DNA of 64,000 bases, from contig DATKDW010000093.1 of the NCBI GenBank assembly GCA_035512495.1, positions 1-64,000 of the forward strand, written 5' to 3'. Source of the stretch: Acidimicrobiales bacterium (GTDB lineage: Bacteria; Actinomycetota; Acidimicrobiia; Acidimicrobiales; CADCSY01). The notes beneath the pieces were generated by a model. The model worked only from the letters and a program-made list of their open reading frames with translations. It was not told where the DNA came from and made no database searches. A program made the translations under genes and the position numbers. This document shows, in pieces, positions 1 to 64,000 of the stretch; the first letter of the stretch is position 1; the number at the start of each line of letters is the position of its first letter.

Positions 1-518
1 CGATCCCGGCGGTAGGCGAAGGCCGGCGGCTCGTCGGGTGGTTGGCACATCCCGTGGCGTCGGAAGCCGGCCTTCTCCAGGGCTCGCCACGATCGTCGGT
101 TCTCCTGGGCCGGCGTTGCCACGCAGGTGCGGGCGTCGGGCGTCAGCTCGAGGACGAGGTCGGCGAAGCGGGCCAGGACCAGGGCGCCGAGGCCGCGCCC
201 GGCCACCACCTCCGACAGCAGGTAGTCGATGCCGACCGCACCGGGGATCTCCACAGCCTCGTCGTGGGCGCGGTGGTCCAGGTGGCGGTAGTGCTGGGCC
301 AGGCCGACGGCGTTGTCGTCGACCTCCACGATCCACATCGTCGTGGTGGGGTCTCGGCCATCGACCCTGGGCCCGTACTTCTCCTCGATCCCCTCCGGTG
401 AGGCGTCGGGATTCCACCACCGTGCCACCTCCGCCTCACGGAACCACTGGGCCAGCGTCACGAAGTCCGACCGTCGCAACGGCCGAAACCCGATGGCGTG
501 CGCCTGGTCGGTCACCAT
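1..518 (-). CDS. GNAT acetyltransferase, AAC(6')-like (3' end cut by window)
   Basis: The reading frame runs off the left edge, so only the first 172 codons are visible. It begins IGFRPLRRSDF after a short leader. The acetyl-CoA loop GRGLGA is at residues 107-112, followed by AQENRRSWRALEKAGF, the usual N-x-x-S-x-x-x-L-E-K-x-G-F strand-helix of the GNAT fold. The WW near residue 34 and the overall spacing resemble aminoglycoside 6'-N-acetyltransferases, but substrate cannot be read from this. I chose the ATG at 518 because the conserved fold starts just inside it. The frame stays open upstream to GTG codons near 560, so a longer N-terminus is possible. It lies 88 bases downstream of another GNAT gene on the same strand and may be the last gene of that unit. 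Confidence 0.75.
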   Translation of the reverse strand, partial: MVTDQAHAIGFRPLRRSDFVTLAQWFREAEVARWWNPDASPEGIEEKYGPRVDGRDPTTTMWIVEVDDNAVGLAQHYRHLDHRAHDEAVEIPGAVGIDYLLSEVVAGRGLGALVLARFADLVLELTPDARTCVATPAQENRRSWRALEKAGFRRHGMCQPPDEPPAFAYRRD

Positions 519-606
519 CGCCGTCGCTCGCTGGTAGCAGCCTCGGGGGAGCTCGACCACCCGACCAGTCTCGCCGATCACCGAGGTGTGCACCGCGCTT
601 CACGCC

Positions 607-1197
607 TCATCGCACCCAGGTGTCGAGGAGCTCCTTGCCACGCTCCTGCCACTCCTCGACGGTGATGGCGTAGCGCACGTGGTCCTCCCACACCCCGTTG
701 ATCTCCAGGTAGCGCACCGCCACCCCCTCGTCGCGGAAGCCGAGCTTCTCGACCACCCGGCGGCTGGGCAGGTTGCGGGGGATGATGGCGATCTGGAGCC
801 GGTGGAGGCCGAGGTCGTCGAAGGCGTGGCGGGCGACCACCACCACCGCCTCGGGCACGTAGCCGAGGCCGGCCAGCTCCTCGTCGACCCAGTAGCCGAC
901 GTAGGCGCTCTGGAACGGCCCGCGCTGGACGCCGTTGACGTTGATCTCCCCCGCCAGGCGGCCATCGACGAAGATGCCGAACCCGTAGCCGGTGCCGAGC
1001 TGACGCTCCCGGTCGCGGGCACGGCACCGGGCGGCGAACGCCGAACGGCTGTCGATGATGTCGGCCGCCCCGGGTGGGCGGCGCGGCTCCCATCGCACCA
1101 GCCAGCCGGCGTTGCGCCGGCGGACCTCCTGCCACTGTGAGAAGTCGCCGACGGTGAACGGGCGCAGCACGACCCGCCGGCCCCGGAGGGCCGTCAT
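607..1197 (-). CDS. GNAT acetyltransferase, RimJ/RimL type
   Basis: This 196-residue protein has the full RimJ pattern: VVLRPFTVGDF at the N-terminus, YWVDEELAGLGYVPEAV in the acetyl-CoA binding region, then LHRLQIAIIPRNLPSRRVVEKLGF. The family transfers acetyl groups to protein N-termini (ribosomal protein S5 or L12 in the type members) or to small amines. The actual substrate here is unknown. Its ATG at 1197 overlaps the TGA of the acyl-CoA synthetase gene in an ATGA, so the two are translationally coupled. Length is normal for the family. The family call is firm and the function loose. Confidence 0.85.
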   Translation of the reverse strand: MTALRGRRVVLRPFTVGDFSQWQEVRRRNAGWLVRWEPRRPPGAADIIDSRSAFAARCRARDRERQLGTGYGFGIFVDGRLAGEINVNGVQRGPFQSAYVGYWVDEELAGLGYVPEAVVVVARHAFDDLGLHRLQIAIIPRNLPSRRVVEKLGFRDEGVAVRYLEINGVWEDHVRYAITVEEWQERGKELLDTWVR

Positions 1198-3095
1198 CGC
1201 GCCGCCCGAACGGCGTCGAGGGTGCCGGGGTCCTCGAGCGCCGACAGGTCGCCGGGGTCAGTCCCGGCGGCCACGGCGCGGATGGCTCGGCGGAGGACCT
1301 TGGCGTTGCGGGTCTTCGGCAGGGCGGTCGTGAACCTGACCGCAGCCGGCCGGAAGGACCCACCAAGGCTGGTGGCGACCAGCTCGCTCAGCTCGTCCCG
1401 CAGGGTGTCGTCGAGCACCGCGCCCTGGGCCGGGACGACGAAGCACCACAGCACCTGGCCCTTCACGTCGTCGGGCATGCCCACGGCCGCCGCCTCCACC
1501 ACCGCCGGGTGGGAGACCAGCACCGACTCTGCCTCGGCCGGGCCCAAGCGCTTGCCTGCCACCTTGATCGTGTCGTCGCTTCGGCCGTGCAGGTACCACT
1601 GGCCATCCGCCCCCACCGAGGCGAAGTCGCCGTGCCACCACCAGCCCGGGTAGCGCGACCAGTAGGTCTCGAGGTAGCGCTCGGGGTCGCCGTGGAGGCC
1701 GCGCGTCATGCCCGGCCACGGCGCCGTGCAGACCAGCTCGCCGACCTCACCCCGCACCGGTGTCCCGTCGTCGTCGACGACATCGACCGCCATGCCGAGG
1801 GCCGGGCCGCCGAGCGACATCGGGCCGATGGGCGCCACCGGGTGCGGCGACAGGAAGCACGCACCCACCTCGGTGCCGCCGGAGAGGTTGATGACGGGGC
1901 AGCGACCACCGCCCACCACCTCGGCGTACCAGCGCCAGGGGCCCTCGTTCCAGGGCTCCCCCGTGGAGGCCAGCACCCGCAGGTGGGAGAGGTCGGCGGC
2001 CCGCACGGGCTCGTCGCCGTGGGGCATCAGCGCCCGCACCAGGGTGGGGCTGATCCCGAGGATGGTGACCTCGTGGCGCCCGAGGAACGACCAAAGCCGG
2101 TCGGGCCCGGGGAAGTCGGGGGCACCCTCGAAGAGCGCCAGGGTGGCGCCGTTGGCCAGGGCGCCGGTGACCTCCCAGGGGCCCATGATCCAGCCCATGT
2201 CGGTGAACCAGAACAAGGTGTCGTCCGGTCGGCAGTCGACCTGGAAGGCGGCCTCGGCGGCCACCTTGACGGTCCAGCCCCCGTGGACGTGGACCGACCC
2301 CTTCGGGCGGCCGGTGGTGCCCGAGGTGTAGGCGATGAAGAGCCGGTGCTCCGAGTCGACGGGCCGGGTGGGGAAGGGCTCGTCGGCCGCGCCGGGCCAG
2401 GCCACCACCCGGTCTCCGGCGCCGGGGTCGCTGCCGAGGCGGGGGACGACCACCACCGTGCGCAGGTCGGCGAGGCCGGCCGCCGCCTCGTCCGCGGTGG
2501 CCCGCAGCCCGACCTGGCGACCGCGCCGCCAGAAGCCGTCGGCGGTGACGAGCGCCACGGCCCCGGCGTCCTCGAGGCGCAGGCGCACGGCGTCGGCGCC
2601 GTAGCCGCTGAAGAGCGGGAGGAAGACGGCGCCGAGCTTGGCCACACCCAACACGGCAGCAACCGTCTCGGGCACCATCGGCATGAGGATCCCGACCGCG
2701 TCGCCCTCCCCCACCCCCCGCCCGGCGAGCAGCGCCGCCAGCCCGTCGGCCTCCTGGCGCAGCCGTCGCCACGTCCACTCGACCCGCGCGCCGTCCTCGC
2801 CCTCCCACGTGATCGCCCGCCGGTCGGGGGAGGCGGCGGCGTGGCGGTCGAGGCAGACCTCGGCCAGGTTCAGCCGGCCGCCGGTGAACCAGCGGGCCCA
2901 CTCGATGCCGTCACTGGTGTCGACGACGGCCTCGTAGGGCGTCGAGAACGGGACATCGAGGGCATCGATGGCCGCCGCCCAGAACCACGCCGGGTCGGCG
3001 ATGGAACGGGCGATCAGGGCGTCGAGGTCGGCGATGCCGTGGTCGGCCATGAACCGGCCGACGTTGGTGGTCGCCGCCGCCGCCGGATCGGGCAC
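1194..3095 (-). CDS. AMP-binding acyl-CoA synthetase (acetyl-CoA synthetase-like)
   Basis: The enzyme activates a carboxylic acid with ATP to an acyl-adenylate and passes it to CoA. The adenylation P-loop YTSGTTGRPKG is at residues 256-266. STGEPWNEGPW, the hinge segment HGRSDDTIKVAGKRLG and a C-terminal LPKTRNAKVLRR, which supplies the catalytic lysine, follow in order. The 633-residue length and the N-terminal NVGRFMADHG segment resemble acetyl- or acetoacetyl-CoA synthetases more than long-chain ligases. The GTG at 3095 is the only in-frame start nearby, but the preceding in-frame codons read DGTW before VPDP. This looks like normal family N-terminus, so the real start may be a non-canonical codon further upstream. 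It follows the aminotransferase gene by 40 bases and overlaps the next GNAT gene by 4. Confidence 0.85.
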   Translation of the reverse strand: MPDPAAAATTNVGRFMADHGIADLDALIARSIADPAWFWAAAIDALDVPFSTPYEAVVDTSDGIEWARWFTGGRLNLAEVCLDRHAAASPDRRAITWEGEDGARVEWTWRRLRQEADGLAALLAGRGVGEGDAVGILMPMVPETVAAVLGVAKLGAVFLPLFSGYGADAVRLRLEDAGAVALVTADGFWRRGRQVGLRATADEAAAGLADLRTVVVVPRLGSDPGAGDRVVAWPGAADEPFPTRPVDSEHRLFIAYTSGTTGRPKGSVHVHGGWTVKVAAEAAFQVDCRPDDTLFWFTDMGWIMGPWEVTGALANGATLALFEGAPDFPGPDRLWSFLGRHEVTILGISPTLVRALMPHGDEPVRAADLSHLRVLASTGEPWNEGPWRWYAEVVGGGRCPVINLSGGTEVGACFLSPHPVAPIGPMSLGGPALGMAVDVVDDDGTPVRGEVGELVCTAPWPGMTRGLHGDPERYLETYWSRYPGWWWHGDFASVGADGQWYLHGRSDDTIKVAGKRLGPAEAESVLVSHPAVVEAAAVGMPDDVKGQVLWCFVVPAQGAVLDDTLRDELSELVATSLGGSFRPAAVRFTTALPKTRNAKVLRRAIRAVAAGTDPGDLSALEDPGTLDAVRAAR

Positions 3096-3135
3096 CCAGG
3101 TCCCGTCGGGCAGCGACGAGCCGAGCGCCCGGCGG

Positions 3136-4230
3136 TCAGCGATCGAGCACCTCCTCGAGCGCGGCGAGGAGGAGGTGGACGTTGCGCGGCCGGGCGGTGT
3201 GGCCCATGGTGCCCACCCGCCAGACGCGACCGGCGAAGTCGCCGAGGCCGCCGCCGACCTCGATCCCGTGGCGCTCGAGCAGCGTCCGCCGGGCGCCCGC
3301 CTCGTCGATGCCGTCGGGCACCCAGACGGTGGTCAGCTGCGGTAGGCGGTGGCCGTCGGCGGCGAAGAGCTCGAAGCCCAGCTTCACCAGACCGTCCTGG
3401 AGAAGCCGGCCGCACTCGGCGTGACGGTGGTGGGCATCGTCGAGCCCTTCGCTCAGCACCGCGCCGAGCCCGGCGTGGAGGGCGTAGACCATGGTGATCG
3501 GTGCGGTGTGGTGGTAGGTGCGGGCGCCCGTGGCCGAGCCGGTGTAGCGCCCCAGCAGGTTGAGGTCGAGGTACCACGACTGCGGTCGCTCCACGATGCG
3601 CTCGCGGGCGCGATCGCTGACGGTGAGCGGGGCCAGGCCCGGGGGCACGCCGAGGCACTTCTGGGTGCCGCTGTAGGCGATGTCGATGCCCCACGCGTCG
3701 ACCTCGAGCGGGATCCCGCCGAGGGAGGTGACGCAGTCGACCAGGAGGAGGGCGTCCCCCTTGCCCTCGCCCAAGGGGGCGATGTCGGAGCGCACCCCGG
3801 TGGACGTCTCGGCATGCACCACGGCGATCACCGACGGCGAGGGGTGGGCGGCGAGGAGCCGGTCGGGGTCGATGGGCTGCCCCCACTCGGCGTCGACCCG
3901 CACGACCTCCGCGCCGCAGCGCTCGGCCACCTCGCACATGCGCTGGCCGAACACGCCGTTGACGCCGACGACCACCACGTCGCCCGGGCGCACCACGTTG
4001 ACGAACGCCGCCTCCATGCCCGCCGAGCCGGTGCCGCTGATGGGGAGGGTGAGGGGGTTCTCGGTCCGGAAGACCCGCCGCAGGCGCTCGCACGTCTCGT
4101 CGAGGAGCGCCACGAACTCGGGGTCGAGGTGACCGAGCATCGGGCGGGCGAGGGCCTCGGCGACCTCCGGGTACGGGTTGCAGGGGCCTGGCCCCATGAG
4201 GATCCGGTCGCTGCGAGGCACGAGCCGCAT
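3136..4230 (-). CDS. Alanine/serine-glyoxylate aminotransferase family protein
   Basis: This is a 364-residue class V PLP aminotransferase. It starts with [13 protein letters not shown], the family's typical opening. The PLP-binding aspartate is in [12 protein letters not shown] (D165) and the Schiff-base lysine is K191 in [21 protein letters not shown] and the C-terminal [12 protein letters not shown] are also typical. Such enzymes move the amino group of alanine or serine to glyoxylate or pyruvate, linking glyoxylate, glycine and serine metabolism. An open frame continues far upstream, but homology starts at the ATG at 4230, so I used that. It is the first gene of the minus-strand unit with the acyl-CoA synthetase, and a divergent gene starts 159 bases away. 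Confidence 0.88.
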
Positions 4231-4389
4231 GGTAGCGACGCCCCGATCGCGGCGACGCCGAGAGCAGGCGGGCACGTCGCTGCGTCCTCGCGTCGCGCCG
4301 GACCCCTTGCCCGCGTGACGAGCTCGGACTTCACTGGAGCTGATCGGACGTTGGGTCGTCCCCTGTGCTGCTCCACCAGGGAGACGACG

Positions 4390-5280
4390 ATGTCCGATGC
4401 ACCCGCTCCGCCATCCGCGCTTGCCGCGCTGGCGATGACCCTCGACGACGAAGCCGCCACGGGAGGGATCGGCCCCCCGCCGCTGCTCGTGCGGGCAGAG
4501 GGACCGGTCGGCGACCACGAGCTGGCGGTCCGACCGCTCGAGGCCCACCCCGGGGAGCTCCTCCTCGGCTTCGCCGCGCCGCCGACGTGGACGATCCTCG
4601 GGGTGGTGGTGGAAGGCTGGGCTGCCTCCGTCGACACCCGGCCGGGCGGGCTCGCCGGCTGCCGACCCTCCCTGGCCCCAGACCGGCGCCGGGTGCGCAC
4701 CACCCACCTCGTGGCCAGCGACGGCACCGAAGCTGGCGTCGTCTCGGTGGTGGGAGATGAGCCAGTGGTCGTGGGCGCCGCCGAGGGCCTCGTACCCGAC
4801 GTGCTCCGCCGCTGCTTCGGGCTCGCCACCCCGACACCAGAGGTCAGCGTGGCCGCCCACTTCTCCGTTCACTGGCTGGCCCAGGTGCGCCACCACCTGC
4901 TGGTCCAACATGGGCGGGCGACCTGGGGGGCACTCCAGCGACTCCACCCCGCGGTGCAGCTGCTGCAGACCGACCCGAAGCATCGTCATGCCGACCTGTC
5001 GTCAGCGGCGCAGGCGCTCCACACCGTGTGCCCGTGGGACAAGCTGCGCTGGTTGGTGATCGAGCGCAGCTGGCTCGGCACCGGTGTGGACCCCACCGTC
5101 GCCGCATGGATGGACGAGGGTGCCTTCGCCCGCCACGTCCTCACCTCCCAACCATCGGTGGGCGACGTGGCGACGGAGGTCATGCCCATGCTCTCGCCGT
5201 CGCTGGCGAGGCGGGTGCGAGCCGCACTGCGCTCGTGGGAGGTGCTCCCCGCAGCGCGCCAAGCTGGCGATGCGGCGTAG
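4390..5280 (+). CDS. Conserved hypothetical protein
   Basis: I do not recognise this 296-residue protein. The ATG at 4390 is supported by a clear ribosome-binding site (AGGGAG) 6-11 bases upstream, although the frame is open further back. No signal peptide or membrane segment is visible. The first half is rich in Ala, Pro and Val with a repeated beta-strand look (LAVRPLEAHPGELLLGF, WTILGVVVEGWA). The second half is helical and rich in Trp, His and Arg (HFSVHWLAQVRHHLL, WDKLRWLVIERSWLG). It ends 12 bases before the convergent Ppx gene with no obvious terminator. It resembles the uncharacterised cytosolic proteins common in actinobacteria, and no function is proposed. Confidence 0.7.
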   Translation: MSDAPAPPSALAALAMTLDDEAATGGIGPPPLLVRAEGPVGDHELAVRPLEAHPGELLLGFAAPPTWTILGVVVEGWAASVDTRPGGLAGCRPSLAPDRRRVRTTHLVASDGTEAGVVSVVGDEPVVVGAAEGLVPDVLRRCFGLATPTPEVSVAAHFSVHWLAQVRHHLLVQHGRATWGALQRLHPAVQLLQTDPKHRHADLSSAAQALHTVCPWDKLRWLVIERSWLGTGVDPTVAAWMDEGAFARHVLTSQPSVGDVATEVMPMLSPSLARRVRAALRSWEVLPAARQAGDAA

Positions 5281-5292
5281 CGTCGCGCCCGT

Positions 5293-6219
5293 CTACCGGT
5301 CGAGCAGCGACATGGCGAGGCCGTCGAGGATGTCGGCCTCCGACACCAGGCACTCGTCGAGGCCGAAGTAGCGCATGATCCCGACGAGGACGCAGCAGCC
5401 ACCGACGATGACGTCGGCGCGCTCCTCCTCGAGGCCCGGGTTGTGGACGCGGTCGGCCCTCGCTTCGGTGGCAAGGGTACGGAACACGTCCTCGGCGGCG
5501 GCCCGGGTGAGCCGGAAGTGGTGGATGCGCTCGCGGTCGTAGGCGTGCAGCCCGATCTCCACCGCCGCCACCGTCGACACCGTCCCCGCCAGCCCGACCA
5601 TGGTCGTGGCCGCCTTCGTCGCCGGCACCTCCCGCACGACATCGTCGAGGTGGGCCTCCACGATCGAGAGCGCGGCGCTCAGCTCCTCGGGCGCCGGCGG
5701 GTCGCCATGCAGGAAGCGCTCCGTCAGGCGGACGCAGCCCATGTCGACCGAGAGGGCGCCCTCGACCTCGTCGGCGCCGACCGCGAACTCGGTGGAGCCG
5801 CCCCCGATGTCGACCACGAGGTAGGGCCCGCCCCGCCCGTCGAGCTCGGCGGTGGCACCGGCGAAGGAGAGACGAGCCTCGTCACCCCCGCTGAGGAGCT
5901 CCGGGCGGGCACCCACGGCCTCCTCGGCCGGACCGAAGAAGTCGTCGCGGTTGGTGGCGTCGCGCGCTGCCGAGGTGGCCGTCATCCGCACCCGGCTGAC
6001 CTCCAGGTCCTCCATGACGCCCCGGTAGCGGCGGAGGGTGACCAGGGTCCGTTCGACGGCGTCGGGCGCCAGACGACCGGTGGCGTCGACGCCGGCACCG
6101 AGTCGGGTGACGGTCATCAGTCGCTCGAGGGTCACCAGGCGTCCGTCGTCACCGGACCGCCCGACGAGCAGGCGCGTGGAGTTGGTCCCGCAGTCGATGG
6201 CGGCCACCACCTCGCTCAC
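5293..6219 (-). CDS. ppx: Ppx/GppA exopolyphosphatase family protein
   Basis: This 308-residue protein has the ASKHA-fold phosphatase signature. AAIDCGTNSTRLLV forms the N-terminal phosphate loop, DIGGGSTE lies near residue 140, and GLAGTVSTVAA follows. Members hydrolyse inorganic polyphosphate or pppGpp in the cytoplasm. The GTG at 6219 was chosen because conserved sequence begins at once (SEVVAAIDCG) and because it overlaps the TGA of the DUF501 gene in a GTGA, showing coupling. The length fits short, two-domain actinobacterial members that lack the C-terminal HD-like domain. DUF501 directly upstream of Ppx is a common actinobacterial pairing. Elsewhere the pair usually sits beside eno and ftsB, which here lie 14 kb away. 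Confidence 0.9.
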   Translation of the reverse strand: MSEVVAAIDCGTNSTRLLVGRSGDDGRLVTLERLMTVTRLGAGVDATGRLAPDAVERTLVTLRRYRGVMEDLEVSRVRMTATSAARDATNRDDFFGPAEEAVGARPELLSGGDEARLSFAGATAELDGRGGPYLVVDIGGGSTEFAVGADEVEGALSVDMGCVRLTERFLHGDPPAPEELSAALSIVEAHLDDVVREVPATKAATTMVGLAGTVSTVAAVEIGLHAYDRERIHHFRLTRAAAEDVFRTLATEARADRVHNPGLEEERADVIVGGCCVLVGIMRYFGLDECLVSEADILDGLAMSLLDR

Positions 6220-6671
6220 CGGTCGTCCTCCGGGGTCGCCAGCTGCTCGGCTACCCACCGGCCCACGGGGTCGTCACCGCCGGCCAGGTGCCAGGCGTAG
6301 TGGGCGTGGAGGCACTTCACGCCCTGTCGGGTACCGCCGACGCCGCCGGAGGGCCGGGGGCCACGGTGGGCGTCGGGGAGGGCGGCGTCGCGCTCCGCGG
6401 CGTAGCGACGGTGGGCGTCGGCCAGCTCGTCGGGGTCGACGGCGGCCTCGGCTCGGCGAACACCGCCGGCCGCCTCGAGCCGGCCGACCTCGGCCCGCGC
6501 GCGCTCCCCCACCAGCCAGAACCGGGTGGGCATCGGGGTGCCGTCGTCGAGCAGCGGAGCGTTGCGGATCACCAGCGGCCCGCCGGCGGTGTCGCGCACG
6601 ACCACATCGAAGCGACCTCGGGGCACCCGACCGAGCAGCTCGACGACGGCTGCCTGATCGTCGTGGGTCAC
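6216..6671 (-). CDS. DUF501 domain protein
   Basis: This is a 151-residue protein of the DUF501 family. GRVPRGRFDVVVRD opens the domain, TRFWLVGERARAEVGRLEAAGG forms the middle, and GVKCLHAHYAWHLAGGDDPVGRW closes it. The conserved Cys-His-His cluster in KCLHAHYA suggests a metal site or nucleophile, but no activity is established. I chose the GTG at 6671, which overlaps the TGA of the CoxG gene in a GTGA, rather than the GTG at 6695, which would add eight residues. It is coupled to Ppx on one side and CoxG on the other, so one transcript may link the cox accessory genes to this pair. Confidence 0.85.
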   Translation of the reverse strand: MTHDDQAAVVELLGRVPRGRFDVVVRDTAGGPLVIRNAPLLDDGTPMPTRFWLVGERARAEVGRLEAAGGVRRAEAAVDPDELADAHRRYAAERDAALPDAHRGPRPSGGVGGTRQGVKCLHAHYAWHLAGGDDPVGRWVAEQLATPEDDR

Positions 6672-7384
6672 CTGCGACGGCGCCGCAGCAACCACAGGAT
6701 CACGACGAACACCCCGATGATCGGCGCCACCCGCTTGGCCACCGAGGAGCCGGCGGTGCCGAGGAGGTCGACGGCGGCCACCTCGCGGGGCACGATCGTG
6801 CGGATGCCCTCCGAATCCGGCGAGGCCGGCGCGGCCGCCCCGTTGCCGGCGGCGCCACCGTCAGCGCCCGGTGCCGCGGCGGAGGCCGACGGCAGGGCGT
6901 CGATCGCCGTCGCCGGGCCGTCGGCCGGGTTCCCGCCGCTGCCGGCGAGGACGTCGGTCTCGAGGCAGTCGACGAACTGCCCGATGAGCTTGGAGCTCAC
7001 GTCGGCGAGCACCCCCCGACCGAACTGGGCGACCTTCCCGGTGACGGTCAGGTCGGTGACCACGGTGACCGCGGTGCTGTTCCCGTCGGCGGTCAGGGTG
7101 GCGGTGACGGTCGCCGAGGCGTTGCCCTGCCCGCGGGTGTCACGCCCGCTGGCCTCGAGCACCGCGCGGTGGCCGGCCTCGTCCTTCTCCACGAAGCGGG
7201 CGGTGCCCTTGTACTGGGCGGTGATGGGACCGACCTTGACCTTCACGTTGCCGCGGTACTCGTCGCCCTCGACCTCGGTCAGCTGGGCACCGGGCATGCA
7301 GGGCGCGATGCGCTCGACGTCGGTGAGCACCGCCCACGCTTCGTCGACCGGGACGTTCACCCTGAAGTCGTTGGTCAGCTCCAT
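6668..7384 (-). CDS. coxG: CoxG / SRPBCC family protein with C-terminal membrane anchor
   Basis: This 238-residue protein begins MELTNDFRVNVPVDEAWAVLTDVERIAPCMPGA, the hallmark of the CO dehydrogenase subunit G family of START-like proteins. The SRPBCC domain occupies residues 1-150. A low-complexity Ala/Gly/Pro linker follows, then a single membrane helix (APIIGVFVVILWLL) ending in five arginines. In Oligotropha, CoxG helps attach CO dehydrogenase to the inner face of the cytoplasmic membrane, and the anchor here fits that role. The ATG at 7384 was chosen by homology. It overlaps the end of the MocA-like gene by 10 bases, and its stop is coupled to DUF501. Confidence 0.9.
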   Translation of the reverse strand: MELTNDFRVNVPVDEAWAVLTDVERIAPCMPGAQLTEVEGDEYRGNVKVKVGPITAQYKGTARFVEKDEAGHRAVLEASGRDTRGQGNASATVTATLTADGNSTAVTVVTDLTVTGKVAQFGRGVLADVSSKLIGQFVDCLETDVLAGSGGNPADGPATAIDALPSASAAAPGADGGAAGNGAAAPASPDSEGIRTIVPREVAAVDLLGTAGSSVAKRVAPIIGVFVVILWLLRRRRR

Positions 7385-7935
7385 CGCTCGAGATCCTCCG
7401 TGGTGTCGATGTCGTGCGGCTCGCCTTCGCACGCTACTTCGACGACGAGATCGGGCCGCCTCCGCATGAGCGAGCGGGCTCCCTCGTCGCCCGCCGTCGG
7501 CAGCGCGTCCCAGACCTCCGAGGCCAGGCGGACCGGGTTGCGGCGCCGCCCGTCGTAGGTCGCCACCGCCACCGGCGCCGCGGTGGTGGCGGCCACCGCG
7601 GCCCATGCTGACGCGGGCACCCCCGGCTGGTCGCCGAGGCCCACCACGGCGGCGTCGTGGCCGTGACGGCGAGCCCACGCCAGGCCCACCTGCAGCGAGG
7701 TGGCCTGGCCCTCGGCCCACCGCTCGTTGGCGACGACGTCGACGTCGAGTCCGGTGAGGGCGGGCGCCAGGTCCACCGCGCCCTGGACCACCACCACCGG
7801 GAGGCCGGCCCCGGCCGCGTGCTCCACCGCCCGCCTGACCACCGTCCGGTCCCCCAGCGGCGCCAGGAGCTTGTGCCCACCGCCCACGAAGCGGGAGCCG
7901 CCACCCGCGGCAAGCACCACCGCGCAGGCGGTCAC
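7375..7935 (-). CDS. MobA/MocA-like NTP transferase
   Basis: This 186-residue protein is a nucleotidyltransferase of the MocA/MobA type. The signature VLAAGGGSRFVGGGHKLLAPL is split over residues 7-27, and VVGLGDQPGVP carries the metal-binding aspartate. RRRNPVRLASEVWD and HDIDTTEDLERW complete the fold. MocA adds CMP to the molybdenum cofactor for xanthine dehydrogenase-type enzymes, which fits its place between xdhC and coxG. The start is a GTG at 7935. It lies 52 bases after xdhC on the same strand. The alternative MobA (GMP) specificity cannot be excluded from sequence. Confidence 0.87.
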   Translation of the reverse strand: MTACAVVLAAGGGSRFVGGGHKLLAPLGDRTVVRRAVEHAAGAGLPVVVVQGAVDLAPALTGLDVDVVANERWAEGQATSLQVGLAWARRHGHDAAVVGLGDQPGVPASAWAAVAATTAAPVAVATYDGRRRNPVRLASEVWDALPTAGDEGARSLMRRRPDLVVEVACEGEPHDIDTTEDLERWS

Positions 7936-7987
7936 CAGTGCTCGGGTGGAGACGACCGGCGGGATGCCGGGTCGGGCGCCGGTCCGG

Positions 7988-8782
7988 TCATCGTCGGGGC
8001 ACCGTGGTGTGGATTGGCCCGTCGGCGTCGCGGAGCGACGGCGCCCGGTGGCCGGTCCGGGTAGCGATGATCTCGGCGCAGATGGAGATGGCCGTCTCCT
8101 CCGGTGTGCGGGCCCCGAGGTCGAGGCCGATGGGCGCCATCAGCCTGGCCATCCCAGCCTCGTCGACGCCCTCCTCGCGCAGCCGGGCCGCCCGCTCGGC
8201 CGACGTCCGCCGCGAACCCATGGCACCGATGTAGCCGACGTCGGTGCGCAGGGCGGTGACGATGGCGGGCACGTCGAACTTGGCGTCGTGGGTCAGCACG
8301 CAGACAGCATCGCGTGGCCCGAGGCCGGCGCCGACCTCCTCGAGCAGGCGGTGGGGCCAGTCGACCACGACCTCGTCGGCCATCGGGAAGCGCTGCGTGG
8401 TGGCGAAGACCTCCCGGGCGTCGCAGACGGTGACCCGGTAGCCCAGCACCTTGGCCACCCGGACGAGGGCGGAGGTGAAGTCGACCGCCCCGAAGATGAG
8501 CATGCGGGGCGGCGGGGCGAAGCTCTCGATGAACACGGCGACGTCGTCCATGCGGGCCTCGCCCGCCGGGCCGTAGTGGCGGACCCCCGAGCGGCCGGCG
8601 TCGAGCTCGGCCAGCGCGTCGCGTGCCACCACCCTGTCGAGGTCGGGATCGCCCAGCGACCCGAGGGGGTCGGCGTCGGGTGCGAGCAGCACCTTGGCGC
8701 CCACCTCCCGACCCTCCACCACGGTGGCGAGCACCACCGGCCGGTCGCCGGCCACGGCCTCGCGCAGCGCCTCGAAGATCAC
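7988..8782 (-). CDS. xdhC: XdhC/CoxF family molybdenum insertion protein
   Basis: This 264-residue two-domain protein belongs to the XdhC family, which binds sulfurated molybdenum cofactor and delivers it to xanthine dehydrogenase or CO dehydrogenase apoenzymes. The N-terminal domain includes GDRPVVLATVVEGREVGAKV. The C-terminal Rossmann domain has RMLIFGAVDFTSALVR, CVLTHDAKFDVPAIV and the typical GYIGAMGSRRTSAERA. I chose the GTG at 8782 because homology begins there; the frame stays open for another 32 codons. It is transcribed divergently from coxL across a 144-base region full of repeats, which suggests shared control. Confidence 0.9.
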   Translation of the reverse strand: MIFEALREAVAGDRPVVLATVVEGREVGAKVLLAPDADPLGSLGDPDLDRVVARDALAELDAGRSGVRHYGPAGEARMDDVAVFIESFAPPPRMLIFGAVDFTSALVRVAKVLGYRVTVCDAREVFATTQRFPMADEVVVDWPHRLLEEVGAGLGPRDAVCVLTHDAKFDVPAIVTALRTDVGYIGAMGSRRTSAERAARLREEGVDEAGMARLMAPIGLDLGARTPEETAISICAEIIATRTGHRAPSLRDADGPIHTTVPRR

Positions 8783-8823
8783 GGCGCAGATCCTCCCACG
8801 ATCACCCCACCGCCCGCACCGCG

Positions 8824-8923
8824 TGCCGACATGCGCCAGCATGGAGGGTACGTGCGCACGCCGGAGGCGGGCGCACAAAGGGACGCAGCGCCATGCTCAT
8901 GGCCGACATGCGCCAGCATGGAG
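8824..8923. repeat. Two 22-bp direct repeats between xdhC and coxL
   Basis: The sequence starting gccgacatgcgccagcatgg occurs identically at 8824-8845 and 8902-8923, 78 bases apart. Each copy contains the dyad CATGC-GCCA-GCATG. Their placement in the divergent intergenic region suggests binding sites for a dimeric regulator. Confidence 0.7.
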
Positions 8924-8934
8924 CCCATGAGCAT
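8890..8934. promoter_or_regulatory. Nested palindromes at the coxL start codon
   Basis: GCCATG-CT-CATGGC is a perfect 6-bp palindrome at 8890-8903. ATGCTCATGG (8893-8902) and CCATGAGCAT (8925-8934) form a separate perfect 10-bp inverted repeat. Its right arm contains the coxL ATG at 8927. The element could be a repressor operator or an mRNA hairpin that hides the start codon. Confidence 0.5.
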
Positions 8935-11197
8935 CCTCGGGAACCGAGTGCCGCGGATCGAGGACCCCCGGTTCCTCACCGGCCAGGCCACCTTCGTCGA
9001 CAACCTCCGACTGCCGGGCGCCGCCCACGTGACCTACGTGACGTCGACCATCGCGTCGGCACGGATCACGGGCATCGAGGTGGCCGAGGCCCGTGAGTCA
9101 CCGGGCGTGATCGACGTGGTCACCGCTGCCGACCTCGACCTCGAGCCGTACCCGGTCGACATGGCCATCTTCAACGAGGACATGGTCCGACCGTGGCTGG
9201 CCACCGACGTGGTCCGCTTCGTCGGTGAGCCGGTGGTGGCGATCGTGGCCGAGACCGCCGCCCAGGGCGAGGACGCCGCCGACCTCGTCTGGGTCGACTA
9301 CGACCCGCTGCCCGCGGTGGTCGACCCCGAGGAGGCCCGCCTCGACGAGCTCCTCCTGCACGCGGGGGCGGGCACCAACGTCGCCTTCCGCCTGCCGGCG
9401 GGCAAGCACACGGTCTCGTTCGACGACTGCGAGGTCGTCGTCACCCAGCGGATCGTCAACCAGCGGGTGGCCCCGTGCCCGCTCGAGGTCCGTGCCGCCG
9501 CGGCCGAGTGGGGCGACGACGGCCGCCTCACCCTCTGGCTCAGCACCCAGGGCTCCCACCCCGCCCGCGAGAAGGCCGCCGAAGGCCTTGGGCTCGAGCT
9601 GAGCGACGTCCGGGTCATCGTGCCCGACGTCGGCGGTGGCTTCGGCGCAAAGGGTGCCTCCTACCCGGAGGAGCTGCTGCTGGGTTGGCTGGCCCGCAGG
9701 GTGGGTCGCCCGCTGCGCTGGACCGAGGCGCGCTCGGCGTCGATGAACGGCCTCGGGCACGGGCGCGGCCAGATCCAGCAGGTCACCATGGGCGGGACGA
9801 GAGAGGGGACGGTCGAGGCCATCCGCCTCGAGGTCCTCCAGGACGCCGGCGCCTACCCGCGCATGGGGGCGGTCCTCCCGTACATGACCCGGACCATGGC
9901 CACGGGGGTCTACACCGTCGGCCGGGTGGAGTTCTCCTCGACCTCGGTGGTCACCAACACCACCCCCACCGTCGCCTACCGCGGTGCCGGCCGCCCCGAG
10001 GCGGCCGCCGCCCTCGAGCGGACCATGGACATCTTCGCGACCGAGCTGGGCATGGACCCCGCCGAGGTGCGGCGCCGCAACCTCGTGCCGGCCGACGCCT
10101 TCCCGTACACGACGGCCGTCGGCACGCTCTACGACTGCGGCGAGTACGAGCAGGCGCTCGACCTGGTGCTCTCGTCGGTGGGCTACGACGACCTGCGCGC
10201 CGAGCAGCGACGCCGGCGCGAGGCCGGCGAGCGCCGGCAGCTGGGCATCGGCCTCTCCGTGTACGTGGAGATCACCGGCTCCGCGGGTGACGAGCACGGG
10301 TCGGTCGAGGTGCTGCCCGACGGACGGGTGATCGCCCGCACCGGCACCACGCCCTACGGGCAGGGCCACGCCACCACGTGGGCCATGCTCGTCGCCGAAC
10401 GCCTCGGGGTCCCGATCAGCGACGTGGAGGTGATCTCGGGCGACACCGACCTCTTCCCCACCGGGACCACGACGGGCGGCTCCCGCTCGGTGCAGCTCGG
10501 TGGCACCGCCATGGCCCAGGCATCCGACGTGGTCGTCGAGCGGGCCCGCCACCTCGCCGCCGATCTGCTCGAGGCCAACCCCGACGACGTGGTGCTGGAC
10601 CTGGCCGAGGGCCGCTTCCACGTGACCGGCACGCCCGCCGTGGCCCGCTCTTGGGGCGAGGTGGCCGGCAGCGCCGGTGACGACGGGCTGCGGGGCGAGG
10701 CCCTGTTCGAGTCGCAGGGCGCCACCTTCCCGTTCGGTGCCCACGTGGCGGTCGTCGAGGTCGACATCGAGACCGGGCAGGTGCAGCTGGTGCGCATGGT
10801 GGCGGTCGACGACGCCGGGCGCATCGTGAACCCGCTCATCGCCGAGGGGCAGATCCACGGCGGGCTGGCCCAAGGCGTGGCCCAAGCCCTGATGGAGGAG
10901 GTCCGCTACGACGAGGACGGCAACCCGCTCACCGCCAACCTCGCCGACTACGGCTTCCCGTCGGCCGCCGACCTGCCGTCGTTCGAGAGCATCCGCATGG
11001 AGACGCCCACGCCCAACAACCCCCTCGGCGCCAAGGGCATCGGTGAGTCGGGCACGATCGGCTCGACGCCGGCGATGCAGAACGCCGTGGTCGACGCCGT
11101 CTCCCACCTCGGCGTGCGCCACATCGACATGCCCACCACTCCCGAGAAGGTGTGGCGGGCGATCCAGGCCGCCGGCGGTCGGGTCAGAGCAAGATGA
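8927..11197 (+). CDS. coxL: Molybdenum hydroxylase large subunit, CoxL form II type
   Basis: This 756-residue molybdopterin-binding subunit is of the xanthine dehydrogenase/CO dehydrogenase family. The active-site loop is AYRGAGR (residues 350-356), the form II signature, not the AYXCSFR loop of true aerobic CO dehydrogenases. [19 protein letters not shown] and the catalytic glutamate in [10 protein letters not shown] are all present, so the active site looks intact. The N-terminal [14 protein letters not shown] matches the second copy at 20.1 kb, which fixes the start at 8927. An in-frame ATG at 8918 is possible. It stands alone on the plus strand, divergent from xdhC, and would need the CoxM and CoxS made by the opposite-strand unit. 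CO, or another small carbonyl or aromatic compound, could be the substrate. Confidence 0.92.
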
Positions 11198-11243
11198 CCA
11201 AGAGGATGATGATGATGATGAGGGTGCCGAGTCCGATTGCCAT
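11184..11243 (-). CDS. Possible 19-residue hydrophobic micropeptide
   Basis: A very short frame starts with ATG at 11243 and encodes [19 protein letters not shown], almost wholly aliphatic. A purine-rich AAGGCAGG lies 7 bases before the ATG and could serve as a ribosome-binding site. Its last 14 bases overlap the end of coxL on the other strand. The peptide would span the membrane once. Its start resembles DUF3309-like small hydrophobic proteins, but it is shorter. It could also be a chance run of ATC codons. Confidence 0.35.
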
Positions 11244-11334
11244 GGGGGTGACCTGCCTTCTCTAGTGGTGGTCCTCCCGTACCCGCATCTCGCTCGTCGT
11301 AGTCAGATCCTCTCGGGGCGAGGTGGCCAATCCC

Positions 11335-11652
11335 TCACCAGTCGACCGCCTCCACGAAGAGGTGGATGGTCCCACCGCACGTGAGCCCCACGGCGAACGC
11401 CTCGTCGTCGCTGTAGCCGAACGTCACCATCCGGCCGGGCAAGCCCGACTCGAGGAGCTCCAGCGCCGCGGCCACCACCGCCCCCTCCACACAGCCGCCC
11501 GAGACCGAGCCGGCCACCTGGCCCTCGTCGTTGACGGCCATGGCCGCGCCGGGCTGGCGGGGCCCCGAACCCTCCACGTCGACCACCCTGGCCAGCGCCA
11601 CGCGCCGCCCCTGGCCGCGCCAGCGGGCCACGTCGTCGAGGATCTCGCGCAT
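11335..11652 (-). CDS. Stand-alone XdhC/CoxI N-terminal domain
   Basis: This 105-residue protein contains only the small N-terminal domain of the XdhC family: [24 protein letters not shown], then [13 protein letters not shown] and [14 protein letters not shown], the cysteine-bearing signature. The Rossmann domain found in full-length XdhC is absent. It may act with the separate full-length XdhC in cofactor sulfuration or transfer. The ATG at 11652 is favoured because a TACGAT box ends 7 bases before it, as in the other leaderless genes here. It is the last gene of the minus-strand cox unit, 46 bases after coxE. Confidence 0.85.
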
Positions 11653-11659
11653 CACCGCC

Positions 11660-11665
11660 ATCGTA
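11660..11665 (-). promoter_or_regulatory. -10 box of XdhC-domain gene (leaderless)
   Basis: On the minus strand TACGAT is followed by 7 bases and the ATG at 11652, placing the expected transcription start at the start codon. Confidence 0.5.
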
Positions 11666-11698
11666 CCGAGCACCGTGGCGCGGCTGCCGGGCGGCCCC

Positions 11699-12814
11699 TC
11701 AGGCGCCGGCGACCACCTCGGCGAGCTCCTCGAGCGAGGCGAGCGAGTGGCCCTCCACGAAGTGGTCGACGTGCGGCAGCGCCGCCGCCATGCCCGCCGC
11801 CAGCGGGGCGTAGCCGGGGCTGGCCTTGAGGGGGTTCACCCAGACGACCCGGTGGGCCACCCGCCGCAGTCGCGACATCTGCTCGCCCAGCACGGTGGGG
11901 TCACCGCGGTCCCAGCCGTCGGAGAGCACGACCACGACGGCACCGCGCGCCATGCCACGGACCCCCCAGGTGTTGCAGAACTCGGCCACGCCGTCGCCGA
12001 GGCGAGTCCCGCCCGACCAGTCGGCGACCGCACCCGATGCGGCTGCGAGGGCGGCATCCGGGTCGTGGGTGGCCAACTCGCGGGTGAGCCGGGTCAGCCG
12101 GGTGCCGAGGGCGAACACCTCGACCCGGCCGCGACCGACGACCGCGGCGTGGGCGAAGCGCAGCAGGGCGCGGGCGTAGGGCTCCATCGAGCCGCTGACG
12201 TCGACGAGGAGCACCACGCGCCGGGGTCGGGTCGAAGGCGAGCGTCGCGCCGGGGGGACGGGCTCGCCACCGGCGCGCAGGCTGCGCTGCACCGTGCGAC
12301 GCAGGTCGTGGCGCCCGCGGTGGCCGTGGGTGGAGCGCAGGCGCCTCGACCGGCGCGCCGCTCCCACCAGCCGCACGTCGGTCATGAGTCGGCGGGCCTC
12401 GTCGAGCTCGGCGTCGGTGCACGCGGCGAAGTCCTTGTGGCGCAGCACCTCCGTGGCGCTGTAGCGGACGGTGACCGTTGGGCCGGTCGGGGTGGGTCCG
12501 TCGCCCTCACCGTCGTCCTGCTCCTCGTGGTCGTCCTCGTCGAGGGCCAGGGTCAGCGGTGGCGGGGGTGGCACGGCGATGAGCTCGCCGGCGACCCCGA
12601 GCCAGAACAGGTCGAAGGCGGCATCGAAGACGTCGACGTCCTCGGGCCGACGGGTGAGCGTGGCCCGGGCCGCCCAGTACACGCCGTCACGGCGCTCGAC
12701 GCCCACCGCCGCCAACGCCTCGGCGAAGCTCGTGACCGCGGTGGTAGGCACGTCGAGGCCGGCGCCGCGCAGCACCCGTGCGAACGCAACGGCCAGTCGC
12801 GCGCCGTCGATCAC
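11699..12814 (-). CDS. coxE: CoxE-like VWA-domain protein
   Basis: This 371-residue protein has a C-terminal von Willebrand A domain with the metal-adhesion site DVSGS at residues 205-209, plus WSGGTRLGDGV and VVVLSDGWDRGD. The N-terminal half is helical, with an acidic stretch near residues 91-105 and a basic patch (RRSRRLRSTHGHRGRHDLRR) before the VWA domain. In CO-oxidising bacteria, CoxE pairs with the AAA ATPase CoxD to mature the copper-sulfur-molybdenum active site. Its GTG at 12814 lies 9 bases after the coxD stop, as expected for a partner pair. It is intact and of normal length. Confidence 0.9.
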   Translation of the reverse strand: MIDGARLAVAFARVLRGAGLDVPTTAVTSFAEALAAVGVERRDGVYWAARATLTRRPEDVDVFDAAFDLFWLGVAGELIAVPPPPPLTLALDEDDHEEQDDGEGDGPTPTGPTVTVRYSATEVLRHKDFAACTDAELDEARRLMTDVRLVGAARRSRRLRSTHGHRGRHDLRRTVQRSLRAGGEPVPPARRSPSTRPRRVVLLVDVSGSMEPYARALLRFAHAAVVGRGRVEVFALGTRLTRLTRELATHDPDAALAAASGAVADWSGGTRLGDGVAEFCNTWGVRGMARGAVVVVLSDGWDRGDPTVLGEQMSRLRRVAHRVVWVNPLKASPGYAPLAAGMAAALPHVDHFVEGHSLASLEELAEVVAGA

Positions 12815-12823
12815 GTCGCCGCC

Positions 12824-13735
12824 TCAGGCGCCACGGAGGACCGCGGCGCGCACAAGGTCGGCCACGCCGTACTCGCGGAGGCGGGCCTGGTCCTCCCGGT
12901 ACTTCACGGCGGTGCCGAGGGTGGCTTCCACCGACGCCTCGTCGAGCTCGCTGCGCCCGAGGGCGGCGAGGGCCTGGGCCCAGTCGATGGTCTCGGCCAC
13001 CCCCGGCGGCTTGTAGAGGCCGAGCCCGCGCACCGCCTCGACGACCGCCGCGACTTGGCGGGCCAGGACCTCGGGGACCCCGGGCGCCCGCAGCGCGACG
13101 ATGGCGACCTCGCGCTCGAAGTCGGGGTGCTCGACCCAGTGGTACAGGCACCGGCGCTTGAGGGCGTCGTGCACGTCGCGCGTGCGGTTGGACGTGATGA
13201 CCACCAGGGGCGGGGTCGCCGCCCGCACGGTGCCGAGCTCGGGGATGGTGACGGCGTAGTCCGACAGCACCTCGAGCAGGAAGGCCTCGAACTCGTCGTC
13301 GGCCCGGTCGACCTCGTCGACGAGCAGCACCGGCGGCGGACCCTCGCCACCCGACACCGCCCGCAGCAGGGGGCGCCGCACGAGGAAGCGCTCGTCGTAG
13401 AGGCTGTCCTCGAGGGCCTCCACGCCGCCGCCCGCGCCCGCCACGCCCGCGGCCTCGGCGGCGCGGAGGTGCAGGAGCTGGCGGGGGTAGTCCCACTCGT
13501 AGACGGCCTGGGCCACGTCGATGCCCTCGTAGCACTGGAGCCGGACGAGCTCGCCACCGGTCCACCGGGAGAGGACCTTGGCGACCTCGGTCTTCCCGAC
13601 GCCGGCCTCACCCTCGAGCAGCAAGGGCCGCTGCAGGCGCTTGGCGAGGAAGATCGCGGTGGCCAGGCCCTCGTCGGCCAGGTAGCCGTGGTCGGCCAGC
13701 GCCTGGCGAACCTCCTCGACGTCGGACTGGGCCAT
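12824..13735 (-). CDS. coxD: CoxD-like MoxR-family AAA ATPase
   Basis: This 303-residue AAA+ ATPase has Walker A GEAGVGKTE at residues 42-50, Walker B VLLVDEVDRAD, sensor 1 ITSNRTRDVHDALKRR and the family's YEWDYPRQLL segment. MoxR-type ATPases partner VWA proteins as chaperones. CoxD is known to help assemble the CO dehydrogenase metal centre. Homologous sequence starts at the ATG at 13735. TAGCGT ends 6 bases before it, so coxD may also be transcribed from its own leaderless promoter inside the cluster. It lies 21 bases after coxM and 9 before coxE. Confidence 0.92.
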   Translation of the reverse strand: MAQSDVEEVRQALADHGYLADEGLATAIFLAKRLQRPLLLEGEAGVGKTEVAKVLSRWTGGELVRLQCYEGIDVAQAVYEWDYPRQLLHLRAAEAAGVAGAGGGVEALEDSLYDERFLVRRPLLRAVSGGEGPPPVLLVDEVDRADDEFEAFLLEVLSDYAVTIPELGTVRAATPPLVVITSNRTRDVHDALKRRCLYHWVEHPDFEREVAIVALRAPGVPEVLARQVAAVVEAVRGLGLYKPPGVAETIDWAQALAALGRSELDEASVEATLGTAVKYREDQARLREYGVADLVRAAVLRGA

Positions 13736-13741
13736 GGGCCG

Positions 13742-13747
13742 ACGCTA
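13742..13747 (-). promoter_or_regulatory. -10 box of coxD (leaderless)
   Basis: TAGCGT-N6-ATG on the minus strand, in the 21-base gap after coxM. It suggests internal initiation giving a coxD-coxE-XdhC-domain transcript. Confidence 0.5.
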
Positions 13748-13756
13748 CCGGCGGCG

Positions 13757-14578
13757 TCAGGCGCCGGCGGCCTCGAGGGCGCGGCGGGTGAGCACCCGGG
13801 CGAGGTGGCGGCGGTACTCCTCGCTGGCGTTGAGGTCGGCGGAGGGTTCGGTGCCCTCGTCGGCCACGGCGGCGGCGTCGGCGGCCGACGCCCCCGACGC
13901 CAGCGCGGCTTCGGCGGCCCGGGCCCGGAGCGGCACCGACCCCATGTTGACCAGGCCGATGCCGGTGGTGCCGTTGTGCACGGCCGCCACCGCGACGATT
14001 GCCCAGTCCTGGGCCCGGCGGTTGAACTTCTGGTACGACCAGCCGGCGCCAGCGGCCTTCGGCACGCGGACCTCGGTCAGGAGCTCGTCGTCGGCCAGGG
14101 CGGTCTCGAGGAAGCCCTCGAAGAAGTCGGTGGCGGCGATCTCCCGCTCGCCGCCGGGGCCCCGGGCGACGAGGCTGCCACCGAGCGCCAGGACCGCGGC
14201 GGGCAGGTCGGAGGCGGGGTCGCCGTGGGCCAGCGAGCCGCCGATGGTGCCGCGGTGACGCACCTGCGGGTCGCCCACCAGGCCGGCGACGAAGGGCAGG
14301 ATCGGCGCCTGCTCGGCGAGCAGCTCGGAGGTCTCGAGGGCGCGGTGCCGGGTGAGGGCGCCGATGGCGACGTGGTCGCCGGCGTCGCGCACATACGACA
14401 GGTCGTCGAGGCGGCCGACGTCGACGAGGACCGCCGGCGTGGCCAGCCGCAGCTTCATCAACGGGAGCAACGAGTGGCCCCCGGCCAGCAGCTTGGCCTC
14501 GTCACCGTGCTCGGTGAGAAGTGAGAGGGCCTCGTCGGCCGAGTCGGCCCGCTTGTACTCGAAGGCGACGGGGATCAT
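13757..14578 (-). CDS. coxM: Molybdenum hydroxylase FAD subunit, CoxM
   Basis: This 273-residue protein is the FAD-binding middle subunit that passes electrons from the iron-sulfur subunit to the acceptor. FAD-binding loops are [11 protein letters not shown] (from residue 32) and [14 protein letters not shown] (from residue 111), both intact. The C-terminal CO dehydrogenase flavoprotein domain follows. The ATG at 14578 overlaps the coxS stop in an ATGA, so S and M are coupled. An open frame upstream is a shadow of coxS. Length is normal. Confidence 0.93.
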
Positions 14579-15051
14579 CGGGTCATCGTCCCCTCGGCCC
14601 CGGAGGCCGCCAGAACGGCCTTGACGATGTTGTGGTAGCCGGTGCAGCGGCACAGGTTGCCCTCGAGGCCCTCCCGCACCTGCGCCTCGGTCGGTGACGG
14701 GACCTCGTCGAGCAGCGAGGTGGCGGCCATCACCATGCCGGGCGTGCAGAACCCGCACTGCAGGCCATGGTGCTCCTGGAAGGCCTGCTGCATCGGGTGC
14801 AGGGTGCCGTCGGCGTCGGCCATGCCCTCGATGGTGGTGACGTCGCCGCCGTCGGCCTGGGCGGCGAGCACCGTGCAGGACTTCACCGCTTCGCCGTCGA
14901 GGTGGACCGTGCAGGCCCCGCACGACGAGGTGTCGCAGCCCACGTTGGTGCCCGTGAGCCCGAGCACCTCCCGCAGGTAGTGGACGAGGAGGAGGCGGTC
15001 CTCCACCTCGTGCTCCCGCGCCTCTCCGTTGACCGTGATGGACACCCGCAC
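14575..15051 (-). CDS. coxS: Molybdenum hydroxylase [2Fe-2S] subunit, CoxS
   Basis: This 158-residue small subunit carries two [2Fe-2S] clusters. The plant-ferredoxin type cluster uses C39, C44, C47 and C59 ([10 protein letters not shown]). The second uses C99, C102, C134 and C136 (CGFCTPGM and CRCTGY). All eight cysteines are present. It relays electrons from the molybdenum site in CoxL to FAD in CoxM. The start is GTG at 15051, where homology begins (RVSITVNGE). It lies 82 bases after the ABC-2 permease gene on the same strand, with no terminator visible between them. Confidence 0.95.
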
Positions 15052-15133
15052 CGCTGCGACCCCCAGGGACTCGTCGTGACCCTCATCATGGCGCGTGGGA
15101 GCGGCCCGCGCGTCCGTCGGGCGCGGGCCAGTG

Positions 15134-15934
15134 CTAGGGAACCAGGGTGCGCATGCCGCGGACGGCGAAGACGGCGAGCACCACGGCGGCGATGGCCATG
15201 GCGACGAGACCGGGCCAGGTGGTCGCCCACGCCACGTCGCCGATGAACCCCTGTCGGGCGAAGCGCAAGATGTTGGTCATCGGGTTGACGCGCGCGGCAC
15301 CGTGCAGCCACCCCTCGATGATGTGCAATGGCACCTGGCCGATGGAGAGGAACATGGTGAAGAAGATGCCGACCTGCACCAGCGCCCCGGCCCGCTGGGT
15401 CTTCAGCCGGTAGACGATGCCGAGGCCCCACAGGGCCGCCAGCACGGCGACGCCCTCGGCCGCCACCACCAGCGATACGATCCCGAACAGGCCGCCGGGC
15501 AGCGCAGCCCCGCCAGCGAAGGCAGCCACGAGCACGAGCGTGATCGGTAGCAGCGCCCGTGCCATCGCCGCCAGCAGCGGTCCGAGCAGCAGCGCCGCCC
15601 TTGGCGTCGGAGCAACGATGAGGCGGTCGTAGAACCCGTCTTCGAGGTCGCGGGCCACGCCGAAGCACGTGCCCAGGCCCGCGAACGAGGCGCCCTGGAG
15701 GATCGCGAACGGCGCCATCCAGCTCAAGATGTTGTCGGTACCGAAGCCGGGGATGTCGGTGAGGGCGGTGAACGAGCCGCTGAACGCCACGACGAAGAAG
15801 ATCGGGAACACGACCGTTGGTACGACCGCAGCCGGGACCCGGGCCACCATGAGCAGACTGCGCCGCGCCAGCCACAGCGCCACGGTGAAGGTCCCGCCCC
15901 CATGGGTGTCGACCACCATCGCCGCCGCACTCAT
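15134..15934 (-). CDS. ABC-2 type permease (second of pair)
   Basis: This 266-residue integral membrane protein has about six hydrophobic helices in the ABC-2 (DrrB) arrangement. An N-terminal [18 protein letters not shown] is followed by a first membrane helix. The cytosolic loop [17 protein letters not shown] is the conserved ABC-2 coupling region, and [14 protein letters not shown] precedes the last helix. I chose the ATG at 15934 because homology starts there, although the frame is open 18 codons further. It lies 121 bases after the first permease and 82 before coxS. It probably forms a heterodimer with the first permease. Confidence 0.87.
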
Positions 15935-16055
15935 GAGGAGCGCCCGGCCGCAGGCCGGACCGCTGAACGGCGCGCGAGCGGGTGGCACCGACGGAAGGGG
16001 CCCGCCGACGAAGGAGGTGGGAAGGGCTCCCGTCGGTGACAGGACCCGTGAGCAG

Positions 16056-16877
16056 TCAACTGGAGACCGCCAGGCGGCGTCGCAGCTGGGTGACGGCGAA
16101 GGCGATCGTCAGCACCGCGAAGCCACCGGCGATGCCGATCGCCGCCGCCGCCTCGGAGGCGTCGAAGCCGATGATCACCTGGTGCCGGGCCCCGTCGATC
16201 ATCCACGACAGGGGGTTGGCCTCGGCGACGGTCCGGTACCAGCCTCCCATCAGCCCGGTCGGGAAGAACGCCGACGAGACGAACAGGAGGATGAAGACGA
16301 CCGGGAAGGAGTTCTGCACCGCCTCTTGGGACCCGGTGCGCAGGCCCATGGCCGCGGTGATGCCGCCGATGCCGATGGCGAGCACCATCGCCAGCACGAC
16401 CAGCACCAGCGCGGCGGCGGGGCCCCCGGCCACCCTCGCCCCGAACGGCCAGAACAGGGCCATGAAGATCACCGCCTGCACGGCGCCGAGCACGGCCGCC
16501 CCGCTGAGGCGACCGATCAGGATGGAGATGCGCGACACCGGCGATGCCACCAGGCGGTCGAAGAACCCGTTCTCGATGTCGAGGGCGATGTCGGTGCCGC
16601 CGGCCACGGCGCCGAACATGACGCCCTGCACGATCGTGGCGGGCAGCAGGAAGACCAGGAACGAGTCGACCTCGGGGAATCCGGGCAGGCCGATCGAGCG
16701 CGACATCGCCGAGGAGTTGACCGCCGCGATCATCAGCGGGAAGACCATGGAGGGCATCCACATCTGCGGCTGGCGCATGGTGCCCACCACCGATCGGCGG
16801 GCCAGCAGCAGCGCCTGGGCGACCGGGCTCACCGTGGCGTAGCCGGCGGTGGCGTGCTCCGGGAGGGTCGCGGTCAC
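16056..16877 (-). CDS. ABC-2 type permease (first of pair)
   Basis: This 273-residue protein has about six membrane helices and the ABC-2 signature loop DIENGFFDRLVASPVSR. Near the C-terminus is ANPLSWMIDGARHQVI, also typical of DrrB/NodJ-like exporters. Its GTG at 16877 overlaps the ATPase stop in a GTGA, so it must be made with the ATPase. Such transporters usually export drugs, lipids or polysaccharides. The substrate here is unknown. It is similar in layout to the second permease, which suggests a duplicated pair. Confidence 0.9.
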   Translation of the reverse strand: MTATLPEHATAGYATVSPVAQALLLARRSVVGTMRQPQMWMPSMVFPLMIAAVNSSAMSRSIGLPGFPEVDSFLVFLLPATIVQGVMFGAVAGGTDIALDIENGFFDRLVASPVSRISILIGRLSGAAVLGAVQAVIFMALFWPFGARVAGGPAAALVLVVLAMVLAIGIGGITAAMGLRTGSQEAVQNSFPVVFILLFVSSAFFPTGLMGGWYRTVAEANPLSWMIDGARHQVIIGFDASEAAAAIGIAGGFAVLTIAFAVTQLRRRLAVSS

Positions 16878-17851
16878 GCCGGCTCCGCCTCGGCGGCGTC
16901 TTCGCTGGCCGCGCCTTCGAGGCGGCGGCCGGTGGCGTCGGCGAAGACGTCGTCGAGGCTCGGGGCGGCCAGCTCCATGTGCTGCACGGTGACGCCCGCC
17001 TGGTCGAGGCCGCGCACGACGGCGGTGACCGAGGCTGCCCCACCGGCGAGGCCGATGGCCAGGACGCCGCTGCGGGAGGGACGCTCCTCGCCGAAGCCGA
17101 GGAGGACCTCCTTGGCCGACGCCTCGTGGTCGGAGTCGACCTCGATGCGCAGGGTCGGCGCCCCCACCTCGGCCTTGAGCCGGGCCGGCTCGCCCTGTCG
17201 GGCGATGCGGCCGTGATCGATGATGGCGATGCGGCCGGCCAGCTGGTCGGCCTCCTCGAGGTACTGGGTGGTGAGGAACACGGTGGTGCCGTGCTCGGCG
17301 TTGAGCGACCGCACCTCCTCCCAGAGGCTCATGCGGCTCATGGGGTCGAGCCCAGTGGTGGGCTCGTCGAGGAACAGCACCTGGGGCTGGTGGACCAGCG
17401 ACATGGCGAGGTCGAGGCGACGGCGCATGCCGCCGGAGTAGGTGCCCACCCGGCGACCCGCGGCCTCGGTGAGCCCGACCCGCTCGAGCAGCTCGGCTCC
17501 GCGCTGCTGCGCCTTGCCGCGGTGGATGCCGTGGAGGACGGCTTGGAGGCGGAGGAGCTCGTGGCCCGTCATCAGGGGGTCGATGGCCGCGTCCTGCAGG
17601 GCCACGCCGATGGCGCGGCGCACGCTGGCCGCCTCGGACGCCACGTCGAAGCCCGCCACCCAGGCCCGCCCGGCGGTCGGTCGCAGCAGGGTCGTCAGCA
17701 TCCGCACCATCGTCGACTTCCCCGCCCCGTTGGGGCCGAGGAACCCGAAGATCTCACCCTGGCGGACCTCCAGGTCGACCCCCGCCACGGCCTCGATGTC
17801 ACCGAAGCGGCGGACCAAGCCCTCGCACTCGATGGGGTGACCGCTCCTCAC
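16874..17851 (-). CDS. ABC transporter ATP-binding protein, DrrA-like
   Basis: This 325-residue ATPase has Walker A GPNGAGKST (residues 39-47), signature YSGGM (138-142), Walker B LFLDEP (159-164) and a switch region containing TTQYLEEAD. The C-terminal 90 residues match the regulatory tail of daunorubicin-resistance ATPases (LDDVFADATGRRLE). The GTG at 17851 overlaps the stop of coxL copy 2 in a GTGA, so this exporter ATPase is translationally coupled to a molybdenum hydroxylase subunit. It energises the two permeases that follow. All catalytic motifs are intact. Confidence 0.93.
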   Translation of the reverse strand: MRSGHPIECEGLVRRFGDIEAVAGVDLEVRQGEIFGFLGPNGAGKSTMVRMLTTLLRPTAGRAWVAGFDVASEAASVRRAIGVALQDAAIDPLMTGHELLRLQAVLHGIHRGKAQQRGAELLERVGLTEAAGRRVGTYSGGMRRRLDLAMSLVHQPQVLFLDEPTTGLDPMSRMSLWEEVRSLNAEHGTTVFLTTQYLEEADQLAGRIAIIDHGRIARQGEPARLKAEVGAPTLRIEVDSDHEASAKEVLLGFGEERPSRSGVLAIGLAGGAASVTAVVRGLDQAGVTVQHMELAAPSLDDVFADATGRRLEGAASEDAAEAEPA

Positions 17852-20130
17852 GAGGCGCTGCCGGCGGTGCTGATGGCCTGCCAGACGCGCTCCGGGGAGG
17901 CCGGCATGTCGACGTGGCGGATGCCGAGGTGCGAGAGGGCGTCGCACACCGCGCTCTGCACCGCCGGCGTGGAGCCGATGGTCCCCGACTCCCCGATGCC
18001 CTTGGCGCCGAGGGGGTTCACCGAGGTCGGGGTCTCCATCGCCACCAGCTCGAAGGAGGGCAGCTCGCACGCGGAGATGACGGCGTAGTCGGCGAGGTTC
18101 GAGGTGACCGGGTTCCCGTCGGCGTCGTAGCGGACCTCCTCCATCAGCGCCTGGGCCACGCCCTGGGCGATCCCGCCGTGGCGCTGGCCCTCGACGATGA
18201 GCGGGTTGAGGACCTTGCCGGCGTCGTCGACGGTGATCATGCGCTCAACGGTGACCTTGCCGGTCTCGGTGTCGACCTCGACGACGGCCACGTGGCTGCC
18301 GAAGGGGTACGTGGGGCTGCCGGCGGTGAACTCGGTGTCGACCACGAGGCCTCCCTCGTCGGCGGCATCGGCCGCCAGCTCGGCCCACGTGGCGGACACG
18401 GCGGGGGTCCCGGCGACGTGGAAGCGGCCCTCGACCTTGTCGAGCACGACGTCGTCGGGGTTGGCCTCGAGGCGGTCGGCGGCGAGGCGTCGGGCCATGG
18501 CGACCACCTCGCCGGACGCCTCGTGGACGGCGGTGCCGCCGAGCTGGAGCGAGCGCGACCCGAACGTCCCCACGCCAACCGGCACCAGGTCGGTGTCACC
18601 GTGGATGACCTCGATGTCGTCCATGGGGATCCCGAGCTGCTCGCTGGCGATCATCGACCACGACGTCACATGACCCTGGCCGTGGGGCGAGGTGCCGGTG
18701 TAGACCACGGCGGTCCCGTCGGGACGGACCTCGACCTTGGCGTGCTCACCGCCGGCGGTGGGCCCGGCGGTGACCTCCACGTAGACCGACACGCCGATGC
18801 CGAGCTGGCGGCTGTCGCCGGCCGACCGGCGCCGGGCCTGCTCGGCGCGCAGGTCGGCGTAGCCGGATGCCTCGAGCGCCAGGTCGAGCGCCCGCTCATA
18901 GTCGCCGATGTCGTATGTGGTGCCCACCGCGGTGGTGTGCGGGAAGTCGTCGGCCGGGATGAGGTTGCGCCTGCGGACCTCGGCGGCGTCCATCCCTATC
19001 TCGGCGGCGAAGAGGTCCATGGCCCGTTCGACGGCAGCCGACGCCTCGGGCCGGCCGGCGCCCCGGTAGGCCACGGTCGACATGGTGTTCGTCACGACCG
19101 TGCGGGTGTTGCACTCGACCTTCGGGAAGGCGTAGACACCGGACGCCATCGAGCGGGTGAGGTACGGCAGGAAGGCGCCGAGGGCGGGGTAGGCGCCGGC
19201 GTCGGCGAGCACGTCGAGCTTGAACGCCTGCACCGTGCCGTCGCGCTTGCCGCCGATGGTCACCGTCTGCTTCTGGCCGCGGCCGTGGCCCATCGCCATC
19301 ATGTTCTCGCTGCGGGTCTCGACCCACCGCAGCGGCCGGCCGACCTCCCGCGACAGCCAGGCCACGAGCATGTCCTCGGGGTGGACGCCGATCTTCGGGC
19401 CGAAGCCGCCACCGACGTCGGGGGCGATGAGGTGGACCGAGCCCTCCTCGAACCCGAAGCCCGCCTGGATGGCGTCCCGCGCCGCCTGCGGCGACTGGGT
19501 GCTCGACCAGAAGGTGAGGCGGCCGTCGTCACCCCACGCGGCCGCCGCCGCCCGCACCTCGAGGGGAACGCCGGCGAGGCGCTGGTTGACGAGCTCTTGG
19601 GTGACGACGACCTCGCAGCCGTCGAAGAGGTCGGGATCGGTGCCGAAGTCGAAGGCGATGGCGGTGTTGGTGCCGACCGCCTCGAAGAGCAGCACCTCGT
19701 CGGTGGCGGCGTCGGTCACGTCGACCACGGCGGGCAGCGGGTCGTAGTCGACGAAGACCAGCTCGGCCACGTCCTCGCCTTGGTACTTCTCCTCGGTGAT
19801 CACCACGGCCACGGGCTCGCCGACGAAGCGGACGGTGTCGACGGCAAGGAAGGGGCGGGCCATGCCGTCGGGGAACATGGGCACGGCGAAGGGCACCGTC
19901 CCGACGCCGGTGAGGTCGGAGGCGGTGAGGACCCGCACGACCCCGGGAGCGGCGAGCGCCTCGCTCACGTCGACGGCGGTGATGCGGGCGTGGGCCATCG
20001 TCGAGCGCACATAGGTGACGTGGGCGGCCCCCTCGAGGCGCGGGTCGCGCAGGTCGTCGACGTAGGTGCCGCCGACGGTGAGGAACTTGGGGTCCTCCCG
20101 CCGGACGACGCGGTTCCCGAGAATGCTCAT
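17848..20130 (-). CDS. coxL: Molybdenum hydroxylase large subunit, CoxL form II type, copy 2
   Basis: This 760-residue protein shares the MSILGNRV N-terminus of copy 1 and is co-linear with it throughout. The active-site loop is AYRGAGR (residues 354-360), the form II type. VGGGFGPKIG, PHGQGHVTSW and [10 protein letters not shown] carry the molybdenum-cofactor and catalytic glutamate positions. The ATG at 20130 was chosen by homology to copy 1; an open frame further upstream is a shadow of ftsB. It heads a minus-strand unit running through the ABC transporter to coxS, coxM, coxD and coxE. The promoter must lie in or near the 49 bases after ftsB. Confidence 0.93.
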   Translation of the reverse strand: MSILGNRVVRREDPKFLTVGGTYVDDLRDPRLEGAAHVTYVRSTMAHARITAVDVSEALAAPGVVRVLTASDLTGVGTVPFAVPMFPDGMARPFLAVDTVRFVGEPVAVVITEEKYQGEDVAELVFVDYDPLPAVVDVTDAATDEVLLFEAVGTNTAIAFDFGTDPDLFDGCEVVVTQELVNQRLAGVPLEVRAAAAAWGDDGRLTFWSSTQSPQAARDAIQAGFGFEEGSVHLIAPDVGGGFGPKIGVHPEDMLVAWLSREVGRPLRWVETRSENMMAMGHGRGQKQTVTIGGKRDGTVQAFKLDVLADAGAYPALGAFLPYLTRSMASGVYAFPKVECNTRTVVTNTMSTVAYRGAGRPEASAAVERAMDLFAAEIGMDAAEVRRRNLIPADDFPHTTAVGTTYDIGDYERALDLALEASGYADLRAEQARRRSAGDSRQLGIGVSVYVEVTAGPTAGGEHAKVEVRPDGTAVVYTGTSPHGQGHVTSWSMIASEQLGIPMDDIEVIHGDTDLVPVGVGTFGSRSLQLGGTAVHEASGEVVAMARRLAADRLEANPDDVVLDKVEGRFHVAGTPAVSATWAELAADAADEGGLVVDTEFTAGSPTYPFGSHVAVVEVDTETGKVTVERMITVDDAGKVLNPLIVEGQRHGGIAQGVAQALMEEVRYDADGNPVTSNLADYAVISACELPSFELVAMETPTSVNPLGAKGIGESGTIGSTPAVQSAVCDALSHLGIRHVDMPASPERVWQAISTAGSAS

Positions 20131-20179
20131 GCTGTTCTGCCCCCAGTGGTGTGGTGAGGGCACGTTAGACCGACGTCGA

Positions 20180-22074
<1,895 letters not shown>

Positions 22075-22158
22075 TCAACCAGCGCGACGTCCTGATCCTC
22101 GGTGGGCGCGGCCAGCCTTGCCGGCCTCCGCCCTCGTCTCACCGTCGAGCAGCGCCGC

Positions 22159-22785
22159 TCACGAGCCGGGACGGCCGAGCCACCAGCGCCGCACCAGGCC
22201 CAGGTAGGACAACGCCACCACCGCCGCAGCGGCGGCGAAGAGCAACGACACCGTGCCCCGGTCGGATGCCCCGGCGCACTCCACGGCGCCGAGGGCCCGG
22301 CGGCGGAACTCGTCTTCGGCCACCGCGGCCCCGCGGTGGCGCACACCCTCGGCGGGGATGTCGGCGGCGGCGAGGGCAACGCGGTCGCCGGTCCCGTCGT
22401 CGATGCCCACGACCACCGCGAGGGGCCCCTCGGGAAGCGGCCCCTCAATCGGCACCTCCGTCGCGAAGCCGGTGGGGCTCCCACCGCCGACGACGTAGCG
22501 GGTGTCGATCGAGCCTTTGCGCGACGTGATGCGCCACACGGGCTCGCCGCCGGCGCCGAGCACCTCCACCGACACGACGCGCTCGTCGGGGCAGCGGTGC
22601 ACCAGCACCTCGGCGCCCGCCGGACCGTCGCCGCGGGCCACCGCCAGGCGGTCGCCCTCGTCGGCGGGCACCGACCGCGAGCCAAGGGCCACCGCAGCGA
22701 CGAACGCCACCACCAACAGCACGGCGATGCCGCCAGCCGCCACCATGACGAGCGACGGAGGCAGCTCGTCAGACTCAGGGGACAT
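22159..22785 (-). CDS. Membrane protein of unknown function
   Basis: This 208-residue protein has two membrane helices. One is near the N-terminus (VMVAAGGIAVLLVVAFVAAV) and one near the C-terminus (TVSLLFAAAAAVVALSYLGL). A roughly 130-residue extracellular domain lies between them, with two cysteines (HRCPDERVVS and GAVECAGAS) that could form a disulfide. The C-terminus is short and basic. I chose the ATG at 22785, which overlaps the end of the MazG gene by 11 bases and begins just before the first helix. Position downstream of mfd, PPIase and MazG suggests co-transcription. I do not recognise the domain. Confidence 0.72.
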   Translation of the reverse strand: MSPESDELPPSLVMVAAGGIAVLLVVAFVAAVALGSRSVPADEGDRLAVARGDGPAGAEVLVHRCPDERVVSVEVLGAGGEPVWRITSRKGSIDTRYVVGGGSPTGFATEVPIEGPLPEGPLAVVVGIDDGTGDRVALAAADIPAEGVRHRGAAVAEDEFRRRALGAVECAGASDRGTVSLLFAAAAAVVALSYLGLVRRWWLGRPGS

Positions 22786-24130
22786 CGGGCTCCGCTGCCG
22801 CCGCCTCGAGCGCGGCCACGCGGTCGCGGACCTGCATGGCCGCCGCCCGCAGGGCCGCCTCGGGGTCGACGTCGAGGCGCCTGGCCAGCTGGACGGCGGC
22901 GAGGAGGAGCGCGCCGAGCGCCGGCCCGTCGTCGACCGGCGCCGCGCCCGCCAGCGGACCACCCTCGACCAGCTCCGGCTCGTGGCCGATGGAGGAGGCC
23001 TTGCGCAGCACCTTGTGGGCGTAGAGCAGCGACGGGAGGTTGCCGGGCACGCCGTCCATCACCGACGCCCGGCCCTTCTCCTCCTTCTTGATCTGCTCCC
23101 AGTTGGTCACCACGTCGTCGGTGCCGCTCACCGCCAACCCGGCAAAGACGTGGGGGTGACGGCGGACCAGCTTGTCGTGGATGCCCCGCGCCACATCGGC
23201 CATGGTCAGCTGACCGGCCTCGGCGCCCAAGGTGGCGTGGAACACCACCTGGAAGAGCAGGTCGCCCAGCTCCTCCTCCAGGTGCCCGTAGCCCTCACCC
23301 GTGTCGGGGTCGAGGGCCTCGATGGCCTCGAGCACCTCGTAGGTCTCCTCGAGGAGGTGGCGGGTGAGCGAGCGGTGGGTCTGCTCGCGGTCCCAGGGGC
23401 ACTCGGCCCGCAGGGTGCGCACCAGCGTGACGAAGCGGGTCAGCTCGAGGGCCACCGGCGCCGAGACGACCGGGATGTAGAGAGAGGTGAGGTGGTCGGG
23501 TTCGACGACCCGGTCGAGGTCGTCCCAGGCCACCTCGGTCACCGCCTCGTCGGGGAGGCCGAGCCGCTGCAGGACGAGCACCCGGTCGGTGCCGTCACCG
23601 TCGACCGCCAGCTTGATGTCGGAGAGCACCCGGCGGTTGTGGCAGTGGGCCACGAGGAGCGGGCCCCGCTCGCCCGCGGCGTCGACCTCGAAGCGGTGGC
23701 CGTCGACCAGGCGGACACCTGCCTCGACCGGGTCGATGCCGAGGCGCACCCAGGCCAGGTCGAGGAACGACATCGCCGGCAGGACCTCGACCTCGACCCG
23801 CCCGTCGGCGAGCAACAGCTCGACGCTGCGCTCGAGCACGCGCGGGTTGCCGGGAACGGCGTAGAGCACCTCACCGGTCGAGCCGGCGGCCGCCACCAGC
23901 TCCTCGACGATGGCCGCGTAGACGGCATCGAAGGTGTCCCCCGACTCGTAGAGGTGGTCGAAGGACGCGGCGTCGGGCACCGCCACCGCCGCGGGGTGGT
24001 GGACGGTGCGCAGGAAGCGTCGCCGCACCCGCTCGATGGCGTCGAGGGTCGCGGCGGTGAGCAGATCAGGCCCCGACGGGCCGAGGCCCACGACGGTCAC
24101 CCGGCCGGCGGGCTCGCGGCTCGCCCCCAC
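22775..24130 (-). CDS. mazG: Tetrapyrrole methylase-like / MazG nucleotide pyrophosphohydrolase fusion
   Basis: This 451-residue fusion resembles Bacillus YabN. The N-terminal 200 residues form a tetrapyrrole (corrin/porphyrin) methylase-like fold with VTVVGLGPSGPDLLTAAT and YAVPGNPRVLERSVELL. The MazG domain starts with CPWDREQTHRSLTRHLLEETYEVLEAIE and has the magnesium-binding EELGDLLFQVVFHA. MazG hydrolyses NTPs to NMPs and pyrophosphate, often damaged nucleotides. The GTG at 24130 lies 4 bases after the PPIase stop; a GTG at 24100 directly before the methylase domain is equally possible. The second MazG repeat is degenerate, as often seen. Confidence 0.88.
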   Translation of the reverse strand: MGASREPAGRVTVVGLGPSGPDLLTAATLDAIERVRRRFLRTVHHPAAVAVPDAASFDHLYESGDTFDAVYAAIVEELVAAAGSTGEVLYAVPGNPRVLERSVELLLADGRVEVEVLPAMSFLDLAWVRLGIDPVEAGVRLVDGHRFEVDAAGERGPLLVAHCHNRRVLSDIKLAVDGDGTDRVLVLQRLGLPDEAVTEVAWDDLDRVVEPDHLTSLYIPVVSAPVALELTRFVTLVRTLRAECPWDREQTHRSLTRHLLEETYEVLEAIEALDPDTGEGYGHLEEELGDLLFQVVFHATLGAEAGQLTMADVARGIHDKLVRRHPHVFAGLAVSGTDDVVTNWEQIKKEEKGRASVMDGVPGNLPSLLYAHKVLRKASSIGHEPELVEGGPLAGAAPVDDGPALGALLLAAVQLARRLDVDPEAALRAAAMQVRDRVAALEAAAAEPDVP

Positions 24131-24134
24131 GGGG

Positions 24135-25199
24135 CTAGGGCGCAGACTCGAACGGGTCGGCGACGGGCACCGTGGTGGTGGTGGGGCCGGCCGGCGGGCG
24201 CACCCGGCCGAAGGCGGGACCCTGGGAGTCGTCGACGACCCACTCGCCGAAGCGGGGGTTGACCTCCACATCGGACTCGGTGGTGGCGCGGATGAGGAAC
24301 TCCTGGATCGCCGGGCCGATGCGGCTCTGGAGCTGGCGGGCGACGGCCTCTCGCGACTCCTCGAAGGTGGGCTCGCGCACCTCGTCCATCCGGATGATGT
24401 GGAACCCAAGCGGCGTCTCCACGGGCTGGCTCACCTCGCCCTCGTCGAGCTCGTTGGCGGCCTCCTCGAACTGCGGGATGAACCGACCCGCCAGGCCGCA
24501 CCCGAGGCTGCCCCCTTCGGCTGCCGCCGCCTGGTCGTCGGACTGCTCGGAGGCAACCACCTCGTAGGCAACGCCCATCTCGAGCTGGGCCTGCAGCTCG
24601 TCGACCCGCGCCCGGGCGTCGTCGGGGGCGCGCTGGTCGAAGCTGACGAAGATGTGGCTGATGCAGCGCTCGGTGAAGCTGTCGAGGTTCTCCTCGAAGA
24701 ACGCCTCCTCGTCGGCGCCCACCAGGGCAGGCCCGATGGCGTTGATCAGCGCCTCCTGGCGCACGATCCGGTCGAGGTACGCCGAGGGGAACGACTCGAG
24801 GTCGATGCCGTCGGCGCCGGCCCGCTCGAGGACGGCCCGGCGGGCGTCGGCCAGGTCCTCATCGGAGATCGTGACGCCGAGCTCGTCGAGCTCCTGCTCG
24901 ATGAGCTCGAAGTAGATGCGCAGCTGCAGGACCTGGGAGAGGAAGCGGGCGTCGAAGGTGCCCGACGACGCGCCGGCGAGGCCCAGGCCGAAGTCGGCTT
25001 CGTTGCGCTGGCGAAGCTCCTCGTTGCTCCGGATCGTCTCGACCTCGTCGAGCAGCGACGAGGTCGTGATGCGCTCACCGTTGACGACGGCGGCCGGTGA
25101 CTCACCGAGCGAGCCGCACGCCCCCAGGGCGAGCGCGGCGACGGCGACGACTGCCACCGCACGGAGGCGTCTCGGACGGTTCAGGCGATTGGCACCCAC
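24135..25199 (-). CDS. SurA/PrsA-like peptidyl-prolyl isomerase lipoprotein
   Basis: A lipoprotein signal (basic RPRRLR, hydrophobic stretch, lipobox LALGAC) is followed by a SurA-like N-terminal chaperone region from about residue 30. A parvulin rotamase domain (ISHIFVSFDQRAP, GGSLGCGLAGRFIPQFEEAA, TPLGFHIIRMDEV) follows. It would help fold exported proteins outside the membrane. I chose the GTG at 25199 because it puts the lipobox cysteine at residue 28, a normal distance. The GTG at 25247 overlapping mfd would add 16 residues. It lies between mfd and the MazG fusion, a common actinobacterial order. Length is 354 residues. Confidence 0.87.
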   Translation of the reverse strand: MGANRLNRPRRLRAVAVVAVAALALGACGSLGESPAAVVNGERITTSSLLDEVETIRSNEELRQRNEADFGLGLAGASSGTFDARFLSQVLQLRIYFELIEQELDELGVTISDEDLADARRAVLERAGADGIDLESFPSAYLDRIVRQEALINAIGPALVGADEEAFFEENLDSFTERCISHIFVSFDQRAPDDARARVDELQAQLEMGVAYEVVASEQSDDQAAAAEGGSLGCGLAGRFIPQFEEAANELDEGEVSQPVETPLGFHIIRMDEVREPTFEESREAVARQLQSRIGPAIQEFLIRATTESDVEVNPRFGEWVVDDSQGPAFGRVRPPAGPTTTTVPVADPFESAP

Positions 25200-25239
25200 G
25201 GGTCGGGAAGGGTACCCGCCACCCGAGGGGGTCTTGCCA

Positions 25240-28200
25240 TCAGGCACTGGTGGCGACTGCCTCCCCGGCGACCGGCGCCGCCTCGACCGGCACCAGCTCG
25301 CGGAGCAGGTCGGTGAGGGCAGCGGTCACGTCGACGCCCTTGCGCAGCGGCACCGCCAGCTGGCGCAGGTCCTCCTTGAAGACGGCGTCCCGGGCGAGGC
25401 GGCGCAACCGGATGGTGGCGCTGGTCTTGAGCACGACGGGGCTGAGTCGGGCCATGCTGCCGGGGGCGGTGCGGTTGGGGGTGACCACCACCTCGCGGAT
25501 TCCGGTGCGGTGGCATTCGGCTCGGAGGTGGGCGACGGCGAGGAGCGCCTGGGCCGGCGGCGGCACCGGCCCGTAGCGGTCCTCCCACTCGCCCCGGATG
25601 TCATCCACCTGCCCAGCGGTCTCCACCGTGGCCAGCCGCCGGTACGCCTCGAGGCGGAGCTCCTCCTTGGCGACGTAGTCCGGGGGGAGGCTGGCGTCGA
25701 GGGGCAGCTCGAGCTTGATCTCAGCAGGCTGGCGCACCGGCTCGCCCTTCAGCTCGGCCACCGCCTCGCTGACCATCTGCACGTAGAGGTCGTAGCCCAC
25801 CGCCGCGATGTGGCCCGACTGGCTCTCCCCCAGCAGGTTGCCAGCACCGCGGATCTCGAGGTCGCGCATGGCGATCTTGAACCCCGAGCCCAGCTCGGTG
25901 GCCTCGCCGATGGTCTTCAGCCGCTCGTAGGCGTCCTCCGACAGGACGTGGTCCTGCGGGTGGAAGAGGTAGGCGTAGGCCCGGCTGCCGGCCCGGCCGA
26001 CGCGGCCGCGCAGCTGGTGGAGCTGGCCGAGGCCGAGGCGGTCGGCGCGGTCGACCACCAGCGTGTTCACCGTCGGCATGTCGATGCCCGACTCGATGAT
26101 GGTGGTGCACACCAACACGTCGTAGTGGCCCTCCCAGAAGTCGAGCACGATCGTCTCCAGGCTGCCCTCGTCCATCTGGCCGTGGGCCACGGCCACCCGG
26201 GCCTCCGGCACCAGCACACGGAGGTCGGACGCCACCTGGTCGATGTCCTGGACGCGGTTGTGCACGAAGAAGACCTGCCCCTCCCGCAGCAGCTCCCGGC
26301 GGATGGCCTCGGCCACGGCCCGCTCGTCGTACTCACCGACGTAGGTGAGGATCGGCTGCCGCTCCGAGGGCGGGGTGTTCAGCAAGGTCAGGTCGCGGAT
26401 GCCGGTGAGGCTCAGCTCGAGGGTGCGGGGGATCGGCGTGGCCGAGAGCGTCAGCACGTCGACGTCGATCTTCAGCTGCTTCATCGCCTCCTTGTGGGTG
26501 ACGCCGAAGCGCTGCTCCTCGTCGACCACGAGGAGGCCGAGGCGCTTGAAGCGGATGTCCTGCGAGAGCAAGCGATGGGTGCCGATGACCACGTCGACGT
26601 CGCCGTCGACGATGCCCTGCACCACCTTCTTGGCCTGGGCCGTGGTGAGGAATCGGCTCAGGACCTCGACCCGGACCGGGTAGCCGGCGAAGCGCTCGCT
26701 GAAGGTCTGGTAGTGCTGCTGGGCCAGGAGGGTGGTGGGGACCAGCACCGCAACCTGCTTGCCGTCCTGCACCGCCTTGAAGGCGGCACGGATGGCGACC
26801 TCGGTCTTGCCGAAGCCGACGTCACCGCAGACCAGACGGTCCATGGGGCGCTCGACCTCCATGTCGGCCTTGACGTCGGCGATGGCCTTCTCCTGGTCGG
26901 GCGTCTCCTTGAAGGGGAACGCCGCCTCGACCTCGGCCTGCCACGGCGTGTCCGGCGCGAAGGCGTGGCCGGCAGCGCTGATGCGGCGCTGGTAGAGCAC
27001 CACGAGCTCCTGGGCGATCTCCTTGACCGCCGAGCGCACCCGGCTCTTGGCCTTCTGCCAGTCGGAGCCGCCGAGGCGGTGGAGGCTGGGCGACTCTCCA
27101 CCCGTGTAGTGGCGGATGGCATCGATCTGGTCGGAGGGGACGTAGAGCTTGTCGCCACCGCGGTACTCGAGGAGCAGGTAGTCGCGCTCGACGCCGCCGA
27201 TTGCGCGCTTGACCATGCCGCCGTAGCGACCGACGCCGTGGGTGACGTGGACGACGTAGTCGCCGGGGCTCAGGTCGTCGAAGAACCCGGCGCTCTCCCG
27301 CTTGCGGGGCCGGGCTCGGCGGTGCGCCCGGCGACGACCGGTGACGTCGGCCTCGCCGAGCAAAGCCACCTTGACCTCGGGAAGCACCACACCCCGCTCG
27401 AGGGGGGCCACCACCACGTGACCCCCGGGACCGAGCTCGGGCACGGCGCTGTGGTCGAGGGTGAACCGGAGGCCCTCATCGGCGAAGGACTGGTGCAGAC
27501 GGGCGGCTGACCCGGCGCCGTCGGCGGCAACCACCACGCGCCAGCCGTCGGCGAGGTAGCGCCGGACGGTGTCGAGGAGGTGGGAGCCGTCACCCACCAC
27601 CGGGTCCCACCCGGTTGCTCGCACCGCTGGGGTGTCGGGCCCCTCCGGGGCGTTGGTGATGCTCCATGCCGGCGCCGTCGTGTGGGCCAGCAGGCGGTCG
27701 AAGGGGAGGTGGAGCCTCGGCAGCTCGACGTCGGCCCCCACGTCCCAGGTGGTAGCAAGCGAACGGGCCAGGTCGGCCTCCTCGGCCAACAGGTCGGCGG
27801 CCCGGTCGCGCATGCGCCGAGGCTCGACCAGCAGGACCTGGGCGCCGGCCTCTCCCTGGCCCGGCTCACCGAGGAGGTCGAACAGGACGTGCTCGGCCGG
27901 GGCCAGCCACGGCAGCCACGACTCCATGCCGTCGAAGACCAAGCCCTCGGCCAGTCGCTCCCACTGCTCGCGCCCCCACGGCTCGGTGGCCACCAGCGCG
28001 GCGGCGCGCTCGCGGACGGCGGCGGTGGGCAGCAGCTCACGGCAGCCGAAGATCTCGACGGACCCCACGTCCTCGGTCGAGCGCTGGTCGCTCACCGAGA
28101 ACCCGGTGAGCCGGTCGACCTCGTCGCCCCAGAGGTCGATGCGGACGGGCGCGTCGGCGGTGGAGGGGTAGACGTCGACGATCGAGCCGCGCATGGCCAC

Positions 28201-28749
28201 CTCGCCGCGGTGCTCCACCTGGTACTCGCGCCGGTAGCCCGCCGCCACCAGCCGGGACACCAGCTCGAGCGGGTCGACCTGGTCGCCGGGGCGGATGCAC
28301 ACCGGCTCGACGTCCTCCACGTGGGGGCCGAGGCGCTGCACCAGGGCCCGCACCGGCGCCACGACCACCGTGGCCTCGCCGCGCCGGAGGCGCCACATGG
28401 TCCGCAGCCGCTTCCCCATGGCCTCGACGCTCGGGCTGACCCGCTCGAAGGGCAGCGTCTCCCACGCCGGGAACAGCTCGACCTGCTCGGGGCCGAGGTA
28501 GACCTCGAGATCGCGGACCAGGCGCTCGGCGTCGCCGGTGGTCGGCACCGCCACCACCAGCGGCCGTCGCGACGAGAGGTGCACCAACCCGGCGATGGTG
28601 AGGGCCCGAGCTGGCTCGGGGACGGCCAGCACTGCGCTCGTCGTGCCCGTCACGGCGGCGAGGGCGGGCTCGTCGCGCAGGAGGGGTGGCAGGCTCGAGA
28701 GGCTCACGGGACGCGAGGGCGCGCCCGATCCGGACAGGTCGGGGGTCAC
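25240..28749 (-). CDS. mfd: Transcription-repair coupling factor Mfd
   Basis: Mfd removes RNA polymerase stalled at DNA lesions and recruits UvrA. The 1169-residue protein is full length. It has a UvrB-like N-terminal region, a CarD-like RNA-polymerase interaction domain (SPGDYVVHVTHGVGRYGGMV) and a RecG-like translocase with Walker A CGDVGFGKTEVA, Walker B LLVVDEEQRFGV, LTLSATPIPRTLEL and LRGRVGRAGSRAYAY. A C-terminal TRCF domain closes it. The start is GTG at 28749, with TACCCT ending 6 bases before it, so the mRNA is probably leaderless. It lies 52 bases downstream of pth on the same strand. Confidence 0.97.
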   Translation of the reverse strand: MTPDLSGSGAPSRPVSLSSLPPLLRDEPALAAVTGTTSAVLAVPEPARALTIAGLVHLSSRRPLVVAVPTTGDAERLVRDLEVYLGPEQVELFPAWETLPFERVSPSVEAMGKRLRTMWRLRRGEATVVVAPVRALVQRLGPHVEDVEPVCIRPGDQVDPLELVSRLVAAGYRREYQVEHRGEVAMRGSIVDVYPSTADAPVRIDLWGDEVDRLTGFSVSDQRSTEDVGSVEIFGCRELLPTAAVRERAAALVATEPWGREQWERLAEGLVFDGMESWLPWLAPAEHVLFDLLGEPGQGEAGAQVLLVEPRRMRDRAADLLAEEADLARSLATTWDVGADVELPRLHLPFDRLLAHTTAPAWSITNAPEGPDTPAVRATGWDPVVGDGSHLLDTVRRYLADGWRVVVAADGAGSAARLHQSFADEGLRFTLDHSAVPELGPGGHVVVAPLERGVVLPEVKVALLGEADVTGRRRAHRRARPRKRESAGFFDDLSPGDYVVHVTHGVGRYGGMVKRAIGGVERDYLLLEYRGGDKLYVPSDQIDAIRHYTGGESPSLHRLGGSDWQKAKSRVRSAVKEIAQELVVLYQRRISAAGHAFAPDTPWQAEVEAAFPFKETPDQEKAIADVKADMEVERPMDRLVCGDVGFGKTEVAIRAAFKAVQDGKQVAVLVPTTLLAQQHYQTFSERFAGYPVRVEVLSRFLTTAQAKKVVQGIVDGDVDVVIGTHRLLSQDIRFKRLGLLVVDEEQRFGVTHKEAMKQLKIDVDVLTLSATPIPRTLELSLTGIRDLTLLNTPPSERQPILTYVGEYDERAVAEAIRRELLREGQVFFVHNRVQDIDQVASDLRVLVPEARVAVAHGQMDEGSLETIVLDFWEGHYDVLVCTTIIESGIDMPTVNTLVVDRADRLGLGQLHQLRGRVGRAGSRAYAYLFHPQDHVLSEDAYERLKTIGEATELGSGFKIAMRDLEIRGAGNLLGESQSGHIAAVGYDLYVQMVSEAVAELKGEPVRQPAEIKLELPLDASLPPDYVAKEELRLEAYRRLATVETAGQVDDIRGEWEDRYGPVPPPAQALLAVAHLRAECHRTGIREVVVTPNRTAPGSMARLSPVVLKTSATIRLRRLARDAVFKEDLRQLAVPLRKGVDVTAALTDLLRELVPVEAAPVAGEAVATSA

Positions 28750-28755
28750 GGTCGA

Positions 28756-28761
28756 AGGGTA
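28756..28761 (-). promoter_or_regulatory. -10 box of mfd (leaderless)
   Basis: TACCCT-N6-GTG on the minus strand. The expected transcription start coincides with the mfd GTG. Confidence 0.5.
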
Positions 28762-28801
28762 CCGGTGGGCGCGGTCGCGCCCGCAGACGGGACCGGGCCT
28801 C

Positions 28802-29422
28802 TCAGCCGCGGGTGTTGAAGCGGTTCATGGCCACGGCCACCCCGTCGGTGGCGATGGCCTCCACGGCGTCGGCTGCCTCCTCGATCGCCACGTCGAGCTC
28901 GGTCCGCTCGACCTTGCCCGGCCGGCGCAGCACGTGGTCGGCGCCCTGCTGGCGACCAGGCGGCTTGCCCACGCCGATGCGCACACGGAGGAACTCGTCG
29001 GTGTGGAGGTGGGCGGTGATCGACTTGAGGCCCTTGTTGCCGGCGAGGCCGCCGCCGGCCTTCACCCGCAGCGTCCCCGGCGGCAGGTCGAGCTCGTCGT
29101 GGATCACCACGATCCGCTCGGGGTCGTCGATCCCGTGCCGGCGGGACAGCAGCAGCGCCGCCTGTCCGGCCTCGTTGTAGAACGTGGTCGGGAAGGCGAG
29201 GGCCAGGCGCCGGCCGGCGTGGTGCACCTCGGCCGACAGCGCCTTCTCCTTGCCCTTCTTCAGCTGGCCGCCGTGGCGGCGGGCCAGCAGCTCGACCGTG
29301 TCGGCACCGACGTTGTGGCGGGTCCTAGCGTAGTCGTCGCCGGGGTTCCCGAGCCCGATGACGAGCAGGTCGGCGGGGGTGCCCCGCCGCTCGCGGTCGC
29401 CACCGCGCCCGAGCAGGCGCAC
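28802..29422 (-). CDS. pth: Peptidyl-tRNA hydrolase
   Basis: Pth releases peptides from peptidyl-tRNA that drops off ribosomes. The 206-residue protein has VIGLGNPGDDYARTRHNVGAD with the substrate-binding Asn and catalytic His. FYNEAGQAA follows, then VIHDELDLPPGTLRVKAGGG with the catalytic Asp, and GNKGLKSI and RIGVGKPPG. The N-terminus carries about 20 extra residues (basic, Gly-rich) before the conserved start. The GTG at 29422 follows directly after the TAG of rplY, and no better start was seen. The rplY-pth order is conserved in many bacteria, and the two are very likely co-transcribed. Confidence 0.94.
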   Translation of the reverse strand: MRLLGRGGDRERRGTPADLLVIGLGNPGDDYARTRHNVGADTVELLARRHGGQLKKGKEKALSAEVHHAGRRLALAFPTTFYNEAGQAALLLSRRHGIDDPERIVVIHDELDLPPGTLRVKAGGGLAGNKGLKSITAHLHTDEFLRVRIGVGKPPGRQQGADHVLRRPGKVERTELDVAIEEAADAVEAIATDGVAVAMNRFNTRG

Positions 29423-30124
29423 CTACTCGCCGGCGTCCTCGCCGCCCTCGGCAGCAGCCTCGGCCTCGCCGCCTTCGCCCTCGCCCTCGGCGCCATCAAC
29501 CTCGGCAGCCGCCTCGGCGGCAGCCTCGGCCTCGGCCTCCTCGGCCTCGACCTCGAGGGTCGAGCGGGTGATCATGGCCACGGCGATGGGCTCGTCGGGA
29601 TCGGCCTCGGTGGTGGCCCCGGCCGGCAGAGGGATGTCGCTGACGCGCAGCGTGTCGCCGATGGTCATCCCGGAGATGTCGAGGGTGACCTCGTTCGGGA
29701 TGGAGCCGGGCTTGGCCTTGACCGTGAGGGTGAAGGACTGCTGGTCGACGTTGCCGCTCTCGTCCATGACGGCCTTGGCCTCGCCGAGGAAGACGATGGG
29801 CACCTCGACGGTGACGACCTCGTCGCGGTCGATGATGATGAAGTCGACGTGGGTGACCTCGTTGCGAACGGGGTTGCGCTGCACGTCGCGCACGATCGTG
29901 AGGTGCACGTCGCCATCGACGTCAAGGTTGATCAGGGCGTTCATGCCCGCCTCGGTGGTGAGGGCAGCCCGCAGGTCGCGCCGCTCGACGGCCACCGACA
30001 GCGGGTCGTTGCCGTGGCCGTACACGACGCCCGGGATCTTCCCCTCGGCGCGGAGGCGCTTGGAAGGGGCCGAGCCAGTGGTGCGGCCGGGCTCGGCGGT
30101 GAGGGTGATCTCGTCGGACGGCAT
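29423..30124 (-). CDS. rplY: 50S ribosomal protein bL25 / general stress protein Ctc
   Basis: bL25 binds 5S rRNA. The 233-residue protein has the N-terminal L25 domain (TTGSAPSKRLRAEGKIPGVVYGHG) and the C-terminal TL5/Ctc domain (GSIPNEVTLDISGMTIGDTLRVSDI). A low-complexity tail of about 45 residues, mostly Glu, Ala and Gly, follows. The ATG at 30124 has GGAG 11-14 bases upstream. A weak promoter (CAGGAA in plus orientation at 30193-30198 and -10 TACACT on the minus strand at 30174-30169, 18 bases apart) may lie before it. The acidic tail is usual in actinobacteria. Confidence 0.95.
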   Translation of the reverse strand: MPSDEITLTAEPGRTTGSAPSKRLRAEGKIPGVVYGHGNDPLSVAVERRDLRAALTTEAGMNALINLDVDGDVHLTIVRDVQRNPVRNEVTHVDFIIIDRDEVVTVEVPIVFLGEAKAVMDESGNVDQQSFTLTVKAKPGSIPNEVTLDISGMTIGDTLRVSDIPLPAGATTEADPDEPIAVAMITRSTLEVEAEEAEAEAAAEAAAEVDGAEGEGEGGEAEAAAEGGEDAGE

Positions 30125-30227
30125 GGGACCAGCGCTCCAGGTGGGGCTACGGAAAAGGACGAAGGTCGAGTGTAGGAGCCGAGGTGGCCGGCCAGGAAGT
30201 CGGCGGGGAGCGCGGGGGCGCGCCGGC

Positions 30228-31202
30228 TCAGCTCTGGTTCTCTCCGCCGAAGATCTCCGACACCGAGGTGTCCTCGAACACGGCGTCGATGGCGTCCCCG
30301 ATCAGGCTCGAGACCGAGAGCACCTCGATCTTGTCGATCTGCTTCTCGGCGGGCAGCGGGAGCGTGTCGGTGATGACGACCCGGGAGATCACCGAGTTCT
30401 TGAGCCGGTCGGTGGCCGGGTCGGAGAGCACGCCGTGGGTGGCCATGGCCCACACGTCGGTGGCCCCGTGCTCACGCAGGATGTCGGCGGCGGCGACGAT
30501 CGTGCCGGCAGTGTCGATCATGTCGTCGATCAGCACGCAGTGACGCCCCTCGACCTCGCCGATGACGTCGCGGGCGACGACGGTGTTGGCCATCCCCTTG
30601 GGGCGGCGCTTGTTGACGAAGGCCAGGTCGGCGTTGAGGTGCTGAGAGAACCGCTCGGCCACCTTCACCCGGCCGGCGTCGGGCGACACGATCACCAGGT
30701 CGTCGGGCGAGGTGTTGGCCCGCAGGTACCCGACCAGCACCGGCGTGGCCACCAGGTGGTCGACCGGGAGGTTGAAGTAGCCCTGGATCTGGCCGGAGTG
30801 CAGGTCGACGCTGATGACCCGGTTGGCGCCCGCCGCGGTGAGCATGTCGGCCACCAGCTTGGCGGTGATGGGCTCCCGGCCCTCGGCCTTGCGGTCCTGG
30901 CGGGAGTAGCCGTAGAAGGGGCACACCGCGGTGATGCGCTTGGCCGAGGCCCGCTTGGCGGCGTCGATCATGATCAGCTGCTCCATGATCGAGTCGTTCA
31001 CCGGCCCGCAGTGGGTCTGGATGATGAAGACGTCGGCGCCACGCACCGTCTCCCCGAAGCGGCAGTGCATCTCGCCGTTGGCGAACTCGCGGAGGTTGGG
31101 GTGACCCAGCTCGACACCGAGGTGCGACGCGATGGCCTCGGCCAGCTGGGGGTGGGAGCGGCCCGAGTAGAGCAGCAGCTTCTTCTTCGGCACCAGCTCC
31201 AT
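30228..31202 (-). CDS. prs: Ribose-phosphate diphosphokinase (PRPP synthetase)
   Basis: The enzyme makes 5-phosphoribosyl 1-diphosphate from ribose 5-phosphate and ATP for nucleotide, His and Trp synthesis. The 324-residue protein shows KLLLYSGRSHP, GYSRQDRKAEGREPITAKL, the metal-binding signature VDLHSGQIQGYF, DAGRVKVAERF and the PRPP loop VLIDDMIDTAGTI. I chose the ATG at 31202 (MELVPKK), which has GAGGAAG just upstream. The GTG at 31214, overlapping the glmU stop in a GTGA, would add four residues. The glmU-prs-rplY-pth order is a standard bacterial arrangement. Confidence 0.95.
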   Translation of the reverse strand: MELVPKKKLLLYSGRSHPQLAEAIASHLGVELGHPNLREFANGEMHCRFGETVRGADVFIIQTHCGPVNDSIMEQLIMIDAAKRASAKRITAVCPFYGYSRQDRKAEGREPITAKLVADMLTAAGANRVISVDLHSGQIQGYFNLPVDHLVATPVLVGYLRANTSPDDLVIVSPDAGRVKVAERFSQHLNADLAFVNKRRPKGMANTVVARDVIGEVEGRHCVLIDDMIDTAGTIVAAADILREHGATDVWAMATHGVLSDPATDRLKNSVISRVVITDTLPLPAEKQIDKIEVLSVSSLIGDAIDAVFEDTSVSEIFGGENQS

Positions 31203-31210
31203 TGGCTTCC

Positions 31211-32320
31211 TCACTCCGTCGGGCCCCGTTCGACCGCAGTGTAGAACGCACCGGTCACCGCCCCCTCGGCGATCGAGCTACCCGGTGGTAGGCGGGCCCA
31301 CGGGCCGACCTTTGCCCCGGCGCCGATCTCGGCGTCGGTCCCGACCGTGTGGCTGATCGCCACATCGGGGCCGACCACGCAGTCGATCAGCTGGGTGCCG
31401 GGCCCGATCTCGCAGCGCTCCCCCACCACGGTGGCGCCCTGGAGGATCGCCCCCGGGAAGATGGTGACGTCGGGCGCCAGCTGGACACCACGGTCGATGT
31501 ACACCGCGGAGGGGTCGAGCATGGTGACCCCCCGCGCCAGCCACTCGGCGTTCGTCCGGCGCCGGAGCTCGGTCTCGGCGTCGGCCAGCTGCGCCCGGTC
31601 GTTGACACCGGAGGTCTCACCTGGGTCGGACGCCACCAGGGTGCCGACGGTGTAGCCGGCGTCGGCCAGCACCTCGACGACGTCGGTGAGGTAGTACTCG
31701 CCCTGGGCGTTCTGCGGCGAAGTGCGGCGCAGCGCCGGGGCGAGGACGCTGCGGCGGAAGCAGTAGATCGAGGTGTTGACCTCGTCGATCGCCCGCTGCT
31801 CGTCGTCGGCGTCGGCCTCCTCGACGATGCGCTCGACCTCTCCGTTGCGGCCCCGCACCACCCGGCCGTAGCCGGTGGGGTCGTCGACCCGGGCCGTGAG
31901 GATGGTGGCAGCGGCGTCCGCCTCCCGGTGGCGGGCCACGAGCGCGCCCAGGGTCTCGGACCGCAGCAACGGGGTGTCGCCCGGCAGGATGAGCACGTCG
32001 CCCCCGTCGTCGTCATCGTCCTCGGGGAACGCGGTGAGGCCCACCATCACCGCGTCGCCGGTACCACGCTGGACGTGCTGCTCGACGAAGTCGATCGCCA
32101 TCCCCGGCGGGCCGTCCTCGGTGAGCTTCTTGCTCACCCGCTCGGCCCCGTGGCCGATGACCACGACCGATCGCTCGACATCGAGGACGGCGGTGGCGTC
32201 GAGGACGTGGAGGAGCATGGCTCGGCCGCAGAGCAGGTGCAGCGGCTTCGGCCGCGCCGAACGCATGCGGGTGCCCTCGCCGGCGGCGAGCACCAGGGTG
32301 GACAGCGGTCGCGAGCTCAT
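31211..32320 (-). CDS. glmU: GlmU-like uridyltransferase, shortened at the C-terminus
   Basis: The N-terminal pyrophosphorylase domain is complete: LAAGEGTRM (residues 11-19), K25, QRGTGDAV, LPGDTPLL and GEYYLTDVVE. It would make UDP-GlcNAc from GlcNAc-1-phosphate and UTP for peptidoglycan. The C-terminal left-handed beta-helix starts normally (VYIDRGVQLAPDVTIFPGAILQGATVVG) but the protein stops at 369 residues, against about 450-480 for GlmU. The segment that holds the acetyltransferase active-site His, Tyr and Asn should follow LPPGSSIAEGAVTGAF and is missing. Downstream DNA is prs, with no remnant. Acetyl transfer must therefore occur elsewhere or by an unusual route. The ATG at 32320 is clear. 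Confidence 0.9.
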   Translation of the reverse strand: MSSRPLSTLVLAAGEGTRMRSARPKPLHLLCGRAMLLHVLDATAVLDVERSVVVIGHGAERVSKKLTEDGPPGMAIDFVEQHVQRGTGDAVMVGLTAFPEDDDDDGGDVLILPGDTPLLRSETLGALVARHREADAAATILTARVDDPTGYGRVVRGRNGEVERIVEEADADDEQRAIDEVNTSIYCFRRSVLAPALRRTSPQNAQGEYYLTDVVEVLADAGYTVGTLVASDPGETSGVNDRAQLADAETELRRRTNAEWLARGVTMLDPSAVYIDRGVQLAPDVTIFPGAILQGATVVGERCEIGPGTQLIDCVVGPDVAISHTVGTDAEIGAGAKVGPWARLPPGSSIAEGAVTGAFYTAVERGPTE

Positions 32321-32381
32321 GGCTCCTGCCTACCACCACCACCACCGCGGCGCACCGCCCGCCCTGCTCGGTGCCTCGCAG

Positions 32382-32453
32382 CTCGGGGGGGAGGGGTCGA
32401 ACCTCCGACATCCGGCACCAAAGGCCGGCGTTCTGCCACTGAACTACCCCCGA
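32382..32453 (-). tRNA. tRNA-Gln (anticodon UUG)
   Basis: All four arms fold perfectly on the minus strand. The 7-bp acceptor is TCGGGGG with CCCCCGA. The D arm is GTTC/GAAC, the anticodon stem CCGGC/GCCGG with loop CTTTGGT (anticodon TTG), and the T arm GGAGG-TTCGACC-CCTCC. The discriminator is G and CCA is not encoded. TAACCT at 32470-32465 lies 11 bases before the 5' end and could be its -10 box. Confidence 0.96.
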
Positions 32454-32488
32454 CCGTCGAGCCGAGGTTACCGCTGCGGGTTCGGCGC

Positions 32489-32689
32489 CTAGGCCGTCTC
32501 CCAGAGATCGACCACCGCTTCGACGTCGACGAAGGTGTCGCCGCACTCGGTGTAGAGCCAGAGCGTGCCGTTGCGGGCACGGCCCACCGAGACCAGCTCG
32601 CAGTCGTCGATGCGTGAGCCATCGTCGAGCGAGATGGAGACGTGGTGGCCCTCGAGCCGCCGGATCCCCCGTAGGTGCTGTGCGAGCAT
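32489..32689 (-). CDS. Small conserved hypothetical protein (66 residues)
   Basis: This short protein reads like a compact beta barrel: RRLEGHHVSISLDDGSRIDDCEL, then NGTLWLYTECGDTFVDVEAVVDLWET. The alternation of strands resembles Sm-like or Rof-like small barrels, but no family is assigned. The ATG at 32689 has a good ribosome-binding site (GAGGGGG, 5 bases upstream). It is divergent from the bS22 gene and lies just upstream of tRNA-Gln on the same strand. An 8-bp inverted repeat lies 20 bases before its start. Confidence 0.7.
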   Translation of the reverse strand: MLAQHLRGIRRLEGHHVSISLDDGSRIDDCELVSVGRARNGTLWLYTECGDTFVDVEAVVDLWETA

Positions 32690-32708
32690 CGTGCCCCCTC
32701 TCCGTGTT

Positions 32709-32739
32709 GTGGTCTGACTTCAATGATCGGCCAGACCAC
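32709..32739. promoter_or_regulatory. Inverted repeat upstream of 66-residue gene
   Basis: GTGGTCTG (32709-32716) and CAGACCAC (32732-32739) form a perfect 8-bp inverted repeat around 15 bases. It lies in the divergent region between the 66-residue gene and bS22. It could be an operator or a leader hairpin. Confidence 0.4.
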
Positions 32740-32847
32740 CATGGGAACTTGAGGTGTCTGTCTACGTCCGGCGCCGGCCGAGGTGGTGGATGGGCGGCCG
32801 ACCGGTTTGGTGCGCCGGTGGGATCCACCGCTACCTTGGGGACCCTC

Positions 32848-32946
32848 ATGGGCTCACTGATCAAGAAGCGCCGGAAGCGCATGCGCAAGAAGAAGCACAA
32901 GAAGATGCTGAAGCGCACCCGCTTCCAGCGGCGCGCCAAGAAGTAG
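32848..32946 (+). CDS. Ribosomal protein bS22 / AURKAIP1-COX24 domain protein
   Basis: This 32-residue, extremely basic protein (GSLIKKRRKRMRKKKHKKML) matches the short actinobacterial protein found in mycobacterial ribosomes near the decoding centre, named bS22. The family domain is AURKAIP1/COX24. The ATG at 32848 begins the conserved MGS-IKKRRKRM pattern. TACCTT at 32832-32837 lies 10 bases before it, so the leader would be only a few bases long. It is monocistronic, between a divergent small gene and the convergent ispE. Confidence 0.92.
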   Translation: MGSLIKKRRKRMRKKKHKKMLKRTRFQRRAKK

Positions 32947-33122
32947 CTGGCGCGGTCCCGGGCCGGTGGGGCCTGTCACGGAGCGGACCCTTCCCACCGC
33001 CTCCGCAAGCTCCGGCGGCGGGCCCCTTCCCTCCGTGCCACCCACCGGCCCTCGCATCGGCCTCTTCTTGGCGCGTCGCTCGCGCCTGCGCTTGGTGGGG
33101 GCCGGGGGGTGGGGTAGCCCGG

Positions 33123-33839
33123 TCAGGTCTCTCTGGTTGCCTTCACCGTTCTGGCTACTTGTCTTCCTTCTCCTGGGTGGTCTCCCTCTGTGAACCAGGT
33201 GGTTCCGCTTCCGGCGAGGGTTGGTTGCCTTCCTGTGGCTGCCTCGAGCTGGTCCCTCCACCTTGCGAGCCTGGGCTCCACTTGGAGGGCGGCTGGTTCT
33301 AGGTCGTTCGCTTGGCCTCTGGGGCCTCCCATTTCGTCCCACGTGCGGTAGACGGCGGGGGTCGACACGCCGAAGGGGGGCGTCAGGAGGGTGAAGGTGC
33401 GGGGCTCGAACGGGAGGGGCTCGAGGACCTCGCCGATGCCGGTGACCCTCGCCCGCCCGCCCCGGAGGCAGAAGGGGACGTCGGCGCCCAGCGACGCGGC
33501 CACCGCCAGGTCGTCCACGCCGGCCCAGCGGAGCACGGCAGCAGCGTCGGCCGAGCCGCCGCCGAGGCCGGCGCCGGCAGGGATGCGCTTGACCAACCGG
33601 ACGTGGGCGGTGCGGCCCACCGCGGCCAGGGCCCGGCGCACGAGGTTGTCGGCGCCGGCCGTCACCGGCAGGCCGGTGGCGCCCACGACCTCGAGGTCGT
33701 CACCGTCGGAGAAGGTCAGCTCGTCGGCGAGGTCGAGGGTCACCATCTCGGCGTCGATGAGGTGGAACCCGTCGTCGCGCACACCCGTGACGCGCAGCGA
33801 CAGGGTCAGCTTGGCCGGGGCCAGCACCACCTCGCTCAA
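33123..33839 (-). CDS. ispE: 4-diphosphocytidyl-2-C-methyl-D-erythritol kinase
   Basis: IspE phosphorylates CDP-methylerythritol in the MEP isoprenoid pathway. The 238-residue GHMP kinase has APAKLTLSLRV, the ATP loop PAGAGLGGGSADAAAVL and the third motif LAGSGTTWF. The start is a TTG at 33839 that overlaps the rsmA stop as TTGA; homology begins directly (SEVVLAPAKL). The rsmA-ispE order is conserved in bacteria. From about 33340 to the stop, codon usage changes sharply. About 28 of the last 72 codons end in A, none in T, and arginine is AGA or AGG only, while the earlier part uses almost only GC-ending codons. The protein still reads as IspE. The length is slightly short for the family. Confidence 0.9.
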   Translation of the reverse strand: MSEVVLAPAKLTLSLRVTGVRDDGFHLIDAEMVTLDLADELTFSDGDDLEVVGATGLPVTAGADNLVRRALAAVGRTAHVRLVKRIPAGAGLGGGSADAAAVLRWAGVDDLAVAASLGADVPFCLRGGRARVTGIGEVLEPLPFEPRTFTLLTPPFGVSTPAVYRTWDEMGGPRGQANDLEPAALQVEPRLARWRDQLEAATGRQPTLAGSGTTWFTEGDHPGEGRQVARTVKATRET

Positions 33840-34687
33840 CGCCCACCCTCGGCCGGCACCGGCACCACCGGGCTGGCCTCGGCCAGGCGACCCCACGCGA
33901 CCACGTCGAGCTCCTCGGCCCGGGCCTCGGGGCGGATGCCCGACGCCTCGAAGGCGGCGGGGTCGACCAGGCCCGCCAGCGACCGGCGCAGCATCTTGCG
34001 GCGCTGGCCGAACCCGGCCCGCACCAGGGCGAAGAGCCGGGCCGGGTCCACCGCGTCGGGGTCGACGGCGGGCCGCTCCCGTCGCTCGATGGCCACCAAG
34101 GCGCTCTCCACCTTCGGCTGGGGGATGAAGACCGTGGCCGGCACCCGACCCACCACCGTGGCCGTGGCCCAGTAGGCGATCTTCACCGACAGCCCCCCGT
34201 AGGCCTCGTCCCCCACGTCGGCAGCCATGCGCTCCCCGACCTCGCGCTGGACCATCACCAGCATGCGGCCGATGGCGGGGACCTCGTCGAGCAGGTCGGC
34301 GACGAGGGGCGACGCCACGTTGTACGGGAGGTTGGCCACGAGGACCCAGCGCTCCTCGCCCAGCAGCGCTGCCCAGTCGAGCGCCATGGCGTCGCCGTGG
34401 ACCACGGTCGCACCGTGGGGCTCGACCACCTCCCGGAGGGCGGGCAGCAGGTGGCGGTCGATCTCGACGGCGGTGACGGCGGCACCCGTCTCGAGCAACG
34501 CCAGCGTGAGCGAGCCCAGGCCGGCGCCGATCTCCACCACCCGGTCGCCCGGACCCACCCCGGCGAGGCGGGCGATGCGCCGGACGGTGTTGGGGTCGAC
34601 CACGAAGTTCTGGCCGAGGGCCCGGCTGGGGCGCAGGCCGTGCCGCTCCAGGAGGTCGCTGACGTCCCGGGGGGAGAGGGTCCTCAT
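33836..34687 (-). CDS. rsmA: 16S rRNA dimethyladenosine transferase RsmA/KsgA
   Basis: RsmA dimethylates two adjacent adenosines near the 3' end of 16S rRNA during 30S maturation. The 283-residue protein has LGQNFVVDPNTVRRI, SAM motif I VVEIGAGLGSLT, acidic EID, and the catalytic NLPYNVASP. The C-terminal helical domain includes FGQRRKMLRRSLAG. The ATG at 34687 is preceded by TAGGTT with a 9-base gap, so a near-leaderless start is likely. It is coupled to ispE. Confidence 0.96.
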   Translation of the reverse strand: MRTLSPRDVSDLLERHGLRPSRALGQNFVVDPNTVRRIARLAGVGPGDRVVEIGAGLGSLTLALLETGAAVTAVEIDRHLLPALREVVEPHGATVVHGDAMALDWAALLGEERWVLVANLPYNVASPLVADLLDEVPAIGRMLVMVQREVGERMAADVGDEAYGGLSVKIAYWATATVVGRVPATVFIPQPKVESALVAIERRERPAVDPDAVDPARLFALVRAGFGQRRKMLRRSLAGLVDPAAFEASGIRPEARAEELDVVAWGRLAEASPVVPVPAEGGR

Positions 34688-34741
34688 GCGCCCGGCAACC
34701 TATGGATGCCCGCCCCCGGGCACAACCCGGGCCCGAGCTGC

Positions 34742-35428
34742 TCAGCGGCCGGTGGCGGAGAAGTGCTGGTAGTCCTTCGACGACGCCCAGTGGCCACCCC
34801 ACCCCCAGCCCTGCGATGCGAACGCCCGCACCACCGCGTCGCCGTCGGTGATCATCCCCGGCGTGACGTGCTCCCGGTCTCGCCAGGCCTCGCCTGCCGG
34901 TGGCTCGACGAGGTCGCCCCTCACGTACGGGTTCTGCACCGGGTTGAGGTCGATGGCCCGGCCGTAGGCGTGCTCCGACCAGCGGGAGGTGCCTGCGACC
35001 GTCCGGCAGTTGAAGGCGCTGCTGTTGTTGGCCGCCATCGAGGCATCGTCGTCGCCCCCGAAGGCGTCGATCGGCTCGAGTCGCTCGATCTGGAAGCGGG
35101 CCTCGTAGAGCTGGCGGAACACCTCGGTGATGGCATCGGCGTCGCCGACGTGGACCACCACGCGTCCCGTGGCGGCGTGACCGTCGTAGCCCCAGTGGGA
35201 GACCTCCAGGCCGGCCAGGTCGCTGTGGTGGACAGGGCAGCCCTCCCGCCACGTGTCACCGAGGGGCCAGGCCGTCCCGGGCCCCACCGGTGACGAGACG
35301 GACGCGAAGGCTGGAGCGGCCTCGCCGGGCGGAGGAGGTGTGCCCGTGCTGGGGTCGGGGTTGCAGCCCGCCAGCACCCCGAGCGCGGCGACGGCCGCCA
35401 TCACCAACCGGGCCATCATCGACGCCAC
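34742..35428 (-). CDS. M15 family (VanY-like) peptidase lipoprotein
   Basis: This 228-residue protein starts with a lipoprotein signal (MMARLVMAAVAALGVLAGC). The metallopeptidase core follows: SEHAYGRAIDLNP gives the zinc-binding His and Asp of the M15 motif, and the second His lies in KDYQHFS. GDADAITEVFRQLYEARF and NNSSAFNCRTV are typical of extracellular D,D- or L,D-carboxypeptidases that trim peptidoglycan. The GTG at 35428 is used; ATGs at 35419 or 35416 would give equally good signals. It sits between rsmA and tatD, 54 bases before the former. Confidence 0.85.
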   Translation of the reverse strand: MASMMARLVMAAVAALGVLAGCNPDPSTGTPPPPGEAAPAFASVSSPVGPGTAWPLGDTWREGCPVHHSDLAGLEVSHWGYDGHAATGRVVVHVGDADAITEVFRQLYEARFQIERLEPIDAFGGDDDASMAANNSSAFNCRTVAGTSRWSEHAYGRAIDLNPVQNPYVRGDLVEPPAGEAWRDREHVTPGMITDGDAVVRAFASQGWGWGGHWASSKDYQHFSATGR

Positions 35429-35473
35429 GTTCCCATCGTGCCCCCCCTCGGCATCGCCGTCGAGGCTGGTGCG

Positions 35474-36217
35474 TCAGCCCAGGCGGAACAGGCGGGCGGC
35501 GGCCTCGGTGGTGGCCGCCTCGACCTCGTCGACCTCGATGCCCTTGACGGCGGCGACGGCGGCGCCGACGTGGGTCACCCAGCCCGGGTGGTTCCGCTCA
35601 CCCCGGTGGGGCACCGGCGCCAGGTAGGGGGCGTCGGTCTCGACCGTCAGCCGGTCGAGGGGGCACAGGGCGGCGGCCTCGCGCACCTCGGGTGCCCCCT
35701 TGAAGGTCACGATGCCGCTGAAGCTGATGAGCGCGCCGGTGTCGAGGGCCCGCCGCGCCTCGTCCGGGCCGCCGGTGAAGCAGTGGAACACCGTTCGCTC
35801 GGGGGTGCCCTCGGCAGCGAGGACGTCGAAGGTGTCGTCCCACGCCTCCCGGGTGTGGATCACCAGGGCCAGGTCGTGGGCGTGGGCCAGAGCGATCTGC
35901 TCGGCGAAGACCCGGCGCTGCACGTCGCGTGGGGAGTGGTCGTAGTGGTAGTCGAGGCCGCACTCCCCCACCGCCACGACCTCGGACTCGCCGAGCAGCG
36001 CCTCGATGCCGTCGATGCCGCCGGCGGCGTCGTGGGGGTGCACACCCACGGTCGCCCACACGCCCTCGTGGCGCCGGGCCACCTCGATGGCCGCCCTGGA
36101 CTGCGCGAGGTCGGTGCCGACCGACACCAACCGCCCGACCCCGGCGGCACGGGCCTCGGCCACCACCTCCTCGCCGATCCCCTCATAGGGGATGTGGCAG
36201 TGGGCGTCGGTCCACAC
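35474..36217 (-). CDS. tatD: TatD family metal-dependent hydrolase
   Basis: This 247-residue TIM-barrel hydrolase has all metal-binding positions: the HxH in DAHCHI (H6, H8), the Glu in VAVGECGLDYHYD, and the His in VIHTREAWDD. HCFTGGPDEAR and TVETDAPYLAP complete the site. TatD proteins act as 3'-5' nucleases or D-aminoacyl-tRNA deacylase-like enzymes. The start is GTG at 36217, 9 bases after the metG stop. The metG-tatD-rsmA-ispE order is a well-known bacterial cluster, here interrupted only by the M15 lipoprotein gene. Confidence 0.94.
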   Translation of the reverse strand: MWTDAHCHIPYEGIGEEVVAEARAAGVGRLVSVGTDLAQSRAAIEVARRHEGVWATVGVHPHDAAGGIDGIEALLGESEVVAVGECGLDYHYDHSPRDVQRRVFAEQIALAHAHDLALVIHTREAWDDTFDVLAAEGTPERTVFHCFTGGPDEARRALDTGALISFSGIVTFKGAPEVREAAALCPLDRLTVETDAPYLAPVPHRGERNHPGWVTHVGAAVAAVKGIEVDEVEAATTEAAARLFRLG

Positions 36218-36226
36218 ACCAGCCTC

Positions 36227-37756
36227 CTAGGCCGACGTGAGGCGGGGGAACAGCGGCGCGCCCTTCTCGACGGGCAGCCCGCCCGGGTAGCCCCCCCAGG
36301 TCGCGGAAGCCGGCACCCGCTCGTCCGCCGGGTCCCCGTCGAGGCCGATGCGCCGCCAGACCTCGCGGCACGTGGACGGCATGGCCGGCGTGGCCAGGAC
36401 AGCGACGATGCGCAGCACCTCGAGGGCGTCGCCCAGCACGGCGTCGACGGCGGGACCGGGATCGGCCTTCCACGGCTCGTTGGCCTCGAGGTGGGCGTTG
36501 GCCTCGCGGATGAGCCGCCAGGTGGCGTCGAGCGCCTCCGAGGGCTGGAAGCGGTCCCATGCGTCAGCGGTCGCGGCGTAGGCCTCGGCCGCCACGGCGG
36601 CGAGGGGGCTGGCCGGGTCGGGTGCCGGGCCCCGACCGTCGCACTTCTTGCCCACGACCGTCGCCACCCGGCTCAGCAGGTTGCCCAGGTTGTTGGCCAG
36701 GTCGGCGTTGTGGCGGGCGAGCATGGCCTCGTAGGAGAAGTCGCCGTCGGCACCGAGGGTGACGTCGCGCAGGAGGTGGTAGCGCACGCCGTCGACACCG
36801 AAGTCGTCGACCAGCCGCGCCGGCGAGATCTCGGTGAGCCGGGCTGGACCGTGCTCGGTCTTGGACAGCTTCTCGCCTCCGAGCAGGAGCCACCCGTGGA
36901 CCCGCACGTGATGCGGAGGGTCGATGCCGGCAGCCATCAGCATCGCCGGCCAGTACACGCAGTGGAACCGGATGATCTCCTTGCCGATGAGGTGGTGGGC
37001 CGCCGGCCACCACCGTTCGAAGCGCTCCTCGTCGGTGCCGAAGCCGATGGCCGTGGCGTAGTTGATGAGGGCGTCGTACCAGACGTAGAACACGTGCCCC
37101 GGCGCCCAGGGCACCGGCACGCCCCAGTCGAGCGAGGTGCGCGTGATCGAGACGTCTTCGAGGCCCTGGCGGATGAACCCCAGCACCTCGTTGCGCTTGG
37201 CGTCGGGCTGCACCGGGCTGGGATCCTGCCCCAGCCACTCGACGAGACGGTCGGTGTACCGGCTGAGCCGGAAGAAGTAGTTCTCCTCCTCGAGGATGGT
37301 GATCGGCTTCGAGGGGTGGACGGGGCAGCGCCCCTCCACCAGCTCGGCCTCGGTGTAGTAGGCCTCGCACGAGACGCAGTACGGGCCCTCGTAGGTGTCG
37401 AGCTCGATGTCGCCCCGCTCGTGGATCTGCCCGAGCAGCGCCTGGACCGCGGCGTGGTGGCGGGGTTCGGTGGTGCGGATGAAGTCGTCGTGGGAGATGT
37501 CGAGCAGGTCCCACGCCTCCTGGAAGTGGGCGGCGTTGCGGTCGGCCTGCTCCAGGGGCGTGACACCGGCCTGCTCGGCCGACTGAGCGACCTTCAGGCC
37601 GTGCTCGTCGGTGCCGGTGAGGAAGAAGACGTCGTCACCGAGCAGGCGGTGCCACCGGCTGATGGCATCGGCGTTGACGGTGGCGTAGGCGTGGCCGACG
37701 TGGGGCGCGTCGTTGACGTAGTAGATCGGCGTCGTCAGGTAGAAGGGGTCGGCCAC
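36227..37756 (-). CDS. metG: Methionyl-tRNA synthetase
   Basis: This 509-residue class I synthetase charges tRNA-Met. The HIGH-like motif is PHVGH (residues 18-22) and the KMSKS loop is KLSKT in GGEKLSKTEHG. The connective peptide has a partial zinc knuckle (CVSC and CPVH), and the anticodon-binding helices follow. There is no C-terminal tRNA-binding extension. The GTG at 37756 was chosen because FYLTTPIYYVNDAPHVGHAY is the usual N-terminus. TAGGAT lies 8 bases before the GTG, so the mRNA may be leaderless. The gene starts 11 bases after the DinB-like gene. Confidence 0.96.
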   Translation of the reverse strand: MADPFYLTTPIYYVNDAPHVGHAYATVNADAISRWHRLLGDDVFFLTGTDEHGLKVAQSAEQAGVTPLEQADRNAAHFQEAWDLLDISHDDFIRTTEPRHHAAVQALLGQIHERGDIELDTYEGPYCVSCEAYYTEAELVEGRCPVHPSKPITILEEENYFFRLSRYTDRLVEWLGQDPSPVQPDAKRNEVLGFIRQGLEDVSITRTSLDWGVPVPWAPGHVFYVWYDALINYATAIGFGTDEERFERWWPAAHHLIGKEIIRFHCVYWPAMLMAAGIDPPHHVRVHGWLLLGGEKLSKTEHGPARLTEISPARLVDDFGVDGVRYHLLRDVTLGADGDFSYEAMLARHNADLANNLGNLLSRVATVVGKKCDGRGPAPDPASPLAAVAAEAYAATADAWDRFQPSEALDATWRLIREANAHLEANEPWKADPGPAVDAVLGDALEVLRIVAVLATPAMPSTCREVWRRIGLDGDPADERVPASATWGGYPGGLPVEKGAPLFPRLTSA

Positions 37757-37767
37757 GGGTGCCGATC

Positions 37768-38517
37768 CTACGGGCCGGGGAACCACCGCTTGAACGCCCC
37801 CGGGTCCTCCGAGCCCTCGACCATCACGTCGGCTTCGGCTGCATCCAGCCGGCCCAACGCCAACAGGACCAGGGCCTCGTCGCTGCCTGAGAACGTGATG
37901 TTGGTGCCGTCGACCTCCGCCGGTTGCCACTGACCGTCGGACCAGCCAAGATCCACGGTGAAGCGGTCACCCCGGATGTGCACGTTCGTCGGCTCCTTGG
38001 GTGACTCGCCGGCCGAGCCCAGGGTCCCCAGCATGCTTGCGAGCACGGTGCTCGCGGCCTGGACGGTGTCGGTGGACAGGCCGTGGGCGGCATCGAGCGC
38101 CCGGTCGAGGTCGAAGCGGTGGATGCCGGCCTCCATCGCCGCCACCTGCAGCACGAACCGCCCTGGCAGCGCGCCGTACGGCATGGGACATGCTGCGTCG
38201 ATGGATTCCTCCTCCACGGCGTCGAGCGCGTCCATGAACGCCGTGTGGGCCGCTTCCAGCTCCCCCACCAGAACCGTCGGGTCGACGCTGTCGGTCTCGG
38301 GGGGCACGAACACGTCCGTGTCGCCCCGGTGCAGGCGCTCCCACGCCGCCGCCTGGAGCGACTGCCCCCAAACGAGGTGACGGGCCAGGTGCCGCACGGT
38401 CCAGCCGGGGAGCTCGGTGGGCGCGTCCCAACGTCTGGGGTCGAGCGCTGACAGCGTGTCGCGGGCTGCGTTGATGTCGCGGTGGATGGTGCGCCGGGCG
38501 GTGTCGAGGTCGAGCAT
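37768..38517 (-). CDS. DinB/maleylpyruvate isomerase-like family protein
   Basis: This 249-residue protein has the four-helix DinB fold of mycothiol-dependent maleylpyruvate isomerases. An N-terminal DTARRTIHRDINAARDTL is followed by LPGWTVRHLARHLVWGQ, with the first conserved His. A later AAMEAGIHRFDLDRAL supplies another. A C-terminal SCP2-like domain (DGTNITFSGSDEALVLLALGRL) follows. The substrate is unknown. The ATG at 38517 has a strong ribosome-binding site (GGAGGAGAA) and overlaps the stop of the large cyclase-domain gene by one base (TGATG). The two are therefore coupled. Confidence 0.82.
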   Translation of the reverse strand: MLDLDTARRTIHRDINAARDTLSALDPRRWDAPTELPGWTVRHLARHLVWGQSLQAAAWERLHRGDTDVFVPPETDSVDPTVLVGELEAAHTAFMDALDAVEEESIDAACPMPYGALPGRFVLQVAAMEAGIHRFDLDRALDAAHGLSTDTVQAASTVLASMLGTLGSAGESPKEPTNVHIRGDRFTVDLGWSDGQWQPAEVDGTNITFSGSDEALVLLALGRLDAAEADVMVEGSEDPGAFKRWFPGP

Positions 38518-41500
38518 CAGTTCTCCTCCTGCGTTGATGGATCGGACTGCGAGGTCCGGGTCGGGTCGTCGCTCCACAGCGCGCGTTGCGCGTGAGCGAT
38601 CCGGTGGGCGAGCCGCACGGAGCTCGTATGTGTCGCGTGGGTGTGGGCGAGCGACAGGTAGCGCCTCGCCTCGTGCGCCTCGCCGAGCCGGTGCAGCGCC
38701 AGTGCGGCTTCGGTGGCGCTGTGCCCGGCGAGCAGCGGGGACTCGGCAGCGTGGTTGGCCTCGTAGGCCTCACGCAGATGGTCAGCGGCGTCCGTCCACC
38801 TGCCCAGAACCGCCGCCAGGACACCCAGGACGTGTGCACCGGCGCCGATGCACACGGCTCCCGAACCGACCACGATGTGCTGGTCCCGCCACGGTCTCGC
38901 CAGGTGGTAGAGGCCCTCGGCGCCAGCGCGGTGGCCGGTCGCCGCGCAGGCATCGGCGAGCACGGCGACCACCATGCCCGCCGATTGGTCGGGCGGTACC
39001 TGCGAGAAGTCCTCAGCCACGTAGAAGTCCAGGAGGTCTCGAGCCTCGGCGGTACGGCCCAGCTCCGCGTCGAGCGCGGCAGCGACTGGGAGGTAGCGGT
39101 AGGGGACCACGGCGTCGCCGCGTCGGCGAGCGGTCTGGATCAGCGGATCCACCTCCCGGCACCGGCCCTGCTCACGTCGCAGTAGGAACAGCTGGCCGGC
39201 GTACACGTGCTCGGTATCGGCATAGCGACGCCGGCGGCCCTCTTCGCGAAACGCTTCGATGTACTCGTCGGCGTCCTCGAGCTCACCGCGATGCAGGTGC
39301 CACATCACCCGCCACATGGCCGGATACCAGAGATATCGCGGTTGGCCCAAGCCCTCCGCGAGCGCTTCAACTCTGTGGATGGTGGCGTGCGCGGCGGCCA
39401 TTTGTCCGAGCGTGAGCTCGTCGAGCAACCGCAATCGACCCGCCTCGAGCGCCATCGCACCATCTCGGGCCTGCGTCGCCGCGTCCTCCATCTCGATGGT
39501 GGCGAGCAGCCGCTCGCCGGTCTCGTCGGGTGCGCCCCGCGTCATTCGCCATGCGTGCAGAGCTCCAGGCAGAACGCCCGGGTCATCCAGCGACCGGGCC
39601 AGTGCGAGCGCCTCATCGGCGAGCCGCTTCGACTCGGCCTCCTCCCCAGCGAAGGCCCGATCGGTCGCCAGCGCGCCGAGGATCTGGGCGCGGGACGTGG
39701 GATCGTCGACCAGATCCAAGGCACGACGTAGCAGCGCACCTGAGGTTCCCGAGCGCGGGCGACGGGTGGCGAAGTAGGCCGCCTCGTGGCCCAGGGCCGC
39801 GACGCCCAGACCGTGCCGGTCGCCCAACTGCACGGCCAGCTCTGCCGCCTGCTCGTACGCGCCCAACGCTCCAGCCAGGAGCCCAGCGGCGTGCCGCTCC
39901 CGCCCGAGGGCCAGCAGCAGCCCGACGCGGTGAGCGGGCGCGACGCCGACTTCGGCGCCGACACGCAGGGCGAGCTCGTAGTGGCGGGCCGCTTGTTCGA
40001 AGGCCAGCCGCGCGGTGGCGTGCTCGGCCGCCGGCTCCGCGTAGCGGAAGGCCAGTTCGGCGTCGCCGCCCTCGGCGGCGTGCCAGGCCAGCGTGCCCCA
40101 GAGGTCGGGAACGTCGGCCCGCAGCTCCGCGAACGCCCGGGCAGCCCGGGCGTGGATGCGCCGACGGTCCCGTCGCAGCATCGTCGAGGCGATGGCCTCG
40201 GCGACAACCGCGTGCGTGAACCAGACCCGTTGCCCGTCGTGGCCGAGCAGCGCCGCTCGGCGTAGCTCGTCCAGCGCCGGCTCGGTCGAGTCTTCGTCGA
40301 CGATGTGGTGCAGAACCTGGAGGTCGAGGCCTTCGCTGACCACGGCGGCGGCATCGAGGACGGCTCGGACCGATGGTGTCAGTCGGTCGGCACGAGCGAG
40401 GACCACCCGCTGCACGGTGTCGGGGAGGTCGAGTTCGCCGATCTTGTTGAACCGCCAGCCGGCAGCGTCGCGCACGACGGCCGACTGGCCCACCAGGTGA
40501 CGGCACAGCTCGCTGAGGAACAAGGGGTTTCCGTCGGCCAGCTCCAGGATCTGCTCCTCCAGGTCCGCGGGGAGCACGGCTCGACCGAAGAACGCGTCGA
40601 GCAGTGCACGGTCCTGTCCTGACAAGAGCGGTTCCAGCCCGAGCACCGTGCCAGCTGCGCGGGCGCGATCGACGAGATCCTGTGAGGCGTGGTCGGTCAC
40701 CGGTCGCCGCGTCACCAGCACCGGTATGACGGCGGCCACGGCCTCGAGCGCGGCCACGGTCCAGGGATCCGCCCAGTGGAGGTCCTCCACCACCACCAGA
40801 ACGGGCTGTCGGATGCTGTGGTCGCGCAACGTGCCCACCAACGCCTGCACCGCCTGCTCGTGGAGCACGTCGGCCGACCCGCCGTACGCGGCACCGCTTC
40901 CTTCCGGGCGCACCCGCCCAGCGACGAGGGCCAGGCCGTTCCGCTGAGCGTGGCCGGTCGTGCTCCGGTCGTCGTCGAGCAGCGCGGCAGCGACGTGGCG
41001 CAGTGGCCAATAGGGAAGGGTGCGCGCGTGTGACGCAGTCGCGGCCGCCAGTACGTCCGCCCCGTGCGCCGCGGCACTCGCGCAGACCTCTGCCAGCACC
41101 GCACTCTTGCCCACCCCTGCGTCTCCTTCGACCACCGCGATGCCGCTTCCGCGGGCGAATGCCGCTTCGATCCAGGACTCCAAGTGGGAGACCTCGCGAT
41201 GGCGGCCGACCAGTGGCGCTTCGCGGGCGGCGAGCACAGATCGGCCGCGCTCGTGCCCGACTACCACCACGTCGACCGGCTCCGCCTTGCCCTTCAGCGT
41301 GAGCTGTCGCTGGTCGGCCACAGCGAAGAGATGGCGGACGCGCTCGTACAGTCCCAAGTGGCAGAGGAGCTCGCCGCTCCCGGCTGCGGCCATGAGGCGT
41401 GCTGCGGTGTTCATCACGTCGCCCAGTGCGGTGAACTCGACGTGGTGGCCAGCGCCGTGCAGAACCAGCGCCGCAGGCCCCACCGTGGCGCCAGCGCGGA

Positions 41501-42347
41501 TGCCCGGCGCCGCATGAAGGGCTTCGAGCCCGGCCCGTACGGCGCGCTCGGCGTCGTCCTCGTGCGCGGGCACCCCGAAGAACGCCACCGTGACGCCGCC
41601 CGTGAGCGTGCGTGCTGTGCCCTCGTACCGGTCGATGATCCGTCGAACCTCCACCGCAGCGGGATCGCCATGCGATCCATCCGCGGGCGTGGCCACGAAC
41701 AGCGCAGCGATGACCTTCCGCTCCTCGTGTCCCTCCGTCGATCGGTCGGCGTCACCGGTCGCTGCGACGGACGGCGCCGAGACGTCGACAGCGAGGCGAG
41801 GTCGCCATGATGGGATCGACGAACCGTCGGGTGCGGAGACGTCGTCTCCCCGCTGCCAATCGAGCTGACCTCTCAGGCGCCGCCGGACCACCCGGCCGGC
41901 GAGCACACCATCGGCCGGGGCCGCGGCCTCCAAGGCAGTGGCCAGATCGAAGAGCTCGGCTGCCGCATCGACGATCCCGGATTCGATCCCCACGCGCACC
42001 GCAATCCGATCGCGTTCGGTCCCACCCTGTTCGATGACCATGTCGCTGGCGGCCACTCCCGCTCGCACCGCCGCCATCGCCGCAGCGTCCCCGCCGACGA
42101 ACCGGGCCATCACGCCGTCGCCAGCCAGCTGCAGCACCTCGCCACCGTGGGACTCGACCGCCAGGACCACTGCGGCGACCGCGGCGCCGACCACGGCGGC
42201 CAGATCCTCGACGTCAAGACGCTCGCCGAGCGACGTCGAACCGACGAGATCCGCCACGAACGCCGTGATGTCGACGGTGCCCGCCCATGCCATGCCCTCG
42301 GATCCCGCGGGTGCGGGGGCGTCGTCTCGCGTCGATGACCCGCCCAT
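38517..42347 (-). CDS. Cyclase-domain / AAA ATPase / TPR signalling protein
   Basis: This 1276-residue protein combines two class III nucleotide-cyclase homology domains, an AAA/STAND ATPase and a long TPR-like helical region. Domain one (residues 25-160) keeps both metal-binding aspartates (D33 in ADLVGST, D77 in AGDGVMARF). Domain two (210-370) opens with RKVIAALFVAT and has GGVTVAFFG; both metal aspartates are replaced (A219 and G251), although the later FTALGDVMNTAARL and LKGKAEPVDV motifs remain. It looks like a pseudo-cyclase. Walker A is GDAGVGKS (408-415) and Walker B VLVVVEDLHWADP. No DNA-binding helix-turn-helix is visible. It is divergent from the Liv-type importer and coupled to the DinB-like gene. 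The ATG at 42347 is clear. Confidence 0.85.
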   Translation of the reverse strand: MGGSSTRDDAPAPAGSEGMAWAGTVDITAFVADLVGSTSLGERLDVEDLAAVVGAAVAAVVLAVESHGGEVLQLAGDGVMARFVGGDAAAMAAVRAGVAASDMVIEQGGTERDRIAVRVGIESGIVDAAAELFDLATALEAAAPADGVLAGRVVRRRLRGQLDWQRGDDVSAPDGSSIPSWRPRLAVDVSAPSVAATGDADRSTEGHEERKVIAALFVATPADGSHGDPAAVEVRRIIDRYEGTARTLTGGVTVAFFGVPAHEDDAERAVRAGLEALHAAPGIRAGATVGPAALVLHGAGHHVEFTALGDVMNTAARLMAAAGSGELLCHLGLYERVRHLFAVADQRQLTLKGKAEPVDVVVVGHERGRSVLAAREAPLVGRHREVSHLESWIEAAFARGSGIAVVEGDAGVGKSAVLAEVCASAAAHGADVLAAATASHARTLPYWPLRHVAAALLDDDRSTTGHAQRNGLALVAGRVRPEGSGAAYGGSADVLHEQAVQALVGTLRDHSIRQPVLVVVEDLHWADPWTVAALEAVAAVIPVLVTRRPVTDHASQDLVDRARAAGTVLGLEPLLSGQDRALLDAFFGRAVLPADLEEQILELADGNPLFLSELCRHLVGQSAVVRDAAGWRFNKIGELDLPDTVQRVVLARADRLTPSVRAVLDAAAVVSEGLDLQVLHHIVDEDSTEPALDELRRAALLGHDGQRVWFTHAVVAEAIASTMLRRDRRRIHARAARAFAELRADVPDLWGTLAWHAAEGGDAELAFRYAEPAAEHATARLAFEQAARHYELALRVGAEVGVAPAHRVGLLLALGRERHAAGLLAGALGAYEQAAELAVQLGDRHGLGVAALGHEAAYFATRRPRSGTSGALLRRALDLVDDPTSRAQILGALATDRAFAGEEAESKRLADEALALARSLDDPGVLPGALHAWRMTRGAPDETGERLLATIEMEDAATQARDGAMALEAGRLRLLDELTLGQMAAAHATIHRVEALAEGLGQPRYLWYPAMWRVMWHLHRGELEDADEYIEAFREEGRRRRYADTEHVYAGQLFLLRREQGRCREVDPLIQTARRRGDAVVPYRYLPVAAALDAELGRTAEARDLLDFYVAEDFSQVPPDQSAGMVVAVLADACAATGHRAGAEGLYHLARPWRDQHIVVGSGAVCIGAGAHVLGVLAAVLGRWTDAADHLREAYEANHAAESPLLAGHSATEAALALHRLGEAHEARRYLSLAHTHATHTSSVRLAHRIAHAQRALWSDDPTRTSQSDPSTQEEN

Positions 42348-42420
42348 GTCCCCACTCTGCCGTCGGCAAATGGAATGGGTTCATTATGTCCCCGGTACGT
42401 CGCAACCGGCGCGCTTTCCC

Positions 42421-42449
42421 ATGACAGGCGGAAACGGCGCGTTTAGGGT
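42421..42449 (+). promoter_or_regulatory. Promoter of the Liv-type operon
   Basis: ATGACA (42421-42426) and TAGGGT (42444-42449) are separated by exactly 17 bases, with the livJ GTG 37 bases further on. A CATAAT box for the opposite gene lies at 42388-42383 on the minus strand, so the two promoters are back to back. Confidence 0.55.
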
Positions 42450-42485
42450 GAACGGGAACTCGGCCCAGTCGGGCGGTCTTGGGCA

Positions 42486-43946
42486 GTGGGGGTGACTGCG
42501 GTGGGCGGAGCGGACCGGTGGATCGGGCGTGGCCGGACGATCACCGCCGTCGCACTAGCACTAGCGCTGGTCTTTACCGCGTGCTCGGTGAACACGCCCC
42601 GCAACGGTGTGTCGACGGCGGACGGCACCTCCTCGCTCGCCGACCCCGCGGTCAGCGATGCGACGTCACCGGCCGCTGTGGGCCCTTCGCTGGAGGACGA
42701 GTCAGCGGGTCCCGCAACGGCCACCGCGGGGCCGCCGTCGGAGGACGGTGCCGGGACGAGCGGCGCTGCGGACTCGGGGGCGGCGAGCGGGCGGCCCGGC
42801 GACGGCTCCGCCACGACCGGGCCCGCAGCGGGAGGGTCCGCCGGACCGCTACCCGAAGGAGCCGTCGCTCCGGGCGAACCCGTCGTCGTCAGCTACGTAG
42901 CCGGGTTCAGCGGGCCGTACGGCTCCATCATCTCCGAGGCGCTCAACGGGCTTTACGCCTGGCTCGACGAGATCAACGGGCAGGGCGGCATCCTGGGCCG
43001 ACCGGTCGTCATCAAGGAGGTGGACCACCGAGAGAGCGCTGCCGGCGGCGTGTCGGCCTGCAAGGAAGTGCTGTCGAACGGAAGCCACCTCGCGTTCCTC
43101 GCCATCGGGATCGACGCGGTCATCACCGCGACGGACTGCCTCGACCGCAACGGCTTCCCATCGCTCTACTTCGCCAGCGCCGAGCCCTTCTACCGCAGGT
43201 GGCGGCACTCCTACTCCGTGACTGCGAACGCCGAGGACGTGGGGCGAGCGCTGGCCTCGTTCGTCGAGCACCGCTTGGACGGCCGCAGGCACCCCGTCGG
43301 CGTCATCGTCCTCAACGGCCTCCAGACCAAGGCCACGGCAGATGCTTTCGTCGATGACGCCGCGGCCCACGGGCTCGACGTCGTGGGCATCGAATCCGTC
43401 GAGTTCAACCAGACCTCGTTCGTGCCCGAGCTGCAGCGGCTGCGCGAGGCCGGCGCCGAGATCGTGACCATGTTCGTGACCGCCGAGGTGCTCGGGATCC
43501 TGCGGGATGCGCGGGCCATGCGCTACCAGCCCGAGTTCACGGGCATGGGCTACACGTTCGACTTCCTCGCCGCCGCTGCCCGCGATCTCATGTCGGGGGT
43601 CAGCGGGGTGCGCATCTACGCCACCATCGACAGCCCCGCGTTTCCGGAGTTCACCCGTCTCGCCGACAAGCACGGCCGTCGGAAGCGGGCCTTCGACGGA
43701 GACCACTTCTTCACCTATGGCTACGGGCTGGTCATCGGCCGCGTGCTGGAGGCGTCAGCCCCGTACACCCGGGCATCGCTCTTCGCCGGCATCGAGTCGA
43801 TCGAGAACTACGACAACCAGGTGGACGCGCCGATCACCTGGGGTCCAGGCGATTACATCGGGACCTCGGCAGTCTTCCCCGTCGTCTGCTGCCGCCCGGA
43901 CTGGGCGTGGAAGAGCCTCGGTCCGGCAGCCGAGCAGTTCGGTTAG
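42486..43946 (+). CDS. livJ: Liv-type ABC transporter substrate-binding lipoprotein
   Basis: This 486-residue type I periplasmic binding protein starts with a lipoprotein signal (TAVALALALVFTAC). A Ser/Thr/Gly/Pro-rich linker of about 100 residues follows. The binding domain begins near residue 137 (VVVSYVAGFSGPYGSI) and has the family's GQGGILGRPVVIKEVDHR, PVGVIVLNGLQTKATADAF and REAGAEIVTMFVTA. Members bind branched-chain amino acids, amides or other small ligands; which is not visible here. Start is GTG at 42486, and a GTG at 42492 is possible. It is the first gene of a five-gene importer operon. Confidence 0.9.
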   Translation: MGVTAVGGADRWIGRGRTITAVALALALVFTACSVNTPRNGVSTADGTSSLADPAVSDATSPAAVGPSLEDESAGPATATAGPPSEDGAGTSGAADSGAASGRPGDGSATTGPAAGGSAGPLPEGAVAPGEPVVVSYVAGFSGPYGSIISEALNGLYAWLDEINGQGGILGRPVVIKEVDHRESAAGGVSACKEVLSNGSHLAFLAIGIDAVITATDCLDRNGFPSLYFASAEPFYRRWRHSYSVTANAEDVGRALASFVEHRLDGRRHPVGVIVLNGLQTKATADAFVDDAAAHGLDVVGIESVEFNQTSFVPELQRLREAGAEIVTMFVTAEVLGILRDARAMRYQPEFTGMGYTFDFLAAAARDLMSGVSGVRIYATIDSPAFPEFTRLADKHGRRKRAFDGDHFFTYGYGLVIGRVLEASAPYTRASLFAGIESIENYDNQVDAPITWGPGDYIGTSAVFPVVCCRPDWAWKSLGPAAEQFG

Positions 43947-43958
43947 GCAGCAGCGCCC

Positions 43959-44810
43959 ATGGCTACCGCCGTCATCAACGGGGTGTTCGTCGGTGCAATC
44001 TACGCGCTGTTCACCTTCGGGATCGTGCTGGTCCATCGGGGCTCACGGGTGCTGAACCTCGCCCACGGGGAAACGGGCTTGATCGGGGCATTCGTCTTCG
44101 TGTCCCTGTGGGGCGCTGGTCTACCGCTCGTGGTGGCGATGGTGGTCGCCGTCGCTCTTTCCGCCGCCGTCGCTGGCCTCACCTATGCGTTGGTGATCCG
44201 GCACCTCGAACCCGCCGGCCCCAGCCGGATGGTCGCCACCATCGGCGTAGCCGCCCTGCTGCTCACCGTCGCGAGCCGCAGCTACGGCACCAGGCCGCAA
44301 GGTGTCGAACCCCTCGTCACCGGAAACGCGTTCACGGCGGCAGGCATCACCGTCTCGATGACGCAGCTCCTGGTGCTGGGCACCGTGCTCGCGCTGATGG
44401 CCGCGTGGTTCCTCGTCGACCGCTACACCGACCTGGGCCTCCGCCTGCGCGCCATCGCGCTTGAACCTGTGGGCGCCACCGAGCTCGGGCTACCCGTGGA
44501 CCGAATCGCTTTCGGCGTTTGGGCCTTGGCGGGTGCGCTCGCCGCCCTCGGGGGAGTGCTGATCTCGTCCCTCGTCGTGTTCCACGTGTTCTTCATGACA
44601 TCCATCACCATGCGCGCCCTGGTGGCGGCCCTCGTCGGCGGGCTCAGTCGACCCGCTGCCGGCATGCTCGTCGCCATCGGACTGGGTGTGCTCGAAAGCA
44701 CCGTCCAGTACGAGATCAGCGCTCCGGGGGCCACAGAGGCCGCGCTCGCAGTGGTGCTGGTGGCGCTCGTGCTCCTGAGGCCTGGGCGCGTCGCTCTGGC
44801 GGACCTGTGA
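43959..44810 (+). CDS. livH: Liv-type ABC permease LivH
   Basis: This 283-residue permease has about eight membrane helices. The N-terminal motif SRVLNLAHGETGLIGAFVF is diagnostic for LivH, and the ATPase-contacting loop is RLRAIALEPVGATELGLPVDR. It lies 12 bases after livJ. Its TGA overlaps the livM GTG in a GTGA. It is intact and of normal length. It pairs with the LivM fusion to form the channel. Confidence 0.92.
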   Translation: MATAVINGVFVGAIYALFTFGIVLVHRGSRVLNLAHGETGLIGAFVFVSLWGAGLPLVVAMVVAVALSAAVAGLTYALVIRHLEPAGPSRMVATIGVAALLLTVASRSYGTRPQGVEPLVTGNAFTAAGITVSMTQLLVLGTVLALMAAWFLVDRYTDLGLRLRAIALEPVGATELGLPVDRIAFGVWALAGALAALGGVLISSLVVFHVFFMTSITMRALVAALVGGLSRPAAGMLVAIGLGVLESTVQYEISAPGATEAALAVVLVALVLLRPGRVALADL

Positions 44811-47023
44811 GCGGCGGCAAGCGCCTGACCGTGATGCGACTCGGGAAGGTGGCAGCGCTCCTGCTCGCCCTCGGCCTGTTCTGGGCGCCGGCACGAGCGG
44901 ACGAGGACGCCTCGATCATCCGGGCCCAGGCGTGGTCGCTGACCGGTGAGCTACCGCTCCTGCTCGCCGATGACGAGCTGCTCTACGTGGCCCGCTCAGG
45001 CAGCGAGCATGCCCGGACCTTCGTGCGGATCGAGATCGACGGTCTTCTCTCCGATGCGGTCGACTCCGCGGTGCTCCAGCTGGCCGAAGGCGGCGACGAG
45101 CTGTCTCCCGACAACGCAGCGATTTCGGTGTGCGCGTTGACCTCGCCGCTCCAGAGCACCGGCCGGATCGACCCCGCGAGCGCGCCCGAGTCCGACTGCA
45201 GGATCCAGACGTTCGCGGTGCGGTCACCCAACGGCCTCTGGTCCGTTGACCTGCGCCCGTTCCTCGACCAGCCCGAGCTGGCGGCGCACGGCTTGGCCAT
45301 CTTCCCCGACGCCACCGACCCCCGACCAGCGGCCGCCACGTTCCGGGTCTCGTTCGACCCGCGGGTGACCACCGTGGTGACCACCACGGCCTCCACCGTG
45401 CCCCAGCGAGCTCCTTCAGGCGCCGATACCGCTCCGGTCGACTCGCTTCCGACCACGCAGTCGTCGGCCACCGCTCCCCCGATCGCGCCGGCATCCCCGT
45501 CGACCCCCGCGGGTGGTTCAGTGGGAGCCACGTCCGGTTCCTCTCGCGGTGCCGACGACGTTGTCGAGTCGGCCGCACCGCCCTCGGGATCCGATGCCTC
45601 GACCGTCGGCGGCATCACGGCAACCGTGGCCCCCTTGGTGAACACCCCGCCCTGGCAGCTGCTGCCGGCGGGCGCGCTCGTTGCAGGAGCCGTGGCCGCG
45701 CTCGGCGCTTCGCTTGCCGCCCGACGAGCGCGATCCGAACGCCCAGTCAGGGTGGCCGGTGCACGATGGTCAGGCGCGGTCGCGGCGACTGTTGCGTTGC
45801 TGGCCGTCCCTGCTGTCGCGAGCGAGTCGCTCGTGTTCGACCTGGGCCTGGTGCTGATCTTCGCCGTCGGGGTCCTGGGCCTGCACGTCCTCGTCCACTG
45901 GGCAGGCCAGTTCTCGCTCGCTCACGCCGCGTCGATCGGTGTTCCTGCGTTCGTCGTCGCCCGGTTGGCAGACGCCTGGAACACATCATCCCTGCACCTG
46001 GTGCCCGTCGCTGTCGTCGTCGGCGTCATGGTGAGCGCTGTCTTGGCCGCCGTCAGCTCTCGTGCTTCCACCTACACGGTGACGGTGGCAACACTGGCCA
46101 TCGCGCTGGGCGCCGACCGGTACCTCTTCACCAACCCACTGCTCGTCGGGGCGGGGACCGTGACCGTTCCCGCCCCGGAGCTGCTGGTACTGCGGTTCGG
46201 ATCCAGCCGTAGTCTCTGGGTGCCGCTCGTGGTGCTCACCCTGTTGGCGTTTGCGGCGACCGCGGCGCTGGGCTCTTCAGAGCTCGGCCGTCGGATCCGC
46301 TGGTCTCATAGAAACCCCGCCGGCGCGGCGGCCGCCGGCATCCACCCCCGCCTCGCCATCGCATCGGCGTATCTGGTCGCAGGTGCGCTCGCCGGTCTCG
46401 CCGGCGGTCTCACCGTCATCTGGGTCGGTACCGTCGGATCGCAGAGCTTCCCGCTCGCCCTGGCCTTTGACATGTTCATCGTCGCCGTCGTCGCCGGGGC
46501 GGGGTCCGTGCTGGCCGTCGCCGGCGCGGCGTTCCTGTTCGAGGGCATTCCAGCCCTGAACCCACTGACCGGACCGGTAGCCGCCTATGGCGGACCACTG
46601 TTGCTGCTCTTGGTGCTCGTGCACTTCCCAGGAGGGCTCAACGAGGCATGGAGGAATCTCATGGAACGCAGGCCATCACCGTGGCAATCAGTCCCAGCAG
46701 TGCTGGATGGCGCCGGCCGACGCCGCAGGTGGTCGACGCTGCGGCCGCTCACCGCTCTCGGGGCCACGGCCATCGCCTTGGGCTTCGGCGCGATTGCTCT
46801 CGCCTGGTACCACGCCGGCAACACCGACCAGGTCTGGATACAGACCCAGGAGCTGATTTCGGGTGGCATCGGGGGGCTGGGGCTCATCGTCTTCGGTACG
46901 GGCCTGCTCTTGGCGGATCACCTCCGTGCGCTCCGTCACGCCGTCGAGCGCAGCGGTGAAGCCCCTTCACGTCGCGACGACGCCGAGACCGACGTGACCG
47001 CCACGCCCCACCGCTCAGCATGA
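44807..47023 (+). CDS. livM: LivM permease fused to exported N-terminal domain and C-terminal membrane module
   Basis: This 738-residue protein is about twice the usual LivM length. Residues 1-31 form a signal sequence (VAALLLALGLFWAPARA). Residues 33-185 form a beta-sandwich-like domain resembling DNRLRE/CBM-type modules (ELLYVARSGSEHARTFVRIE, DSAVLQLAEGG) with a likely Cys pair. A Thr/Ser/Pro linker reaches to about 280. The LivM core follows from about 285, with VHWAGQFSLAHAASIGVPAF and the coupling loop AAGIHPRLAIASAYLVAGAL. After residue 640 an extra two-helix module (LISGGIGGLGLIVFGTGLLL) ends in a charged tail. The GTG at 44807 is coupled to livH and the stop to livG. The frame is unbroken, so the fusion is real in this assembly. 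Confidence 0.88.
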   Translation: MSGGKRLTVMRLGKVAALLLALGLFWAPARADEDASIIRAQAWSLTGELPLLLADDELLYVARSGSEHARTFVRIEIDGLLSDAVDSAVLQLAEGGDELSPDNAAISVCALTSPLQSTGRIDPASAPESDCRIQTFAVRSPNGLWSVDLRPFLDQPELAAHGLAIFPDATDPRPAAATFRVSFDPRVTTVVTTTASTVPQRAPSGADTAPVDSLPTTQSSATAPPIAPASPSTPAGGSVGATSGSSRGADDVVESAAPPSGSDASTVGGITATVAPLVNTPPWQLLPAGALVAGAVAALGASLAARRARSERPVRVAGARWSGAVAATVALLAVPAVASESLVFDLGLVLIFAVGVLGLHVLVHWAGQFSLAHAASIGVPAFVVARLADAWNTSSLHLVPVAVVVGVMVSAVLAAVSSRASTYTVTVATLAIALGADRYLFTNPLLVGAGTVTVPAPELLVLRFGSSRSLWVPLVVLTLLAFAATAALGSSELGRRIRWSHRNPAGAAAAGIHPRLAIASAYLVAGALAGLAGGLTVIWVGTVGSQSFPLALAFDMFIVAVVAGAGSVLAVAGAAFLFEGIPALNPLTGPVAAYGGPLLLLLVLVHFPGGLNEAWRNLMERRPSPWQSVPAVLDGAGRRRRWSTLRPLTALGATAIALGFGAIALAWYHAGNTDQVWIQTQELISGGIGGLGLIVFGTGLLLADHLRALRHAVERSGEAPSRRDDAETDVTATPHRSA

Positions 47024-47772
47024 GGACGAACTCGGGCGGTCTCGTGGTCGAGAGGGTTGGAGTCTCCTACGGCTCCCTCGTCGTTCTCGACGACGCCTCC
47101 ATCGCCGTGCCGCCGGGGATGGTCGTAGGGCTCGTCGGCCCGAACGGCGCCGGCAAGACGACGCTGGTCGATGTCGCCTCCGGATTCATTCGTCCCCTGC
47201 AGGGCCGGGTTCTGTGGGACGGTCGGCCGATCACCGACCTCGCCCCGCATCGGCGGGCTCGGCTGGGACTCGGACGCACCTTCCAACACCTCGGCCTCGC
47301 CTCAGACCTGTCGTGTCTCGACCACCTCTGCACGGGCGCGGCGATGCCGCAGCCGTACCGGGTGCTCGATCCGCTGACCGCCCCATGGCGCTGGCGACGT
47401 GGCGAGGCCGACCTACGCGCTCGCGGCGAGCAACTGCTGGGCGACCTTGGGGTGGCGGCGTGCGCGCACGTCGCCACCGAGGAGGTGCCGTTCGGCTCCG
47501 CCCGGTTCGTGGAGGTGGCCTCGGTGCTCGCCCGGCAGCCATCCATACTCCTGCTCGACGAGCCGACCACCGGCTTGAGTCGAGCGGAGATCGTTGGGCT
47601 CGTGGAGGTGCTCAAGGAGGTCAGGGCCTCGGGCACGGGCATGCTCGTGGTGAGCCACGATCCAAGCTTCATCGACGCGTTGTGCCATCGCGTCTACACC
47701 CTCGACCACGGCCGGATCGTCGAAGCGGACGATGGCCAATCCCATCACCCGGCAACGGAGACGAACCGGTGA
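47020..47772 (+). CDS. livG: Liv-type ABC ATPase LivG with unusual signature motif
   Basis: This 250-residue ATPase has Walker A GPNGAGKTT (residues 40-48), the Q-loop GLGRTFQH, Walker B LLLDEP (177-182) and the H-loop VVSHDP. The ABC signature, normally LS-x-G-Q, reads VPFGSAR (156-162): Ser and Gln are replaced and only the central Gly stays. The ATG at 47020 overlaps the livM stop in an ATGA. With LivF it forms an ATPase pair, so one degenerate site may be tolerated. Length is normal. Confidence 0.9.
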   Translation: MRTNSGGLVVERVGVSYGSLVVLDDASIAVPPGMVVGLVGPNGAGKTTLVDVASGFIRPLQGRVLWDGRPITDLAPHRRARLGLGRTFQHLGLASDLSCLDHLCTGAAMPQPYRVLDPLTAPWRWRRGEADLRARGEQLLGDLGVAACAHVATEEVPFGSARFVEVASVLARQPSILLLDEPTTGLSRAEIVGLVEVLKEVRASGTGMLVVSHDPSFIDALCHRVYTLDHGRIVEADDGQSHHPATETNR

Positions 47773-48485
47773 ACCACAACGGCCACCTCGTCGTGCACGG
47801 TCTCTGCGTCGGGTACGGACGCCGAGTCGTGTTGCGCGACGTCGAGCTGGAGGTGCAGCCGGGCGAGTTCGTTGCACTCGTCGGGAGCAACGGTGCGGGG
47901 AAGACCGCGCTGCTGCGCACCCTGGCGGGACGACTCACCGCTCGCGGCGGACTCGTCCGCCTCGACGGTGTCGACATCACCAGGTGGCCGACGTGGCGGC
48001 GCGCGCGCTCGGGCATCGTCCACGTCCCGCAGGAACGACACCTCTTCCCCACCCTGAGCGTCGAGGAGAACCTGCGGGTGGCACTCCTCGGCCGGCCCCA
48101 CCGGACGAACTGTGGCAGCGACTCACTCGGCGGCGTCTACGCCGTGTTCCCGCGCCTGGCTGAACGGCGGGCGCAGGACGCTCGGACGCTCTCGGGCGGT
48201 GAGCAACAGATGCTGGCGTTGGCCCGGGCGCTGGTGACCCGGCCTGGGGTCCTCCTCGCTGACGAACTGGCTACCGGGTTGGCACCCGGCGTGCGAGAAA
48301 CGGCGTTCGACGCTCTCCGGGATGCCGGCACCAGCGTTCTGCTCGCAGAGCAGAACGCGTCCACCATCGCCCAGGTCGACCGCACCTACGACGTCGGTGA
48401 CGGCACCGTGGCGGCTCCCGGAGAGAACATCTCAGACATTCCAGCGCTCGTAGCCGTCAAGCGGCATCTGAGATCTCGGTCCTGA
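47769..48485 (+). CDS. livF: Liv-type ABC ATPase LivF
   Basis: This 238-residue ATPase has Walker A GSNGAGKTA (residues 39-47), Q-loop IVHVPQERHLFPTLSV, signature LSGGEQQ (141-147) and Walker B VLLADE. The usual Asp-Glu-Pro is changed to Asp-Glu-Leu (ADELATGLAP), and the switch His is not obvious in VLLAEQNAS, as is usual for LivF. The GTG at 47769 overlaps the livG stop in a GTGA; a longer frame upstream is a shadow of livG. It ends the importer operon. The C-terminal tail is normal. Confidence 0.92.
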   Translation: MNHNGHLVVHGLCVGYGRRVVLRDVELEVQPGEFVALVGSNGAGKTALLRTLAGRLTARGGLVRLDGVDITRWPTWRRARSGIVHVPQERHLFPTLSVEENLRVALLGRPHRTNCGSDSLGGVYAVFPRLAERRAQDARTLSGGEQQMLALARALVTRPGVLLADELATGLAPGVRETAFDALRDAGTSVLLAEQNASTIAQVDRTYDVGDGTVAAPGENISDIPALVAVKRHLRSRS

Positions 48486-48605
48486 GGGTGTCCTTGGGTC
48501 GGTGAGCCCGGGCGGTGTGTTCGTCGTAGAGGGCCCTGGTGGCGTGGACGGTGCCGGCGGGGTGCTCGGGCGGGGTGTAGGAGGATGGACGGGCGTCAAC
48601 CCGTT
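48457..48605 (-). other. Protein-like 3' ORF remnant between livF and rmuC
   Basis: A minus-strand frame ending in TGA at 48457 reads SSYTPPEHPAGTVHATRAL then YDEHTARAHRPKDTLRTEI over about 48 codons. By eye about 80% end in G or C. No start codon lies before the frame enters rmuC on the same strand. It could be a fragment of a lost gene. I cannot assign a family. Confidence 0.25.
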
Positions 48606-49664
48606 CTACCCCTCGGCACCCCGGACGAGGCGAAGGTCGTCGCCGTGGGCGGCCTCGGCCGGCTCGATGCCCCGCTGGCGCCGGAGCTCGTCGATGCGGT
48701 CGAGGGGGCGCTCGAGCGCCCGCCGGCGCGTCCCCGACACCTCGCCGTAGGCCCGTTCGAGCGTGTCGACGGCCCGCCCGACCTTGTCGAGGGAGGCGCA
48801 GAAGCGCTCCCACTGCCCGCCGAAGGCCCCGAGGAGGGCGAGGATCTCGTCGGACGTCCGGGCCAGGTTCACGGCCTCGACCGACTGGCGGATCACGCCG
48901 AGCACGGTGAAGAGGGTGAGCGGCGAGCACAGGACCACTCGCTGGGCGAGGGCCTCGTCGACCAGGCCGGTGTCGTGGGTGTGGATGAACGCGTAGACGC
49001 TCTCGTTGGGGATGAAGCACAGGACGAAGTCGAGGGTGCCGGCAGCAGGGTCGACGTAGCCCCGGCCCCGCAGCTCGCGGACCCGGGCCCGCACGTCGCG
49101 GAGGAAGGCGTCACGGTGGTGGTCGCGCTCGTGGTCGGTGCCGGCATCGAGGCACCGGACGTAGGCGTCGATGGGGAACTTGGCGTCGAGGTGGAGCACG
49201 AGGTCGCCGGGGAGCAGGAAGGTGACGTCGGGGACGGTGCCGGCGCCGATGGCCCGCTGGCGCACGTAGCTGACGCCCTCGACCATCCCCGCGGCCCGGA
49301 GCACGTCGTCGGCCATGCGCTCGCCCCACTGGCCGCGGGACTGGGGGCTGGCCAGCACCTCCCGCAGGGCGGCAGCGGTGGACGACAGCTCCATGGTGGC
49401 GGCCCGCTGGGCGCTGAGCTCTCCCTGCTGGCGGCTGACGGCGTCACCGACCCGGCTGAGCTGGTCGCCCATGGCCCGCAGCTGGGCGTCGAGGAGGCCC
49501 GTGGTGGCGCCGAGGCGCTCGTCGGCTACGGCCACGACGGTGTCGACCACGCCGGCCGACGGCGAGCCTCCGGGCCGGCGGCCGAGGACGAGGGCGACGG
49601 CCAGGCCTCCACCGACGGCCCCGAGGCCCGCCACCACGATCAGCACGGCAACGTTCATCTCCAT
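48606..49664 (-). CDS. rmuC: RmuC-family DNA recombination protein
   Basis: This 352-residue protein has an N-terminal membrane helix (VAVLIVVAGLGAVGGGLAVALVL), a coiled-coil segment to about residue 95 and the RmuC nuclease-like domain. SRGQWGERMADDVLRAAGM, PDVTFLLPGDLVLHLDAKFP and the PIDAYVR, CFIPNESVYAF and VVLCSPLTLFTVLGVI motifs follow. RmuC restrains recombination at inverted repeats in E. coli. The ATG at 49664 has TAGGGT ending 6 bases before it, indicating a leaderless mRNA. It is monocistronic and convergent with the Liv operon. Confidence 0.92.
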   Translation of the reverse strand: MEMNVAVLIVVAGLGAVGGGLAVALVLGRRPGGSPSAGVVDTVVAVADERLGATTGLLDAQLRAMGDQLSRVGDAVSRQQGELSAQRAATMELSSTAAALREVLASPQSRGQWGERMADDVLRAAGMVEGVSYVRQRAIGAGTVPDVTFLLPGDLVLHLDAKFPIDAYVRCLDAGTDHERDHHRDAFLRDVRARVRELRGRGYVDPAAGTLDFVLCFIPNESVYAFIHTHDTGLVDEALAQRVVLCSPLTLFTVLGVIRQSVEAVNLARTSDEILALLGAFGGQWERFCASLDKVGRAVDTLERAYGEVSGTRRRALERPLDRIDELRRQRGIEPAEAAHGDDLRLVRGAEG

Positions 49665-49670
49665 GCCCGA

Positions 49671-49676
49671 ACCCTA
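49671..49676 (-). promoter_or_regulatory. -10 box of rmuC (leaderless)
   Basis: TAGGGT-N6-ATG on the minus strand. Confidence 0.55.
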
Positions 49677-49726
49677 CGGAGGGGGTGTGACACAAACGCG
49701 GGGCCGAGGGCCCGAGCCCCTGCCCC

Positions 49727-50560
49727 TCACCTGCCGGTGGCCAGGTCGTAGACCCGGCGCTTCGACACCCCGTAGACCGACGCCACCTCGGCCACCGCGT
49801 CGCGCGTCGAGAGGCCGTCGGCCACCCGGGCCTCGACGGCGGCGACCAGGTCGTCGTCGCCGGCCGCCTCGGGCGCCGGCGCGCCCTCCACCACCACCAC
49901 GTACTCGCCGCGCGGCACCACCTCGTCGGCCCTGGCCACCGCCGCGACCAGCGATCCTCGCCACACCTCCTCGTGCAGCTTGGTCAGCTCACGGCAGAGC
50001 GCCACCCCTCGCTCGGGTCCGAGCACCTCCGCCAGGTCGACGAGGGTCCGCACCAGGCGGTGCGGCGCCTCGTAGAGCACCATCGTCCGCCGCTCCCCGA
50101 CGAGGGCCTCGAGCCGCTCCCGGCGACCGGCACCGCTGCGGGGCAGGAACCCCTCGAACACGAAGCGCCCCGTCGCCATGCCGCTGGCCACCAGCCCGGC
50201 CACCGCCGCCGAGGCTCCGGGGACGACCCGAACCTCGAAGCCGGCCGAGGCCGCCGCCCGCACCAGGCGCTCGCCGGGATCGGAGATGCCGGGCATGCCC
50301 GCATCGGACACCACGGCCACCACCTCACCGGCACGCAGGCGCTCGAGCACCCCCGCCACCTGACGGGCCTCGTTGTGGTCGTGGACCGCCACCAGGCGCC
50401 GGGCCGAGACGCCGGCGGCGGCGAGCAGCCGCCCGGTGCGGCGGGTGTCCTCGCAGAGCACCACGTCGGCCTCGGCCAGGGTCGCCGTCGCCCGCGGTGA
50501 CAGGTCCCCGAGGTTGCCGATGGGCGTGGCCACCAGCACGAGCACACCGGGCGCCGTCAC
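49727..50560 (-). CDS. rsmI: 16S rRNA 2'-O-methyltransferase RsmI
   Basis: RsmI methylates the ribose of C1402 in 16S rRNA. The 277-residue protein has VATPIGNLGDLSPRA, LCEDTRRTGRLL, VVSDAGMPGISDPGERLV, PGASAAVAGLVASG and YEAPHRLVRTL, the SAM-dependent tetrapyrrole-methylase fold. A C-terminal helix-turn-helix-like RsmI domain (VASVYGVSKRRVYDL) ends it. The GTG at 50560 overlaps the DUF192 gene stop in a GTGA. Length is normal. Confidence 0.95.
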   Translation of the reverse strand: MTAPGVLVLVATPIGNLGDLSPRATATLAEADVVLCEDTRRTGRLLAAAGVSARRLVAVHDHNEARQVAGVLERLRAGEVVAVVSDAGMPGISDPGERLVRAAASAGFEVRVVPGASAAVAGLVASGMATGRFVFEGFLPRSGAGRRERLEALVGERRTMVLYEAPHRLVRTLVDLAEVLGPERGVALCRELTKLHEEVWRGSLVAAVARADEVVPRGEYVVVVEGAPAPEAAGDDDLVAAVEARVADGLSTRDAVAEVASVYGVSKRRVYDLATGR

Positions 50561-50886
50561 GTCACCTCCAGGCGGTCGCCTTGGGCGAGGCGCCACCGCT
50601 CGAACGAACCCGCCTCGGCCTCGACCACCGCCCGGCAGCGCCGCCGTGGGGCGCCCAACCGCCACGGCCGCATGCCCCGCACCACGTCGAGGACCACCAG
50701 GTCGCGGTCGCAATGGGCCACGTCGATCGGGAAGCGCATGCCGAGGGTGTGGACCGACGTGGCCGGGCGCAGCAGGAGCGCCCCCTCGATCCCGTCGCGC
50801 CCGAGGAGGCCCCGGGTGCGCGCACCGACGGTCGACGCCACCTCCAGCGGGGCCAGCACCTCCCCGTCCCGCAGCAGCCAGGGCAC
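50557..50886 (-). CDS. DUF192 domain protein
   Basis: This 109-residue protein is a single DUF192 domain. VASTVGARTRGLLGRDGIEG opens it, the conserved HTLGMRFPIDVAHCD follows, and VVEAEAGSFERWRLAQGD closes it. The family is a small beta barrel without an assigned activity. The GTG at 50886 lies 8 bases after the ychF stop. Coupling to rsmI through the GTGA suggests co-expression. Confidence 0.88.
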   Translation of the reverse strand: MPWLLRDGEVLAPLEVASTVGARTRGLLGRDGIEGALLLRPATSVHTLGMRFPIDVAHCDRDLVVLDVVRGMRPWRLGAPRRRCRAVVEAEAGSFERWRLAQGDRLEVT

Positions 50887-50894
50887 GCCCGGCC

Positions 50895-51974
50895 TCAGAC
50901 GTTGAACCGGAACTCGAGGACGTCGCCGTCGACCACCTCGTAGTCCTTGCCCTCGATGCGGAGCTTGCCGACCTCCTTTGCCTTGTTCCACGAGCCGACC
51001 TCCAGCAGGTCGTCCCAGTGGATGCACTCGGCCTTGATGAACCCCTTCTGGAAGTCGGTGTGGATCACCCCGGCGCACTCGGGCGCCTTGGCCCCGGCGC
51101 GGAACGTCCAGGCGCGGGTCTCGTCGGGACCGGTGGTGAAGTAGGTCCGGCGGCCGAGGAGGCGGTAGGCCGACTGGATGAGGCGGGTGACGGCGCCCTC
51201 CCCGAGGTCGTAGGCGTCGAGGAGCTCCCGGCGCTCCTCGGGTGGCAGCTGGGCGGCCTCGGCCTCGAGCTGCACGCACATGGGCAGCACCTCGGCCCCG
51301 ACACCGAAGGCCTCACGGACGGGAGCGGCCACGGCGTCGGCGTCGGCGAGCTGGTCCTCGCCGAGGTTCAGCACCACGAGCACCGGCTTGTTGGTGAGCA
51401 GGAACCACGGCCGAAGGGCCGCCCGGTGCTCGGCCGACATCGACGAGCGGTAGATGGGCGTCCCCTCCGAGAGCGTGGCCAGGGCGGCGTCGAGGGCCGC
51501 CACCTCGGTGGCGAGGGTGGCCGACTTGTCGAGCTTCATGGCCTTGCGCTGGCGCTCGACCTTGCCCTCGACGCTCTGGAGGTCGGCCAGGGCGAGCTCG
51601 GTCTCGACGGTGGCCAGGTGCTCGAGGGGGTCGGTGGGCCCAATCACGTCGTCGTCGGTGAAGGCCCGCAACACGAAGGTGATGGCGTCGACCTCGCGGA
51701 TGTGGGCCAGGAAGCGGTTCCCGAGGCCCTCGCCCTGGTGGGCGCCCTCGACCAGTCCGGCGATGTCGACGAACTCGACGGTGGCGTGGATGATCTTGGC
51801 GCTGCCGGTCAGCTCGGCGAGCTGCTCCACCCGGTCGTCGGGCACGACGGCGATGCCCACGTTCGGGTCGACGGTGGCGAAGGGGTAGGCGGCGGCCAGG
51901 GCCTGTCCGCCCAGGGCGTTGAACAGGGACGACTTCCCGGCGTTGGGGAGGCCGACGAAGCCGATCCGTTCCAT
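50895..51974 (-). CDS. ychF: Redox-regulated ATPase YchF
   Basis: YchF is an Obg-related P-loop ATPase that binds ribosomes. The 359-residue protein has GLPNAGKSS (from residue 8), YPFATVDPNVG, DIAGLVEGAHQGEGLGN, NKPVLVVLNLGED and the C-terminal TGS domain (GVIHTDFQKGFIKAECI). NLGED replaces NKxD at the base-specificity position, which is normal for ATP-preferring YchF. The ATG at 51974 has TACCCT ending 6 bases before it, so the mRNA looks leaderless. It heads ychF-DUF192-rsmI. Confidence 0.97.
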   Translation of the reverse strand: MERIGFVGLPNAGKSSLFNALGGQALAAAYPFATVDPNVGIAVVPDDRVEQLAELTGSAKIIHATVEFVDIAGLVEGAHQGEGLGNRFLAHIREVDAITFVLRAFTDDDVIGPTDPLEHLATVETELALADLQSVEGKVERQRKAMKLDKSATLATEVAALDAALATLSEGTPIYRSSMSAEHRAALRPWFLLTNKPVLVVLNLGEDQLADADAVAAPVREAFGVGAEVLPMCVQLEAEAAQLPPEERRELLDAYDLGEGAVTRLIQSAYRLLGRRTYFTTGPDETRAWTFRAGAKAPECAGVIHTDFQKGFIKAECIHWDDLLEVGSWNKAKEVGKLRIEGKDYEVVDGDVLEFRFNV

Positions 51975-51980
51975 GGCGGC

Positions 51981-51986
51981 AGGGTA
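51981..51986 (-). promoter_or_regulatory. -10 box of ychF (leaderless)
   Basis: TACCCT-N6-ATG on the minus strand. Confidence 0.55.
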
Positions 51987-52118
51987 CCGGCGTGCCCGCC
52001 GGAGACCCGACGCCGAGCCGCGGGTGGGGAGCTGCTGGCCCGGATCAGGGCCCGGCCGTGAGCAGGGGCGGAGCCGACTGGGTGGCGGGGACACCATCCC
52101 TATAGCGTGGCGCTCCTT

Positions 52119-52202
52119 ATGTCGAAGAAGACGAACAAGCGCAAGATCAAGGCCCGCAAGTCCAAGGCCAACCACGGCGTCAAGCCCAACGCCGGGCGCT
52201 GA
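52119..52202 (+). CDS. 50S ribosomal protein bL37
   Basis: This 27-residue basic protein has the conserved C-terminal pattern SKANHGVKPNAGR of the tiny actinobacterial ribosomal protein bL37, known from mycobacterial 50S structures. The ATG at 52119 has no ribosome-binding site. TATAGC at 52101-52106 lies 12 bases before it, so the leader would be about 5 bases. It lies between divergent ychF and the sortase gene. Confidence 0.88.
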   Translation: MSKKTNKRKIKARKSKANHGVKPNAGR

Positions 52203-52284
52203 TCCAGGCCATCACCCGACCGGTCCAGCGACCAGATCGGCACCGAGGGTAGGGATCCGGCCACCGGAGGTAGAAGCAACACCA

Positions 52285-53052
52285 ATGCGGCGGTACCCCA
52301 CCAGGACACACCAGCGACTGCTCGCGGTCGCGTCCACCCTCGTCCTCCTGGCCGGCGTGGTCTCCGTTGCCGTCGACGCCGCCTCGCCCGACGTGGTGCT
52401 GGCCGCGGCACCGACCACCACGACGACCTCGACGACGACCACCACCACGACCACCACCACCACGGTGCCCGAGGTCGTCCCCGTCGAGCTGTCGGAGCCC
52501 GAGGCGCCGCCGACCGAGGCCTATGCCGCCGAGCCTCACGTCGTCATCGGCCGCATCGAGATCCCCAAGCTCGGCCTCGACGCGGCCCTGAACCAGGGCA
52601 TCGCCCTCACCAGCATCGACCGGGGGCCCAGCCACTGGCCCGGCACCGCCCTGCCTGGCCAGGCCGGCAACACCGTCGTGGCCGGCCACCGCGTCACCAA
52701 GACCCGGCCGTTCCGCGAGATCCACCGCCTCGAGATCGGTGACGAGATGATCCTCACCGGCGAGCAGGGCCGCTTCGTGTACCGGGTGAACGCCACCGAC
52801 GTGGTCACCCCCGACGCGCTCTACATCGTCGACCAGACGCCGGAGCCGACGGCGACGATCTTCGCCTGCCACCCGCCCGGGTCGGCCCGCTACCGCTACG
52901 TCGTCACCTTCGACCTCGTGGGCCCGCCCGCCGGCTTCACCAGCGCCGGCGCCGCTGACGAGTCCGACGAGTCCGACGAGTCCGACGCGCCCGCCGCGCC
53001 CGCCGCGTCCGACGAGTCCGACGAGCCCGCCGCGTCCGACGACGCCGGCTGA
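52285..53052 (+). CDS. Class E sortase
   Basis: Sortases cut sorting signals of secreted proteins and attach them to the cell wall or to pilus subunits. The 255-residue protein has a membrane anchor (LLAVASTLVLLAGVVSVAV), a Thr-rich linker (about 20 Thr, residues 44-60) and the catalytic domain. It has IGRIEIPKLGLDAAL, GTALPGQAGNTVVAGHRVT with the catalytic His, and ATIFACHPPGSARYRYVV with the Cys and Arg. GQAGNTVVAGHR fits class E. The C-terminus is a DES/APA repeat tail. The ATG at 52285 has GGAGG about 15 bases upstream. No sorting-signal protein is visible in the window. Confidence 0.92.
   Translation: MRRYPTRTHQRLLAVASTLVLLAGVVSVAVDAASPDVVLAAAPTTTTTSTTTTTTTTTTTVPEVVPVELSEPEAPPTEAYAAEPHVVIGRIEIPKLGLDAALNQGIALTSIDRGPSHWPGTALPGQAGNTVVAGHRVTKTRPFREIHRLEIGDEMILTGEQGRFVYRVNATDVVTPDALYIVDQTPEPTATIFACHPPGSARYRYVVTFDLVGPPAGFTSAGAADESDESDESDAPAAPAASDESDEPAASDDAG
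52957..53049 (+). repeat. 9-bp tandem repeats in the sortase tail
   Basis: gacgagtcc is repeated three times from 52957, then decays into gcgcccgcc and gacgagtcc units. It encodes DESDESDES followed by APAAPAASDESDEPAASD, a length-variable acidic tail. Confidence 0.8.
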
Positions 53053-53109
53053 CCAACGGGGGCGCGCCGCCTGGCCTCCGTCCCGGCGAACGGCGATCAT
53101 CCTGACCTG

Positions 53110-54603
53110 ATGGCCGACCTCGACCTCCGGCGCGGCGCGCTCGTCGCCCTCCTCGGGGGAGCGTCGCTCACCGCCGCCCTGCCCCCGTTCGGGTGGTGGC
53201 CCCTCGGCCTCCTCGGCACCGGCCTCCTGGCCGTCGCCGTCGCGGGGCGGGCCTGGCGGGGGCGCCTGGCGGTCGGGGCCGCCGCCGCCGCCGGGTTCCT
53301 CGGCCCGGGGCTGTTCTGGATGACGGAGTTCAGCGCCCCCGGCTTCGTGGCCGCCGTGGTCATCGAGGCATCCATCCTCACCGCGGGGGTCCTCGCCGTC
53401 CCCGCAGCGACCGGACGACGGTGGCCCCTGCTCCTCGGCATCCCGGGCACCTTGGTGCTGGTGGAGGGGCTGCGCGGGATCTGGCCCTTCGGCGGCGTCC
53501 CGATCGCCACCCTGGCCCAGACGCAGGTGGGAGGCCCCCTCGCCACGACGGTGCGGGTCGGCGGCCCCCTCCTGCTGGCCGCCCTGGTGGCGCTGACCGG
53601 CACCGCCCTCGCTCTGGCCCTGCGCCCCGAGGGCCGGCGAGCGGCGGCAGGTGCGCTCGGCGTCGTCGCCCTCGTCGCCGCGGGCGGCTGGGCCGCCCCG
53701 AACGGCTCGGACACCGGCGAGCTGCGGGTGGCCATGGTCCAAGGCGGCGGCGAGCGGGGCACCCTGGCCGTCGAGACGTCGTCCACCGAGGTCTTCGAGC
53801 GTCACCTCGCCATCACCGAGGAGGTGGGCGACGTCGACCTGGTGGTGTGGCCCGAGGACATCTTGAAGGTGGAGGGCGACGTCACCGACGCAGAGGTCGG
53901 CCGGGTCATGGGCCGCTTGGCACGCCAGCGGGAGGCCACCTTCGTCGTCGGCTCGGCCGAAGGTGTGGGCGACCGGTTCCGGGTGGTCAGCACGGCCTGG
54001 GGGCCCGACGGCGAGCCGGTGGACCGCTACCACAAGAACCTGCGGGTCCCCTTCGGCGAGTACGTGCCGTTCCGACCCCTGGTCGAGCGGCTCGCCGACG
54101 TCTCGCCCATCCCCCGCGACGCCCTGGAGGGCGAGGGCATCGGGCTGCTCGTCACCCCGGCGGGCGACCTCGGGGTGGCGGTGTCGTTCGAGGTCTTCTT
54201 CGCCCACCTCACCCGGTCGGCGACGACCGCCGGCGCCGAGGTGATCCTGGTCCCCACCAACGCCGCCTCCTACTCCACCACCCAGATGCCAGCCCTCCAG
54301 CTCGGGGCGACCCGGCTGCGCGCCCTCGAGACTGGGCGCTGGATCGTCCAGGCGGCACCGACCGGCTTCAGCGCCATCGTCGATCCCGACGGACGGGTGA
54401 CGGTGGCGTCCGACCTCGGGGAGGGCGTCGCCCTGGAGGGCATGGTGGCGACCAGACGGGGCCTGACCCCCTACGGGCGCACTGGCGACGTGCCGTGGGT
54501 CGCCTTCGCCCTGGCAGCCGTCGCCGCCGCGTGGGTCACCGGGATGCGGTCAGGCGCCATAGGGTGGCGAGGTGGGCGACAGGCTGCAGCTGGCCGCGGG
54601 TGA
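53110..54603 (+). CDS. lnt: Apolipoprotein N-acyltransferase-like protein, nucleophile position Ser
   Basis: This 497-residue protein has about six N-terminal membrane helices and a C-terminal nitrilase domain, the Lnt layout. Lnt adds a third acyl chain to lipoproteins. The catalytic Glu is in VVWPEDIL and the Lys in YHKNLRVPFGEYVPF. At the nucleophile position, normally Cys before F/Y-E, the sequence is GVAVSFEVFF, so the Cys is Ser. LETGRWIVQAAPTGFSAIVDP follows normally. The enzyme may be altered, inactive or use another residue. The ATG at 53110 matches the family start. It overlaps the aldose-epimerase-like gene by 32 bases. Confidence 0.88.
   Translation: MADLDLRRGALVALLGGASLTAALPPFGWWPLGLLGTGLLAVAVAGRAWRGRLAVGAAAAAGFLGPGLFWMTEFSAPGFVAAVVIEASILTAGVLAVPAATGRRWPLLLGIPGTLVLVEGLRGIWPFGGVPIATLAQTQVGGPLATTVRVGGPLLLAALVALTGTALALALRPEGRRAAAGALGVVALVAAGGWAAPNGSDTGELRVAMVQGGGERGTLAVETSSTEVFERHLAITEEVGDVDLVVWPEDILKVEGDVTDAEVGRVMGRLARQREATFVVGSAEGVGDRFRVVSTAWGPDGEPVDRYHKNLRVPFGEYVPFRPLVERLADVSPIPRDALEGEGIGLLVTPAGDLGVAVSFEVFFAHLTRSATTAGAEVILVPTNAASYSTTQMPALQLGATRLRALETGRWIVQAAPTGFSAIVDPDGRVTVASDLGEGVALEGMVATRRGLTPYGRTGDVPWVAFALAAVAAAWVTGMRSGAIGWRGGRQAAAGRG
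54560..54565 (+). promoter_or_regulatory. -10 box inside lnt for the epimerase-like gene (leaderless)
   Basis: TAGGGT-N6-GTG, identical in layout to the TesB promoter. Confidence 0.55.
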
Positions 54604-55381
54604 GTCCCGCGCCACCGTCGACCCCGACCGCGGCGGACGGCTGACTTCCCTCGCCGTCGACGGCCTCGAGCTGCTGCGCACCGGGGACGGCACCAACCCC
54701 ATGGCGGAGGGCTGCTTCCCCATGGCGCCGTGGGCCGGTCGGGTCCGCCGGGGCCGCTTCCACCACGACGGCACCGAGTGGCGCCTGCCGATCGACCTCC
54801 CGCCGCACGCCATCCACGGCACCGTGTACGCCCGCCCCTGGGCCGTCGAGGCGGCCGGTGCCGACACGGTGGAGATGCGGACCGGGCTGGGGGCGAGCTG
54901 GCCGTTCCCCGGGTGGGCGGTGCAGCACGTGCGACTCGCCCCGGGCGCCCTCCACCTCCGCCTCGAGGTCCACACCGACGGGCCTGCCTTCCCCGCCTCG
55001 TGCGGCTGGCATCCCTGGTGGCGGCGCCGCCTCGAGCGGGGCGGTCCGGCCGAGCTCCACATCGAGGCCAGCGCGATGTGGCAGCGAGACGAGGAGGGCA
55101 TCCCCGACGGGACCCTCGTGCCACCCGGCCGGCGCCCCTGGGACGACTGCTTCACGGACCTCCACTGCCCCCCGGTCCTGCGATGGCCGGGAGCCCTCGA
55201 GCTCACCATCGACTCGGGTGCCGGCCACCTGGTGGTGTTCGACGAGCCCGACGATGCGGTGTGCGTGGAGCCCCAGACCGGCCCGCCAGACGCCCTCAAC
55301 CTGATGCCCGCCGTCGTGACCGCCGGGCATCCCCTGGTCGCCGAGGCGACGATCGCCTGGCGGACGACCACCACCGCCTGA
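54572..55381 (+). CDS. Aldose 1-epimerase-like protein
   Basis: This 269-residue beta-sandwich protein of the galactose mutarotase superfamily opens with ATVDPDRGGRLTSLAVDGLELL. It has GCFPMAPWAGRVRRGRF, HAIHGTVYARPW with the conserved HG pair, and the second His in CGWHPWWRRRL. The C-terminal CVEPQTGPPDALNL holds the catalytic Glu. The family interconverts sugar anomers or acts on sugar phosphates. The GTG at 54572 is preceded by TAGGGT with a 6-base gap, so it is probably leaderless although it lies within lnt. The glycosyltransferase gene follows after 54 bases. Confidence 0.88.
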   Translation: MGDRLQLAAGESRATVDPDRGGRLTSLAVDGLELLRTGDGTNPMAEGCFPMAPWAGRVRRGRFHHDGTEWRLPIDLPPHAIHGTVYARPWAVEAAGADTVEMRTGLGASWPFPGWAVQHVRLAPGALHLRLEVHTDGPAFPASCGWHPWWRRRLERGGPAELHIEASAMWQRDEEGIPDGTLVPPGRRPWDDCFTDLHCPPVLRWPGALELTIDSGAGHLVVFDEPDDAVCVEPQTGPPDALNLMPAVVTAGHPLVAEATIAWRTTTTA

Positions 55382-55435
55382 CCCGGCCGCCCCGCACTTG
55401 ACCGGGTGGTCGAGTTGGCGAAGGATGTTGCCTTC

Positions 55436-56743
55436 ATGCCCAACGTCGACCAGCCCCTCCGCATCGCCCTCCTCGTCTACAGGGGCAAGCCGCACTGCGG
55501 TGGTCAAGGCGTCTACGTCCGCCACCTGAGCAAGGCGCTCGCCGACCTGGGCCACCACGTCGAGGTCTTCTCCGGGCCCCCGTACCCGGTCCTCGACGAG
55601 CGCGTCGCCCTCCAGAAGCTCCCGAGCCTCGACCTCTACCGCGACCCCGACCCCTTCCGGATCCCCAAGCCCCGGGAGTTCAAGGACTGGATCGACGTCG
55701 TCGAGTTCGCCCTGATGTGCACCGCCGCCTTCCCCGAGCCGTACACGTTCAGCCTCCGGGCCAAGCGGGCCCTCATGGCCCGGCGCCACGACTTCGACAT
55801 CGTGCACGACAACCAGTGCCTCGGCACCGGGCTGCTCGGCATCCAGGCCCCGGCGCCCAAGGGAGCCGGCATCCCGGTCCTCGCCACGATCCACCACCCC
55901 ATCACCGTCGACCGCCGGGTCGAGCTGGCCCACGCCTCCGGCGCCATCCGCAAGCTGAGCCTGCGCCGCTTCTACGGCTTCACCCGGATGCAGAGCCGCG
56001 TGGCCAGGCAGCTGCCCCGCATCGTCACCGTCTCGGACAGCTCCCTCGGCGACATCGTGTCCGGCCACGGCATCGAGCCCGACCGCCTTCGGGTGGTCAA
56101 CGTCGGCGTCGACCCGGCGCTGTTCCGGCCGCGGCCCGAGGTGGCCCGGGTGCCGGGTCGCCTCATGACCACCGCCTCCGCCGACGTCCCCATGAAGGGC
56201 CTCGTCCACCTGCTCGAGGCCCTCGCCAAGATCCGCACCGAACGTCCCGACGCCGAGCTGACGGTGATCGGCAAGCCCACCGCCGAGGGCCCGGTGGCCC
56301 GCACCCTCGAGCAGCTCGACCTCACCGGCGCCGTGCACTTCACGACCGGCATCAGCGACGAGCGCATCGTCGAGCTCTACGCCGAGGCCGAGCTCGCCAT
56401 CGTCCCCTCGCTCTACGAGGGGTTCTCCCTGCCTGCCGTCGAGGCTATGGCCTGTGGGGTGCCGCTCGTGGCCACCACCGGAGGCGCACTGCCCGAGGTC
56501 GTAGGCGACGACGGCACCACCGCCGCCCTCGTCCCCCCGGCCGACGCCGGCGCCCTCGCCACCACCATCCTCGAGCTGCTGGGCGACCCCGCCCGCCGCG
56601 ACGCCATCGGGGCCGCCGGGCGCACGCGGGTCGTCGAGCGCTACAGCTGGGAGTCGGCGGCCGCCGCCACCGCCGAGCAGTACCGCGAGGTCATCGCCAT
56701 GCACGGCGCCGCCGACACCACACCTGCCCCGACCCCGGTCTGA
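55436..56743 (+). CDS. Family 4 glycosyltransferase
   Basis: This 435-residue GT-B enzyme begins LRIALLVYRGKPHCGGQGVYVRHLSKALADLGHHVEVFS, written here in two family segments (KPHCGGQGVYVR and LSKALADLGHHVEV). The nucleotide-sugar site is PSLYEGFSLPAVEAMACGVPLVAT with the E-x7-E motif. It transfers a sugar from a nucleotide donor to an unknown acceptor, in the cytoplasm or at the membrane. I chose the ATG at 55436, which has AAGGA 10 bases upstream; a GTG at 55406 would add ten residues. Its stop overlaps the methyltransferase ATG by one base. Codon use is like its neighbours. Confidence 0.9.
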   Translation: MPNVDQPLRIALLVYRGKPHCGGQGVYVRHLSKALADLGHHVEVFSGPPYPVLDERVALQKLPSLDLYRDPDPFRIPKPREFKDWIDVVEFALMCTAAFPEPYTFSLRAKRALMARRHDFDIVHDNQCLGTGLLGIQAPAPKGAGIPVLATIHHPITVDRRVELAHASGAIRKLSLRRFYGFTRMQSRVARQLPRIVTVSDSSLGDIVSGHGIEPDRLRVVNVGVDPALFRPRPEVARVPGRLMTTASADVPMKGLVHLLEALAKIRTERPDAELTVIGKPTAEGPVARTLEQLDLTGAVHFTTGISDERIVELYAEAELAIVPSLYEGFSLPAVEAMACGVPLVATTGGALPEVVGDDGTTAALVPPADAGALATTILELLGDPARRDAIGAAGRTRVVERYSWESAAAATAEQYREVIAMHGAADTTPAPTPV

Positions 56744-57468
56744 TGCTGACCGCCCGCTACCACTGGCTCGGCCTCCGCCCCGGGGACCGGGTCCTCGACC
56801 TCGGCTGCGGTGGCGGCCGCCACGCCTTCGAGGCCGCCCGCCTGGGCGCCCACGTCGTGGCCGCCGATCTCGACCTGGCCGAGCTCAAGGAGGTCCGCAG
56901 CCTCTTCGGGGCCATGGACGAAGGGGGCGAGCTCGACGGGGGCACCGGTGCCGCCATCGGCGCCGACGCGCTGCGCCTCCCGTTCCCCGACGACGCCTTC
57001 GACCGCATCATCGCCTCGGAGGTCTTCGAGCACATCCCCGACGATGCTGCTGCCGCCGCCGAGCTGACCCGTGTGCTGCGGCCCGGCGGCACCATCGCCG
57101 TCACCGTCCCGTCGTGGCTGCCCGAGCAGGTGTGCTGGGCGCTCTCCGACGATTACCACGCCCCCGCGGTCGAGGGCGGCCACGTCCGGATCTACTCCGA
57201 GGCCTCGCTCCGACACCGCCTCCGCGAGGCGGGCCTACGGCCGGGAAGCGCCCACCACGCCCACGCCCTGCACACCCCCTACTGGTGGCTGAAGTGCGCT
57301 GTGGGGCCAACCAACGACACCCACCCGCTCGTGGCCGCCTGGCACCGGCTCCTCGTGTGGGACATCGTGGAGCGCCCGCTCGCCACCCGCATCGCCGAGC
57401 GCGCCCTCAGCCCCGTCCTCGGCAAGAGCTTCGTGCTCTACGCCCGCAAGCCCGAGGTTGCCCCATGA
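56743..57468 (+). CDS. Class I SAM-dependent methyltransferase
   Basis: This 241-residue methyltransferase has motif I RVLDLGCGGGRHAFEAARLG, acidic AADLD, and motif IV ASEVFEHIPD followed by RVLRPGGTIAVTVPSWLPE. The C-terminal half (HAHALHTPYWWLKCAVG) is family-specific. Substrate is unknown, but coupling to the glycosyltransferase (TGATG) and the toroid protein (ATGA) suggests a common product, perhaps a methylated glycan or glycolipid. The start overlaps the upstream stop by one base. Length is normal. Confidence 0.9.
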   Translation: MLTARYHWLGLRPGDRVLDLGCGGGRHAFEAARLGAHVVAADLDLAELKEVRSLFGAMDEGGELDGGTGAAIGADALRLPFPDDAFDRIIASEVFEHIPDDAAAAAELTRVLRPGGTIAVTVPSWLPEQVCWALSDDYHAPAVEGGHVRIYSEASLRHRLREAGLRPGSAHHAHALHTPYWWLKCAVGPTNDTHPLVAAWHRLLVWDIVERPLATRIAERALSPVLGKSFVLYARKPEVAP

Positions 57469-58538
57469 CCCGCTCACCCCTCCCCGCGCTCGACGGGGTC
57501 CTCAGCACCGACGAGGTGGCCGCCACCGTCGACTCCCTGGTCGAGGTCCAGCTGCCATCGGGGATGATCCCCTGGTTCCCGGGAGGCCACGCCGACCCCT
57601 GGAACCACATCGAGGCCGCCATGGCCCTCGCCCTCGGCGGCCGCACAGCAGCGGCCGAGCGGGCCTACCAGTGGCTCGTCGACGAGCAGCGGCCCGACGG
57701 TGCCTGGCACCAGTACTACCTCGCCGACGGCATCGAGGACGCCAAGCTCGACGCCAACGTCTGCGCCTACGTCGCGGCGGGGGTCTGGCACCACCACCTC
57801 CTCACCGGCGACCGTGGGTTCCTCGAGGCGATGTGGCCGGTGGTCGAGCGGGCCATCGGGTTCGTGCTCGGGCTGCAGCGCCCGCGCGGCGAGATCCTCT
57901 GGGCGCGCCACACCGACGGCACCCCCTGGTCGTTCGCCCTCCTCACCGGATCGTCCTCGATCTGCCACAGCCTGCGCTGCGCCATCGCCATCGCCGAGCA
58001 CCTCGGCCACGAGCGCCCCGACTGGGAGCTCTCCGCCGCCAACCTTGCCCACGCCATCGCCCACATCCCCGAGGCCTTCGCCCCGAAGGACCGCTGGGCC
58101 ATGGACTGGTACTACCCCGTGCTCTCCGGCGCCGTCAGCGGCGAGGCAGGGCAGGAGCGGCTGCGAGAGGGCTGGGACACCTTCGTGCTCGAAGGAAAGG
58201 GCACCCGCTGCGTGAGCGACAAGGAGTGGGTCACGGCCGCGGAGACCTGCGAGTGCGTGCTCGCCCACCTGAGCGTCGGCGAGGTCGCCAAGGCCCACGA
58301 CCTGTTCCGCTGGGTGCAGAACCTGCGCGACGACGACGGCGCCTACTTCACCGGGATGTCCTACACCGAGATGAAGCACTTCCCCGGTGACGAGCGCTCC
58401 ACCTACACGGGCGCCGCGGTGGTCCTGGCGGTCGACGCGCTCTCGCGGACCAGCGCCGCCTCCGGGCTGTTCGTCGACCACGACGCCCTCCCGGAGCTGG
58501 TCGACACCAGCGAACCCGTCATCGACCCCGCCGACTGA
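57465..58538 (+). CDS. Alpha-toroid (prenyltransferase/terpene cyclase-like) protein
   Basis: This 357-residue protein has repeats of paired helices with Trp- and Gly-rich turns (QRPDGAWHQYYLADG, QRPRGEILWARHTDGTPW, DDGAYFTGMSYTEM) of the alpha/alpha toroid superfamily. That superfamily includes squalene cyclases, prenyltransferase beta subunits and some glycosidases. No DxDD cyclase motif is visible, so terpene cyclisation is doubtful. The frequent Trp, His and Glu (WNHIEAAMALALGG, DWYYPVLSG) could equally fit a carbohydrate-active toroid. There is no signal peptide. The ATG at 57465 overlaps the methyltransferase stop. Confidence 0.75.
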   Translation: MTRSPLPALDGVLSTDEVAATVDSLVEVQLPSGMIPWFPGGHADPWNHIEAAMALALGGRTAAAERAYQWLVDEQRPDGAWHQYYLADGIEDAKLDANVCAYVAAGVWHHHLLTGDRGFLEAMWPVVERAIGFVLGLQRPRGEILWARHTDGTPWSFALLTGSSSICHSLRCAIAIAEHLGHERPDWELSAANLAHAIAHIPEAFAPKDRWAMDWYYPVLSGAVSGEAGQERLREGWDTFVLEGKGTRCVSDKEWVTAAETCECVLAHLSVGEVAKAHDLFRWVQNLRDDDGAYFTGMSYTEMKHFPGDERSTYTGAAVVLAVDALSRTSAASGLFVDHDALPELVDTSEPVIDPAD

Positions 58539-58619
58539 GCACACCTCAACCGGTCGGGGTGACCGGTGGCCGCACCGTCGCCGGGCGTACGATGGCGCGC
58601 CACCGCCGACGGAGCACCG

Positions 58620-59768
58620 ATGCACCCCACCACCCCACCCTCCTCGTCGCGCACCGGCTCGCTCCGGCTGGCGGCGATCGCGTCCCTCGGCGCCGGCGCC
58701 GTCCACGCCGTCACCGCCGGCACCCACAGCGAGCACCGACAGGCGGTGTGGGCCTTCACGGTCCTCGCCGCCGTCCAGCTCGGCTGGGGCGCGGTGGGGC
58801 TGGTCCGCCGGGACCGGGGCACCGCGCTGACGGGCGCAGCCATCGCCACGGTCGCCATCGCCGCCTGGGTGGCGGTGACCACGGTCGGCATCGGCGCCGT
58901 CGAGGGCCTCGGCGGAGCCCAGACGGCCCAAGCCGCCGACGTGATCGCCGCCGCCCTCGCCCTCGTGGCCCTGGTCGGGTGCGCGGCCCAGGTGCTCCCC
59001 GGCGCCCCTGCCGCGCTGACCAGGCCGGCCGGCGCGCTGGCGACGCTGGCGCTGATCGCCGCCGCCCTACCCGGCATGGCGCTCGCCAGCCAGCACGACC
59101 ACGACGATCCCGCGCACGCCGACACCGACCTCGACGATCCCGCGCACGCCGAGTCCGAGCACGTCGACGCCCGCCCCTACGACCCCGCCCTACCCCTTCG
59201 CCTCGGAGGGATGCCCGGGGTCACCCCCGAGCAGGTGGCCGAGGCGGAGCGACTGGTGGCCATCACCCTCGAGCGCCTGCCGAAGTACGCCGACCCCGCA
59301 GTGGCAGAGGCCGACGGCTTCCGATCGATCGGCGACGGCAGCACCGGCCACGAGCACTACGTCAACTGGTCGTACATCGACGACGAGCACATCTTCAACC
59401 CCGACTTCCCCGAGTCGCTCGTCTACGAGGTGAACGGAGCCGAGAAGACCCTCGTTGCCGCCATGTACATGCTCCCCCGGGGCGAGACCCTCGAGACCGT
59501 CCCCGACATCGGTGGCGACCTCATCCAGTGGCACGTCCACGAGGACCTCTGCTACACCCCCGAGCCCGGCGCCCACCGCGTGGGAGGCTTCGTGCAGGCC
59601 GACGGCTCGTGCCGACCACCGCTGATCGACGGGCCCCGCACCCCCATGATCCACGTCTGGATCGCGCCGCACCGCTGTGGGCCGTTCGCCTCGCTCGAGG
59701 GCATCGCCGGCGGGCGCATCGCCGACGGCGAGGAGCGCCTCTGCGACCACGTCCACGGCTCCCGCTAG
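58620..59768 (+). CDS. Membrane protein with His-rich linker and exported HEHYVNW domain
   Basis: This 382-residue protein has about five membrane helices in residues 10-155. A His/Asp-rich linker (DHDDPAHADTDLDDPAHAES) follows, then a C-terminal domain of about 200 residues on the far side of the membrane. That domain contains HEHYVNWSYIDDEHIFNPDF, LIQWHVHEDLCYT and MIHVWIAPHRCGPF; these His, Cys and acidic positions suggest a metal site. The ATG at 58620 has a good ribosome-binding site (GGAG, 5 bases before the ATG), and TACGAT at 58588-58593 may be its -10 box. I know no function for it. Metal sensing or binding is a guess. Confidence 0.75.
   Translation: MHPTTPPSSSRTGSLRLAAIASLGAGAVHAVTAGTHSEHRQAVWAFTVLAAVQLGWGAVGLVRRDRGTALTGAAIATVAIAAWVAVTTVGIGAVEGLGGAQTAQAADVIAAALALVALVGCAAQVLPGAPAALTRPAGALATLALIAAALPGMALASQHDHDDPAHADTDLDDPAHAESEHVDARPYDPALPLRLGGMPGVTPEQVAEAERLVAITLERLPKYADPAVAEADGFRSIGDGSTGHEHYVNWSYIDDEHIFNPDFPESLVYEVNGAEKTLVAAMYMLPRGETLETVPDIGGDLIQWHVHEDLCYTPEPGAHRVGGFVQADGSCRPPLIDGPRTPMIHVWIAPHRCGPFASLEGIAGGRIADGEERLCDHVHGSR
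59102..59152 (+). repeat. Two 21-bp direct repeats in the His-rich linker
   Basis: cgacgatcccgcgcacgccg plus one base occurs at 59102-59122 and 59132-59152, period 30 bp. It encodes a duplicated DDPAHA unit of ten residues. Confidence 0.85.
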
Positions 59769-59796
59769 GGCGGTCCGGCCACCCGGGGGAAGCTCG

Positions 59797-60417
59797 TCAG
59801 CGGCGGAGCACCCGCAGGGACCCGGTGATGCCGACCTCGGTGAACCCGTCGTCGAGGGCCCGGAGGTAGATCTCGTAGGGCGGGCGTCCGCCATCGGCGG
59901 GGTCGGGGAAGACGTCGTGGATGGCGAGGAGCCCCCCGGGGGCGACCTTCGGCGACCATCCTTCGTAGTCGGCGTGGGCAGGCTCGGCACCGTGACCACC
60001 GTCGATGAACACCAGGGCGCACGGCGTCGACCAGTGCCGGGCCACCACGGGTGAGTCGCCCACGACGGCGATGACGGACTCCTCGAGGCCCGCCCGCCGG
60101 ATGGTGGCCCGGAAGGCCGGCAGGGTGTCGATCTGCCCGGCGTGCGGGTCGACGAGCGAGGCGTCGTGCCACTCCCAGCCGGGCTGGTTCTCCTCCGAGC
60201 CACGGTGGTGATCGACGGCGAAGAGCACCGCCTCCCGCTCCCGGGCGGCGGCGCCGAGGTAGACCGACGACTTGCCGCACCAGCTGCCGATCTCCACGAA
60301 CGGCGCGCCAGGAACGGCCAGCCCGGCGTCCATCCCCGCCTCCCAGAGGGCGTCACCCTCGTCGGCCGGCATGAAGCCGACGGCCTCCTCGGCCACCTCT
60401 CGCAACGACGGGTGCAT
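59797..60417 (-). CDS. Class I SAM-dependent methyltransferase (MTase_24-like)
   Basis: This 206-residue protein has APFVEIGSWCGKSSVYLGAA (motif I), VLFAVDHHRGSEEN, ALVFIDGGHGAEPAHADYEGW and GGLLAIHDVFPDP. These are typical of the sugar/antibiotic O-methyltransferase group with a DGGH metal site. Substrate is unknown. The ATG at 60417 is preceded by TAGCCT with a 7-base gap, so it looks leaderless, its promoter lying over the end of the thiamine pyrophosphokinase gene. It is convergent with the His-rich membrane protein gene. Confidence 0.88.
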   Translation of the reverse strand: MHPSLREVAEEAVGFMPADEGDALWEAGMDAGLAVPGAPFVEIGSWCGKSSVYLGAAAREREAVLFAVDHHRGSEENQPGWEWHDASLVDPHAGQIDTLPAFRATIRRAGLEESVIAVVGDSPVVARHWSTPCALVFIDGGHGAEPAHADYEGWSPKVAPGGLLAIHDVFPDPADGGRPPYEIYLRALDDGFTEVGITGSLRVLRR

Positions 60418-60424
60418 GGCGGTC

Positions 60425-60430
60425 AGGCTA
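60425..60430 (-). promoter_or_regulatory. -10 box of methyltransferase gene (leaderless)
   Basis: TAGCCT-N7-ATG on the minus strand, overlapping the stop of the gene upstream. Confidence 0.45.
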
Positions 60431-61120
60431 CGCACCCGGCGGGACCACCTCGCCACCCTCGAGGAGCCGGCCCGCGCCCCCGGGGCGGACCACGAGCAGC
60501 ACCCCGGCCTCGACCGACACGGTGGCCCGCGTCGCCACCATCTCGTTGCTGACCCCACGGGTCGTGCCCGGCTCGAGGTCCTCGCCGTCGAGGGCGAACG
60601 CCAGCCCCGACGTCCGCACGCCCGACACCGCGCCCCCGGCAGGGAGCAGCGACACCAGGTCGCCCCGGTCGCCATCGAGCACCACCTCGTCGTGGACGAC
60701 GGCGACGCGGGCCCGACCGATCACGGCGTCGATGGTGATGCCGGCGAAGCCGAGCTGGGCCAGGGCGAGAACGTTGGCGAGGGCGTGGTCGAGGCGGCCT
60801 CCGTGCCCCCCGACGAGGGTGAGCCGCCGGGCACCGAGCCGCTTGGCCACGAGCACGGCCAGCTCGAGATCGGTGTGATCCTTGGCCGCCGGGTGGCGCT
60901 CCACTGAGCTGCCCGCGGCGACCGCCGCCTCCAGGGCGTCGGGGTCGACCGAGTCGAGGTCGCCCACCACGAGGTCGACCCGCAGGCCCAGGGTGTCGGC
61001 CTGGGCGAGGCCGGAGTCGGCCGCCACGACGTAGGCCCCCGTGGGCAACCAGTCGGCCACCCACGGCTCCACCGGGTCACCGCCGGCGAGCACGACGACG
61101 TGCACGGGGGCGACCTCCAC
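60428..61120 (-). CDS. Thiamine pyrophosphokinase
   Basis: The enzyme transfers pyrophosphate from ATP to thiamine, giving thiamine diphosphate. The 230-residue protein has VVLAGGDPVEPW, VVAADSGLAQAD, LVVGDLDSVDPDAL, KDHTDLELAVLVAK and VGGHGGRLDHALANV, all family motifs. The C-terminal beta domain includes GVRTSGLAFALDGE and TRGVSNEMV. The GTG at 61120 is preceded by TAGCCT with a 6-base gap, consistent with a leaderless mRNA. Length is normal. Confidence 0.95.
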   Translation of the reverse strand: MEVAPVHVVVLAGGDPVEPWVADWLPTGAYVVAADSGLAQADTLGLRVDLVVGDLDSVDPDALEAAVAAGSSVERHPAAKDHTDLELAVLVAKRLGARRLTLVGGHGGRLDHALANVLALAQLGFAGITIDAVIGRARVAVVHDEVVLDGDRGDLVSLLPAGGAVSGVRTSGLAFALDGEDLEPGTTRGVSNEMVATRATVSVEAGVLLVVRPGGAGRLLEGGEVVPPGA

Positions 61121-61126
61121 GACCGG

Positions 61127-61132
61127 AGGCTA
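61127..61132 (-). promoter_or_regulatory. -10 box of thiamine pyrophosphokinase gene (leaderless)
   Basis: TAGCCT-N6-GTG on the minus strand. Confidence 0.5.
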
Positions 61133-61154
61133 CCGAGCCCGCAGCCTCGGGGCC

Positions 61155-61628
61155 TCAGCTCGAGGTCGCGAGCTCGTCGTCCTCGTCGTGGGCATCGTGG
61201 GCTGCGACGACCTTGAAGAGGATGGCGTCGAGGATGAAGTACTTGAGGATCCACAGCGAACCGAACGCCAGGAGGTTGGCGGCGTTGACCACGAGGGGGG
61301 CGTCGTTCCACTGGGCGGCGTAGTGGACCAGCAACGTCGAGAACGCCAGGCCGAGCACCGCCATGGACCAGAACGGGAAGACCTCCCGCCAGAAGCGGTT
61401 GCGCCCGCGCTTGCCCCACACCCAGTAGCGGTTGAGGACGTACGACGGGATGCACGCGATGGAGACGGCGATGACGTTCGACAGCGCCGGCGACAGCCCC
61501 AGGACCACGTTGCAGACCAGGAGCAGGACCTGGGTGACGGTGACGGCCACGGCCGAGACGCCCGCGTAGCGGACGAAGCGACGGTCGGCGTGGGTGCGGG
61601 CGAGATCGACGAGGGTGTGCACGGCCAC
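61155..61628 (-). CDS. GtrA-family membrane protein
   Basis: This 157-residue protein has four membrane helices and the GtrA fold. RFVRYAGVSAVAVTVTQVLLL opens it, CIPSYVLNRYWVWGKRG follows with the conserved N-R-x-W-V-W, then FWREVFPFWSMAV and LWILKYFILDAILF. GtrA proteins flip or handle polyprenyl-linked sugars for glycan modification. The GTG at 61628 is preceded by TAGCGT with a 6-base gap. It ends 35 bases before the thiamine pyrophosphokinase gene. Confidence 0.9.
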   Translation of the reverse strand: MAVHTLVDLARTHADRRFVRYAGVSAVAVTVTQVLLLVCNVVLGLSPALSNVIAVSIACIPSYVLNRYWVWGKRGRNRFWREVFPFWSMAVLGLAFSTLLVHYAAQWNDAPLVVNAANLLAFGSLWILKYFILDAILFKVVAAHDAHDEDDELATSS

Positions 61629-61634
61629 CGGTCA

Positions 61635-61640
61635 ACGCTA
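61635..61640 (-). promoter_or_regulatory. -10 box of GtrA gene (leaderless)
   Basis: TAGCGT-N6-GTG on the minus strand, in the divergent region before the thioesterase gene. Confidence 0.5.
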
Positions 61641-61715
61641 TCGCCCGTGACCGTCGCCGCCGCACGCGCCGGGCTCCTCGTGGACCGTGCCCGCCAGCGC
61701 TCGATGTCGGCCCTC

Positions 61716-61721
61716 TAGGGT
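61716..61721 (+). promoter_or_regulatory. -10 box of TesB gene (leaderless)
   Basis: TAGGGT-N6-GTG, with the expected transcription start at the GTG at 61728. Confidence 0.55.
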
Positions 61722-61727
61722 GCCGTC

Positions 61728-62588
61728 GTGACGACTCCGCTGGACGACCTGGTCGAGCTGCTCGACCTCGAGCCGATCGAGGTCAACATCTTCCGGGGGG
61801 TGAGCCCCGACGACGCCCGCCAGCGGGTCTTCGGCGGCCAGGTGGCCGGCCAGGCCCTCGTGGCAGCGGCCCGGACCGTCGACGAGGACCGTCACGTCCA
61901 CTCCCTCCACGCCTACTTCCTCCGGCCCGGCGACCCGGCCGTGCCCATCCTCTACGAGGTCGACCGGATCCGCGACGGGCGCTCGTTCACCACCCGCCGG
62001 GTCGTCGCCATCCAGCACGGCCGCGCCATCTTCAACCTGGCCGCCTCGTTCCACGTGGACGAACCCGGCCTCGACCACGAGGCCGCCATGCCTGACGTGC
62101 CCGCTGCGGAGTCCCTCCCGACCTTCCAGGAGCGCTACGCCCCGGTCGCCGAGGAGATGGGTGAGTGGTACCACCGCCCCCGACCGATCGACCTCCGCTA
62201 CGTGGAGGCGCCGGGCCGGCTCCGGGGCCCCGACGCCGGGACGCGCCACAGCGAGCGAATCTGGCTGCGGGCCGACGGGCGGCTCCCCGACGACCAGCTG
62301 CTCCACACCTGCGTGCTCACCTACGCCAGCGACATGACCCTGCTCGACACCGCCCTCCTGCCCCACGGCCGGAGCTGGCAGGACGGGGAGCTGATGATGG
62401 CCAGCCTCGACCACGCCATGTGGTTCCACCGGCCCTTCCGCGTCGACGAGTGGCTGCTGTACGACCAGGACACGCCCTCTGCGTCGGGTGCCAGGGGCCT
62501 GAGCCGGGGCCTGATCTTCACGGCCGACGGCCACCTCGCGGTGTCGGTGGTCCAGGAAGGCCTGATCCGGGCGATCGGCCGCTCCTGA
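61728..62588 (+). CDS. tesB: Acyl-CoA thioesterase II (TesB)
   Basis: TesB hydrolyses acyl-CoA to free acid and CoA. The 286-residue double hot-dog protein has FGGQVAGQALVAAARTV, HSLHAYFLRPGDP, CVLTYASDMTLLDTAL with the catalytic Asp, MASLDHAMWFHRPFR and VVQEGLIR with the catalytic Gln. All active-site residues are present. The start is GTG at 61728, with TAGGGT ending 6 bases before it. Length is normal. It is monocistronic and divergent from GtrA. Confidence 0.95.
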   Translation: MTTPLDDLVELLDLEPIEVNIFRGVSPDDARQRVFGGQVAGQALVAAARTVDEDRHVHSLHAYFLRPGDPAVPILYEVDRIRDGRSFTTRRVVAIQHGRAIFNLAASFHVDEPGLDHEAAMPDVPAAESLPTFQERYAPVAEEMGEWYHRPRPIDLRYVEAPGRLRGPDAGTRHSERIWLRADGRLPDDQLLHTCVLTYASDMTLLDTALLPHGRSWQDGELMMASLDHAMWFHRPFRVDEWLLYDQDTPSASGARGLSRGLIFTADGHLAVSVVQEGLIRAIGRS

Positions 62589-62626
62589 GGCCGAGCGCGA
62601 CCTCCGGCGCGCCGAGAATGGGCGTC

Positions 62627-63865
62627 ATGACCTCCCGGATCGCCCTGCTCGCCCTGGTCGCCGTGGCGCTCGTCGCTGGCGCCTGCGGGGGCGACGACGG
62701 TGGCGCGGCGTCGACACCGCAGCCCACCGGCACCGTCGAGGGGGCGCCCACCACCGAGGCTCCCACCGACGAGCCCGGGACCGAGCAGGAGTCGCCGTCG
62801 CTCGACGACGTGCGGGTCCGCCTGGTCGAGGTCGCCCGGCTCGACGCCCCGGTGGCCATGGCCGTCCGCCCCGGCCACGAGGACGTCCTCTACCTCGCCG
62901 AGCGGGCGGGGCGGGTGCGACTGCTCCGGGGCGACGACGTCGACCCCACCCCCCTGCTCGACATCACCGCCGCCACCACCACCGACGCCGAGCGGGGCCT
63001 CCTCGGCCTCGCCTTCAGCCCCGACGGCGACCGCCTGTACGTGAGCTCCACCGACCCGGGCGGCGACAGCCTCCTCGTCGAGTACGCCATGGGCGACGCC
63101 CCCGACGAGCTCGACGAGTCCTCGGCACGCACGGTGATGCAGGTGGCCCAGCCCTTCGGCAACCACAACGGCGGGCACATCACGTTCGGCCCCGACGGGT
63201 TCCTCTGGTACGGCCTCGGCGACGGAGGGGGCGGCGGCGATCCCCATGGCAACGGCCAGGACACCTCCACGCTGCTCGGGAGCCTCCTGCGCATCGACCC
63301 CCGCCCGAACGGCGACGACCCCTACGGGATCCCGGCCGACAACCCCTTCGTGGACGGAGGCGGCCGGGCCGAGATCTGGGCCTACGGCCTCCGCAACCCC
63401 TGGCGCTTCACCTTCGATCGGGCCACCGACGACCTCTGGATCGCCGACGTGGGCCAGAGCCGGGTCGAGGAGGTCAACCACCTGCCGGCAGCCGAGGGCA
63501 CCGGGCGGGGCGCCAACCTCGGCTGGAACCGCCTGGAGGGCAGCGAGGCGTTCGAGGGCCAGCCGCCGGCGGACCACACCCTCCCGGTGTTCGAGTACGC
63601 CCGGACCGGTGCGCGGTGCTCGGTCACCGGTGGCCACGTCTATCGGGGCTCGGCCGTCCCGGCCCTCGTAGGCGCGTACGTGTGGGGCGACTACTGCGAG
63701 AGCCAGGTCCACGCCATCGCCGTGAAGAGGGGCGAGGTCACGGCCGAGGCCGCCCTCGGCGTCGGGGTCGACCCGGGCACGCTGGCGTCGTTCGGCCAGG
63801 ACGCCGCCGGCGAGCTGTACGTGCTGTCCCTCGGGGGAAGCGTCTGGCGCCTCGAGGCCGCCTGA
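62627..63865 (+). CDS. PQQ-dependent sugar dehydrogenase-like lipoprotein
   Basis: This 412-residue protein starts with a lipoprotein signal (RIALLALVAVALVAGAC) and a Thr/Pro/Glu-rich linker. A six-bladed beta-propeller of the soluble glucose/sorbosone dehydrogenase family follows, with ERGLLGLAFSPD, FGNHNGGHITFGPDGFLWYGLGDGG, IWAYGLRNPWRFTFD and ARCSVTGGHVYRG. Members oxidise aldose sugars outside the membrane with PQQ. The conserved active-site His lies in NHNGGH. I chose the ATG at 62627, closer to the signal; an ATG at 62618 is possible. No PQQ synthesis genes are in the window. Confidence 0.88.
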   Translation: MTSRIALLALVAVALVAGACGGDDGGAASTPQPTGTVEGAPTTEAPTDEPGTEQESPSLDDVRVRLVEVARLDAPVAMAVRPGHEDVLYLAERAGRVRLLRGDDVDPTPLLDITAATTTDAERGLLGLAFSPDGDRLYVSSTDPGGDSLLVEYAMGDAPDELDESSARTVMQVAQPFGNHNGGHITFGPDGFLWYGLGDGGGGGDPHGNGQDTSTLLGSLLRIDPRPNGDDPYGIPADNPFVDGGGRAEIWAYGLRNPWRFTFDRATDDLWIADVGQSRVEEVNHLPAAEGTGRGANLGWNRLEGSEAFEGQPPADHTLPVFEYARTGARCSVTGGHVYRGSAVPALVGAYVWGDYCESQVHAIAVKRGEVTAEAALGVGVDPGTLASFGQDAAGELYVLSLGGSVWRLEAA

Positions 63866-63908
63866 GCCGATGCCTCGGGCGGCCGCCGCGGCCCTACCCT
63901 GGACAGCC

Positions 63909-64000
63909 GTGCCCCCCCGCTCTGCCCGCCTCCTCCTCGCGCTCCTGACCCTGACCGCGGCCTGCGCGGGTGGCGACGACGCCGGCATCGACCGCGCCGC
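63909..64000 (+). CDS. Lipoprotein N-terminus (cut by window end)
   Basis: Only 30 codons are visible, reading RSARLLLALLTLTAACAGG, a clear lipoprotein signal with lipobox TAAC. TACCCT lies 8 bases before the GTG at 63909, as in other leaderless genes here. An ATG at 63870 in the same frame would add 13 residues. The product cannot be identified. Confidence 0.65.
   Translation, partial: MPPRSARLLLALLTLTAACAGGDDAGIDRA

Follow-up and report, generated by a model that had tools for sequence, protein, structure and literature searches.

The locus analysed here raises the question of why a LivM-type permease should be encoded in a frame of 738 codons, with additional domains on both sides of the permease, and whether such a frame is genuine. 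The window, meaning the whole 64,000-nucleotide stretch of DNA that was analysed, lies on contig C93 of a draft genome of 97 contigs and 2.8 Mb. Pfam and profile matches delimit a compact LIV-type operon at 42486-48485, in the order LivJ-LivH-LivM-LivG-LivF, composed of the following genes:

42486..43946, plus strand: LivJ-type substrate-binding lipoprotein (Peripla_BP_6; PF13458, E 3.7e-29 at residues 133-456)
43959..44810, plus strand: LivH-type permease (PF02653, E 4.1e-23)
44807..47023, plus strand: 738-codon fusion of signal peptide, N-domain, stalk, anchor, LivM and two-helix module
47020..47772, plus strand: LivG ATPase (PF00005, E 1.4e-22), with an ATGA overlap with the fusion gene
47769..48485, plus strand: LivF ATPase, start approximate (profile match 47769-48473)

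The matches of LivM and its neighbours to LIV-type families are far beyond chance, and PF02653 scores above its curated cut-off in both permeases. The unbroken frame reported in the initial annotation was confirmed, being open throughout 44807-47023 and bounded by overlaps of 4 bp at both ends, GTGA with LivH (44807-44810) and ATGA with LivG (47020-47023), and third-position GC is strong across nearly its whole length. The operon resembles E. coli LivJHMGF in gene set and J-H-M-G-F order, in its pair of PF02653 permeases, its Peripla_BP_6 protein and its two ATPases. E. coli LivM (1278 bp, about 425 residues), on the other hand, has neither the N-domain nor the C-terminal module of the window protein, which scores 12 bits against a cut-off of 366 in the E. 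coli LivM equivalog model NF008450 (NCBIfam). Divergent from the operon, a large AAA_16 regulator whose N-terminal region resembles a nucleotide-cyclase domain is encoded at 38517-42347 on the minus strand.

The fused protein can be divided as follows:

44807..44899, plus strand: signal peptide region, residues 1-31 (hydrophobic segment 7-25; leader at about 10-31)
44900..45370, plus strand: N-domain, residues 32-188, a DNRLRE/CBM96-like beta sandwich with two conserved Cys (AF2, fold matches, alignments A2/A3)
45371..45655, plus strand: Thr/Ser/Pro/Gly stalk, residues 189-283 (sequence)
45659..45715, plus strand: membrane anchor helix, residues 285-303, followed by basic residues (hydropathy; AF2 helix of moderate confidence)
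45842..46555, plus strand: LivM core (PF02653), residues 346-583 (E 8.6e-20; AF2 blocks mostly above 90 pLDDT)
46751..46936, plus strand: two-helix C-module, residues 649-710 (AGNTDQVWIQTQELISGGIGGLGLI; alignment A1 of 31 sequences, family searches)

Translation likely starts at GTG 44807, ATG 44834 being possible, and the signal peptide would be cleaved after ARA. The hydrophobic leader precedes the beta sandwich, in agreement with the proposed export of the N-domain. The description of a complete LivM core followed by a further two-helix module also held, with PF02653 at residues 346-583, LivM helices spanning 316-620 and the helix pair at about 648-710, after which the protein ends in a short polar tail. 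What that description did not include is the extra anchor at about 285-303, which stands before the LivM helices and appears with moderate confidence as an AF2 helix at positions 3-31 of the 280-738 model. The C-module was modelled as two long helices with moderate to low confidence (pLDDT about 50-80), and Foldseek searches with the model of LivM and C-module returned weak matches, including BtuC-type permeases (2nq2, 1l7v; E 0.17-0.9). Searches by sequence for relatives of solved structure found none for P0001, for the N-domain alignment A3 or for the C-module alignment A1.

When residues 32-188 were modelled alone, a confident beta sandwich was obtained (AF2, pLDDT 87.8, pTM 0.83, 27-row alignment), whose best fold match is a chondroitin-sulphate carbohydrate-binding module (8wab, Z 13.7, 155 aligned, rmsd 3.1), with the alginate-binding CBM96 structure 7vbo also matched (Z 11.7, 145 aligned, rmsd 3.3). 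The window N-domain itself has no match in NCBIfam or Pfam, DNRLRE and CBM96 included; DNRLRE_dom (NCBIfam) is nevertheless matched by 10 of 27 members of its family (best E 1.1e-11) and CBM96, weakly, by one of them. Consequently, the term DNRLRE-like used for this region is justified by its relatives and its fold, the window sequence being undetectable alone. Beyond the beta-sandwich fold and these family matches, differences from DNRLRE (NF033679) and CBM96 (PF24517) are apparent. The window domain falls below detection, is acidic (net charge -13) and has no Lys, and it is part of an importer, not of a lyase or a surface enzyme. Net charges are negative throughout the 27 family members (-3 to -24), whereas the alginate site of CBM96 relies on Lys and Arg residues (PMC9971899), so that an acidic, Lys-free domain would be unlikely to bind polyanions in that way. 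Most members share two Cys, which may be disulphide-bonded; conservation is otherwise low except at core positions of the 27-row alignment.

The C-module carries a conserved core, W...Q.PYL.SGG..GL, over the 31 sequences of alignment A1, and the charge bias, read by the positive-inside rule, predicts both of its ends to be cytoplasmic. No significant Pfam model was found for this family, nor any in Pfam or NCBIfam for the extra parts of the window protein, and the near-misses in Pfam (P13, PhaG/MnhG, TctB, DUF3040) were judged to be chance results for short hydrophobic hairpins. An H-C-CxxC tail, Ada-like, ends 49 of 86 C-module copies; it takes the form (Y/F)HRPxC...PCRxC in stand-alone proteins (e.g. 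L043:7552-8145, L051:7412-7897) and is missing from fused C-modules, that of the window protein included. The zinc site of Ada has the motif YCRPxC...PCxRC. The likeness to the Ada N-terminal zinc-binding domain (PF02805) is confined to this tail of the stand-alone proteins, which scores 15.6 bits with PF02805 against a cut-off of 23, and in the tail the first Cys of the Ada motif is replaced by His. TctB and DctQ, accessory subunits of secondary importers, offer an analogy only, that of a small helical membrane protein whose gene adjoins those of a permease and a binding protein, as the C-module has two helices versus four, belongs with an ABC rather than a secondary transporter and shows no significant homology, the TctB scores being weak and restricted to two members. 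Alignment A4, which combined stand-alone C-modules with LivM rows, was replaced by A5 because the LivM tail had slid onto the C-module. One genome of the same class (G240) carries 17 C-module copies.

Searched for separately in 59 related genomes, the N-domain was matched in 7 and the C-module in 23, and most matches are separate proteins rather than fusions. The stand-alone N-protein consists of a signal peptide, the N-domain, a low-complexity stalk and a C-terminal anchor, while the stand-alone C-module protein consists of the two helices and a cytoplasmic tail. A second LIV operon of the same genome (L043, contig C42) encodes in order an N-protein, LivJ, LivH, LivM, LivG, LivF and a C-module protein; gene order is the same in the operons L045 and L051, and in L051 the C-module gene is read from the other strand. 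Linkage to LIV genes was scored with profiles built from sequence matches alone, neighbours being ignored. In the first set, 58 of 64 C-modules have a LIV gene of any kind within 5 kb and 54 of 64 have LivJ, LivH or LivM at that distance; the six unlinked copies are all no further than about 0.7 kb from the end of a contig. N-domains are LIV-linked at the same distance in 19 of 21 cases; one of the two exceptions is near a contig end and the other, L047, has no LIV neighbour. In a hold-out made of hits from a phylum-wide draw (Actinomycetota) restricted to other families, every C-module (22/22) and every N-domain (5/5) was found within 5 kb of LivJ, LivH or LivM. Linkage by chance is about 4-6%, as estimated from ten genomes (about 33 Mb) with 118 binding-protein genes, each genome having 5 to 17 LIV-type binding proteins. 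The N-domain and the C-module are uncharacterised families whose members, throughout Actinomycetota, are normally encoded on their own next to LIV operons. In one of these operons, an M20 peptidase gene (L044:9131-10258, minus strand) has the N-protein gene on one side and two C-module genes on the other, which hints at a peptide-like or N-acyl cargo there.

A search for the same fusion in other genomes, with a whole-protein comparison that took in 118 relatives, located the full triple fusion in the window only, together with partial forms elsewhere. L153, likewise from another genome of this order, encodes signal peptide, N-domain, stalk, anchor and LivM in one frame before its contig ends inside LivM, and L001 (contig C140, from a genome of the same order) encodes LivM with the C-module, with no N-domain in its corresponding LIV operon. 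A further frame, L098, joins the N-domain and the C-module without LivM and sits between LIV genes. In the LivM tree, L001, L153 and the window protein group in one clade with support 100/100, the window sequence being 42% identical to that of L153 over shared columns. The partial LivM fusions of L153 and L001 show that the fusion is genuine and predates this genome, and the three fusion combinations that they and L098 represent support a functional link among the N-domain, the C-module and LivM; gene linkage and fusion speak for such a link rather than for physical contact. It had been anticipated that, if the parts occurred as separate genes in relatives, a local fusion or assembly error would be the likelier cause. 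Separate genes do occur in many genomes; a local accident does not follow, as these genes adjoin LIV operons phylum-wide and the L153 and L001 genomes carry partial versions of the LivM fusion.

Other joined frames were observed among these operons. A complete MFS transporter domain is joined to one or two LIV-type ABC ATPases in L048:1764-4841 (minus strand; contig C6 of the same genome) and in L044:14219-16423 (minus strand), with matches to MFS_1 (E 2.7e-35) and two ABC_tran domains, and the operons of L048 and L044 also hold an N-domain protein. Single frames of LivH-LivM-LivG(-LivF), about 1265-1416 residues long, occur at L046:8130-11924 (minus strand) and also in L044, L049 and L102, placing almost the whole importer in one chain.

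The initial annotation had taken the extra domain as a sign that the importer carries a cargo different from free amino acids. The LivJ of the window has a lipobox Cys followed by a Ser/Gly/Thr/Pro tether of about 100 residues (42486-42880) and then the binding domain, a comparable tether being found in most aligned LivJ relatives. In E. coli LivJ, the polar amino-acid contacts are S79, T102, Y202 and E226 (PMC13103812). None of the four is kept in the window LivJ, unlike E. coli LivJ, in a MAFFT alignment of low identity against E. coli LivJ and LivK. Judged from these residues, the cargo is unlikely to be a branched-chain amino acid bound as in E. coli LivJ. The same contacts are also missing in the LivJ of unfused operons, so their loss is not evidence concerning the fusion. 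The proposal draws indirect support from the missing contacts but not from the fusion on which it had been based.

Several explanations of the fused gene were weighed. Joining of separate genes by an assembly or frame error is hardly credible: the genome is indeed a draft of 97 contigs, but the same in-frame N-LivM junction is present in the independent genome of L153 and a LivM-C junction in L001, and coding bias is continuous over most of a frame that overlaps both neighbours by 4 bp. An assembly artefact was rejected on the strength of the L153 and L001 fusions. It is rather improbable that accessory genes of the same operon were fused by chance and tolerated, the fusion having no mechanistic meaning. 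LivM fusions are indeed seen in three genomes only and the genes are apart in most relatives; against this, the extra parts have persisted in different families, between which LivM identity is 38-42%, and three fusion combinations occur. Moreover, the separate N gene is usually upstream of LivJ and not beside LivM, so that simple loss of a stop fails to explain the N-LivM junction.

The main rival attributes a function of its own to the N-domain, as a module that binds glycans and so ties the importer to the cell wall, the capsule or a polysaccharide outside the cell, where the breakdown of polymers would release its cargo. The nearest folds, 8wab and 7vbo, are carbohydrate-binding modules and the long stalk suits a reach into the wall. 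This role nonetheless appears unlikely, given the acidic character of all family members as opposed to the Lys/Arg-dependent CBM96 site and a fold that is also common to non-glycan proteins; nor did any carbohydrate-active gene stand out in the operons that were read. Substrate-binding domains are fused to the permease in some other ABC importers. The N-domain, likewise fused straight to a permease and placed outside the membrane by its signal peptide, could by that precedent be a second receptor that hands a compound to the permease, bypassing or supplementing LivJ. This is improbable for a single beta sandwich that is not a two-lobed binding protein and is poorly conserved beyond its Cys and core positions, in an operon that still holds a normal LivJ gene.

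The explanation that we favour, and hold to be somewhat better than evenly probable, is that the gene encodes a LIV-type importer's LivM (ABC family) to which two accessory subunits, usually encoded separately, have been joined, a Rosetta-stone fusion. It draws on sequence-based evidence, namely the frame, the predicted fold of the N-domain, family membership, LIV linkage and the partial fusions elsewhere. Both accessories would associate with the permease formed by LivH and LivM. Carried outside the membrane by its long stalk, the N-domain may act as a docking or capture platform keeping the tethered LivJ, or the source of its ligand, near the permease, while the two-helix hairpin would pack alongside the permease, its two ends lying in the cytoplasm, where the zinc-knuckle-like tail of stand-alone C-modules may add a further contact. 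Fusion would fix the stoichiometry of the accessories at one per LivM.

Taken together, there is about an even chance that many Actinomycetota LIV importers have two extra conserved subunits, an extracytoplasmic docking domain of CBM fold and a two-helix membrane subunit bearing a zinc knuckle on its cytoplasmic side, revealed here by their fusion to LivM. LIV importers and the fold of the N-domain were already known; the new elements are the C-module family, for which we found no family model or paper, and the assignment of both partners to the LIV system, nothing relevant to a LIV accessory subunit or LivM fusion having been found in the partial literature covered. These results suggest that the large LIV transporter family has undescribed helper subunits, and the fusion provides a single-chain construct for testing the partnership. 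LIV importers are common, and if the two families are regular LIV partners, many hypothetical proteins would gain a testable role. For envelopes of this kind, models of the encounter between a tethered binding protein and its permease would then need an extra component.
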